Assembly (NCBI GenBank): GCA_026414565.1
Contig: JAOAIT010000023.1
Location: 1-39,861, forward strand
Direction of reading: 5' to 3'
Origin: Verrucomicrobiia bacterium
GTDB taxonomy: Bacteria; Verrucomicrobiota; Verrucomicrobiia; Limisphaerales; Fontisphaeraceae
Length of the DNA stretch: 39,861 nt
The position numbers and the translations under genes are program-made. Below the pieces are notes generated by a model, which saw only the letters and a list, made by a program, of their open reading frames with translations, was not told the origin of the DNA and did not search any database. Shown one piece after another: positions 1 through 39,861 of the stretch (position 1 is the first letter of the stretch; each line of letters opens with the position of its first letter).

Positions 1-26
1 CTCCTGGCCCACGCCCAGACCGGGGG

Positions 27-851
27 CTAGGCCGTCAAAATCAGGGCGGCCCGCGCCGTGCTTGCCGGTTTGACCGCCAGCAAAACGTCATACGACAAAA
101 ATATCGCCCGGTTGTTGGCCGCCGCCCAAACCACCGATAGAATTTCCAGCCCCAGCCCTTCCACAGGCACCCGCCGCACCATCATCCGCTCGCTGATCCC
201 GACCGACGGCAGGGGCAGGCCCACGCACACCACCAGGGCCGCCGGATCTATCACCGCCCCCAGCACCCCCGACGGCAGCCCGGCCATCTCGTGCACCGCC
301 ACAAAGCCCGGCAGGGTCCACCGGTTGCCCAGCGGCTTCAATTCCCCGGCCAGCGCCGAATACGCCGCCGTGGCCAGCAGCAGACACCGCCGCCCCGTCG
401 GCACCGCCTGCCGACAGGCCGCCACCGCCTGCGGCCCGAAATTCTCCGCCGTGCCTGTCCAGGCCGTGTTGCTGAAGTTGGTCGGCTTCAATTCCGCCGC
501 CACCCGGCCCATAATCCCGGCCTCCAGGGCGCGCAAGGTGCTGGCCGCCAGCCAGCCCAGCGCCGCGCCGTCCTGGATGTCATTGTTCGACAAGTGCGCC
601 CCCGCCGATAAATGCACCGGCTGCATCCCCACCGCGTCAATCACCGCGTCGGCCCCCGCCTCGAAATTGACCGGGTTCTCCCGCACCGCGGCCACCGCCG
701 CCACCACCGGCACCGACACCTCCCGGCTGCACCCCGGCCTTTCCAACAGCGGGATTAACGTGGCAAAGTCGCGCAACGGGGCCAGCAGACCGGGCGCCTG
801 GGCCACGGCCACCTGGGCCACTTGTTCCACAGGTAACAAGGTATTCGCCAT
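27..851 (-). CDS. Candidate HK97-fold major capsid protein
   Basis: The 274-residue protein has the layout of small HK97-fold coat proteins. A helical N-terminus (about 1-40) is followed by a beta stretch around SREVSVPVV (42-50). A central helix spans about 95-120. There is a 'G-x-P-G-F' turn (175-190), a 'DPAALVVCVGLP' segment (202-213) like the 'adp.Al' segment of coat proteins, and a closing beta stretch with an aromatic 'LSYDVLLAVKP' ending in hydrophobics. I chose the ATG at 851 because AAGGAA lies a few bases upstream; the same frame stays open to 1082 but that extension is Gly/Ala low complexity and overlaps the gene before it. It follows a coiled-coil protein gene, the usual scaffold-capsid order. 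Identification is by pattern only; a fold prediction would settle it. Confidence 0.55.
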   Translation of the reverse strand: MANTLLPVEQVAQVAVAQAPGLLAPLRDFATLIPLLERPGCSREVSVPVVAAVAAVRENPVNFEAGADAVIDAVGMQPVHLSAGAHLSNNDIQDGAALGWLAASTLRALEAGIMGRVAAELKPTNFSNTAWTGTAENFGPQAVAACRQAVPTGRRCLLLATAAYSALAGELKPLGNRWTLPGFVAVHEMAGLPSGVLGAVIDPAALVVCVGLPLPSVGISERMMVRRVPVEGLGLEILSVVWAAANNRAIFLSYDVLLAVKPASTARAALILTA

Positions 852-871
852 AAGGTTTCCTTGGGTTGGGG

Positions 872-1441
872 TTAAATGGTCAGGTAGTAGCGCAAAAAAT
901 GCCTGGGCGAGTAGGCCACCCCGGGCCGACATTTCTGCTGGTAGCGCACCGACTCCAGCATCTTTTGCAATAGCACCACCCGCACGGGGCTCGCCTCCAG
1001 CGGGTTGGCCTGCTGCTCTTTCTCCAGCAGCTTGGCCAGGTGTGCCTCCACCCGCTCCACCACCGCCAGCATCAAATCCCATACGCTGCGCGTCACCTCG
1101 GCCTGCATCTCATAAATCGCGCTCTGTTGCACCCGGTGCTGCTCAGACAAGGTCTCCGCGTCATACACAAACGGCGGCGGCGTGCCGTCCAAAATGCTTT
1201 GCTTCAACTGCCGCACCAGTTCATCCCGCGCTTTGCTGCTGCTGAACGGCACTTCCTTCTTGGCTTGCAGCGCGTCATACTGCGCCTGCGCCGCCCGCAG
1301 CTTCTTCAATTCGCCGTTGCTCACCAGCTCGGCCCCCTTCAGAAACTCGTCATACAGCCGCTTCCACCCCAGCCGGTTCACCTCGTACATCGCCGCGGCC
1401 ACCGCCTCGGCATCTTTCCGGTCTTGTTCAGAATAGTTCAT
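872..1441 (-). CDS. Coiled-coil protein upstream of capsid-like gene (possible scaffold)
   Basis: This 189-residue, highly charged, almost wholly helical protein matches no family I recognise. It is rich in Lys, Glu, Gln and Ala, with long amphipathic stretches (about 10-60 and 85-160) that look like coiled coil, and has no signal peptide or membrane segment. The ATG at 1441 was preferred because GGAAGG lies 4 bases upstream; ATG 1465 and a further start at 1483 are in frame. It ends 20 bases before the capsid-like gene and starts 55 bases after the HTH gene, so the three are probably co-transcribed. Scaffold proteins are helical and sit directly upstream of coat genes, so scaffold is the working inference; a portal-associated or regulatory role is equally open. 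Confidence 0.55.
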   Translation of the reverse strand: MNYSEQDRKDAEAVAAAMYEVNRLGWKRLYDEFLKGAELVSNGELKKLRAAQAQYDALQAKKEVPFSSSKARDELVRQLKQSILDGTPPPFVYDAETLSEQHRVQQSAIYEMQAEVTRSVWDLMLAVVERVEAHLAKLLEKEQQANPLEASPVRVVLLQKMLESVRYQQKCRPGVAYSPRHFLRYYLTI

Positions 1442-1496
1442 ACGTCCTTCCACCAAGAGGGTCATTGTCAACCCCCCCGCCACGCAACCGGCACAG

Positions 1497-1823
1497 TTAC
1501 AAGGTCTTGCGCTGGATTTTTGTCAACAGGACACTTACCCGCTGGCGGCTCAAACCCAAAGACCGCGCCAGGGCCGCCGCGCTCTTGTAGGGCAACACCC
1601 CCAGCATGTAGCACAGCAGCAACACCCGCTGCCCCACCCGCCGGGGGTTCTTCTCCGCCCCGTCCACCAGATATTGCAACAACCGGATCACCACTTCCTG
1701 CCGCGCCCGCGCCTCCTCCGCCTCCGCCGCCTCCGCCGCGTCCTGCGGATACTCAAAGGCCACCACCGGCACCAGGTGGCCCTGGTCATCGTACAGGCAA
1801 CCGTCAGGGGGATTAGGTGTCAT
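1497..1823 (-). CDS. Small HTH DNA-binding protein of the element
   Basis: The 108-residue protein has an acidic, Ala/Glu-rich middle (about 28-45) and a C-terminal helix-turn-helix around 'ARSLGLSRQRVSVLLTKIQ' (85-104), which resembles sigma-region-4 or transposase-type HTHs. The C-terminus ends almost on the recognition helix. It could be a transcription regulator or a small-terminase-like DNA-binding protein, since such proteins also carry an N- or C-terminal HTH near the capsid module. The start ATG lies inside the right-hand side of a perfect 8-base inverted repeat on the minus strand, and no good ribosome-binding site is visible, which points to control at this site. It is the first gene of a three-gene run toward the capsid-like gene. 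Confidence 0.65.
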   Translation of the reverse strand: MTPNPPDGCLYDDQGHLVPVVAFEYPQDAAEAAEAEEARARQEVVIRLLQYLVDGAEKNPRRVGQRVLLLCYMLGVLPYKSAAALARSLGLSRQRVSVLLTKIQRKTL

Positions 1824-1842
1824 TTTAACGTTTATTAAAATG
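1821..1842. promoter_or_regulatory. Palindrome overlapping the HTH gene start
   Basis: CATTTTAA (1821-1828) and TTAAAATG (1835-1842) are perfect inverted copies with a 6-base spacer. The first copy contains the start codon of the HTH gene on the minus strand. An autoregulatory operator or a translation-blocking hairpin both fit; the position is observed, the role is inferred. Confidence 0.5.
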
Positions 1843-2054
1843 TCATAAGGAATCTCTTAAGCGGTTCTAATGGTACGGGTACCGCTGCGGGGCGGTCTTT
1901 GGACAAATTTGGCCCAACCGCTGCAATGGCGTTTAATCGCTCTAAAATGGCGTTGTAGCGCACTTTGGGGGTTGTCCGCTGCCTCAGCGGGCGACAGGAA
2001 TAATCGTTTATAGGGCATTTTAACATTAGCGACGGGGGCTGGATTCCGGCCCAC

Positions 2055-2115
2055 GGAAATTTTTCCGCTTCCGTTTTCCGCAGCCCTATAAGGGCGCGGA
2101 AACGGAAAAATTTCC
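2055..2115. repeat. Large nested inverted repeat
   Basis: Three stacked arms pair across a 3-base loop: GGAAATTTTTCCG (2055-2067) with its complement at 2103-2115, TTTCCGC (2075-2081) with 2096-2102, and GCCCT (2083-2087) with AGGGC (2091-2095). Seven bases (2068-2074) bulge on the left side and one base at 2082 is unpaired. The bulge repeats the TTCCG word of the arms, so the structure also reads as iterated TTCCG motifs. It could form a 25-bp cruciform or RNA hairpin. Confidence 0.75.
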
Positions 2116-2142
2116 ACGGAATTTCCATGGAATTCCATGGAA
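2112..2142. repeat. Three tandem palindromic decamers (TTCCAYGGAA)
   Basis: TTCCACGGAA (2112-2121), TTCCATGGAA (2123-2132) and TTCCATGGAA (2133-2142) are each palindromic or nearly so and spaced 10-11 bases, about one helical turn. A further GTGGAAAG follows at about 2149. This is the pattern of iterons or a cooperative operator, right after the stop codon of the replication ATPase gene. Confidence 0.75.
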
Positions 2143-2156
2143 AGCGCGTGGAAAGA

Positions 2157-3776
2157 TTACACGATGGGGGAAAAGGTATTGGTTCTGGTGTCATGAGCAA
2201 TGGTTGTACCCGTGGCCTTATTTATTAGGTCGTATGCTTTTGATTTCCCGATGCCTTTCTCAGTCATCAATTTTCTTACTAGCGCTGCCTTCGGCATGCT
2301 AGGTTCACACAACTGGCGTACTACCTCCACGGAAAAACCCTGTTGGTATTTTACCGGTTTCGTAATTCTCTCACGCCAACCCCCCAAGTCCGCGTTGGGG
2401 TCAACCGTGTAAATCATGGTTTCGGGGTCAAGCCGTGCAACAAACGTTGGAAATTCCCGCCCGTCTGAGCATTTGCCGCAGCTTACCACGACCGCATCGT
2501 TCGTATTCTCTTCATACGCCACTATGTTGATTTGCCCCCGTGTCCAACCCAGCAACACTTTTGAGTTACGCGCAAAACTTCCCCGCTCATATCCGGTTGC
2601 CTTGATGGCGGCGGCTCGCCCTGTCAAGCTATGGTGAATTAACACTATGGCCCGCGCCGGGTTGCCGCTCCGGATTGTACTGCGCAGCCATTGCAGGGTA
2701 TTAAACATGTCTTGGTCACTGTTGGGATCACCAAGAATGAAGTAGTTTAGCGGATCAATAATCACGAGATCAGCTAGGGCCCGGTCGCAATATCTCGCTA
2801 AACTAACCAGGGATTCAGTCTTTCCAGGCTGCATGTCCTGAACGATTTGCTGGGGCAAAAAACGGACGTTGGCGTCAACCTTCTGCCAGTCCTCCGGTTC
2901 CACCCACCGACGCAATGCTGTTAAATCACGATGCAACCGATGGTGTCCATTCTCGGCTTGAACGACCAGAATACGCAACGGGCCGTTGTGGGTTTGAATG
3001 TTTAGAAAAGGCCGCCCCGTTGCCAAACATACAGCTAATTGCAAGGCCAACCGACTTTTACCGACGCCCGCCGGGCCAGCAATGACCATTTGCCCGCCAC
3101 GGGTTAGTAAAAAATCACCCAGCAAACAAACTTGGGGGTCTGGCAGCGTGGAAATGATGGTTTCAGGAGACAACAGATCGCCTGTCTCAGCCAAGGTCAT
3201 TTCTAAACGGCCCAATTTATCCTTAGTCAGGGCAATTAATTCCTTGGAATTAGCCCCCGGCTGAGACAGCCCCTGTATTACTTCCGACGAACATTTGAGC
3301 AGTTGCCGTTTCAGGTACGCCTCGCGCAGCCGTCCCAGGTAATAGTCCAGGTTGACATCCGACCAGCCCTTGTCGGACAGATAACCGGCGTACTGCACCA
3401 AATGGGATTTGTTGGCTTTCGACAGCGCCTCGGTTAGCACCTCGATGTCCGGCGTGATGCCCTGCTGGTGCAGATCGCGGGCCACCAGGAAGATTTCCTG
3501 ATTGCGCAAATCAAAGAAGCAATCGGGGGACACCGCAAAAATCTTGTTCGTCACGTCGGCCTTGTCGCAATGCACCAGTAAAATGCCCAGGACGGTTTGC
3601 TCAGCCTCCGGGTCTTGGGGGGGCAACGTCTCTGTCTGGGCCGCGCCATTACGGCCGCCGTGCTGGCCATTTTTCCCTTGCACCGGCCCCGCCGTTGGGC
3701 TAAGTTGCCGGTGGTTAATAGTATGGCCGCCTTGCTGACCCCCGGCAGGCGGCCTCGCGCTTTCCAGGGGGGTCAT
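2157..3776 (-). CDS. Replication ATPase: DnaB N-terminal domain plus RepA/AAA_25-like motor
   Basis: The 539-residue protein joins a DnaB-type N-terminal domain (about 52-150, starting 'PPQDPEAEQTVLG') to a hexameric-helicase-type RecA core of the RepA family. Visible are Walker A GPAGVGKS (234-241), an acidic residue in 'QAENG' (273-277), Walker B LVIID (337-341) and a paired His in 'LIHHS' (379-383). The C-terminus (about 483-525) looks like a winged helix. It most likely unwinds the element's origin or loads host replication proteins. The start is the ATG at 3776, which overlaps the TGA of the upstream HTH gene (ATGA), so translation is probably coupled; residues 1-50 are Gly/Gln-rich linker. 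A structured repeat region begins right after its stop. Confidence 0.85.
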   Translation of the reverse strand: MTPLESARPPAGGQQGGHTINHRQLSPTAGPVQGKNGQHGGRNGAAQTETLPPQDPEAEQTVLGILLVHCDKADVTNKIFAVSPDCFFDLRNQEIFLVARDLHQQGITPDIEVLTEALSKANKSHLVQYAGYLSDKGWSDVNLDYYLGRLREAYLKRQLLKCSSEVIQGLSQPGANSKELIALTKDKLGRLEMTLAETGDLLSPETIISTLPDPQVCLLGDFLLTRGGQMVIAGPAGVGKSRLALQLAVCLATGRPFLNIQTHNGPLRILVVQAENGHHRLHRDLTALRRWVEPEDWQKVDANVRFLPQQIVQDMQPGKTESLVSLARYCDRALADLVIIDPLNYFILGDPNSDQDMFNTLQWLRSTIRSGNPARAIVLIHHSLTGRAAAIKATGYERGSFARNSKVLLGWTRGQINIVAYEENTNDAVVVSCGKCSDGREFPTFVARLDPETMIYTVDPNADLGGWRERITKPVKYQQGFSVEVVRQLCEPSMPKAALVRKLMTEKGIGKSKAYDLINKATGTTIAHDTRTNTFSPIV

Positions 3777-4012
3777 ACGATGGGCTCCTTCCGCACGCCA
3801 TACTGCCGGGACAACAGCCACTGCATGATAGTTTTCCGGTGAAAAATAACTCGTCGCCTGGACAACTTGACATAGGGGATTTCACCGCGAGCTACCAAGT
3901 CGGCCACGGTGCGCTTGGAACAGCGCAACAGCCCCGGCAGTTCATTGTAAGTCAAAAACTCGTTATCCGCACCTTCTGCGGCCTTGGTACTGTAAGCAAC
4001 GCTATTTTGCAT
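3773..4012 (-). CDS. Excisionase-type helix-turn-helix protein
   Basis: The 79-residue protein carries the MerR/excisionase-like fold of the 'DNA-binding domain, excisionase family': 'FLTYNELPGLLRCSKRTVADL' then a wing 'GEIPYVKLSRRRVIFHRKTIMQWL'. These small proteins bend DNA for excisive recombination or regulate early genes. I start at ATG 4012; a TTG at 4045 is also in frame and neither has a clear ribosome-binding site. The stop overlaps the ATPase start (ATGA). The palindrome at 4051-4081 lies just upstream and would fit an operator for this two-gene unit. Confidence 0.78.
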   Translation of the reverse strand: MQNSVAYSTKAAEGADNEFLTYNELPGLLRCSKRTVADLVARGEIPYVKLSRRRVIFHRKTIMQWLLSRQYGVRKEPIV

Positions 4013-4050
4013 ACAGCCGCCGTAGAGATGCGAATTTGATGCCAAGTTTG

Positions 4051-4081
4051 GTGTGACAAAAAGGCCGGGTTTCTGTCACAC
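4051..4081. promoter_or_regulatory. Operator-like inverted repeat GTGTGACA
   Basis: GTGTGACA (4051-4058) and TGTCACAC (4074-4081) are perfect inverted copies with a 15-base spacer; centre-to-centre distance is 23 bases, about two helical turns. It sits 39 bases upstream of the ATG of the excisionase-like gene, in the only sizeable gap (4013-4165) of the early gene run. A dimeric repressor site is the simplest reading. Confidence 0.6.
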
Positions 4082-4165
4082 CTTAATCATCCTGATATGC
4101 CAATGACGACTTTCTTAGTGGATATTTATGCTGTAGATGACCGTCCGATAAAGGGGCTGATAAAA

Positions 4166-4969
4166 TTAGGGGCTAAGATGAGCCTTTCCGAACATTTGCT
4201 TAAACTCTTTGATTTGCTCTTTACTGGGTAGCAATTTTAGTCTTGCGGCAGTCTTTCGTAGGGCTTCCGGGGTAATGGGGCGACCAAGTGCGGCCTGTGC
4301 CTTCTGGGCCATGCTCGTCCATGTTGGGAAGCGACCGTTTATGGCTGGTGTTGCGTAATCCTCAATAAGCCAGGCTTCAATGCTGTTGGACAAGCGAAAT
4401 TGTAGGATTGCCTTGGCCAATTCAAGACAAGCTAATCGCTCGTTTTCATCAATAGGCACCCTTACAAACTGGTCTGTTTCTGGACTATTTTCAGGCGGTT
4501 TCTTGGCCAAATCAACCGCCACGCTAAAGATGTAATTTTGGCGGTCTGGGCTGATTAAAAGGGCGTATTTGCGCCACACCTTTTGCACGGCTTTACTATA
4601 AAACCCGTACAAAGCCTTCCAGCCGCCAGAGCAATCAAAAGGAAGTCTCCCATCCATGCGAAAGTAAGGCATGGCGTTAGTGTCGCCCTTTGGGCCTGGC
4701 AGAGTCGGACGCCTATTTCTCGAACACATCCGGCAATGAGTCGCATTACGGCTTATGATGGCGTTGCATTGCTGGCAGAAGTTAGAACGGCGGCGGCGCT
4801 TGAAAAATTCTTTGACCTCACTAAGCTCGGCGGCCCGGGCATCGTCACCCTCCCTTCTGGCCTGCACTATTTGCTCCTTGATGTGTTGCAGCGCCTTTAT
4901 AGCTCCTTGCTTCCCCGACACATTAAAACCAATGCCAGCAATGGCTACAGCTTTTTTTAGGTTCATCAT
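4166..4969 (-). CDS. Zinc-ribbon protein coupled to integrase, unknown function
   Basis: I do not recognise a family for this 267-residue protein. The N-terminus (about 5-25) is weakly hydrophobic, residues 28-62 are charged helix ending in KRRRR, and a zinc ribbon follows with C65-x2-C68-x10-C79-x2-C82. The rest (about 95-267) is mixed helix and strand with aromatic segments ('GGWKALYGFY', 'AWLIEDYATPAI') and a Lys-rich tail. The start codon overlaps the integrase stop as ATGA, so it is probably translated with the integrase. The base composition is visibly less GC-rich than the integrase. A DNA- or RNA-binding accessory protein of the element is an inference from the zinc ribbon and position only. 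Confidence 0.7.
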   Translation of the reverse strand: MMNLKKAVAIAGIGFNVSGKQGAIKALQHIKEQIVQARREGDDARAAELSEVKEFFKRRRRSNFCQQCNAIISRNATHCRMCSRNRRPTLPGPKGDTNAMPYFRMDGRLPFDCSGGWKALYGFYSKAVQKVWRKYALLISPDRQNYIFSVAVDLAKKPPENSPETDQFVRVPIDENERLACLELAKAILQFRLSNSIEAWLIEDYATPAINGRFPTWTSMAQKAQAALGRPITPEALRKTAARLKLLPSKEQIKEFKQMFGKAHLSP

Positions 4970-6264
4970 AAGCCACCTACCTTTCCGGGCAGCAGCACCA
5001 CATTTTCCGCCGCGTCGGGTTTGATATTGAACCAGCAAACGGCGGCCTCGCGGGTGACCAGTTCCCGGTAATGTTGAAAAATGATTTGTGGGCTGTTGCC
5101 CGCCTCCAGGGCCACCTTGGCCGTGTCGCCCAACAGCGCCAGGCGATAGGAAATAAAGCTGTGCCGAAAACCATTACGCTTGCGTGACACTTTGGCCGCG
5201 GCATGGACTTCCCGCATGGTTTTGTGCAACAAATTCTCTGAATTCGGCCAGACGGGGCCCGCAAGGTGGGCGCAGGGGGCCAGCCATGCCGCCAGCGCTG
5301 GGCAAATCGGCACCAGACGCCGCTGGCGCGTCTTGGCTATGCGAGCGCCGATTTCCACATAACCGGGCCGACCAAAGACATCCTCCCAGCGCAAGCGCCG
5401 CAATTCCGCGTCGCGCAGACCGGCCAGGCCCAGCAAAGCCAGCACCGGCCGCAGTATTTGCGGGGCGGCGGCCAGCAGGGTCTGGTATTCCTGCGGGGTG
5501 TAAATCTCGATGTCCTCCACGCCTGCACGCTCCATTTGCAAGATGGGGCTTTCCAATAAGCGCGTTTGCCGCGGCAGATAGTCCTTGCTGATGCACCACC
5601 GCAGAAACTTCCCCAGATCGGCGCGATAGTGATTGCGAGACTTGGGCGAATAGCTCGCCAGCCGGGAAAAAAACGCATCCAGGTTGGCCTGGCTTAAATC
5701 GGTGGTCTGGTGGCCGGGCAAGGTCTCGGCCAGCAACCGCAGGTGCTTCTGCACGTGCCGGAAATAATCGGGGGACAGTTGCGGGCGATCACCGGGCCGG
5801 GCTGGAAGGGTGCGCGACTCAATAAGGCGCAAGTATTCCTCCACTGCCTTATCCAAGCCCACAGGGTGCACGCTGGCAGTGGCTTCCCGGTATTTGTCCA
5901 CCACTTCCACCAGGGCCAAACTGCCCAAGCGGCGGGCGGCATCTGTGAAAAGCCGCACGGCGGCGGTCAAAGACAACGGCTTGCCGGTTTGTCGGCAGTA
6001 GTCCCCCAGCAATTCCAGGGCAGCGCGGGCATCCTCGGTTTCCTTGGGGGAAAGGGCCGGAGCGCGTCCGTGGCGTGCCAGTTGCTCGCAAACCTCCCGG
6101 GCGCGATCAAGCGCCTCGCCATAGGTGCTAAAGGACTCCATGATGCGCTCGCCGCCCCGGTAATAAGCAATCCGGTAGCGCTGTTTGGCAGGGGTGCGCC
6201 CGTAAATGACCACTTTTTGCGTATTGCTGCCGCGTCCTTTGGTTATGGTTTGCGGAAACTTCAC
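4966..6264 (-). CDS. Tyrosine-type site-specific integrase
   Basis: The 432-residue protein has a SAM-like core-binding domain (about 135-235) and a C-terminal catalytic domain (about 255-415). Likely catalytic residues are R284 in 'GLRDAELRRL', K311 in 'IAKTRQRRLV', R367 with H368 in 'NGFRHSF' and nucleophile Y399 in 'IIFQHYREL'. The first position of the usual HxxR box is N364 and the later His/Trp position is N390, so two conserved residues differ. The start is a GTG with GTGAGG upstream. The gene reads away from the tRNA-Val and its start is 87 bases from the tRNA 3' end, as expected if that end is attB. Its stop overlaps the zinc-ribbon gene. It would integrate and, with the excisionase-like protein, excise the element. 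Confidence 0.92.
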   Translation of the reverse strand: MKFPQTITKGRGSNTQKVVIYGRTPAKQRYRIAYYRGGERIMESFSTYGEALDRAREVCEQLARHGRAPALSPKETEDARAALELLGDYCRQTGKPLSLTAAVRLFTDAARRLGSLALVEVVDKYREATASVHPVGLDKAVEEYLRLIESRTLPARPGDRPQLSPDYFRHVQKHLRLLAETLPGHQTTDLSQANLDAFFSRLASYSPKSRNHYRADLGKFLRWCISKDYLPRQTRLLESPILQMERAGVEDIEIYTPQEYQTLLAAAPQILRPVLALLGLAGLRDAELRRLRWEDVFGRPGYVEIGARIAKTRQRRLVPICPALAAWLAPCAHLAGPVWPNSENLLHKTMREVHAAAKVSRKRNGFRHSFISYRLALLGDTAKVALEAGNSPQIIFQHYRELVTREAAVCWFNIKPDAAENVVLLPGKVGGL

Positions 6265-6298
6265 TTTGGCCTCACCCGCCCGGGAACCGCCTTTTATC

Positions 6299-6316
6299 TG
6301 TGTCCAACTTGTGTCC
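6299..6316. repeat. Candidate integrase arm-type sites (TGTGTCC x2)
   Basis: TGTGTCC occurs at 6299-6305 and again at 6310-6316, 11 bases apart and so on the same helix face, between the integrase start and the tRNA 3' end. Directly repeated heptamers in this position are typical of integrase arm sites. A small hairpin (CCGCT 6315-6319 with AGCGG 6322-6326) with four Ts follows. Confidence 0.45.
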
Positions 6317-6351
6317 GCTGAAGCGGTTTTGGTGTTTTTCTCAGGAAAACA

Positions 6352-6426
6352 TGGTGCGCGCTGGAGGACTTGAACCTCCGACCTCTTCCGTGTGAAGGAA
6401 GCGCTCTTCCACTAAGCTAAGCGCGC
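6352..6426 (-). tRNA. tRNA-Val (CAC anticodon)
   Basis: A complete cloverleaf reads on the minus strand: acceptor GCGCGCT/AGCGCGC, D stem GCTT/GAGC, anticodon stem CTTCC/GGAAG with loop TTCACAC (anticodon CAC, codon GTG), variable AGGTC, T stem GGAGG/CCTCC with loop TTCAAGT, discriminator A and an encoded CCA (6352-6354). The stems are fully paired apart from a G-T pair in the D stem. The intact 3' half next to the integrase fits an element that restored the tRNA on integration. Confidence 0.96.
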
Positions 6427-6644
6427 GTCGGCTGGGCCGGGGATATGTTGGTGGGCTGCCCCGGCAACCGTGGTCAAATTAGTTTTTCGCGTGAGGGCTG
6501 GCAAGCCTTTTTGTGCAGCAAAATGCCATTGCGGGGGCAATAGGTCGAGGAGGGTTGCCTTTCACGCGGGCGGGGGGCTTCCGGCCGGCGGGGGGGTCAC
6601 GCGCCAGCCCGAGAGACACTGCCCTGCAGGCGGCTTGCGGATCG
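6427..6644. other. Intergenic, no gene seen
   Basis: These 218 bases lie between the tRNA-Val 5' end and the stop of the coiled-coil membrane protein gene. I see no open frame with coding character and no strong hairpin. A tRNA promoter would be expected in the right-hand part, but I cannot point to clear boxes. Confidence 0.5.
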
Positions 6645-8279
6645 CTATTTAAGGCGCCGCTCCATAGCGGCAATTTTGTTGGAGACCCACCGGTTTTTGT
6701 CGGTGACGGCCTGATACATTTTGAGGGCCTCTTTGTAGCGGGAGTTCTGTTCAAATTCCTGGGCGAGGACGAGGCGGGCCTGGTTGGCTTCTTTGTCGTT
6801 GCGGGCCTGGTCCAAATTTTCCCGCAGAAGAGGGATGATGCGTTCGGGTTCGTTGGCGTTGCGGTAGGCGGTGATGCACCCCTGAACCAGCGCATCCGGC
6901 GTGAAGGGCGGCTTGCGATTGGGTTCATTAGCCAGGTGCCGGTAGGGGAGAACGTAGGCTTCGCCGATGCGGGCCGCGAGCCAGTAATTTTCCACGAGGT
7001 TGGGGGTGCTGCAGAGGGTGCCAGCCTGCACGGCCATTTGCAGGCCGAGGCATTGTTGGTTGGTGTCCGAACGGCGGAGCAGGTCTTCCACCACGCTGAG
7101 CATTTCCCCCATAACGACGTACATTTCACGGTAGGTTTTGGCCACGTTGAGCCGCTGGCGGAATTGGGCGCTCAAGTCGTTCTGCTGGGCAGCCAGCAGG
7201 TTTTTCTGGGCATTCAGATCCTTGCGCAACGCGGCGCGGTCGGCGAGCTGTTGCTGGTTCTTTTTGTCCAGTTCAGCCAGGGTGTTTTGGCGGTCGGCGA
7301 TAGCCTTGCGGAGGGTCTCGGCATCGGGAGGCAGGTTCAGGGGGGCCAGGCGGCCGGCCAGGTCTTGTTCGGCGGTGGTAAGGTCCAGTCTCAGGCGTTG
7401 GACGTTGGTTTCGAGCAGGCCCACGGAGTTGATGCGTTGTTGCAACCAGCGCAAAGTGCGGTAGGCGCCGGCCACAGGGGCGGTCTGTTTGTCATAGTCG
7501 GCCTGCTTTTGGGCCAACTGCTCCTGCAGGGGTTTGATTTCGGCGTTGAGGGCCTCCAGGCTGGTTTGGAGTTCCTGAATGCGGTTGGTGGCGGCAGTGA
7601 GTTCCTCCGGGGTCAGAACGATCTCGTTCGTGCCCTGGATGCGCCGGCCGTCCTTGATTTGCTGCTGCAACTGGGCCAGCTCGCGCCGCAGGGGGGCCTG
7701 GGCGCGGGTTTTATCGTCCACTTGTTTTTCCAGGGCGGTGATTTCATCGCGCAGGGATTGCAGCGGTTTCACCACGGGGTCCACCACGGCGGCCAGGGCG
7801 GCCAGCTCGGTTTGCATGGCCTGCAGGTTGGTCAACGTGGCCGGAGGCAGGTTGGTGAGGGCCGGAGGCACCCGCTGGAGCGCAGCTTCGAGGTCGTTCA
7901 GGCGGTTGGTCAGAATATTTTTGCGGCGGGTAATTTCTGCCAGGGCGGTCAAAGCGCGGTTGAGCTGCTGGATCTCATTGCGCAGGCGGGTGGCGTTGGT
8001 TTCGTAATTGGCGAGTTTGCTGTCCATCTCGGCAAGGCGGGCTTCGAGCTTGGCCACTTCCTGGGCCAGATTCAAATTGAACTTGGTCTCAAACTTGGAC
8101 TGGCCGGTTTGTTGTTTGAGGTAGCGCTGAATCTGGTAACGGGCATACCAGGGGCGCGGGGGGCCGTTGAGGACGTCATGAATCCACCATGCCGCTCCGC
8201 CTCCCATCAATAAAAGCACGCCCAAAATAATCCATGCCTTAATCGAAGTGCCGCGCTGCTTCGGTCGTGGTTGCGCCAT
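6645..8279 (-). CDS. Membrane-anchored coiled-coil protein with TPR-like C-terminus
   Basis: The 544-residue protein has one N-terminal membrane helix (about 15-34, 'AWIILGVLLLMGGGAAWWI') after a positive start, so most of it should lie on the outer face of the inner membrane. Residues 60-370 are long heptad-type coiled coil rich in Leu, Gln, Asn and Ala, with short Pro breaks ('PPALTNLPPATL', 'APLNLPPDAETL'). The C-terminus (about 380-544) is helical with a TPR-like end ('EANQARLVLAQEFEQNSRYKEALKMY'). I do not recognise a named family. The gene is divergent from the corrinoid-protein gene with a 162-base shared control region. An envelope-organising role is inferred from architecture only. 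Confidence 0.85.
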   Translation of the reverse strand: MAQPRPKQRGTSIKAWIILGVLLLMGGGAAWWIHDVLNGPPRPWYARYQIQRYLKQQTGQSKFETKFNLNLAQEVAKLEARLAEMDSKLANYETNATRLRNEIQQLNRALTALAEITRRKNILTNRLNDLEAALQRVPPALTNLPPATLTNLQAMQTELAALAAVVDPVVKPLQSLRDEITALEKQVDDKTRAQAPLRRELAQLQQQIKDGRRIQGTNEIVLTPEELTAATNRIQELQTSLEALNAEIKPLQEQLAQKQADYDKQTAPVAGAYRTLRWLQQRINSVGLLETNVQRLRLDLTTAEQDLAGRLAPLNLPPDAETLRKAIADRQNTLAELDKKNQQQLADRAALRKDLNAQKNLLAAQQNDLSAQFRQRLNVAKTYREMYVVMGEMLSVVEDLLRRSDTNQQCLGLQMAVQAGTLCSTPNLVENYWLAARIGEAYVLPYRHLANEPNRKPPFTPDALVQGCITAYRNANEPERIIPLLRENLDQARNDKEANQARLVLAQEFEQNSRYKEALKMYQAVTDKNRWVSNKIAAMERRLK

Positions 8280-8441
8280 ACTTCAAAATCAGTTTGTCCT
8301 GCTCTAACCTTGCTATTTCATCAATCTGCCGGCACCCCACAATCGCCGGCCCGCTATGTTGCGGAAGGTTTTGCCACGGGGTTAGACGCCCAACGGCGCC
8401 AAAAGATTCATGCAAAAGGCCGACCGCCTGCCAAAAGAAGG

Positions 8442-9098
8442 ATGGACAAGCGGGAAGCGTTTGGATTAGATAAGTTCATGCAAGAATTCCAGCCATTGTT
8501 TGAGGCCATTGTCAGTGGCAACGCCAAAGAGGCCAAAGCGCTGACGGAAAAATTAATTGCCGCCAATGTCAACCAGGAGGCGCTGGTCAAGGAATGCATC
8601 ATCCCGGCGATGAGCGAGGTGGGCCGGCGTTTTGAGTGCAATGAGTACTTTGTGCCCGAGCTGTTGCTGGCCAATCGCGCCATGAAAGAATGCATGAAAC
8701 TGCTCTCCAGCAGCGGTCCCAAGCTGGGCCGGGTCGTGATTGGCACCGTGAAAGGCGACCTGCACGACATCGGCAAGAACTTGGTGGCGGCGATGTTGGA
8801 GGGCGGCGGTTTTGAGGTGGTGGATCTGGGCGTCAATGTCGCCCCGGAAAAGTTCATTGAGGCCGTCAAGGCCAAGAATGCGCAAATCGTGGCCATGTCG
8901 GCCCTGCTGACCACCACCATGACCGCCATGCAGGCCACCATTGACGCCTTCAAACAGGCCGGGCTGCGGGACAAGGTGAAGTTTCTGGTGGGCGGAGCGC
9001 CCATTACGCAGAAGTACGCCGAGGAAATCGGCGCCGATGGTTACAGCGACAACGCCGTGGGCGCAGTGGCGCTGGCTAAACAGGTGATTGGCTGTTAA
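8442..9098 (+). CDS. Corrinoid (cobalamin-binding) methyltransferase protein
   Basis: This 218-residue protein is a two-domain cobalamin carrier like MtmC/MtbC and the middle of MetH. A helical cap domain (about 14-92, 'EVGRRFECNEYFVPELLLANRAM') is followed by a Rossmann B12 domain with the base-off motif D106-x-H108-x2-G111 ('GDLHDIGKN'), S153-x-L155 and GGAP (184-187). H108 would be the lower cobalt ligand. It shuttles a methyl group between a donor methyltransferase and an acceptor. The homocysteine methyltransferase gene starts 27 bases downstream, so the acceptor is probably homocysteine. The start at ATG 8442 has GAAGG immediately in front, which is too close to be ideal; ATG 8478 is also possible. 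Confidence 0.9.
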   Translation: MDKREAFGLDKFMQEFQPLFEAIVSGNAKEAKALTEKLIAANVNQEALVKECIIPAMSEVGRRFECNEYFVPELLLANRAMKECMKLLSSSGPKLGRVVIGTVKGDLHDIGKNLVAAMLEGGGFEVVDLGVNVAPEKFIEAVKAKNAQIVAMSALLTTTMTAMQATIDAFKQAGLRDKVKFLVGGAPITQKYAEEIGADGYSDNAVGAVALAKQVIGC

Positions 9099-9125
9099 AC
9101 CTGCCCGCGGAGCTCACTGCCTGGC

Positions 9126-10007
9126 ATGCATCCCACTCTGGCCAGCCTCCTGACGCAGGGCTTCGTTTTGACTGACGGCGCGTGGGGCACGCAGTTGCAG
9201 GCGCGCGGGCTGGCGGTGGGCGATTTTCCGGATGCCTGGAATCTCACCCATCCCGAGGCGGTGCGGGAAGTGGCCGAAGCGTATGTAGCCGCCGGCAGCC
9301 AGGTCATCCTCACCAACACTTTTGGGGCCAACCGTCTGCGTTTGGCGGAAAACGGCCTGGCAGATCAAATGGAAGCCATCAATCGCAAAGGGGTTGAGCT
9401 TTCCCGACAGGCCGCCGGCTCCCGGTCCAGGGTGTTTGCGTCCATCGGCCCCACCGGCAAACTCCTCATGAACGGGGACGTAACGGAGGAGGAACTGGCC
9501 GCGGCATTCGCCGGGCAGGCCCAAGCCCTGGCCGCGGCGGGAGCAGATGGACTGGTGGTGGAAACGATGGCGGATTTGACTGAAGCCACCCTGGCAGTGC
9601 AAGCCGCCAAGGCCACCGGCCTGCCGGTGGTGGCGTGCATGGTGTTTGATTCCGGCAAAAACAAAGATCGCACCCTGATGGGCGTGACGCCCGAGCAAGC
9701 CGCCCAGACCCTGGCGGAAGCCGGCGCCGATGTGGTGGGCGCCAATTGCGGCCAGGGCATTGCAGGTTTCGTAACCATTTGCCAACGGATGCGCGCAGCA
9801 ACCGACCGCCCGTTGTGGATGAAAGCCAATGCCGGCCTGCCCCAGATGGAAGGGGGACGCACCGTCTATCACACCACTCCGGAGGAATTTGCCGCCGTGG
9901 CGCCGGAATTGGTGAAAGCCGGCGCCTCCTTCATCGGCGGTTGCTGCGGCACCAGTCCGGCCTTCATCCAGGCGTTGCGCCAAGCCTTGGCGATCGCCTC
10001 CGCCTGA
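9126..10007 (+). CDS. Homocysteine S-methyltransferase (MetH N-terminal-type domain)
   Basis: The 293-residue protein is a single homocysteine-binding TIM barrel. 'TDGAWGTQL' (16-24) begins the barrel, and the zinc ligands are C208 in 'GANCGQG' and C273-C274 in 'GGCCGTSP'. Zinc activates the homocysteine thiol for attack on a methyl donor, here probably the methylcobalamin protein encoded just upstream. Full MetH joins this domain to folate-, B12- and reactivation domains; those are absent here, so the two genes form a minimal split system. The methyl donor cannot be read from the window: methyltetrahydrofolate would need a separate MeTr-type protein. The protein is cytoplasmic. Confidence 0.92.
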   Translation: MHPTLASLLTQGFVLTDGAWGTQLQARGLAVGDFPDAWNLTHPEAVREVAEAYVAAGSQVILTNTFGANRLRLAENGLADQMEAINRKGVELSRQAAGSRSRVFASIGPTGKLLMNGDVTEEELAAAFAGQAQALAAAGADGLVVETMADLTEATLAVQAAKATGLPVVACMVFDSGKNKDRTLMGVTPEQAAQTLAEAGADVVGANCGQGIAGFVTICQRMRAATDRPLWMKANAGLPQMEGGRTVYHTTPEEFAAVAPELVKAGASFIGGCCGTSPAFIQALRQALAIASA

Positions 10008-10050
10008 GTTGAGCCTGGGGCCGCTCCATGATAAATTGCCTCCAAAACGC

Positions 10051-10683
10051 ATGCGCCGGGTATTGATCGTTGATGACCACGTGCTGACCCGCATGGGGAT
10101 GGTGCATTTTGTGCGGCATTATTTTGGCCCCGTGGAAATTGACGAAGCCGACCACGCCCAGGCGGCGCTGAACCTGGCCCACGGGCGGGAATACCACCTC
10201 ATCATTCTGGATATTGATCTGCCGGATCGCAGCGGCCTGGACATTCTGCCGGATTTGCGCCGCGCCTGCCCCAAAACCCCCGTGTTGTTTGTCACGGGCC
10301 TGGTGCAGGAGGAAATCGCCCTGCACGGCCTCAAAGGCGGCGCATGCGGTTTCGTGGAAAAGGGCAGCTCGCCGGAAGAATTGAAACAGGCGTTGCAGGC
10401 CGCCTTTCACGGCCAACGCTACATCAGCGGCGGCATGCGCGAAAAACTGGCCTTTCACGCCATCACGCCGGAGGAAACCTCCCCTCTGGACAAACTCAGC
10501 GAGCGCGAATTCCAGGTGCTGCGCCAGTTGGGCCAGGGGCACACGCTCACAGAAATCAGCCGCAATCTTTCGCTGAGTGTGAAGACCATCAGCACGTACC
10601 GCCAGCGCCTGCTGGAAAAATTAAACCTGCGCACCACCGCGGATCTGGTGCGCTACGCCGTGCAAAAACAACTGGTCAAATGA
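10051..10683 (+). CDS. NarL/FixJ-type response regulator
   Basis: The 210-residue protein has a receiver domain (1-118) with acidic pocket D8-D9, phosphoacceptor D54 in 'ILDIDLPDRSG', T82 and K104, and a LuxR-type HTH (about 148-206) with 'LSEREFQVLRQLGQGHTLTEI' and 'LSVKTISTYRQRLLEKL'. It is a DNA-binding transcription regulator controlled by phosphorylation. No histidine kinase is nearby, so it is an orphan. ATG 10051 gives the canonical start before 'RRVLIVDDH'; a TTG at 10009 would add 14 residues. Its stop overlaps the start of the secreted YdjY-domain gene (ATGA), suggesting translational coupling. Confidence 0.92.
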   Translation: MRRVLIVDDHVLTRMGMVHFVRHYFGPVEIDEADHAQAALNLAHGREYHLIILDIDLPDRSGLDILPDLRRACPKTPVLFVTGLVQEEIALHGLKGGACGFVEKGSSPEELKQALQAAFHGQRYISGGMREKLAFHAITPEETSPLDKLSEREFQVLRQLGQGHTLTEISRNLSLSVKTISTYRQRLLEKLNLRTTADLVRYAVQKQLVK

Positions 10684-11408
10684 AAAACCGTCTCCTGCCG
10701 GCCGGTCTGTGGGGAGTCGTTGCACTCTGGGCCTGTGCGGTCCAGGCCCAGACCGGCCCCAAGCCGCTGGCCAACCCTGTGCCGGTGGACCCCTCCGTGA
10801 CCAACGTGGTTTTTCAGAGGCTTGATGACCACCGGTTTCAGTTGGGGCAGGTCATTTTGCATAAAACCAACCGCACCGTCACTTTTCCCGCAGTGGTCAA
10901 CATGACGCAGGGGCTGGTGGAATATTTCTGCGTGGGCGTGCAGGGCAAGGTGCATGAAAGCCTGCTGCGCACGGAAGTGGAACCTTACCATGTGCATGTA
11001 GCCATGCTGCTGCTTGGCGCCAAAGGCGCACCGCCGCAGGCGCTCCACGAGGATTACCGCAAACCGGTGCCCGGCGACCCGGTCACCCTGACCGTCACCT
11101 GGGAGGAAAAGGGAGAAAAACAGGAGCGCCGCGCCGAAGAACTGGTCTGGGATGTGGCCAACCAGCGGGCGATGTCGCGCGGCCCGTGGACCTACAGCGG
11201 CTCGCGCGTCTTTGATGGCCTTTTTCTGGCGCAGCGGGACCGCTCCTTCGTGGCCATCATCGGGGACATTGACGCGCTAATCAACAACCCGCGCCCACGC
11301 CGCGAGCGCGATGACAACTGGCTGGTCAACACCAACACCTGCCCGCCCCTGGGCACACCGGTGAGTGTCACTCTAAAATTGGAAGCCGCCGATAACAGCA
11401 ACAAATAA
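10680..11408 (+). CDS. Secreted YdjY-domain protein
   Basis: The 242-residue protein starts with a signal peptide (about 1-23, cleavage near 'AVQAQ') and continues as a YdjY-type domain, seen mostly in planctomycetes and verrucomicrobia: 'HKTNRTVTFPAVVNMTQGLVEY' (about 62-83), then 'HESLLRTEVEPYHVHVAMLLLG' (92-113). The function of the domain is not known; it acts outside the inner membrane. The start codon overlaps the response-regulator stop (ATGA), so both are expected to be made together even though one product is cytosolic and the other exported. Confidence 0.82.
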   Translation: MKNRLLPAGLWGVVALWACAVQAQTGPKPLANPVPVDPSVTNVVFQRLDDHRFQLGQVILHKTNRTVTFPAVVNMTQGLVEYFCVGVQGKVHESLLRTEVEPYHVHVAMLLLGAKGAPPQALHEDYRKPVPGDPVTLTVTWEEKGEKQERRAEELVWDVANQRAMSRGPWTYSGSRVFDGLFLAQRDRSFVAIIGDIDALINNPRPRRERDDNWLVNTNTCPPLGTPVSVTLKLEAADNSNK

Positions 11409-11479
11409 TCCCGGCCGTGCGGCAGTGCCGGCGCCCGCAAATTTGCACCCTGGCCGGGGTGTATGTTAGGCTTTATCAA

Positions 11480-12640
11480 ATGAAGTCCAAGAAACTCTCG
11501 CGTATGTTGGGGAGCCTGGGCTGTGCGCTCGGGCTGCTGCTCTGCCCGGCGGTGCCTCTGGGCGCCGCTGACGAGTCCTTCAAACAGGAAGTGCAGATGG
11601 CCATAGACCGCGGCCTGGCTTGGCTGCGAGCCGAACAACAGACCAACGGACATTGGGGCACGCCGGAGCTGCCGGCGCTCACCGCCATGAGCCTGTTGTG
11701 CTTCAAAGGGGATCCGGCCGGCAAATATGCTGCGCCCGAGCCGGAGTTTCTGCAGCGCGGCTACCGCTTTCTGGTGGCCCAAGCCAAGGCGGACGGCGGC
11801 ATTTACCATACCAACTATGCCACTTACAACACCGCCTTGGGCATGCTGGCGCTGCTGGCTGCCAACCGGCCGGAATATGAGCCGGTCATCCTCAAGGCCC
11901 GCCGCTTTCTGACTGGCCAACAAAATGATTTAGGGGAGCCGGGCAAAATAGACACTCCCTTTGATGGGGGCATCGGTTACGGCAGCCGCTACCAGCACAG
12001 CGACATGGGCAACACGTTATATGCTCTGGAAGCCCTCTATTACAGCCGCCATCTGGTGCGCGATAACGCGGGAAAAGAGCCGGACTTAAATTACGCAGCC
12101 GCCATTGCGTTTCTCCAAAACTGCCAAAACCTGCCCACCGTCAACCGTCAACCCTGGGTCTCCGAGGACCCGCGGGACCTGGGCGGCTTTGTCTATTACC
12201 CCGGGCACAGCATGGCCGGCGGGGTGACCAACTCTCAGACAGGCAAGGTTTCACTGCGCTCGTATGGCAGCATCAGTTACGCCGGCATGCTCAGCTACCT
12301 TTACGCGCAACTCAAAAAAGAGGATCCGCGCGTGAAGGCGGTCTTTCAATGGTTGCAGGAAAATTATACCCTGGAGGAAAACCCCGGCATGGGGCCCGAG
12401 GGCCTGTACTTCTATTACCACACCATGGCCAAGGCCCTCACCGTGGCTGAAGTGGACGCCCTCACCTTGAAAGATGGTCGCATCGTCCCGTGGGCCAGAA
12501 CGCTGGCCATGCGCCTGCTCAACTTGCAACAGCGCAACGGCTCGTGGGTCAATGAAAGCAACCGTTGGATGGAGCGGGACCCCATCCTGGTCACGGCCTA
12601 CGCCCTCATGACTCTGGAAATGATCCACCGCCGGCTCTAA
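11480..12640 (+). CDS. Secreted prenyltransferase/squalene-oxidase-repeat protein
   Basis: The 386-residue protein has a signal peptide (about 1-30, ending 'PLGAADES') and an alpha/alpha-toroid of prenyltransferase or squalene-cyclase repeats: 'AIDRGLAWLRAEQQTNGHWG', 'GYRFLVAQAKADGGIYH', 'SYGSISYAGMLSYLYA' and 'LLNLQQRNGSWVNE'. The cyclase DxDD acid motif is not visible, and export argues against terpene chemistry, so this is more likely a binding or glycan-active toroid. Such proteins are common in planctomycetes and verrucomicrobia. The start at ATG 11480 gives a clean signal peptide; the frame is open further upstream. It follows the YdjY gene by 71 bases on the same strand. Confidence 0.82.
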   Translation: MKSKKLSRMLGSLGCALGLLLCPAVPLGAADESFKQEVQMAIDRGLAWLRAEQQTNGHWGTPELPALTAMSLLCFKGDPAGKYAAPEPEFLQRGYRFLVAQAKADGGIYHTNYATYNTALGMLALLAANRPEYEPVILKARRFLTGQQNDLGEPGKIDTPFDGGIGYGSRYQHSDMGNTLYALEALYYSRHLVRDNAGKEPDLNYAAAIAFLQNCQNLPTVNRQPWVSEDPRDLGGFVYYPGHSMAGGVTNSQTGKVSLRSYGSISYAGMLSYLYAQLKKEDPRVKAVFQWLQENYTLEENPGMGPEGLYFYYHTMAKALTVAEVDALTLKDGRIVPWARTLAMRLLNLQQRNGSWVNESNRWMERDPILVTAYALMTLEMIHRRL

Positions 12641-12668
12641 GCCGGCCGCCCGGGCAAAGGGGGAGTAT

Positions 12669-12929
12669 TTAGTCCTTCACCAGAGCCTGGCCCTGGGCGT
12701 CCTTCAATTTGCCGGTGGCAATCATGACAATGTCATAAATGTACCAGATAAAAAAGCCACCACAGGTGACCAGTTTCAGAATGCCCAGGCCCGTATAGCC
12801 CAGATAGAAGCGGTCCACTCCCAGCCCACCCAGAAAGATGGACAGCAACAGGGCCACCAGCCATTTTTTCCCGCCAGTCGGTGCGCTTGCGGATGCCGAT
12901 TGAGGTTGGGTTGTCTCGCCGTTGCTCAT
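12669..12929 (-). CDS. TM2-domain membrane protein
   Basis: The 86-residue protein has a polar, Ser/Ala-rich N-terminus and a TM2 domain. Two membrane helices (about 22-40 and 48-72) flank 'GGLGVDRFYLGYTGLGILKLVTCGG', which contains the DRFYLG-type turn that defines the family. It sits in the inner membrane; the role of bacterial TM2 proteins is unknown. The gene is convergent with the prenyltransferase-like gene, 28 bases apart. The ATG at 12929 is the natural start. Confidence 0.88.
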   Translation of the reverse strand: MSNGETTQPQSASASAPTGGKKWLVALLLSIFLGGLGVDRFYLGYTGLGILKLVTCGGFFIWYIYDIVMIATGKLKDAQGQALVKD

Positions 12930-13228
12930 AGAACTTCTCCGGGCTTTGGTAGTTAAGGGACGTTTTTGAGCTGCACGCCCGGCCCCCCGGCCAGGCTGCG
13001 TGGAATTTCCCCCAAATTAGAAATCTAGTCAATCGCAAAGCAACCCCGCTGGTATCAGCGAAACGGTCCGGGCGGGCATGGAAAATTATCTCACACGTGC
13101 CCGCTCGGGCGGCGCGAATCAGCCTGGTAATCCAAGGGGGAAAAAAATATCATTCTTAGGTTTTTTTGCTGGCTTGTTCAATCACCCGATGTTAACAATT
13201 AGGTAACATCAAAAAACCCAATAACACT
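12930..13228. other. Divergent intergenic region upstream of giant CotH protein
   Basis: These 299 bases hold no convincing gene and should contain promoters for the TM2 gene (leftward) and the 2840-residue gene (rightward). The clearest structure is GATGTTA (13188-13194) against TAACATC (13204-13210), a 7-base inverted repeat with a 9-base spacer ending 18 bases before the start codon. It could be an operator or a 5' mRNA hairpin. The flanking stretch is AT-rich compared with the genes. Confidence 0.55.
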
Positions 13229-16200
13229 ATGCAATCCGTGGCGCGTTGCTGCTTTGGCGTGGCCAAGTGGTTGACATTGGCCGCTTTTCTCATCGTTCAA
13301 AGTCAGGCCCAAACTCCTCCGCCCCTCATCACGGAGTTTATGGCCATCAACAACAACACCCTGACGGATGAAGACAATGACCGCCCGGACTGGATTGAAA
13401 TCTACAACCCGGCGGACGTGCCCGTGAATCTGGCTGGCTGGAGTCTGACCGATCAGGCCAACAACCTGCGACGCTGGATTTTCCCGGCCACCAATCTGGC
13501 GCCGCGCAGTTTCCTGATCGTGTTTGCCTCCAGTAAAAACCGGGCCGTGCCAGGCGCCCCACTGCACGCCAACTTTAACCTGGCCGGGGACGGCGAGTAC
13601 CTGGCCTTGGTGAACCCTTCGGGGCAGGTGGTCTCGCAATTCGCCCCACGGTTTCCGCGCCAGAATGCGGACATATCCTACGGCGTGGGCCAGACGGTCA
13701 ATCTGTTGAGCGCCACCGCCGCCGCCAAAGTGTTGGTGCCCAATGCCGAACCGCCTCCCAACTGGATGCATCCCGGTTTTGATGACAGCTCCTGGCAAAG
13801 CGGCGCCAATGGTGTGGGTTTTCAATACGTCGTCCCCGGTTTCGCCGTGCGCAATTACAAAGCCGCCGGCAGTTTTCAAGTGGGCAGCCTGGATGCCGCC
13901 TTTCAGGTCATGACCAATCCCACGTTGCAAGCGTGGGTCAACACGGCCATCACCCCGGTCGTCAATTTTTTGAACACCGGTGGCTCGGCCAATTTTACCA
14001 ATGACCTCACCTTTCCGGGGCTGGTCATCAACACCGATACCGAGGACTTTGTGACCGAGGCTACAGCCCTGATTACCATCCCCGGGCCGGGTCCCTACAC
14101 TTTCGGGGTCAACAGCGACGACGGATTCATTTTGCAGATTGGCCCCTTCCAAATGTCGTACCCTGCGCCACGCGGTCCCGCTGATACCCTGACCACGTTC
14201 AACTTTCCTGCCGCCGGCAAATATCCCATGCGCCTGGTGTTTTACGAACGCGGAGGAGGCGCCGAGGTGGAGTTGTTTGCCGCCCCGGGAAGCTACGCTG
14301 CCTTCGATGCCAATGTTTTCCGGCTGGTGGGTGACACCGCCAACGGCGGCCTGCCGGCCGAGACCCCGCCTTTGAACAGCGACACCTTGGAGAGTTATTA
14401 CGAGCATTTGCGCACAGATGTCTCCCTCCAGATGCTCAATCAACGCTCCGTGGCGTACGTGCGCCTGCCCTTCCAGGTGGCCGATCCCGCCGCTGTGGAA
14501 TCGCTCTCCCTGCGCTTGCGGTATGATGACGGGTGTATCGTCTATCTCAACGGCATCGAGGTGTATCGGACAAACGCTCCCGTTGTGCCCGCCTGGAATG
14601 CGCTGGCCACCGCCGCCCATTCGGCCGCCGTGGTGGAAACAGTGGACTTGAACGAGTATCGCAACGCCCTCATCCCGGGCCAAAACGTCCTGGCCATTCA
14701 AGGTTTCAACCTCTCCGCCGCCAACACCGATTTCCTGATCCAGGCGGAGCTGGTGGATTTTCGCGTGCAGAATCAGTCCCCCGGCTTTATGTCGCCACCC
14801 ACCCCCGGCGCCGCCAACCAGGCCGGGGCGCCCATACAGGCGCCACCCGCGCTGTACTCGGTGGCCAGCGGCGTTTATACCAATGCGGTTCTGCAAGTGG
14901 AGCTGTATTCTCTGATCCCTGGCGCGCAAATCCGTTATTCTCTGAATGGCGCGCCGGTGACGGCCAACTCGCCCCTCTACACCAATGGCCAGCCGCTGAT
15001 CATCAGCAATTCTGCCATTGTCTCCACCAAGGTATTTGCTCCGGGGTATTTCCCCAGCCGGCAGGTATCCGCGTACTACACGCTCCTGGAAAACACAGTC
15101 TATAGCTTCAACTCACCGCTTCCGATTGTGGTATTGGATACCTTCAACCAGACGATCACCCCCGACATGGACCCCCGGGCCACCTGCATCATCACCGTAT
15201 TTGACACCTCCCCCACCAACCGCCGCGCCACCCTTGTAAGCCGACCAGATTTCCAGGGAAGGGTTGGCGTGGAAGGCCGCGGCCAGACCTCCTGGTCCTT
15301 CCCGGATACCGATGGGCGGCATAAGAAACCCTACAACTTGGAGATCCGGGGGGAGGACGCTCGTGATCGCAAAGTGGCCTTCCTTGACTTCCCGGAAGGC
15401 TCGGACTTCGCCCTGATTAATGTGTATAACGACAAAACCTTCCTGAACGACTTCCTCGCCTATGAATTGTTTGAAAAAATGGGGCATTATTCCGTGCGCC
15501 GCCGTTTTGTTGAGGTGTACTGGAACGGCACGCCCCCGGAGGGGACGGCCGATCGCTCGGGCAAGGTGGGCAACAATGATTACGTGGGCGTTTATCTGCT
15601 CGTCGAAAAAATTCGCGCCGATGCCAATCGGGTGAACATTGAACCACCGCAATCGGGCGCCCCCGGGGACCCCATCACCGGCGGCTTTATTTTTAAGAAA
15701 GACAAGGCCAGTCCGGGGGATCTCTTGTTTTACACCACCAGCGGGCAGGATATCCGCCTGCACGAACCGCGCCCGGACCAGGTCACGACCGTTCAGGTGG
15801 AATGGCTGCGCAATCACCTCAACGAAATGGAGGCGGCGCTCTATGGGCCGGCCTGGCGCGATCGTGCCATCGGCTATCGCAAATACATTGATGTGGATTC
15901 GTTTGTGGACAACCACTGGATCGTCGAGTTCACCAAGCAAATTGATGGCTACCGCCTCAGCAACTACATGTACAAGGGGCGCACCGGCAAAATCAAAATG
16001 GAACCCATCTGGGACTGGAACCTGAGCTTTGGCAATGCCAACTACCTGGATGGCGGCCGCACCAACAACTGGTATTACCCCCTCATCAGCTCCACTGAAC
16101 ACATCTGGCTGCGACGCCTCATCAGCGAACCGGGAGACCCGGATTTCCAACAGGCCATCGCCGATCGCTGGGCGGAACTGGCCGCCGGAGTGTTCAATCT

Positions 16201-19200
16201 GTCCAACGTGCTGGCCCGGGTGGATGAACTCTCGGCCTTTCTGGCTGAGCCTATCGCCCGGGACCTGGCCCGTTGGCCACGACTGGCGCGTTATCTCTGG
16301 CCCAATCCCAACGGCTCGGCGGGCGGCTGGCATGTGGACTATCAAAACCCATCCACGCACGCCGCCATCATCGCGCAGATGAAAACGTGGATCACCGGCC
16401 GCTTTAACTGGATTGATCAACAATTCATCAAACCTCCCACCTTCAGCCGGCGCGCCGGCCCGGCCAATGCGCCGCTGGTCATGACCGCTCCCGCCGGCGC
16501 CATTTACTACACCCTCAACGGCGCCGACCCGCGCCTGCCCGGCGGTTCGCGCTCCCCTCAGGCCCTGCTCTACACCAACAGCATCATCCCGCCGGACAAT
16601 TCCCGCATCACCGCCCGTGTCTGGCTGAGCAATCAGTGGAGTGCGCCGGTCACCGCAGTGTTTGGCAGCAGCACGCCTTCCCTGGTGATTTCGGAGCTGA
16701 TGTACAATCCCGCCCCCTCCACCGACCCCAATTTCAACACCCAAGATTACGAATTCATCGAGCTGCTGAATACCGGTTCCACCACCCAGGATTTGACCGG
16801 CCTGCTGCTCTCCGGGGGGGTGGACTTCCGTTTCCCCATCGGCAATCTGGCCCCCGCCGGATCTCCAACTCTCCAGGACTTTGACTCCCCAGGCACCCCT
16901 TACACCACCTCCCGGCTGAGTGAAGGCGGCGGGGCGGTGGTTACGTCGGGCGGGCCGGCGGGCCAGTTCATCCGGCTGACCACCCCCAATACCGGCGCCA
17001 ACCGCAACCGTCTGGCCTTCAATCGCACACTCGACAGCACCTATGGCCGGCTGGTGGCCGAGGTGGACTTCCGCGGCGTCAACAGCTCACCGCCACTGTC
17101 CGGCGGCACCCCCACCGTGGCAAATTTTGATGCCTCCGGCACACCCTATACCCTGTCCGGAACGGCGGCGACCGCCTCCGACGGCGGCCCGTATGGCACG
17201 TTTATGCGGCTGACCCCGGCGGTAAACAGCCTCAACAACGGCATTTTCTTCAACCGCACCGCGGCGGGCACTTTTACCAACATCACCATGACTTTTGATT
17301 TCCGCATGACGCCGGGCGCCGGCCGGGCCGACGGCCTGGGCGTGGCCTTTTTAAACACCGCCAACTGGGGCACTTCCGGCAACATCGCGGTGTTCACCGA
17401 GGAGCCCAACCTGGCCGGCTCGCTGGCCTTTGGTTTTGACATCTACAACAACGGCAACCCGCCGGATCCCAACAACAACCACATTTCCATTCATTGGAAT
17501 GGTGCCCTGGTCTCCGGCGGCGTGGCCACGCCCAATCTCAATCTCGCCAGCGGCCAGTTCCATCGCGCCGAAATCACCCTCCGGTTCAGCGGCGGCTCAG
17601 TGTTCATCACGGTCCGGCTTACGCCCAATATCTATGGCACGCCCGGCACGCCGGAAACCCTGTTCAACAACTTCCAAATCTCGGGGGTGAATCCCTACGA
17701 GATGCGCCTGGGCATCTGCGGCCGTACCGGCGGTGAAAATGCCGCGCATGACATTGACAACGTCAACGTGGAGTTTGGCGTGGTGCCGCCCGCGCCGGGC
17801 GGGCTGTCGCTGGTGCTCCTGCCCACCGCCATCTTTGGCACGAGCGGGGCGGGCAGCACCCTGGCGCATTATACCAACGAGCCGGTGCTGGCCAGCGGCC
17901 TGGCGCTGGATTTGGTGATGGGCAACGTGGCCTCTCAAAACAGTGCCGACCTCTACTATCAGGGCCGCCTGGTTACCAGTGCGCTGCTCAGTTCGAACGT
18001 CCTCGAGCTGGACAACGGCCAGTTCCACCGGGCCCGGTGGGAGTTGATTCGCAACCTGGATGGCGCACGCGTGCATCTGAGCATCATCCCCAACAGCCTC
18101 GGCACGCCGGGCACCCCCATCGCGGTTTTGACCAATGTGCAGATTGACGGCCTGGTGCCACAGGATTTCCGGCTCGAGCTGGCCGGCCGCAACGGCGGCC
18201 AAATCCTGCAACTGGACGCCGACAACGTGCGGGTGGAATACGACCGCAACACCCCCATGCTGCTGGCCCCCGGCGAACGCATCCTGGTGGTCAAAAATCG
18301 GGCTGCCTTCGAGTCCCGCTATGGCACCGGCTTCCGCATTGCCGGCGAATATGAGCGGAACCTGGCCAACAGCAACGAGCGCCTCAACCTGACCGGCCCG
18401 CTGGGCGAGCCGATCTTTTCAGTGCGGTATGAGGACTGGTACCGCCTGACCGATGGCGCCGGCTTCTCGCTGGTGCTGGCGGGCAACACCATGCCCGACA
18501 ACAATCCCGCCGGCTGGCGCGTGAGCACGCAATATGGCGGCTCACCGGGGGCGGCCGATTTGCCGCCGCCGCTCTTCGTGCCGGTGGTGGTGAATGAAGT
18601 CCTCTCGCGCCCCCTGCCGCCGCTGGTGGACGCCGTCGAGCTGCACAATCCCAACACCGTGCCGGCGGACATCAGTTTCTGGTGGCTGACAGATAACTTT
18701 AACCAGCCCTACAAATACCAATTCCCCTCCAACACCATCATCCCGCCCGGCGGTTTTCTGGTGGTGACGGAGGCGGATTTCAACCGGCCCGGCGATCCGC
18801 GCGGATTTGGATTCCGCGGTGAAGGGGAGGAGGTGTACCTCTTCAGCGCCAATGCGGCCGGTCAGCTCACCGGCTATTATCATGGCTTTGATTTTGGCGC
18901 TTCGGATCAAAACGTCTCCCTGGGCCGACACGTCATCAGCAACGGCAATGATCATCTGGTGCCGCAACGCAGCATGACCTTCGGCGCCACCAACAGCGGG
19001 CCGGTCATCGGCCCGGTGGTCATCAGCGAGGTGATGTATCATCCCCCCGATTATCCGGACGGCCGCGACAACAAGGAGATGGAGTTCATCGAATTGCTAA
19101 ACATCACGGATGGCCCCGTATGGCTCTTCAACCCCGCTTATCCTTCCTTTACCTGGCGGCTGCGCGACGCGGTGGATTATGAGTTCCCCTCCGGTGTCAT

Positions 19201-21751
19201 TCTCCCGCCCCAGGGGCGCCTCCTGGTGGTCAGCTTTGATCCGGCCACCGAGTACGTCTTGTTGGAGCAATTCCGCAATCTTTACCGCGTCCCGCCCGAC
19301 GTGCCCATTTATGGGCCTTACTCCGGCAAACTGGATAATTCCCAGGACAGCGTGGAATTGACCCGTCCTGGACCGCTGGACGCCACCACCGGCCTGCCCG
19401 ATTACCTCCTGGTGGACAAAGTGCGTTATTCCGACAACCCGCCATGGCCCCAGGCCGCGGACAGTGCGGGATTCTCCCTGCACCGCCTGAACCCGGCGGC
19501 CTACGGCAACGATCCAGCCAACTGGACCGCCGGGCCGCCCACGGCCGGCCGGCCTTTCACGCCAGGCGTGCCGCCAGTCATCACCCAATCGCCAGTGGAC
19601 CTGACTGTCTGGATGCATGATACCGTGACGCTGCAAGTCGCAGCCACCGGAGAAGGCCCGCTGCAATATCACTGGCGCTTCAATGGCAACCCGCTGCCGG
19701 GCGCCACCAATGCCGCCCTGATATTGGCGAATGTGCAACTGGCGCAAGCCGGCGTTTACCAAGCCGTGGTTTTGGGCCCCGGTGGCGCCGCTGAGAGCGC
19801 CCCGGCGCGGCTCACCGTCTGGCAGGCAGTAACGTTCACCAACCAGCCCCGCAGCCTGGTGGCGCTGGCCGGCACCAACATCACCCTCTCCGCCGGGGCC
19901 ACCGGCAACGGCCCGGTAACCTACCAATGGCAGCGCAACGGCGTTAACCTGCCGGGGGCCACCAGCGCCACCCTGACACTGACCAATGTGCAGGTGGATC
20001 AATCGGGCCTGTATCGGGTGGTGGCCACCGATGCCCTGGGCTCCGTGCCCAGCGCGCACGCCAGTGTCCTGATCGCCACCACGCCCGCCGTCTCCCTGCT
20101 GCCCACCGGCCAGGTGGTGCGGGTGGGCGGCACCCTGAGCATCACCGCCGGTTTCTCCGGCTCGGAACCCAAAGGTTATGTCTGGAATCGCAACGGCGTG
20201 GACATCACCCGCCTGGGCGAGGTGGGCACCAATCTTATCATCAGCCCCGTCCAGCTTTCCGACGGCGGTCTCTACCGCTGCGGCGTCACCAATCTGGTCC
20301 GCACCAATGTGCTGTTCCATTCCTTCGTGGCGATGGTGGTCGTGGACCCGCCCACCGATAAAACCGCGCACGTGGGCGGCACGGTGGTGCTCACCGCCAA
20401 CGCCAACCCCGTGGGCAATGCCCGCTTCCAGTGGCAGTTCAACGGCAACAACCTGGCAGGCAGGACTTCCGGCACGCTGGTGCTGACCAATGTCCAGCTC
20501 GCCGATGCCGGCATTTACACGGTGCTGGTGACCAACTCCATGAACACGGCCGCCTCCGCGGCCTACTCCTGCCGCCTGACCGTGGTCGAGCAGCCGGCGG
20601 CGCCGGCCATCACGCAGCAACCACTCAGCGTGGTCACCAACCTCGGCGCCAATGTCAGCTTCAATGTGACGGCCACCGGCACCGAAGTGCTGTACTATCA
20701 ATGGTGGTTCAATCAAACCAATCGTCTGACCACCGGCACCAACGCGACGCTGCTGCTCACCAACGTTGCCCTCGCCCAACTGGGCGAGTACCGCGTGGTC
20801 GTCTCCAACCATTCCGGCGTCGTAACCAGTGAAGCCGCCTTCCTGGAGGCGCCGCTGCCGCCCGCCATCGTCACGGCGCCGGTCAGCACGCAAGTCCTGG
20901 CCGGAGCGCAAGCTGTCTTTGCCGTCAGCGCCACCGGCACATCCCCGCTCGCTTATCAGTGGTACCGCTCCTTCTTCACCCCGATTGCGGGCGCCACCAA
21001 CATGACCCTCGTTTTGCCTGCGGCACAAAGCGGGGACGTGGGCGATTACCGCGTGGTGGTCTCCAATCCCTATGGCGCGGCTACCAGCAGTGTGGCGTGG
21101 CTCACCCTGCTGACCCCGCCCGGCTTGGTGCTGCAACCGCAGGACCAGGTGCTCACGCCGGGCCAGACGGCGCGCTTCTTTGCTGTCGCCACCGGGCAGG
21201 CGCCGCTCCTTTTCCAATGGTGGCGGGCGCCCAACCTGCCGCTGGCCGGGGAAACCAATTCCGTGCTGGTCATCTCCAACGCGCAAACCGCCGAGGCCGG
21301 CGCTTACTTCCTGACCGTTTCCAATGTGGCGGGAGTCTTCACCAGCCGTCTGGCGACGTTAACCATCAGCGAAGGCATGGTGGACACCGACCAGGACGGC
21401 CTGCCTGATGACTGGGAACGCCAAAACGGCCTGACGGTGGGCATTAATGATGCCAATGTGGACAGCGATGGTGACGGCCACACCAACTACCAGGAATTCC
21501 TCGCCGGCACCAATCCGCAAGACCCCAACAGTGTGCTGGCCTTGCGGGCAACTGTCGTCCAGGGCATGCCCGTCCTGCAATTCCTCGCCGTCTCCAATCG
21601 GGCTTACCGGCTGGAATTCAAGAATGCCCTCGGCCAGCCCGCCTGGCAGTTGTTGACCAACCTGCCACCTGAACCGTTCAACCGGCCGGCGGTCCTAAGC
21701 GATCCGGCGCCATCGTCCACCAACCGGTTCTACCGCCTTTACATACCTTAA
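13229..21751 (+). CDS. Giant secreted CotH-kinase/lamin-tail/lectin/Ig-repeat protein
   Basis: The 2840-residue protein has a signal peptide (about 1-28), a first lamin-tail domain (32-137), a PA14-like segment (270-350, 'YTFGVNSDDGFIL'), a galactose-binding-like segment (about 404-510) and a chitobiase-type beta segment (545-620). Next is a CotH-like domain (about 630-1065, 'VGVEGRGQTSWSFPD', 'NDYVGVYLLVEKI', 'EPIWDWNLSFGNANYLDGG'), a second chitobiase segment and a second lamin-tail domain that begins near 1151, breaks near 1211 and resumes near 1676. Two L-type-lectin-like domains fill the break. Third and fourth lamin-tail domains, seven Ig-like repeats (about 2115-2714) and a calcium-type 'DTDQDGLPDDWE' segment follow. 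It is probably surface-bound or secreted. CotH proteins include protein kinases, but here activity is only inferred. The large open frame has no visible disruption. Confidence 0.93.
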   Translation: MQSVARCCFGVAKWLTLAAFLIVQSQAQTPPPLITEFMAINNNTLTDEDNDRPDWIEIYNPADVPVNLAGWSLTDQANNLRRWIFPATNLAPRSFLIVFASSKNRAVPGAPLHANFNLAGDGEYLALVNPSGQVVSQFAPRFPRQNADISYGVGQTVNLLSATAAAKVLVPNAEPPPNWMHPGFDDSSWQSGANGVGFQYVVPGFAVRNYKAAGSFQVGSLDAAFQVMTNPTLQAWVNTAITPVVNFLNTGGSANFTNDLTFPGLVINTDTEDFVTEATALITIPGPGPYTFGVNSDDGFILQIGPFQMSYPAPRGPADTLTTFNFPAAGKYPMRLVFYERGGGAEVELFAAPGSYAAFDANVFRLVGDTANGGLPAETPPLNSDTLESYYEHLRTDVSLQMLNQRSVAYVRLPFQVADPAAVESLSLRLRYDDGCIVYLNGIEVYRTNAPVVPAWNALATAAHSAAVVETVDLNEYRNALIPGQNVLAIQGFNLSAANTDFLIQAELVDFRVQNQSPGFMSPPTPGAANQAGAPIQAPPALYSVASGVYTNAVLQVELYSLIPGAQIRYSLNGAPVTANSPLYTNGQPLIISNSAIVSTKVFAPGYFPSRQVSAYYTLLENTVYSFNSPLPIVVLDTFNQTITPDMDPRATCIITVFDTSPTNRRATLVSRPDFQGRVGVEGRGQTSWSFPDTDGRHKKPYNLEIRGEDARDRKVAFLDFPEGSDFALINVYNDKTFLNDFLAYELFEKMGHYSVRRRFVEVYWNGTPPEGTADRSGKVGNNDYVGVYLLVEKIRADANRVNIEPPQSGAPGDPITGGFIFKKDKASPGDLLFYTTSGQDIRLHEPRPDQVTTVQVEWLRNHLNEMEAALYGPAWRDRAIGYRKYIDVDSFVDNHWIVEFTKQIDGYRLSNYMYKGRTGKIKMEPIWDWNLSFGNANYLDGGRTNNWYYPLISSTEHIWLRRLISEPGDPDFQQAIADRWAELAAGVFNLSNVLARVDELSAFLAEPIARDLARWPRLARYLWPNPNGSAGGWHVDYQNPSTHAAIIAQMKTWITGRFNWIDQQFIKPPTFSRRAGPANAPLVMTAPAGAIYYTLNGADPRLPGGSRSPQALLYTNSIIPPDNSRITARVWLSNQWSAPVTAVFGSSTPSLVISELMYNPAPSTDPNFNTQDYEFIELLNTGSTTQDLTGLLLSGGVDFRFPIGNLAPAGSPTLQDFDSPGTPYTTSRLSEGGGAVVTSGGPAGQFIRLTTPNTGANRNRLAFNRTLDSTYGRLVAEVDFRGVNSSPPLSGGTPTVANFDASGTPYTLSGTAATASDGGPYGTFMRLTPAVNSLNNGIFFNRTAAGTFTNITMTFDFRMTPGAGRADGLGVAFLNTANWGTSGNIAVFTEEPNLAGSLAFGFDIYNNGNPPDPNNNHISIHWNGALVSGGVATPNLNLASGQFHRAEITLRFSGGSVFITVRLTPNIYGTPGTPETLFNNFQISGVNPYEMRLGICGRTGGENAAHDIDNVNVEFGVVPPAPGGLSLVLLPTAIFGTSGAGSTLAHYTNEPVLASGLALDLVMGNVASQNSADLYYQGRLVTSALLSSNVLELDNGQFHRARWELIRNLDGARVHLSIIPNSLGTPGTPIAVLTNVQIDGLVPQDFRLELAGRNGGQILQLDADNVRVEYDRNTPMLLAPGERILVVKNRAAFESRYGTGFRIAGEYERNLANSNERLNLTGPLGEPIFSVRYEDWYRLTDGAGFSLVLAGNTMPDNNPAGWRVSTQYGGSPGAADLPPPLFVPVVVNEVLSRPLPPLVDAVELHNPNTVPADISFWWLTDNFNQPYKYQFPSNTIIPPGGFLVVTEADFNRPGDPRGFGFRGEGEEVYLFSANAAGQLTGYYHGFDFGASDQNVSLGRHVISNGNDHLVPQRSMTFGATNSGPVIGPVVISEVMYHPPDYPDGRDNKEMEFIELLNITDGPVWLFNPAYPSFTWRLRDAVDYEFPSGVILPPQGRLLVVSFDPATEYVLLEQFRNLYRVPPDVPIYGPYSGKLDNSQDSVELTRPGPLDATTGLPDYLLVDKVRYSDNPPWPQAADSAGFSLHRLNPAAYGNDPANWTAGPPTAGRPFTPGVPPVITQSPVDLTVWMHDTVTLQVAATGEGPLQYHWRFNGNPLPGATNAALILANVQLAQAGVYQAVVLGPGGAAESAPARLTVWQAVTFTNQPRSLVALAGTNITLSAGATGNGPVTYQWQRNGVNLPGATSATLTLTNVQVDQSGLYRVVATDALGSVPSAHASVLIATTPAVSLLPTGQVVRVGGTLSITAGFSGSEPKGYVWNRNGVDITRLGEVGTNLIISPVQLSDGGLYRCGVTNLVRTNVLFHSFVAMVVVDPPTDKTAHVGGTVVLTANANPVGNARFQWQFNGNNLAGRTSGTLVLTNVQLADAGIYTVLVTNSMNTAASAAYSCRLTVVEQPAAPAITQQPLSVVTNLGANVSFNVTATGTEVLYYQWWFNQTNRLTTGTNATLLLTNVALAQLGEYRVVVSNHSGVVTSEAAFLEAPLPPAIVTAPVSTQVLAGAQAVFAVSATGTSPLAYQWYRSFFTPIAGATNMTLVLPAAQSGDVGDYRVVVSNPYGAATSSVAWLTLLTPPGLVLQPQDQVLTPGQTARFFAVATGQAPLLFQWWRAPNLPLAGETNSVLVISNAQTAEAGAYFLTVSNVAGVFTSRLATLTISEGMVDTDQDGLPDDWERQNGLTVGINDANVDSDGDGHTNYQEFLAGTNPQDPNSVLALRATVVQGMPVLQFLAVSNRAYRLEFKNALGQPAWQLLTNLPPEPFNRPAVLSDPAPSSTNRFYRLYIP

Positions 21752-21760
21752 ATTCATTTC

Positions 21761-21794
21761 CCGGGGAGGCCGGTTGCCCTGCCGGCCTCCCCGG
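21761..21794 (+). terminator. Strong GC hairpin after giant gene
   Basis: CCGGGGAGGCCGG (21761-21773) pairs perfectly with 21782-21794 across an 8-base loop, starting 9 bases after the stop codon. A run of seven Ts comes only some 50 bases later (about 21847-21853), so it may work with a factor or as an mRNA 3' end protector. Confidence 0.7.
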
Positions 21795-21876
21795 AGATGC
21801 CCGCTCCAGGCGCAACGCTCCGCGGGAAACTCCGTCTTCCCAAGGGTTTTTTTATCTCTTGGACGAAGCGCCCTCT

Positions 21877-21921
21877 TTGACCTATAGAATAGGGGTCTGG
21901 TATTATTGAGGATTATTGAGG
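21877..21921 (+). promoter_or_regulatory. Sigma70-type promoter with tandem decamer
   Basis: TTGACC (21877-21882), an 18-base spacer and TATTAT (21901-21906) make a good vegetative promoter for the FmdB gene starting at 21931. From the -10 box onward the decamer ATTATTGAGG is repeated exactly in tandem (21902-21911 and 21912-21921). The second copy supplies the GAGG that probably acts as ribosome-binding site, leaving very little 5' leader. Confidence 0.55.
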
Positions 21922-21930
21922 GATTGAGCT

Positions 21931-22269
21931 ATGCCAACGTACGAGTACGTTTGTGAGAAATGTCAGCATCAATTTGAGGTCTTTCAAAGCATGAAAGATA
22001 AACCGCTCACGGTTTGTCCCAAGGACAAGTGCCCCCAAAAACGATGGGGCAAGGGCAAGGTACGCCGCCTGCTGGGCGCGGGAGCGGGACTCATTTTCAA
22101 GGGCAGCGGCTTCTATATTACCGATTATCGCAGTGAAAGTTACAAGGCGGCGGCCAAAAAGGAGGCCAGCCCGTCCGCCAGCAGCAGCTCCAGTTCAAGT
22201 TCTTCCGCCAGCAGCAGCAGCAGCAGCTCCAGCAGCAGTAATAATAGCAGCGGGAGCAAAAAAAACTGA
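21931..22269 (+). CDS. FmdB-type zinc-ribbon protein with poly-Ser tail
   Basis: The 112-residue protein begins with the FmdB/CxxC_CXXC_SSSS zinc ribbon: 'MPTYEYVCEKCQHQFE', then 'CPKDKCP', so four Cys (C8, C11, C29, C34) can bind zinc. The family often has a Ser-rich C-terminus, and this one is extreme: about residues 80-108 are nearly all Ser with some Ala and Asn, encoded by AGC/TCC repeats. The family was named as a putative regulator, but its role is not established. A good promoter and GAGGGA site stand upstream, and the next gene begins 9 bases after its stop. Confidence 0.9.
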   Translation: MPTYEYVCEKCQHQFEVFQSMKDKPLTVCPKDKCPQKRWGKGKVRRLLGAGAGLIFKGSGFYITDYRSESYKAAAKKEASPSASSSSSSSSSASSSSSSSSSSNNSSGSKKN

Positions 22270-22278
22270 CCTCGTCTC

Positions 22279-23661
22279 ATGCGCCTCCACGGCATGGGCT
22301 GGCTGGCCAGCGCGCTGGGACTCCTGCTCCTCGGAGCAGGCCACCTGCAGGCCGCCAGCCCTGCGCCAGGGCTGCCCAAGTTGCTGTCCATCGAAAGCCA
22401 GTCCCGCCAGTTTGTGGTGCAGGGGCCGCCGGAGATATTGCCCTCGCCGTCGTATATTAACGATGAACGCCGCACCAATTATGTGCTGCTGAATCAAGCC
22501 AATCTGGCCGTCTGGGCCGAACGCGTCAAACAGGCCCTGTTGCGCGAGCTGGACAGCCCGGATGGCTGGCGGGGGCGGATTTTTATCAATCTGTACCGGG
22601 CGGCCGACCTCGGTGAACCGGTGGCGGTCAAAGCCCAGTACACCCCGCAAGGCTGGTTTTACCAGATGCACGTGCCCAGCGAGGTGGAACCTGCCCGGCT
22701 GAATCGCGCCCTGGTGGCGGTTTTATTGCAGGAAATGGCCGATCGTCAGGCTGGCGCCCACCCGCCGGAGCTGCCCCCCTGGCTCGCCCGGGGTATGGAT
22801 GAACTGCTGGCGCTGCGCCATGGGGCGAGCTTCCGCGTGGTGCCAGACGCCGGCCGCCGCGACACCGCCACCGTTCGCGTGGAGCGCCGGGTTGATCCTG
22901 TTTTAATCATCCGCCAACGTCTGGGCGGCCGCCAGCCGCTCACTCTGGATGAATTGAACTGGCCCCCCGCCCCCGTCTGGAACGAGCCTGCAGGGGGCTT
23001 TTATGATCAATGCTCCCACCTCTTTGTGCTCAGCCTGCTGCGTCTGCCTGAAGGCCCCGCCTGCCTGCGGCGCTTTCTGCAGGAACAGGCCCCCCGCCAT
23101 CTGAACTGGCAAACCGGCTTCCTGCAGGCCTTCGCCGCCCATTTTAAGAACATGCGGGACGTGGATAAATGGTGGAATGTGCAAATCACCACTGTGACCG
23201 GCCGGGATCAGGCCAATCTCTACTCCCTCGCGGAAAGTTGGCGCAAATTGGAGGAGATCCTGGCCTGCCCCGTGCAAATCAAAGGAGAGGACGGCCGCCT
23301 GACACGCCAAACCGTCAGTCTGCAAACCGTCATTGATCAGTGGGAGGTGGGCCGCCAGCGTGCCCTGTTGCGCCAAAAAATCGGCCAGTTGCAGCTTCTG
23401 CGCACCCGCGTCGCCCCGCCCCTGCTGCGGCTGACCGAGGATTACCTGCGGGTGCTGCAAAACTACCTGAGCCGCCGGGAAAAGGCCACTTTCGCCGCCG
23501 ATGCCCAGGCGATGATGACGGACAACCCCCGCACGCTGGCCCGCCGCACCGTGGCCCAACTGGATCAACTGGACATCGTGCGCGCCGATCTGAAAACGGC
23601 CACGCCGAACACACCCTCCTCGCTCAGCCCTCCCCAGGCCGCCGGCGTGCCCACGCTTTAG
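22279..23661 (+). CDS. Exported degenerate peptidase-like protein
   Basis: The 460-residue protein has a signal peptide (about 1-25, ending 'HLQAASPA'). Its middle follows the plan of gluzincin-type (peptidase MA-like) exported proteins: a helix 'LVAVLLQEMADRQAG' where HExxH would lie, then 'PPWLARGMDELLALRHG', the usual 'WlaEG' helix with Met-Asp. Because the His pair is absent (QEMAD), a zinc peptidase activity is unlikely. Residues 300-460 are helical, with no recognised family. The gene lies 9 bases after the FmdB gene and probably shares its promoter. Confidence 0.75.
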   Translation: MRLHGMGWLASALGLLLLGAGHLQAASPAPGLPKLLSIESQSRQFVVQGPPEILPSPSYINDERRTNYVLLNQANLAVWAERVKQALLRELDSPDGWRGRIFINLYRAADLGEPVAVKAQYTPQGWFYQMHVPSEVEPARLNRALVAVLLQEMADRQAGAHPPELPPWLARGMDELLALRHGASFRVVPDAGRRDTATVRVERRVDPVLIIRQRLGGRQPLTLDELNWPPAPVWNEPAGGFYDQCSHLFVLSLLRLPEGPACLRRFLQEQAPRHLNWQTGFLQAFAAHFKNMRDVDKWWNVQITTVTGRDQANLYSLAESWRKLEEILACPVQIKGEDGRLTRQTVSLQTVIDQWEVGRQRALLRQKIGQLQLLRTRVAPPLLRLTEDYLRVLQNYLSRREKATFAADAQAMMTDNPRTLARRTVAQLDQLDIVRADLKTATPNTPSSLSPPQAAGVPTL

Positions 23662-23694
23662 TGGTATCCCATTCTCCCGCCGCGCCTGTGGGGC

Positions 23695-24636
23695 TCAGGT
23701 TTTGGAGTCTAAATCAGCGAACAAGGCTTCCAAACTGTTGAGCGGCGTGCCCTTGGCTGGCGTGGGACTGAAAATGCCCGTCAGGTAGGTCACCGCATCA
23801 GCCAGATTGCGCACATGCCGCGGCAGGATCGCACCGGCGGCATTGGGATGGCCGCCGCCCTGCACTTTTTCCGCCGCTTTAAGGGCCTGGCCATTCTGGC
23901 TGCGAAAGCTGGCTATCATCATGCCGTTGCTTTTGCGAAACAACGTGACCAGCACCTCGTACGGCGTAGCCTTGCGCTCCAAAAGCTGGAAGATGATCGC
24001 GTTGTTGTTGCCCACCACGGTCTCGACCAGCCCGATTTTTGCGCTCAAAGGGATGATATGTTCCTTGCTCCACTCATAGCCCAGGGGGTCTTCAATCCGG
24101 CGCTTTACCGCCATGACCTCCAGCAGGGGGTGGTTCAGCAGCGCTTCAATGCGGCCTTCCACCAGCGCATGCAAATTCCAAAAACCATACACCTTCACCA
24201 GATTGGCAATGTCGCAAGCCAGCACAAAATCCGGGTCTTCCTCCCAAAACAAATCGGCCACATCATTCAAATGCGCCAGACGTTCCAGCTCCGGCGAGCC
24301 CATGCCGTGCTGCACGCACAGCTCATAGCACAGCCGGCCGGCGGATTTCTGCGTGTCATGGAGGAACATCAGATGCTTGGGCTGCGCCTCGCAGGGGTGG
24401 TGATCCACCAGCAGCCAGTTGGCGCGGTCCAGCCGCGGTTCGTAGGCAAAGTCGGCCACCCACGCCGAGCGCTCGCGCAAATCCCGATTGCGCCAGATGT
24501 TGTAATGACACGCCTCCAGGGGCACATAGCCCCCAAACAGCTTGCGCGCCAGCCGCTGCAACAGCACGCCGGACATCAGGCCATCGAGGTCGCTTTCATG
24601 CGTCAGGATTACTTCCGGTTTCGGTAACACCATCAT
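23695..24636 (-). CDS. DHH/DHHA1-family phosphoesterase
   Basis: The 313-residue cytoplasmic protein carries the DHH signature set: 'THESDLDG' (12-19, the HxDxDG metal site), D62 in 'VADFAY', the family triad D78-H79-H80 in 'VDHHPCE' and the DHHA1 motif 'GGGHPNAAGA' (260-269). The first motif has His13, Asp16 and Asp18 in the usual places. Members cleave cyclic dinucleotides, nano-RNA or polyphosphate; the size and layout resemble NrnA-like or oligoribonuclease-like enzymes, but the substrate cannot be read here. It is convergent with the peptidase-like gene (33 bases) and divergent from recF (140 bases). Confidence 0.9.
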   Translation of the reverse strand: MMVLPKPEVILTHESDLDGLMSGVLLQRLARKLFGGYVPLEACHYNIWRNRDLRERSAWVADFAYEPRLDRANWLLVDHHPCEAQPKHLMFLHDTQKSAGRLCYELCVQHGMGSPELERLAHLNDVADLFWEEDPDFVLACDIANLVKVYGFWNLHALVEGRIEALLNHPLLEVMAVKRRIEDPLGYEWSKEHIIPLSAKIGLVETVVGNNNAIIFQLLERKATPYEVLVTLFRKSNGMMIASFRSQNGQALKAAEKVQGGGHPNAAGAILPRHVRNLADAVTYLTGIFSPTPAKGTPLNSLEALFADLDSKT

Positions 24637-24776
24637 TAAAGCAAACCTACCCCATGAACGCCCCTTGTCCAGCCATGAATCAGCTTTCCCAACCAGTCCG
24701 TCCCGCCCCCCTTAGGACCCGGCCGGCCGGATTGAAAAAACTGGCCGCGCCGCCTCCGGCTTTCTAACCTTGCGCC

Positions 24777-25859
24777 GTGCACCTCGCACGCCTGAGATTG
24801 CGCGACTTTCGCAACTACGCCCGCCTGGACGCGGCGTTTGCACCGGGTTTTCATCTGATTCTGGGTGACAACGCCCAGGGCAAAACCAATTTGCTGGAAG
24901 CCATCTACCTCCTGGCCACCCTGCGCTCGTTTCGCGGGGTGGGCGGCGCGCAGCTCATCCGCCATGGCGCGCGCGGTTATTGGGTCGGCGCCACCATCGT
25001 CGGCCCCCTTCGCCATGAAGTAAAAATCTTCTGGTCGCCCCGCCAGCGCAAATTGCTCATGAACAACCAGCCCGTACGCCGGCTGGCGGATTATTACGGC
25101 ACCCTGCGTGCCGTGGTCTTTTGCAGCGAAGACACCCAGTTAATCAAAGGCCCCGGCCGCGTGCGCCGCCGGTTCATGGACCTGCTGCTGGCTCAAACCC
25201 ACGCCCCCTATCTGCACCTCCTCCAGCGCTACACCCGGGCCGTACGTGCCCGCAACGCCTTGCTGCGCAGCCGGCGTCTGGACGAGCACGCCCTGGCCGG
25301 TTTTACCCGGGAGGTTGTGGCTGCCGGCACGGAAATCATGCGCCTGCGCCGCGAACTGCTCCCCCGCCTCTCGCCCCTGGCCCGGGCCGCGCATGCGCGC
25401 ATTGCTCCCGCCGGTGAAGAATTGCAACTGGCTTATCAACCCGCCACCGGCAATGAAGACCTGGCCCAAGCCTTGGAACGCAGCCGTGAACAGGAACGCG
25501 CCACGCGCCTGACCTTGGTCGGGCCACACCGTGATGAGATGGCCCTGCTGCTCAACGGAAAGCCGGCCGCCCAGTTTGCCAGCGAAGGCCAGAAACGGAC
25601 GCTCGCCCTGGCCCTGAAAATGGCTCAAGCCGAATATTTGACGGAAAGGCAGGGCAGCCCGCCCATCCTCCTGATTGATGATGTCATGGTCGAGCTGGAT
25701 ATAAAACGCCGCAGTGGTTTCCTGCCGCTGCTCGAACGCAGCCGCGAAGCTCAGGGCCAGGTGTTCATGACCTGCACGGAGGAAAACTGGCCGCGGGAAT
25801 TGAGCCGCTCATTGCATCGTTGGGAAGTGCGCGCAGGTCACCTGAACCCCCTGGCCTGA
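24777..25859 (+). CDS. recF: DNA replication/repair protein RecF
   Basis: The 360-residue protein is a full-length RecF, an SMC/ABC-type ATPase that loads RecA at ssDNA gaps with RecOR. Visible are the N-terminal 'LRLRDFRNY', Walker A GDNAQGKTN (30-38), the ABC signature region 'ASEGQKRTLALALKMA' (about 267-282) and Walker B/D-loop 'LLIDDVMVELD' (about 297-308). The start is a GTG; there is no ATG in a better place and the second residue onward matches the family. In many bacteria recF follows dnaA-dnaN; here it stands alone next to a DHH phosphoesterase, which is common outside model species. Confidence 0.94.
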   Translation: MHLARLRLRDFRNYARLDAAFAPGFHLILGDNAQGKTNLLEAIYLLATLRSFRGVGGAQLIRHGARGYWVGATIVGPLRHEVKIFWSPRQRKLLMNNQPVRRLADYYGTLRAVVFCSEDTQLIKGPGRVRRRFMDLLLAQTHAPYLHLLQRYTRAVRARNALLRSRRLDEHALAGFTREVVAAGTEIMRLRRELLPRLSPLARAAHARIAPAGEELQLAYQPATGNEDLAQALERSREQERATRLTLVGPHRDEMALLLNGKPAAQFASEGQKRTLALALKMAQAEYLTERQGSPPILLIDDVMVELDIKRRSGFLPLLERSREAQGQVFMTCTEENWPRELSRSLHRWEVRAGHLNPLA

Positions 25860-26073
25860 AGTTAAAGACATCGCCGTCCTTGTGGCCATGCCCTCGTCCT
25901 CCACTCCTCGCACTTCAAAGAATTAAGGCTCGTCCAGCCCAAGCCGGTGCCGCCCGTAAAAAATGGGTGCACGGACTCTTACATCCGCCTTGCCGGCCAA
26001 ATAGCGGCTTGATAAAAGTCATGCACCCATGGCAATGGCACGGCATCCTCCCTTGGCCTCTTTTTCCTGCTCC
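25860..26073. other. Intergenic region, nothing clear
   Basis: These 214 bases separate recF from the secreted duplicated-domain gene. No promoter or hairpin stands out. The frame of the next gene is open back to an ATG at 26029, so the true start could lie 45 bases further left. Confidence 0.45.
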
Positions 26074-28215
26074 ATGATTGCCTCCGCCCCATCGCCCGGC
26101 ATCAGTTGGCCCCTTCTTCTACTGCTGGCACAGGCGGCCTTTTTTTCCGGTCTGCAGGGGGCTTTGTTGGTGCACGAAACCTTCCCCTATCCGGATGGCC
26201 CCCTGGTGCAGGTGGCCCCCGATGCCTGGTCCCATTACAGCGGCACCTCCAATCAATTACGGGTGGCCGGCGGCCGCGCCCTGCTCTCGGAGACTTCCAG
26301 TGAAGATGTTCAAGTCTTCCTGCCAGGCCGGCCGTACACCAACGGGGTGTTGTACGTGCGCTTCCTGGTCAACTTTTCGCGCCTGCCGTCCGGTGGAGGC
26401 GGATGTTTTGCCCTGCTGAAGGACGCCGGCGTCAACAATAACCGCGCCTGTCTTTACGCCACCACCATGGATGCGCCCGCGGGCCATTACCGTTTAGGAC
26501 TGCGGCTGACGGGGGTGACCTCCCCCCTCTATGCCTCATACCATCCCCAAGCCTGCCCCACCCAAGCCGCGCAGGTGGTCATCCTGCGCTACCAATTGAA
26601 TCCTCCCGCCGCAGCCCTGTGGCTCAATCCTGTCAGCGAACAAGATCCAGCCTTGGAAATGCCCGCCGATGGCACTGCTTCCCTGGCGATTCATGCCTTT
26701 GCCCTACGACAATCGCTGGCCAGTGGCAACGGCATGGGCGAGCTTGCCCTCGACAGCCTGCGCATTGGCTCATCCTTTGCGGAAGTGGCCACCCCCGGCG
26801 CCCCACCCACGCTCTCGGCCTTCCCTGACCTTGATTTGCCCGCTGGCGGCGTGTCCCCTCCCCTGCTTATCACACTCACTGATGAAGATACCCCCCTGCC
26901 CTTTATTTACCTTTACGCGCAGTGCGAGCCTCCCCATCTCATCCCGCCAGAGGGTTTCCTTTTTCAAGGCGCCGGCGGGGAGCGTACCCTGGTGGTGCGT
27001 GCCGCCGATGGGCAACAGGGCGTCGCGCGCGTCCTGGTCACCGCCCTGGATGACACCGGCCTGAGTGCGCAGCGGGCCTTTACCGTGCGCCTGGGAGCGC
27101 CGTCCTGTGCGCCACTAGCTGACCAGATTATAAGCGTTAATCAAACACTTAATGATCTCCCGTTGCACCTGCAGGATGCCGAGCAGGACGTCCTCACTCT
27201 GACCATTACTTCTTCGGATCGCACCCTGTTTCCGGCCACCAACATCGTGGTGGCCGGCGAAGGCTATGAGCGGCGCCTCACCCTGCGCCCCGCGCCGGAC
27301 CGGGCGGGCCACGCCTTCCTTTCCCTGCTCCTCAGCGACGGCCATCACCGGATCACCAATCAATTCCAAGTGACGGTGGCGCCACGGCCAGGACGCCTCG
27401 TGTCAGAAGAATTTGATTATCCTGACGGCGCCCTGATCGCCGTCGGCCCAGCTCTCTGGCAGTCCCACAGCGGAGAGGCCGGCCAGGCATGGGTGGAAAA
27501 CGGGAGTCTCCACCTCTGCGAAACCAACAGTGAGGATGTCAGCGTCACCCTCGGCCCCCCCGGCATCACGGCGGGCAGTGGTTATGTGCTTTATGCGCGC
27601 GTGGATTTTCGCGTCTTGCGCCTGCCCACCAATGCCGTGCCCGCCTATTGGGCGCATTACAAGGATGGCGGCACCGGCTATCGCTGCCGCCTCTTTATCT
27701 CCACCAACCAGGCGCCACCGGGACATTTCCGCCTGGGCCTCAGCAGCGCCGCAGCACTGCCCACGGCGGAAACCACGCCGCTCCTCCGCACTCAAACGCT
27801 CTACACCGTGGTGACCCGCTTTAACGTCAATAATGGCCAGTGTCTGCTATGGCTTGACCCCACCTGCGAGAGTGATGCCGCCCTGGTGGCGGGTGACACC
27901 ACTGGCAGCAGCACCGTGGCCGCGTGGGCCTTCCGTCAGGCCGCCAACATTGGCGCACTGAGCATCGAACGGCTGCGGGTGGGCACGGCTTTTGCGGATG
28001 TCCTTCCTGCCCCCGCCCGGCTGTATTTTGCCCGCGAGGAAGCGCATCTGGTGTTGCGCTGGCCGGAGGAAAGCGGCGCCGTATTGGAGACGTCCGCGCG
28101 TCTGTCCCCCGACGCCTGGGAGGCCGTCAGCGCCCCGGGCAGCAGCCTCCAGGGCTGGCGATGCTGGACGAACATCCTGCCGGGAGATACCCGCTTTTTC
28201 CGGCTGCGCCAGTGA
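26074..28215 (+). CDS. Secreted protein with duplicated LamG-like domain
   Basis: The 713-residue exported protein begins with a signal peptide (about 1-30). The first domain (about 32-245) starts 'HETFPYPDGPLVQV' with 'ETSSEDVQVFL', and a second copy (about 450-660) starts 'SEEFDYPDGALIAV' with 'ETNSEDVSVTL'. Both continue with 'APAGHYRLGL' or 'APPGHFRLGL' and a 'LRIGSSFAEV' or 'LRVGTAFADV' end, so the domain was duplicated. It resembles concanavalin-like (LamG) folds. Two Ig- or cadherin-like segments link them (about 245-450), and a short beta end (about 665-713) follows. A glycan- or matrix-binding role is inferred. ATG 26074 gives a clean signal peptide; ATG 26029 is in frame. Confidence 0.82.
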   Translation: MIASAPSPGISWPLLLLLAQAAFFSGLQGALLVHETFPYPDGPLVQVAPDAWSHYSGTSNQLRVAGGRALLSETSSEDVQVFLPGRPYTNGVLYVRFLVNFSRLPSGGGGCFALLKDAGVNNNRACLYATTMDAPAGHYRLGLRLTGVTSPLYASYHPQACPTQAAQVVILRYQLNPPAAALWLNPVSEQDPALEMPADGTASLAIHAFALRQSLASGNGMGELALDSLRIGSSFAEVATPGAPPTLSAFPDLDLPAGGVSPPLLITLTDEDTPLPFIYLYAQCEPPHLIPPEGFLFQGAGGERTLVVRAADGQQGVARVLVTALDDTGLSAQRAFTVRLGAPSCAPLADQIISVNQTLNDLPLHLQDAEQDVLTLTITSSDRTLFPATNIVVAGEGYERRLTLRPAPDRAGHAFLSLLLSDGHHRITNQFQVTVAPRPGRLVSEEFDYPDGALIAVGPALWQSHSGEAGQAWVENGSLHLCETNSEDVSVTLGPPGITAGSGYVLYARVDFRVLRLPTNAVPAYWAHYKDGGTGYRCRLFISTNQAPPGHFRLGLSSAAALPTAETTPLLRTQTLYTVVTRFNVNNGQCLLWLDPTCESDAALVAGDTTGSSTVAAWAFRQAANIGALSIERLRVGTAFADVLPAPARLYFAREEAHLVLRWPEESGAVLETSARLSPDAWEAVSAPGSSLQGWRCWTNILPGDTRFFRLRQ

Positions 28216-28294
28216 ACGGCCCGGCTTCTGCTCCAAAAAATCTTAAAAATTATTCCAACATTGGGCGGCGAAACCCGTCTTATTCTTGGGACGT

Positions 28295-28513
28295 ATGAAT
28301 ATGAGCCGGCACGAACAGTCAGGACAATCACGCTACGGGGCAGGCCCCGGTGTGCTGCGGTGGTTTGATGCACGCGAGCGTAACGCCCTGCTGGCGCTGC
28401 TGGCGGCCGCCGTCCTGTTGATCCTCTGTTCGCTGGCCGGCGGCATGCCCTCCGCCTCCGCCTCGGCCGCCGAGCCGCCGCCCATCAAGGCGCCGGCAGC
28501 TCCCGCACCTTGA
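28295..28513 (+). CDS. Small single-pass membrane protein
   Basis: The 72-residue protein has a basic N-terminus ('SRHEQSGQSRYGAGPG'), one membrane helix (about 31-48, 'NALLALLAAAVLLILCSLAGG') and a Pro/Ala-rich tail. I recognise no family. The start could be ATG 28295 or 28301. Its last 29 bases overlap the end of the convergent DUF1080 gene on the other strand. Coding potential is plausible, but short GC-rich frames are easily spurious. Confidence 0.5.
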   Translation: MNMSRHEQSGQSRYGAGPGVLRWFDARERNALLALLAAAVLLILCSLAGGMPSASASAAEPPPIKAPAAPAP

Positions 28514-29177
28514 GGTTGCGGAAAGCCGCCTCATCATTGTGATCGGTCAGCAACAGGTGGCCGGCAATCTTTTTCCCAAAATCCGGCGACGTGCGAAACT
28601 TGCTATTGGCCACCGCCGCCAGCACCTCCGGGCTGCCACATTCATATTCCAACACCTTTTCGCCGTTGAGCCAGTGCTCCACGTGCGCACCGCGGACAAT
28701 AATCCGGGAGTGATTGATTTCCGGCGCCAGTTTCATGGGCGCGTGGGGACGCGGCGGCAGCACATCATAAAACGAGGCGGTTTGCTGCTTCGGGTTCTTG
28801 ATTGTAGTATCGTCAATCATTTGATACTCGTGGCCCACCCCACGCTCCTCCAGAAACATGTATTTCACGCCATTGTTGGCGCGGGGCGGAATGCGCCACT
28901 CCCATGACAATTCGAAATTGTCAAAACGCTGGGTGGTAATGAGGTCCCCGCCACGTTGGCCGGCCAGCTTGACGAGCCAGCCGTTGGTCACCACCCACCC
29001 GGTGGTAGGCGGAGTGGCGCGACGCACGCTGCGCCAGCCTTCGAGATTGCGCCCATTGAACAACAGCCGCCAGCCTGCGGCCCGCTCCTGCTCGGTCAGG
29101 GTGTTGGGTTCGGCGCCGGCAAGGCCAAGCCCCGTCAGGAGCAGGACTCCATAAATAAACAGCGAGGTTCGTTGCAT
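28485..29177 (-). CDS. Secreted DUF1080 (3-keto-disaccharide hydrolase-type) protein
   Basis: The 230-residue protein has a signal peptide (about 1-22) and a single DUF1080 beta-sandwich, now described as 3-keto-disaccharide hydrolase: 'GWRLLFNGRNLEGWR' (about 35-49), 'GDLITTQRFDNFELSWEWRI' and 'YDVLPPRPHAPMKL'. The family is very common in planctomycetes and verrucomicrobia, and many members are of unknown specificity. The ATG at 29177 gives the signal peptide. It lies directly downstream of the zinc-type dehydrogenase gene (22 bases), on the same strand, so the two may be one unit. Confidence 0.9.
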   Translation of the reverse strand: MQRTSLFIYGVLLLTGLGLAGAEPNTLTEQERAAGWRLLFNGRNLEGWRSVRRATPPTTGWVVTNGWLVKLAGQRGGDLITTQRFDNFELSWEWRIPPRANNGVKYMFLEERGVGHEYQMIDDTTIKNPKQQTASFYDVLPPRPHAPMKLAPEINHSRIIVRGAHVEHWLNGEKVLEYECGSPEVLAAVANSKFRTSPDFGKKIAGHLLLTDHNDEAAFRNLKVRELPAP

Positions 29178-29199
29178 AAGGCGTGGTATGTTAATCCCC

Positions 29200-30228
29200 T
29201 CAGGGTTGAATGACAATCTTTCCCAGGACCTGCCGCTGGCGCAGCGCCGCAAACGCCTCCGGCACGCGCTCCAGCGGATGAATCGCATGGATCACCGGCT
29301 TGAGTTTGCCGGCGGCGGCCCAATCCAGCGTGGTCCGCATGTCAGCGCGGTTCCGCCCGTAACTGCCAATCAACCGCTGTTGTTTCACAAAGAACGGCCA
29401 GATGTCGAAAGTGATCTGCCGTCCCGCCGTGGCGCCACAGGTGACGATTGTCCCCCCGCGCGCCAAACAGTCCAGCAGTTTGGGCAGAATGTCGCCCCCC
29501 ACATGTTCAACGACCAGGTCCACCCCGCGTTTATTGGTGATTTTGCGCACCTCACTCGTCCAGCGCGCGTCCGCCGTATCCAGCACCTGCTCCGCGCCCA
29601 ATTGCAATCCCAGTTTCCGTTTGGCCTCCGTGGAGCCGGTGGTGATCACCCGCGCGCCCAGGCCCCTGGCAATCTGGATGGCCGCCGAGCCGACGCCACT
29701 GGCCGCCCCCATCACCAGCACCCAGTCGCCCGCCTTGACCGTTGCCCGGCTGGTCAGCATGTGCATGGCCGTGCTCCCGGCCAGGGTCAACGCCGCCGAG
29801 GTGACAAAATCCACCGTGTCCGGCAGCGCCACCAACAACCGCGCCGGCACGAGCACTTTTTCCGCAAACCCGCCGTCCCGCTGGATGCCCAGCAATTCGC
29901 TGCGCAGGCATTGCGATTCCTCCCCCTGTTTGCAGAATTCACATTGATCGCAGAAAATGTTGGATTGCACGGCCACCCGGTCCCCCGGCCGCCAGGCGGT
30001 CACCCCCGGCCCCACCTGCGTGACCCGGCCGGCAATTTCACAACCGGCCGTGCGGGGTAAAATGGGTTGAATGGGCAGCCCGTTTTCCTCCAGCCACAAA
30101 TCCAGATGATTTAACCCGCAGGCCATCACCTGCACCACCACCTCGCCCTCGCCGGGCCGGGGATCGGGCAGGTCACGCATCTCAAATCGTCCCGGTTTGC
30201 CGTGGGCCACCAGTTGTACTGCTTTCAT
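29200..30228 (-). CDS. Zinc-type alcohol dehydrogenase/quinone oxidoreductase family protein
   Basis: The 342-residue protein is an MDR-family oxidoreductase. C37 in 'VMACGLNHLDLW' and C63 in 'TAGCEIAG' occupy the catalytic zinc positions, where the second is usually His (GHE). Four structural-zinc Cys are C93, C96, C99 and C107 ('FCDQCEFCKQGEESQC'). The nucleotide-binding loop is 'GAASGVGSAAIQIA' (about 174-187). Length and folds are full. The substrate is unknown; a sugar or alcohol oxidation is possible given the DUF1080 neighbour, but that is only inference. Confidence 0.88.
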   Translation of the reverse strand: MKAVQLVAHGKPGRFEMRDLPDPRPGEGEVVVQVMACGLNHLDLWLEENGLPIQPILPRTAGCEIAGRVTQVGPGVTAWRPGDRVAVQSNIFCDQCEFCKQGEESQCLRSELLGIQRDGGFAEKVLVPARLLVALPDTVDFVTSAALTLAGSTAMHMLTSRATVKAGDWVLVMGAASGVGSAAIQIARGLGARVITTGSTEAKRKLGLQLGAEQVLDTADARWTSEVRKITNKRGVDLVVEHVGGDILPKLLDCLARGGTIVTCGATAGRQITFDIWPFFVKQQRLIGSYGRNRADMRTTLDWAAAGKLKPVIHAIHPLERVPEAFAALRQRQVLGKIVIQP

Positions 30229-30302
30229 GGGGGTTATTCAATCGCCCCGCCGCCGGCGATACAAGCCTTTGTTCATCGGCCCCGGCCTGCAACCCTTGCC
30301 CG

Positions 30303-30336
30303 AAATAAAAAGGCCGTCCCGGGAATCGGGACAGCC
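30303..30336 (-). terminator. Intrinsic terminator of HlyD/DUF4956 operon
   Basis: On the minus strand a 10-bp stem (GGCTGTCCCG against CGGGACGGCC, one mismatch) with a 5-base loop is followed by TTTTTATTT. It begins 23 bases after the stop of the HlyD-like gene. Confidence 0.88.
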
Positions 30337-30358
30337 CAAATCTTCCACAACCCCGGCT

Positions 30359-31444
30359 CTAGCGCACGCCGGACGGCAGACTGATGTCCACGATTTCGCC
30401 CGGCATCAAGGCCAGTCCTTTGGGCAGGGTGATGATCATCGGCAGACCATATTCCATGACCCCGTTCTGCACGGCCATGGGAAGGATGGCCGGATTGATG
30501 GGCTCCAACTGGGTGCCCACTTTCATCACCTTGGCCTGCGCCAGGGCACGTCCTTGGGAGCGGCTGCGCACTTCCACCATGTCACCCACCTTGGGTTTGA
30601 CGTTCAACGGCTGGCGCACATAGGCCACGATGCGCTCGGCCTCCATGCTGCTGATCATCACAATGACATCCCCACGCACCACCCGCTCGCCCTTGCGTTT
30701 GTACACCGCGCTGACCACGCCGGACATGGGGGCTTTGATCACCAGCGGGGCCGAGAGGGCCTTGATTTCCTCCTGCTTGGCTTCAATCGCCCGGGCAATG
30801 GCCCGATTGGCTTCGTCTCCTTCGCCCGTGCGCACCCCTTTCTCCAGCTTGGCCACGTTCTGTTCCATGGCCTGAATCAGTCTTTCCAGTTCCGCCACCT
30901 TCCCGCGCAGGGACTCCGCCGTGGCCTTGGCCAGGTCATAATCCGCCTGGGAGGTCACATTATTCAACAAATTGGAATGGGCGCGTTGGAGCTGGGCTTC
31001 CGCATACACCAGTTGGGCCCGGTCATTGGCCAGCTCAATTTTGCGCTGCCAGATGTTGTGCCGCAAACTCTCCAGGTTTTCCTGGAAACGGTAGGTGCCC
31101 TGCCGCAGCCGCTCCTCCAAAATCGTCAAATCCGCCATCATGGAGTTGATGCTGGCCTTGACCGTCTCATCCTCCATGACGCTAATCACGGCAATCGGAT
31201 CGCCCTTTTCCACCCGGGACAGCAAATCCACGCTCAGCTCCTGGATCTCGCCCGGTTCCGTCGCGGTGATGCTCGAACGAATGGCCTCCACCTCCCCGAC
31301 AATGCTGGGCGGCGCCACGTGCCGGTTCCAGAGGTTGACAGAAAATACCAGAACGCACAGGAAAACAATGATCGGCAGATAACCATGCCGGAACTCCCGC
31401 CAGTAATGTGACGGGGGACTCGGAATCTTCGGTAATGCGGTCAT
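30359..31444 (-). CDS. HlyD-like membrane fusion protein
   Basis: The 361-residue protein has a short cytoplasmic start, one membrane helix (about 22-38), a biotinyl-lipoyl-like half motif ('TEPGEIQELSVDLLSRVEKGD'), a long coiled-coil hairpin (about 85-205, including 'ELANDRAQLVYAEAQLQRAH') and a beta-barrel with 'IKAPMSGVVSAVYKRKGERV' (about 240-260). This is the plan of type-I secretion or efflux adaptor proteins. No inner-membrane transporter or outer-membrane channel is next to it; the only partner in the operon is a DUF4956 membrane protein. ATG 31444 was chosen for the AAGGAA site 6 bases before it. Confidence 0.87.
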   Translation of the reverse strand: MTALPKIPSPPSHYWREFRHGYLPIIVFLCVLVFSVNLWNRHVAPPSIVGEVEAIRSSITATEPGEIQELSVDLLSRVEKGDPIAVISVMEDETVKASINSMMADLTILEERLRQGTYRFQENLESLRHNIWQRKIELANDRAQLVYAEAQLQRAHSNLLNNVTSQADYDLAKATAESLRGKVAELERLIQAMEQNVAKLEKGVRTGEGDEANRAIARAIEAKQEEIKALSAPLVIKAPMSGVVSAVYKRKGERVVRGDVIVMISSMEAERIVAYVRQPLNVKPKVGDMVEVRSRSQGRALAQAKVMKVGTQLEPINPAILPMAVQNGVMEYGLPMIITLPKGLALMPGEIVDISLPSGVR

Positions 31445-31458
31445 CGGTATTCCTTCCA

Positions 31459-32145
31459 CTAGATTTCAGACTCGTCTTCAGCCTTCATGCTCGTCACCCG
31501 GGAAACCCCCTCCATGGCCTTCAATTCGGTCAGAAGGTCCTGTTCCCGTTCGGGATTCCGCAGCAACAGGCGATAACTTAAATCGGCGCCCTCATAGCCT
31601 TCACTGGTCCGCTGGCTGGCGCAGTGAGTCACCCGGCTGTGCCGGTCCAACAGGCGCTTCAACTCCGGCAGCTCCTTCAAAGACCGCGCCCAATGCAGGT
31701 TGACGATGATGTCGTAGCGGTGCCGCGCGCCAAACATGGTCAGGCTCAAATACAACAAGACCACTGACACCATCACACACGTGATGACCGCCGCCGGAAA
31801 ACGATGGGTGCCGCACGCCATCCCCACCACAATCCCGGCCAGAATGTAAGTGGTATCAAGAGTATCCCGCAGAATGTTGCGGAATCGCACGATGGCAAAT
31901 ACCGCCATCAACCCAAACGCCGTCACCAGGTTGTTGGACAGGACCATCATCACCGACGTGACGATCATCGGCAGCACGATCATGGCGTTGACGAACGTCC
32001 GGGAATAGGAAAGCCCCGAGTGCGTGGCCATATACGTCCACGCGATGACATGACCGCCCAGAAAGGCCAGACACAGCGCCAGTATCATCACTGGCAAATC
32101 CATTGGCTGCGCGGCGTAATCACCGCGTAAAAACGTCTCTAGCAT
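31459..32145 (-). CDS. DUF4956 membrane protein
   Basis: The 228-residue protein is an integral membrane protein with about four helices (roughly 17-38, 47-70, 74-95 and 105-135) followed by a cytoplasmic domain (about 140-228). The 'FAIVRFRNILRDTLDTTYI' stretch between helices is the family's conserved, charged loop. DUF4956 genes are often beside polyphosphate-polymerase-like VTC and CotH genes in other bacteria; here the partner is the HlyD-like gene 14 bases downstream. Function is unknown. The ATG at 32145 is the natural start. Confidence 0.85.
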   Translation of the reverse strand: MLETFLRGDYAAQPMDLPVMILALCLAFLGGHVIAWTYMATHSGLSYSRTFVNAMIVLPMIVTSVMMVLSNNLVTAFGLMAVFAIVRFRNILRDTLDTTYILAGIVVGMACGTHRFPAAVITCVMVSVVLLYLSLTMFGARHRYDIIVNLHWARSLKELPELKRLLDRHSRVTHCASQRTSEGYEGADLSYRLLLRNPEREQDLLTELKAMEGVSRVTSMKAEDESEI

Positions 32146-32467
32146 ATGCCAAACAGAAGTCTATTTTTCACCGAATTGTAACTTTTCCAAGACTTTTTTT
32201 CAAATCAAATCCCGCCCCGGCGGGTTACATCGGACCATTTTGGTTGTCGGAGGCCTTTGGAGGGACAATGCCACGTCCAAACGCACCCGCGTATAATCCT
32301 TCTTTTTTAAGCAATTTAAGTGCCAATTTGGCCCTTCTCTCCCTAAAATCAACGGTTGGGGCTTTTCCGCACCGCCCAGCCGCCAGCCAAGGCATCCCCC
32401 ACACCCCGAATTCCTGCGGGGAAAGGGTTGCTTTGGCACATTTTGCGTGATTTTCACCCTCCCCCCC
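32146..32467. other. Intergenic region between DUF4956 operon and galE
   Basis: These 322 bases carry no convincing gene. The first 60 bases are AT-rich and probably hold the leftward promoter of the DUF4956/HlyD operon, though no exact boxes are clear. A short GC hairpin (CCCGC 32211-32215 with GCGGG 32220-32224) is the only obvious structure. Confidence 0.5.
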
Positions 32468-33439
32468 TTACTCCGCGTAGCCGTGGGGGTGCCGTTGGTG
32501 CCAACTCCACGCCGAGCGCACAATTTGTTCCAAATGCGGGTATTTGGGTGACCACCCCAGCTCCCGTCGGGCTTTCTCGGCTGCCGCCACCAGCCGCGGT
32601 GGATCCCCCGGGCGGCGCGGCTTTTCCACCGCCCGAATGGGCCTGCCCGTCACCTGCTCGCAAGTCTGAATAACCTGCCGGACGGAATAACCATCCCCGT
32701 TGCCTAAATTGAAGAAACCAGCCTTGCCGGGTTGCAGGGCCAGTATATGGGCCTCGGCCAAGTCAATCACATGGATGTAATCCCGGATGCAGGTGCCGTC
32801 GGGAGTGGGGTAATCGGTGCCGTAAATCTCGCAACAATCCCGCTGGCCCAGCGCCACTTTCAAAACATTGGGGATCAGGTGGGTCTCAATGCGATGATGC
32901 TCCCCAAACCGCTCGCTGGCCCCCGCCGCGTTAAAATACCGAAAAGCCGCAAACTCCAGCCCGTGGATTTGCTGATACCATTGTAATATCTTCTCAAACA
33001 TCAGCTTGCTCTCGCCGTAAGGATTTACCGGGCGTTGCGGCAAATCCTCGGTCATCGGCAGACGCTCCGGCACGCCATAGGTGGCGCAAGTGGAGCTGAA
33101 AATGAACTTCCGGACCCCCCCGGCCACGGCCGCATCCAGAAGATTAAGCCCGGCGGCCACGTTGTTGCGGAAATATTTGGAGGGATTGGCCATGGACTCC
33201 CCCACTAGCGCATTGGCGGCAAAATGAAGGATGGCCTCCGGCCGCGCCCGGGTCACGAGCTCCATGATGGCCTCGCGATCCACCAAATCCCCCACCACCA
33301 GGGCCGCCCGTTCATCCACCGCGCCGCGATGGCCTTCAGAGAGATTGTCAAAAACCGTCACCCGATGCCCCGCGTTGAGCAGTTGCTCCACACACACACT
33401 GCCGATGTAACCCGCGCCACCTGTCACCAAAACATTCAT
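32468..33439 (-). CDS. galE: UDP-glucose 4-epimerase
   Basis: The 323-residue protein is a short-chain NAD-dependent epimerase: GGAGYIG (7-13) binds NAD, 'FSSTCATYG' (114-122) holds the catalytic Ser/Thr, and Y141-x3-K145 in 'NPYGESK' is the catalytic pair. 'FRYFNAAGA' and 'GTCIRDYIHVIDLAEAH' are family motifs of GalE. It interconverts UDP-glucose and UDP-galactose for polysaccharide or glycolipid synthesis. The start is ATG 33439, right before the NAD motif; the frame is open upstream without ATG that adds a known domain. It stands alone, 300-400 bases from its neighbours on both sides. Confidence 0.93.
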   Translation of the reverse strand: MNVLVTGGAGYIGSVCVEQLLNAGHRVTVFDNLSEGHRGAVDERAALVVGDLVDREAIMELVTRARPEAILHFAANALVGESMANPSKYFRNNVAAGLNLLDAAVAGGVRKFIFSSTCATYGVPERLPMTEDLPQRPVNPYGESKLMFEKILQWYQQIHGLEFAAFRYFNAAGASERFGEHHRIETHLIPNVLKVALGQRDCCEIYGTDYPTPDGTCIRDYIHVIDLAEAHILALQPGKAGFFNLGNGDGYSVRQVIQTCEQVTGRPIRAVEKPRRPGDPPRLVAAAEKARRELGWSPKYPHLEQIVRSAWSWHQRHPHGYAE

Positions 33440-33818
33440 AAGCCCCCAAGCATAGTTAATTGCCTGTCCGGCGCTCAATAAAAAATCCGCCTCGCATGGC
33501 CAGCCGTCTGGCGGCATCCGAGGAATTATGATGCCTTCCACGGCAGGCCAAAAATCAGGGCTTCGCAAATCTCATCCAAATTTTAGAAGGTCATCTCTGT
33601 GCCCATTCCTTAACTTCTTCCCCAAGGCAATTACCCGCTCGCCGAAACAGGCGCTCCCACGGCCCAAATGCCGTCAACGGAGGCAGGAGAGATCAGCATG
33701 AGCCTTGCAAGATTTATGTATTCGTCATCCAGCTTGGGCCTCGCTATATTGGCAACAGCAAGCCTTTGCGCGCAATGAATAACCACACTGACCTTGAGGT
33801 TCAGGATCTTCCAGCACT
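33440..33818. other. Divergent intergenic region galE/methyltransferase
   Basis: No gene with coding character was found in these 379 bases and no strong hairpin. It should contain the promoters of galE (leftward) and the Tat-signal methyltransferase (rightward). Composition is lower in GC than the genes. Confidence 0.45.
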
Positions 33819-34532
33819 ATGAATAGCATGACGCCCTTTGCCCAAGCCTCGTCCCGCCTGGCCATGCCCCGCCGCGATTTTCTGCTTCACGCGGCGACGC
33901 TGACGACGGCCACCAGTTTGCTGGGTCTGGCGCCCGGCACTGCAGCCGCAAATGCTCCCTCCTCCACGGCGCAACGCGCCCAACACGAAAAGATCCTCGC
34001 CCAACTTGAGGCCGAGGATGAAAGCATGTTTCTGGTGAATCGCGCAGAAACCGCCGTCGCCCATTTCTTGGCGCATCTTCGCGGGGCACGCGAAATTTTG
34101 GAAATTGGCACCGCCCATGGTTACTGGACCTACTGGCTGGCGCTGGCCGCGCAGGCCCGCGGCGGACGGGTGACCACCATCGAAATTGTGCCCGAACGCC
34201 GCGCCCGGGCGCTCCAACACCTGCAGGCCTTGGGCGTCTCGCACCGGGTCACCAGTCTGGAGGGTGATGCCCACACCCTCGTGACCACGTTGAAAAAGTC
34301 CTACGACTTCATATTTTTGAATGCCGACAAATCCGGTTACCTGGACTACTGGCGCAAACTGTATCCGAGCAAACTGAAGCCCGGTGGTCTGGTGCTCGCC
34401 TATAACTACAGCGCACGGCTGGAGCCAATGAAAGATTTCGTGGAAGCCGTCCAGGCCACCCCCAAGGTGGTCACCGCCATCTTTCATGCCGTGCCGGACG
34501 ATGTCTTTTTTGCGGCGGTGGACTTGCGCTAA
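33819..34532 (+). CDS. Tat-signal O-methyltransferase-like protein
   Basis: The 237-residue protein starts with a twin-arginine signal: 'MPRRDFLLHAATL' (16-28) then a hydrophobic stretch to about 44 ending 'PGTAAANAP'. The rest is a class I SAM methyltransferase of the catechol-OMT type: motif I 'ILEIGTAHGYWT' (93-104), E122 for the ribose, D150 and 'LNADKSGYLDYW' (167-178, the DxDK metal site). Export of a SAM enzyme is odd because SAM is cytosolic. Either the signal is a non-cleaved anchor or the first ATG is wrong, but the RRxFL stretch is plain. ATG 33819 or 33864 are both possible starts. The beta-helix gene follows at once. Confidence 0.85.
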   Translation: MNSMTPFAQASSRLAMPRRDFLLHAATLTTATSLLGLAPGTAAANAPSSTAQRAQHEKILAQLEAEDESMFLVNRAETAVAHFLAHLRGAREILEIGTAHGYWTYWLALAAQARGGRVTTIEIVPERRARALQHLQALGVSHRVTSLEGDAHTLVTTLKKSYDFIFLNADKSGYLDYWRKLYPSKLKPGGLVLAYNYSARLEPMKDFVEAVQATPKVVTAIFHAVPDDVFFAAVDLR

Positions 34533-34539
34533 ACCGATC

Positions 34540-35934
34540 ATGCCAGCTTCAGTCAGTTCACCGCGCGATCCGTGGAGGTATGCATGTCCTGCGCCGACCT
34601 CCAAGCGGCCGGGCTTGGGAAAATCTCCGCGCCTGCCCGCCAGCGTGCTTCTTTCTGCGCTCTGGCTACTGGTATTTCATAGCCTGTGCTGGGTAATGCT
34701 TCTTGGCGTCCCCTCCCTGTCAGCCGCCCTCCATGCGGTGGGGCCGGGCCAGACGCACAGCAACCTGCAAAGCGTCGCTCCTCTGCTCAAGGCGGGTGAT
34801 GTGGTGGAAGTCGCGGGCAACGCCATTTATCCTGGAGATGTGCGCCTCCAGGCCAGCGGCAACGCCACCCAGCCCATTGTCATCCGCGGCCGCCCGGTGG
34901 ACGGACGCCGCCCAATCTTAGCCGGCGTGCAGGGCACAGAAGCCGCCGTGATCCGCATCACCGGCGACTATTACGTCCTGGAAGATCTGGAAATCACCGG
35001 CGGCGGCGATACCAACGCCACCCGCGGCATTCGCAATGTGGGTCACGGCACCCTCTTGCGCCGCGTGGCGGTGTATGACGTGGCCGGCCACGGCATTCTT
35101 AATTCCGACGCCGCCGGTTCACTCACTTTAAGCCACGTTACCGTGGCCCGCTGTGGTCAAGGCGAGTTGTTTCATCAAATCTATGTCGGCATGGATGCGG
35201 CCAAATACCCTGACGCCGTGTTTCGCATGGAGTTCTGCCACGTTTATGACGGGCGCGGCGGTAATAACGTGAAATCCCGCGCCCGGCGCACCGAACTTTT
35301 CTATAACTGGCTCGAAGGGGCATGGGGGCGGGAGCTGGAATTATTGGGACCCGACCGCCACGGTCAACCCGCTTCCCAGGGGCCGTTGATTCGCTGCGAT
35401 GCGGTGGTGGTGGGAAATGTTCTGCACAAATCCCGGGGCATTCTGGCCTCGGCTGTGCGGGTGGGCGGCGATGGCAGCGGCACCAGTCACGGCCGCGCCC
35501 AATTCATTCACAACACCATCCTGATGACGCCCAAGGCTGCCGCGGCCGGGGTGTTCAAGCTGCAGGATGCCTTGGAGGCGCTGGAAGTTTATCACTCTGT
35601 TTTCTACGCGGAGGGCCGCTCTCTCCGGCTTCTGTACGATCCCGGCCTCCAGTACCGCTCGACCGGAGCGCACAACTGGGTGCCCCGCGGCTCCACTCAC
35701 CTGCCGCGCGCGTGGCAGAACACTCATACCGGCACCGATCCCGGCTTCGTGCAGCCGGCAGAGCAAAACTGGCGCCCCCTGCCTGGCAGCCCGCTGGTCC
35801 GTCAGGCCGCGCCGCTGGAGGTCTCGCTGCCCCGCCCGTTGTTTGAGCCGGCGCGGCTGGGTTTGGCCGGTGAGACCCCGTTTCGCCAGCGGCCAGCGCA
35901 GGGCCCTTTGGCCCTCGGGGCCTTTGACCCCTGA
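34540..35934 (+). CDS. Exported parallel beta-helix protein
   Basis: The 464-residue protein has an extended N-terminal region with a membrane-like segment (about 30-65) then a right-handed beta-helix like pectate-lyase-type or PL6-type proteins: 'LKAGDVVEVAGNAIYPG', 'YYVLEDLEITGGGD', 'NVGHGTLLRRVAVYDVAGHGI', 'FRMEFCHVYDGRGGNNVKSRA'. The last third is less regular. A polysaccharide lyase or binding role is plausible but no catalytic set was identified. It begins 8 bases after the methyltransferase stop; the frame is open 54 bases further upstream into that gene. Confidence 0.8.
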   Translation: MPASVSSPRDPWRYACPAPTSKRPGLGKSPRLPASVLLSALWLLVFHSLCWVMLLGVPSLSAALHAVGPGQTHSNLQSVAPLLKAGDVVEVAGNAIYPGDVRLQASGNATQPIVIRGRPVDGRRPILAGVQGTEAAVIRITGDYYVLEDLEITGGGDTNATRGIRNVGHGTLLRRVAVYDVAGHGILNSDAAGSLTLSHVTVARCGQGELFHQIYVGMDAAKYPDAVFRMEFCHVYDGRGGNNVKSRARRTELFYNWLEGAWGRELELLGPDRHGQPASQGPLIRCDAVVVGNVLHKSRGILASAVRVGGDGSGTSHGRAQFIHNTILMTPKAAAAGVFKLQDALEALEVYHSVFYAEGRSLRLLYDPGLQYRSTGAHNWVPRGSTHLPRAWQNTHTGTDPGFVQPAEQNWRPLPGSPLVRQAAPLEVSLPRPLFEPARLGLAGETPFRQRPAQGPLALGAFDP

Positions 35935-35943
35935 ACTCCCGCT

Positions 35944-36990
35944 TCAACGCTCCCGCCCGGGTGATTCAGTTTTCGCGGCAGTTAAGAGCGGCCGCCGGCC
36001 CCGGCCTTCGATGCCATTGTGGCCGTAGTGCACTTCCACCTCCACCAGCCCCGCCTGCACAAACCAATCCCGGAACGTCTCCAAGGTTTGCGGGTAGTCG
36101 TAGCGCGGTGAGAGCATGTCAAAGGTGTCCAAAATGGCCCATTCCAACAGGTGCTCCTCCTTCAACGGATAAACGCCGCGATAGTCCGCAATGAGCAACC
36201 GCCAGTTCAGCCAGCGGCCAATCCAGGGAATCTGGTGAATGAGGCGCGCCACCGGCCACATGGCGCGCACGTAGGCATTTACCCAGCGATAAAGCCGCTC
36301 CGGGGCCATCCGGCGGGTAAGTGGCCGCACAAAATATTTGGTGCCAAAAAGTTTGCCAAGATGACCGCGCAGGGTGTCCTTGCGTTTGTAAACATCCACC
36401 GCCAGCCGGCCGCCGGGTTTGAGGTGCCGCGGCAACGCCAAAAAGGCCTGTGCCGGATTGGGCGTGTGTTGCAACACGCCAAAACAGAACAGTTTGTCAA
36501 AAAAATCCCAACGCACCGGCAGGCGATAGATGTCGCCCTGGGCAATGAGCACGTTGGGCAGCCGCCCATTGGAGGCATAACAAGCCTCCACCGCCACACT
36601 GTAGTCAATCGCAACCACCATGGCCCCGGTGCGGGCGGCCTGCTCGGTAAAACGGCCGGAGCCGCAGCCCACCTCCAAAATCCGCTCGCCCTGCAAATCC
36701 CGCGGCCAGCGGGTTTCCTCGAAAAACCGCTTTTCACTCACCGGCACGCCGGTGTAGCTGTCGTACTGTGTGCGGGCATGTTTCAGCCATTCAAAACCAA
36801 AGCCGGCAGCGTAATTTTCCGAGGGCACAAACCGCGGAATGAAGCGCCGGATCGGATACTGAAGCCGGCAAGAGGCACACTCCAATTGACCGCTTTCCAC
36901 GCGCCCCTCCACCACCACAGCCCCGGGCAGCAGGGACAAGTCGCCCCGGCATTCCGGACAGGCCAGCAGCTCCAGGTGTTCAGGCCGCAT
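35944..36990 (-). CDS. SAM methyltransferase with N-terminal zinc finger
   Basis: The 348-residue cytoplasmic protein has a Trm112-like zinc ribbon (C11-x2-C14 and C38-x2-C41, 'LLACPECRGDL', 'LECASCRLQYP') followed by a class I methyltransferase domain, motif I 'ILEVGCGSGRF' (104-114), then 'DYSVAVEAC', 'QGDIYRLPV' and 'GVLQHTPNPAQAF' (about 176-188). The C-terminal 150 residues are helical. Proteins of this design often methylate sugars or lipids. ATG 36990 was taken; a TTG at 37005 overlaps the stop of the nitroreductase gene as TTGA. The two genes are probably co-transcribed. Confidence 0.88.
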   Translation of the reverse strand: MRPEHLELLACPECRGDLSLLPGAVVVEGRVESGQLECASCRLQYPIRRFIPRFVPSENYAAGFGFEWLKHARTQYDSYTGVPVSEKRFFEETRWPRDLQGERILEVGCGSGRFTEQAARTGAMVVAIDYSVAVEACYASNGRLPNVLIAQGDIYRLPVRWDFFDKLFCFGVLQHTPNPAQAFLALPRHLKPGGRLAVDVYKRKDTLRGHLGKLFGTKYFVRPLTRRMAPERLYRWVNAYVRAMWPVARLIHQIPWIGRWLNWRLLIADYRGVYPLKEEHLLEWAILDTFDMLSPRYDYPQTLETFRDWFVQAGLVEVEVHYGHNGIEGRGRRPLLTAAKTESPGRER

Positions 36991-37001
36991 CGGAGACAGG
37001 G

Positions 37002-37499
37002 TCAAACTTCGCCGACCATATCAGCGATGGATTTGCGCAGCGGGCGGGGTGAAGGATCGTTGGGATGGCCCAGCGGCGTCACCGCCACCGGATCCCAATC
37101 CTCATCCAGATTCAAAGCCAGGCGCATCCCCTGCCGGTCAAAGGCACAAATCCAGCAGGTCCCCAGTCCCTCGGCCGCCGCCGCCAACACCAGGTGCTCA
37201 AAAGCAATCGCCACATCCACCTCATGGTAGCTTTGGCCGTCCCGCCGCCAGCCCAGCTTGCGGTGTCCCAGCCCCACGATAATTAGGGGGGCGGTCATCA
37301 CCCACGGTTGCAGCAGGCGGCTGACGCGGGCGCGCATGGCATCACTCTTTACCACCAGGAACCGCCACGGCTGCAAATTGCAGGCCGAGGGCGCCCATCG
37401 GACAGCCTCCCAAATCCTTTCCAGCTTGTCGGGGCTGACAGGGGTCGGATGATACAACCGCACACTGCGGCGCGCCTTGATGACATCGTAAAAATTCAT
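37002..37499 (-). CDS. Nitroreductase-family FMN oxidoreductase
   Basis: The 165-residue protein is a short nitroreductase: 'DVIKARRSVRLYHPTPVS' (about 5-22) binds FMN phosphate, 'WAPSACNLQPWRFLVV' (35-50) is the family's flavin loop, and 'AAAEGLGTCWICAFD' (108-122) the dimer and flavin helix. It should bind FMN and use NAD(P)H; the substrate is unknown. It lies upstream of and overlaps the start region of the zinc-ribbon methyltransferase gene. Confidence 0.92.
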   Translation of the reverse strand: MNFYDVIKARRSVRLYHPTPVSPDKLERIWEAVRWAPSACNLQPWRFLVVKSDAMRARVSRLLQPWVMTAPLIIVGLGHRKLGWRRDGQSYHEVDVAIAFEHLVLAAAAEGLGTCWICAFDRQGMRLALNLDEDWDPVAVTPLGHPNDPSPRPLRKSIADMVGEV

Positions 37500-37818
37500 G
37501 GGTTGCCTGCTGCAGGTTGTCTATGCCCCGGAATGGCGCCGGTGCCAAGCAAGAAATCGAGGCCCCTCAGTCTTTGGGGCCGAAGCCCCAAAAACCGGTG
37601 GCCACGCAAGGCGCCCCGTCCCCACCGGCATCTGGCTGTCAGCCGCCATGAGCGGCGCCCATTGCCGCCGCGGCCCGGAATGTCATGTCACGGCCAAGCG
37701 CATCCAATGATGGCTGATGATGTGTTTCCAGCTTTACACATCCCACCTTGGCAAAGTGGCCTCCCCATGGCGTTTTCAGGTCCTGCCCCACCCTTGATGG
37801 GACCCGCCGCGATCCAGG
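37500..37818. other. Intergenic region downstream of asnB
   Basis: No gene was found in these 319 bases. They contain the stable hairpin at 37573-37592 and probably the promoter of the nitroreductase gene near 37500-37560. Confidence 0.5.
37573..37592 (-). terminator. UUCG-tetraloop hairpin, possible asnB terminator
   Basis: On the minus strand TTTGGGGC pairs perfectly with GCCCCAAA around a TTCG loop, giving the very stable C(UUCG)G form. It lies about 226 bases after the asnB stop and lacks a downstream U-run, so it may be a processing or pausing signal rather than an intrinsic terminator. Confidence 0.45.
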
Positions 37819-39732
37819 TCATTGGGGCTTCAATCGGTCCCCCGGCTTCAGTGTGCCTTCGACGAACATCTGCCACCACAGCTCCAGCCACAGCAAGGCC
37901 CATAAACGATGCGTGTGATTGGCCCGGCCGCGGGTATGTTCTTCAATGAGCTGATGGATCGCCGAGGCATCGAACCAGCCCGTGGACACCAGATGCCCGG
38001 TCGGCAGCCACCGCCGCAACCACGGCGCCCATTCCCGGCGCAGCCAGTGCTCAAGCGGAAGGGCAAATCCCTGCTTGCGCCGGTAGATCACCTCGTGCGG
38101 GAGATGCCGCGCGGCCAGCTTCTTCAAGAGATACTTTTGCCGGCCATGCCGGATCTTGCACAGGGGATCCATGGCGCCAGCCAGTTCAGCTACGCCGGTA
38201 TCCAGGAAAGGCGAGCGCAGCTCCAAGGCCACCTTCATGGACGTCACATCCAGCTTCACCAAATAATCATTCGGCAAACGGGTGACCATGGTCATAAAAA
38301 GGTGCCGGTCCACCGGGTGCAACGCGGCGATTTCCGGCTGCCACACGGCAAACACCTCCAGCGCCGGCTCACCTTCCACCAGTTGCCGGAAGGTCTCCCG
38401 GTACAGAGTGGCTTTCTCGCGCGGGCCAAACGCCATGGAAAGACTGTGGCGCGTGGCCGGGTCCCGGCTGGCATGAATGGCCACCGTGCTCAATTTGCGC
38501 AGCAGCGGCAGCGGCTCCATTTCCTGCCGGCGCAGCAACACGCCATCCAGCACCCGCCGGGCGGGGCCAAGGGTGCATCGCTCATACCACCACGCCGCCC
38601 ACGCAGCTCGGGCAATGTCGTATCCCCCAAACATTTCATCCCCCCCATCCCCCGTCAGGGCCACCGTCACCGAGCGCCGCGCGGCCTGGGCCACATAAAA
38701 GGCCGGTATGGCCGAGGAATCCGCAAATGGCTCGCCAAATTCCCAGACGAGCGCGGGCAGGATGCCCAGCACATCCGGTTGCAACATGATTTCCTCATGC
38801 GCGGTGCCATAGCGCGCCGCCACCAGCCGCGCATAATGCAGCTCGGAATAGTCCTGCTCGCGAAACCCAACGGAAAAAGTACGCACCGCCCCGCCGGAGA
38901 CCTGGCTCATAAGCGCCACCACCAGGCTGGAATCCACGCCGCCACTTAAAAAAGCGCCCAGCGGCACATCACTAATCAACCGCCGCCGCACCGCACGCCG
39001 CAGGGCCGCCTCAATGCGCTCCAGCCATTCCTTCTCCCGCAAAGCCTCCTTGTGGCCGAACGGGGGGCGCCAATAACGCACCCAGCGCACGCCGTCGCTG
39101 GTGAAAATCCCATAATGCGCCGGTTTGACTTTGTGCACCTCGCGGTAAATGCATTGCTCCTGGGTGGTGCCCAGATGATGCAGATAACAGTCAATCGCCG
39201 CCGGATTGAGGCTTAACTTCAGCTCCCCCTCCTCGCGCAAGGCCTTGATGTCGGAGGCAAAAGCCAGCCGCTGACCTTGTTGCGTGTAATAAAGCGGCTT
39301 TTTGCCAAACCGGTCCCGCGCCAGCAGCAGTTGACGGCGGCGTTCATCCCACAGGCCCAACGCAAACATCCCATCCAGCCGCTCCACCACCCCTTCCCCC
39401 CATTGCTCGTAGCCGTGCAGAATAACCTCCGTGTCACTGTGGGACACAAAGCGATGCCCCGCCGCCTGCAGCTCGCGGGTCAACTCAGGGAAGTTGTAAA
39501 TCTCGCCATTGAACACCAGCCACACTGTGCCATCCTCATTCCCCATGGGCTGGTTGGCGCGATCGGACAGGTCAATGATTTTGAGGCGGCGGTGCCCCAG
39601 CCCCACGGGCCCCTGCACCCACTCCCCGGCGTGATCCGGTCCGCGGTTGGCCATGACATCGCGCATGGCCCGAATGACCGCCGGTGAAACCGGACGTCCA
39701 TCCCAATGCACAAGTCCGCAAATGGCACACAT
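37819..39732 (-). CDS. asnB: Asparagine synthase (glutamine-hydrolysing)
   Basis: The 637-residue protein is a full-length class B asparagine synthetase. Cys2 in 'MCAICGL' is the glutaminase nucleophile, R49, N75 and D100 ('HRRLKIIDLS', 'FNGEIYN', 'SHSDTEV') fit the glutamine site, and 'LSGGVDSSL' (262-270) is the ATP-pyrophosphatase P-loop of the synthetase half. 'ALTGDGGDEMFGGY' (about 370-383) is the second conserved motif. The start is ATG 39732 because Cys2 must follow it; the frame is open 84 bases upstream. In verrucomicrobia such genes often sit in exopolysaccharide clusters where they amidate sugars, which galE and the methyltransferase nearby would fit, but free asparagine synthesis is equally possible. 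Confidence 0.94.
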   Translation of the reverse strand: MCAICGLVHWDGRPVSPAVIRAMRDVMANRGPDHAGEWVQGPVGLGHRRLKIIDLSDRANQPMGNEDGTVWLVFNGEIYNFPELTRELQAAGHRFVSHSDTEVILHGYEQWGEGVVERLDGMFALGLWDERRRQLLLARDRFGKKPLYYTQQGQRLAFASDIKALREEGELKLSLNPAAIDCYLHHLGTTQEQCIYREVHKVKPAHYGIFTSDGVRWVRYWRPPFGHKEALREKEWLERIEAALRRAVRRRLISDVPLGAFLSGGVDSSLVVALMSQVSGGAVRTFSVGFREQDYSELHYARLVAARYGTAHEEIMLQPDVLGILPALVWEFGEPFADSSAIPAFYVAQAARRSVTVALTGDGGDEMFGGYDIARAAWAAWWYERCTLGPARRVLDGVLLRRQEMEPLPLLRKLSTVAIHASRDPATRHSLSMAFGPREKATLYRETFRQLVEGEPALEVFAVWQPEIAALHPVDRHLFMTMVTRLPNDYLVKLDVTSMKVALELRSPFLDTGVAELAGAMDPLCKIRHGRQKYLLKKLAARHLPHEVIYRRKQGFALPLEHWLRREWAPWLRRWLPTGHLVSTGWFDASAIHQLIEEHTRGRANHTHRLWALLWLELWWQMFVEGTLKPGDRLKPQ

Positions 39733-39861
39733 TAGGCAGACAGGGGTGGAGGCGCAGACCGGAGTCTTCCCGGTCTTGCTGGAGGTTTGAGCTTCACCGC
39801 CAGGAGCGAGCCCCAAAGATTAATTGGGCCGGGCTTCCTCCCGCGGCGCGGGAGCGGCGGG

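Follow-up and report, generated by a model that had tools for sequence, protein, structure and literature searches.

The window, by which we mean the whole stretch of 39,861 nucleotides that was analysed, opens with a minus-strand block (27–6264) of seven long ORFs adjoining a tRNA-Val gene at 6352–6426. The gene set of this block comprises an integrase, a zinc-ribbon protein, an excisionase-type HTH protein, a DnaB_N+AAA_25 replication ATPase, a small HTH protein, a helical protein and a capsid-like protein. The individual features are as follows:

1–141, no strand: assembly overlap in the 3′ end of the capsid gene; contig C15 from the same genome ends in the very same 141 bases
27–851, minus strand: HK97-fold major capsid protein (MCP) homologue by profile comparison (P0001, 274 aa), the final element gene on the left side
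872–1483, minus strand: helical protein of at most 203 aa (189 aa from the ATG at 1441), in the slot of the relatives' ~200-aa pre-capsid protein
1497–1823, minus strand: 108-aa protein with a C-terminal helix-turn-helix, the family marker (A11); weak MarR_2 match (0.0016)
2051–2154, no strand: nested intergenic inverted repeats (TTCCAYGGAA three times), a putative replication origin or operator
2157–3821, minus strand: replication ATPase with a DnaB-like N-terminal domain (DnaB_N, 1e-13) and AAA_25 (3e-25)
3773–4045, minus strand: HTH_17 excisionase/AlpA-type DNA-binding protein (PF12728, 2e-9; phrog_66, 3e-7)
4166–5038, minus strand: zinc-ribbon-like protein, common to relative L100 (33%, 7e-28); actual start probably at ~4966–4969
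4966–6264, minus strand: tyrosine integrase, 432 aa (phrog_1, 3e-20)
6352–6426, minus strand: tRNA-Val(cac), whose 3′ end is the presumed attachment site

The ORFs of the block are intact, and the strand-coherent arrangement of integration, regulation, replication and capsid genes at tRNA-Val that had been described in the sequence-only reading was confirmed. The repeat region at 2051–2154 has a DNA fold z of −8.45, with none of 200 shuffles equally low. Searches with Pfam and PHROG profiles recognised no portal, terminase, tail or lysis gene among the seven window proteins, in agreement with the earlier remark that no lysis, tail or terminase gene is seen, and the same proteins gave no match to a protease or head–tail connectors. 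The sole packaging-type name among them came from the HTH_17 protein, which gave phrog_141 'terminase small subunit' at a value of 0.36. Three features of PICIs (integrase, AlpA-type regulator and replication gene) are present together, with a small terminase unrecognised at this value. For the remainder of the window (6.5–39.9 kb), the analysis took in tRNAs, composition, synteny and, as far as 9 kb, the ORFs.

With respect to the capsid-like protein, direct look-ups of P0001 in Pfam, PHROG, PADLOC and phage records gave nothing of weight, and the only PDB rows were two nitrate reductases at 0.3. Because Pfam, PHROG and phage-record look-ups gave no match, the original capsid guess could be assessed only through profiles. 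In a profile–profile comparison with hhalign, the MCPs of the satellite-type elements aligned with MCPs of tailed prophages at 99.4% (E 1.5e-21) over 267 columns, which is nearly full length. A profile joining both groups matches the solved MCP 8zdh at 2.6e-11. Three of the tailed relatives, which sit among portal, GpA terminase and protease genes, gave phrog_283 'major head protein' at 6e-29 to 3e-22. By these comparisons, the last gene of the window element is an HK97-fold homologue of a tailed-phage MCP family, and the element has an MCP of its own, as capsid-forming PICIs do. The protein is divergent, with a best identity of 27% and an end branch of 1.85 in the tree. An AlphaFold model built from a five-row alignment reached a pLDDT of only 34 and was unfit for fold search. 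Capsid dN/dS values of 0.17–0.32 among L094, L099 and L100 indicate that the capsid of the relatives is under purifying selection. In the MCP tree, two further loci, L014 and L074, carry the satellite label on thinner grounds; L014 shows nothing beyond one capsid adjoining a tRNA, and the bin of L074 is doubtful because its flanks resemble those of L071.

The capsid half of the previously suggested scaffold/capsid pair is thereby upheld by MCP profiles, whereas the scaffold label stands on position and predicted helicity only. No sequence match was found between the 203-aa window protein and the pre-capsid family of relatives, and a model of the 189-aa form is all-helical but of low confidence (mean pLDDT 54). 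A scaffold or size-determination role is accordingly worded here as a suggestion from its place and predicted helicity. In the family, a small HTH gene and a gene for a ~200-aa helical protein usually sit before the capsid slot, which is filled by MCPs of different kinds. Of 52 capsid loci, 8 match the HTH-marker profile; 18 have a terminase or portal match, and none of these 18 is among the 8. The 34 capsid loci lacking such a terminase or portal match are not put forward as satellites, because the profiles span one terminase and one portal family only.

Searching related genomes for the same gene order, as had been proposed, was successful. Four MCP-bearing relatives are delimited by exact repeats of a tRNA 3′ end: L100 (8.3 kb, 47-b repeats), L099 (7.8 kb, 30 b), L078 (11.0 kb, 102 b) and L071 (10.2 kb, 28 b). 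All four keep the same core order and have no clear terminase, portal or tail gene, and each is thus a compact element between attachment repeats that lacks a full virion gene set. The order in L100 is fully that of the window (int–zinc ribbon–xis–replication–HTH–helical–MCP). No portal, large terminase or tail match was obtained for its genes, two small ORFs (75 and 101 aa) aside, and the scanned genes of L100 and L099 gave no portal, protease or connector match, a few small ORFs lying outside the PHROG scan. L100 also encodes a DUF5906 primase/helicase. In L100 and L099 no clear gene stands between the capsid gene and the attachment repeat; one gene follows the capsid in L078 and three do so in L071. 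The extra gene of L078 (503 aa) has a weak 'minor tail protein' match at 0.024. Small-terminase-like genes (phrog_57, 1e-6 to 1e-18) occur in L100, L110, L247 and L243. L249, which also bears an MCP, spans ~10 kb with a 23-b tRNA-end repeat and, given a second integrase inside, this repeat may bound two elements; L247, where no tRNA or repeat was found, is undelimited. Two loci that combine capsid, replication gene and integrase with no terminase or portal match were not given the satellite label, L093 for its tailed-type scaffold and L105 for its protease-profile matches. Relatives of the element were found in records named Limisphaerales/Verrucomicrobia subdivision 3, among them the contig of G621, a genome of the same order as the window's, which bears out the Verrucomicrobiota host group proposed at the outset.

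In terms of its boundaries, the window element is cut off by the contig edge (position 1), 26 b beyond the capsid stop codon, and no left attachment copy of it was recognised. Across the 71 contigs of the assembly, a 20-b tRNA-Val pattern gave a single exact site, that of the window, and two sites with 3 mismatches (C11 and C62). The same genome holds a sister element with 75-b tRNA-Thr repeats on C15 and C29, whose ends carry the capsid on one side and a 38%-identical integrase on the other, the middle being unassembled; this sister resembles the delimited relatives with regard to repeats and end genes. On C15, the capsid 3′ end shared with the window is followed by the repeat after 306 b, and this tRNA-Thr type is the only attachment repeat found beside a copy of this capsid end. 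A simple join of C15 with the window's contig (C23) through the 141-b overlap was rejected, since the C15 repeat is of the tRNA-Thr type and matches C29. We read C15 and C29 as the two probable ends of a second element at tRNA-Thr; alternatively, a rearrangement between the tRNA-Val and tRNA-Thr elements may have occurred. The flanks of C15, C29 and C23 map to three distant places in G068, a genome of the same genus that has neither the integrase nor the capsid gene at the corresponding tRNA-Val site. We infer a length of ~6.6 kb for the window element.

Taken together, these observations make a helper-dependent phage satellite, inserted at the 3′ end of tRNA-Val, the most likely nature of the window element (probability roughly 0.7). 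Points against it are the divergence of the window MCP, the lack of a match between the 203-aa protein and the pre-capsid family, the unrecognised small terminase, the missing left end with no good second tRNA-Val copy, the weak 'minor tail protein' match in L078 and the small share of HTH-marker contigs that have an MCP. The best reading of the wider set is a Limisphaerales family of such satellites, many with their own MCP, that would borrow portal, large terminase and tail. The earlier proposal of a satellite or a tailless-type prophage therefore holds in its first part, through the four delimited relatives and the sister element, and finds no support in its second, given the tailed-phage MCP family and the lack of a recognised packaging ATPase.

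Among the alternatives, an unlikely but still noteworthy one is that the capsid and helical proteins poison or sense phage head assembly, as capsid-based anti-phage cargo on an integrative element. The divergence of the window MCP, the existence of HTH-marker relatives without an MCP and the fact that the carrier genome (G000) showed no portal or terminase of helper type would all fit such a role. Nonetheless, five window proteins and five proteins of relatives gave no convincing PADLOC match (best E 0.012), the near full-length alignment with tailed-prophage MCPs argues against it, and the small-terminase-like genes of four relatives point toward packaging. Less probable again is a decayed tailed prophage with just integrase, replication and capsid genes left. 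In its favour, the MCP is of tailed-phage type, and contig C1 of this genome has an integrase in two pieces at tRNA-Gly; against decay stand intact ORFs, purifying selection on the relatives' capsid, repeat-bounded relatives of the same core order in several genomes, and a marker that is absent from every locus with a terminase or portal match. We consider it improbable that the contig edge has truncated a larger prophage whose terminase and tail genes lie in the unseen stretch to the left. The abrupt contig end, the want of a good second tRNA-Val copy and the genes past the capsid in L078 and L071 leave room for this, but the sister copy on C15 reaches its attachment repeat shortly after the same capsid end, and in L100 and L099 nothing clear follows the capsid. 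An autonomous tailless virus with an HK97-type shell, which the element's own replication, integration and capsid genes might suggest, is very improbable and was rejected because no packaging ATPase was recognised, nor a portal: neither an FtsK/A32-type ATPase nor a double-jelly-roll capsid was found, the ATPase matching DnaB-type replication proteins (DnaB_N/AAA_25) and the capsid being of the tailed-phage HK97 type.

Helper-type genes were searched for across genomes. Portal PF05136 was found neither in G000 nor in 8 of 10 other genomes searched, the remaining two giving one match above cut-off (G643) and one weak match (G129); GpA terminase PF05876 was likewise absent from G000 and from 8 of 12 other genomes. 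The helper phage may be virulent or of another type. No helper was identified, and particles of the element are a prediction of the satellite reading. Scans of IMG/VR with P0001, the L100 capsid, the window ATPase, A4 and A10 found no relative. An A8 scan returned two contigs that are the same chromosomal element as L110 and so offer no proof of packaging.

A helper-dependent satellite of this kind would be mobilised upon infection by a tailed helper phage, when integrase and excisionase would free the element. The DnaB_N/AAA_25 protein would then replicate it, perhaps from the hairpin region at 2051–2154, and the small HTH protein may control or target a late step. The helical pre-capsid protein and the satellite MCP would build satellite-specific heads, or divert helper assembly into them, with the helper contributing portal, large terminase, maturation protease, neck, tail and lysis. 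Relatives with a small-terminase-like gene might use it to steer packaging, as in PICIs, and the MCP slot could be swapped between satellites, probably for helper matching.

With respect to known satellites, the closest resemblance is to capsid-forming PICIs (cf-PICIs), which likewise are integrative elements with integrase, regulator, replication gene and their own MCP; the Limisphaerales elements also seem to show several captures. Whereas cf-PICIs are described as encoding MCP, maturation protease, portal, connectors, both terminase subunits and HNH, and as needing tails only (PMC10690885), in the Limisphaerales elements an MCP was recognised but neither a portal nor a protease nor a large terminase. 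They are also smaller, at 7.8–11 kb for the four relatives and an inferred ~6.6 kb for the window's, than the reported cf-PICI average of 14 kb (PMC10803314). As judged from its genes, the window element resembles cf-PICIs yet fails their defining gene set. Integrase, AlpA/HTH_17 excisionase, primase/helicase and sometimes a small-terminase-like gene are shared with PICIs and PICMIs. PICIs take their capsid protein from the helper and may or may not add a size-redirecting protein. The element size is near the PICI average, given as 9.5 kb, and PICMIs are described as having no capsid-remodelling gene (PMC10803314); the Limisphaerales elements differ from both in carrying an MCP.

Small satellite proteins acting on head assembly, Sid of P4-like satellites and the capsid-acting PLE protein, named TcaP, are possible analogues of the ~200-aa pre-capsid protein, compared by description. 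Sid is reported to form an external cage on capsids built of helper gpN (PMC7552001), and a remodelling of ICP1 capsids is attributed to PLE (PMC10945586); unlike P4, which takes its capsid protein from the helper, the Limisphaerales elements bring their own. The Streptomyces satellites MulchRoom and MiniFlayer do have capsid genes of their own, but their description lists both terminase subunits, portal, MCP, scaffold and adapter, and no primase (PMC10690885), whereas the window element has a replication ATPase and no recognised terminase or portal. Tycheposons and VEIMEs, similarly, are integrative elements, of marine bacteria, that have been proposed as satellites (PMC10803314). No paper linking VEIMEs with a major capsid protein came up in a literature search by phrase. 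Some Tycheposons and VEIMEs carry capsid and terminase genes.

We tentatively propose, at odds slightly short of even, that Limisphaerales satellites combine an adaptor (the small HTH protein, usually with the ~200-aa helical pre-capsid protein) and a swappable capsid slot. The MCPs would trace back to four or more sources (two regions within the tree of P22-like MCPs, plus two families of PF05065 type), the shell being swapped to suit different helpers and all else, including portal and large terminase, being borrowed. If true, this would be a strategy between PICIs, which have no MCP, and cf-PICIs with their whole head and packaging set, and a satellite could subsist with just the shell protein from a phage head. 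How much self-made head a satellite needs for packaging, and whether satellite MCP co-assembles with helper portal and terminase, would then become testable. Among papers retrieved on Verrucomicrobiota and phage satellites, none was on such elements, judged by titles and abstract openings. The present set would add a satellite family for Verrucomicrobiota and would suggest that small elements repeatedly captured capsid genes. The HTH marker provides a handle for locating further elements: taking matches at E up to 1e-6, it was found on 11 non-seed contigs, only three of which have an MCP.

The window corresponds to contig C23 of genome G000, and the element at its left end (27-6264) has all its genes on the minus strand. 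Read leftward from the tRNA-Val, the first four encode an integrase, a protein with a zinc ribbon, an HTH_17 protein and a DnaB_N+AAA_25 ATPase, and the last three an HTH protein of 108 aa, a helical protein (≤203 aa) and a capsid-like protein of 274 aa (27-851). None of these seven proteins matched a terminase, portal, tail or lysis family at a convincing E-value in Pfam or PHROGs; the sole terminase name, phrog_141, came up for the HTH_17 protein with an E-value of 0.36. The G+C content is 57.7% at 1-6351 versus 61.5% at 6430-39861. A hairpin region at 2051-2154 (folding of the stretch 2030-2160 gives z -8.45) is a candidate origin or operator.

With respect to the identity of the 274-aa protein as a major capsid protein (MCP), direct matches were absent from Pfam, PHROGs and phage records, the PDB returned only a nitrate reductase at 0.3, and structure prediction was unsuccessful (pLDDT 34). 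Besides the protein itself, one distant relative (27% identity) turned up among the 196 genomes searched within the order, and the resulting two-member profile retrieved relatives in 9 further genomes when applied to 387 genomes of the phylum. Specifically, a portal-profile match, together with protease and tape-measure matches, adjoins nine of the ten capsid places in those genomes (the exception being locus L041), and six of the nine also carry terminase matches. Three of four proteins tested from such places matched phrog_283 'major head protein' at 3e-22 or better, the fourth, from L033, reaching 0.084 only. The satellite and tailed MCP profiles matched each other at 99.4% over 267 columns; a profile combining both found the solved MCP 8zdh at 2.6e-11, and the tailed profile by itself found 8zdh at 3.4e-10 and 8e16 at 3.5e-6.

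Within the order, 37 of 320 genomes had matches to a nine-row MCP profile. Forty stretches around the listed matches were taken, with five contigs left out (three of G593, one each of G028 and G624), and these plus earlier loci gave 56 loci that were scanned with profiles built in this analysis. The capsid domain was found in 52 and a terminase or portal match in 18, none of which carried the HTH marker, a profile of the 108-aa HTH protein. This marker was present in eight loci: the window, L071, L078, L090, L094, L099, L100 and L110. Among 12 loci checked for repeats, seven had none, L082 had only one, lying outside a tRNA, and the remaining four were bounded as follows.

Loci with a repeated tRNA 3' end (tRNA, repeat length, interval)
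L100: tRNA-Lys, 47 b, 8.3 kb
L099: tRNA-Ser, 30 b, 7.8 kb
L078: tRNA-Ala, 102 b, 11.0 kb
L071: tRNA-Glu, 28 b, 10.2 kb

L100 shares the gene order of the window element, except that its replication protein is of another type (D5_N/DUF5906) and that two genes, including a small-terminase-like one, are inserted. After the capsid gene, L078 carries one additional gene of 503 aa, whose best match is to a minor tail protein (0.024), and L071 carries three, of which one resembles an endonuclease (8e-4). Capsid dN/dS was 0.17-0.32 among L094, L099 and L100, and 0.18-0.30 among L071, L074 and L078, although dS in the latter comparison was 1.5-2.2. Several related elements carry an ATP-dependent DNA ligase-like gene right after the integrase (L071 14774-15298, L078 2534-3049, L249 5631-6260), matching phrog_114 at 3e-18 in L071 and 7e-17 in L078, with a weaker Pfam match in L249. 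L071 and L074 share their flanking proteins beside tRNA-Glu yet come from genomes of two different families, so one of the two contigs has probably been misbinned.

Ten rows of the MCP tree carry the satellite label, and their placement required three label changes, versus 9.3 with shuffled labels. Seven of them fall in one strongly supported set (set A) together with the tailed locus L089 and with L033-L035, the latter three being presumably Akkermansia-like in genome size and gene content. The other three (L071, L074 and L078) sit among tailed MCPs, the L078 MCP being 68% identical to that of tailed L077. Across the two sets, the ~200-aa pre-capsid proteins are nevertheless related to each other (hhalign 91.5%, E 9e-7). 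The set A pre-capsid protein did not match a tailed-phage scaffold, nor did the window's helical protein match the ~200-aa family. L093 and L105, with capsids of other branches, combine capsid, integrase and replication ATPase genes, with neither a terminase nor a portal match, and are perhaps further independent capsid-bearing satellites.

The HTH profile by itself matched 51 of the 320 genomes of the order at E ≤1e-3, many weakly. All 11 non-seed contigs at E ≤1e-6 were inspected.

Head genes of the non-seed HTH-marker contigs
L251: MCP of set A
L247, L249: PF05065-type MCP (2.7e-25 and 1.7e-38), ~200-aa gene missing before it
L243: cement/scaffold-like gene in place of the MCP
L242: contig cut off after the pre-capsid gene
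L245: damaged
L244, L246, L248, L250: no head gene seen
L252: a different HTH protein

An MCP was thus present in 3 of the 11, and none matched our terminase or portal profiles. From this survey the HTH gene seems to form the core, generally accompanied by the ~200-aa gene, and the capsid gene appears frequent rather than universal, which counts against every member having an MCP.

Turning to the ends of the element, window bases 1-141 are identical to the last 141 bases of contig C15, which looks like an assembly overlap. C15 carries the 3' part of a tRNA-Thr 306 b beyond the capsid stop, and this 75-b stretch is repeated on C29 at an intact tRNA-Thr, next to an integrase 38% identical to that of the window. 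There is therefore a second, related element at tRNA-Thr, bordered by the capsid gene on C15 and the integrase on C29, the middle of which is unassembled. A left tRNA-Val repeat was not found in the G000 assembly, which holds two places with 3 mismatches (C11 and C62); were the Val element to end as its sister does, it would span ~6.6 kb. In G068, of the same genus, neither tRNA site shows an integrase or capsid gene, and neither the MCP nor the HTH profile matched anywhere in the genome. At the C15 end (L004, 17074-19580), a tRNA-Arg(cct) is followed by the ~23 b that also come after tRNA-Thr in each of the two Thr attachment copies, here inverted and flanking an Rhs-like gene; as the flanks lie far apart in G068, this suggests rearrangement between attachment sites. 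Two contigs of G137 (L083 and L086) each end within a near-identical capsid gene, as C15 and C23 do, which two element copies with a common capsid would explain.

Among known satellites, PICIs and PICMIs share a backbone with these elements. The capsid-forming PICIs (cf-PICIs) are defined by possession of the complete head and packaging genes (PMC10690885), a definition that these elements do not fit. Within the literature searched, which included PMC11389934, PMC10690885, PMC10803314, PMC7552001 and PMC12324425 and covered cf-PICIs, VEIMEs and Tycheposons through secondary descriptions, no account turned up of an MCP-bearing satellite devoid of both portal and large terminase. The portal family PF05136 was found in 2 of 11 genomes searched and the GpA terminase PF05876 in 4 of 13 (one match weak in each case). 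Both are absent from G000, and therefore no resident helper of the type sharing this MCP family was found there. The tailed kind of this MCP is common in IMG/VR, with at least 134 contigs confirmed, of which 80 were kept. Going beyond gene content, the reading that fits all parts is that the satellite would excise from the chromosome, carry out its own replication, use its own MCP with the helical partner, and take portal, large terminase and tail from a helper.

Elsewhere in G000, contig C40 (L019, 725-11259) has an integrase at tRNA-Met, a DnaB-type ATPase, a 363-aa protein (5031-6122) with neither a PHROG nor a PDB match, and a second, small ATPase. The small ATPase hits phrog_2666 'terminase large subunit' at 2e-22 and gives weaker matches to Zot/FtsK-like families. 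The locus is possibly a tailless provirus, our guess being the double-jelly-roll type. On C1 (L020, 10068-11401), an integrase in two pieces adjoins tRNA-Gly and probably marks a decayed element.
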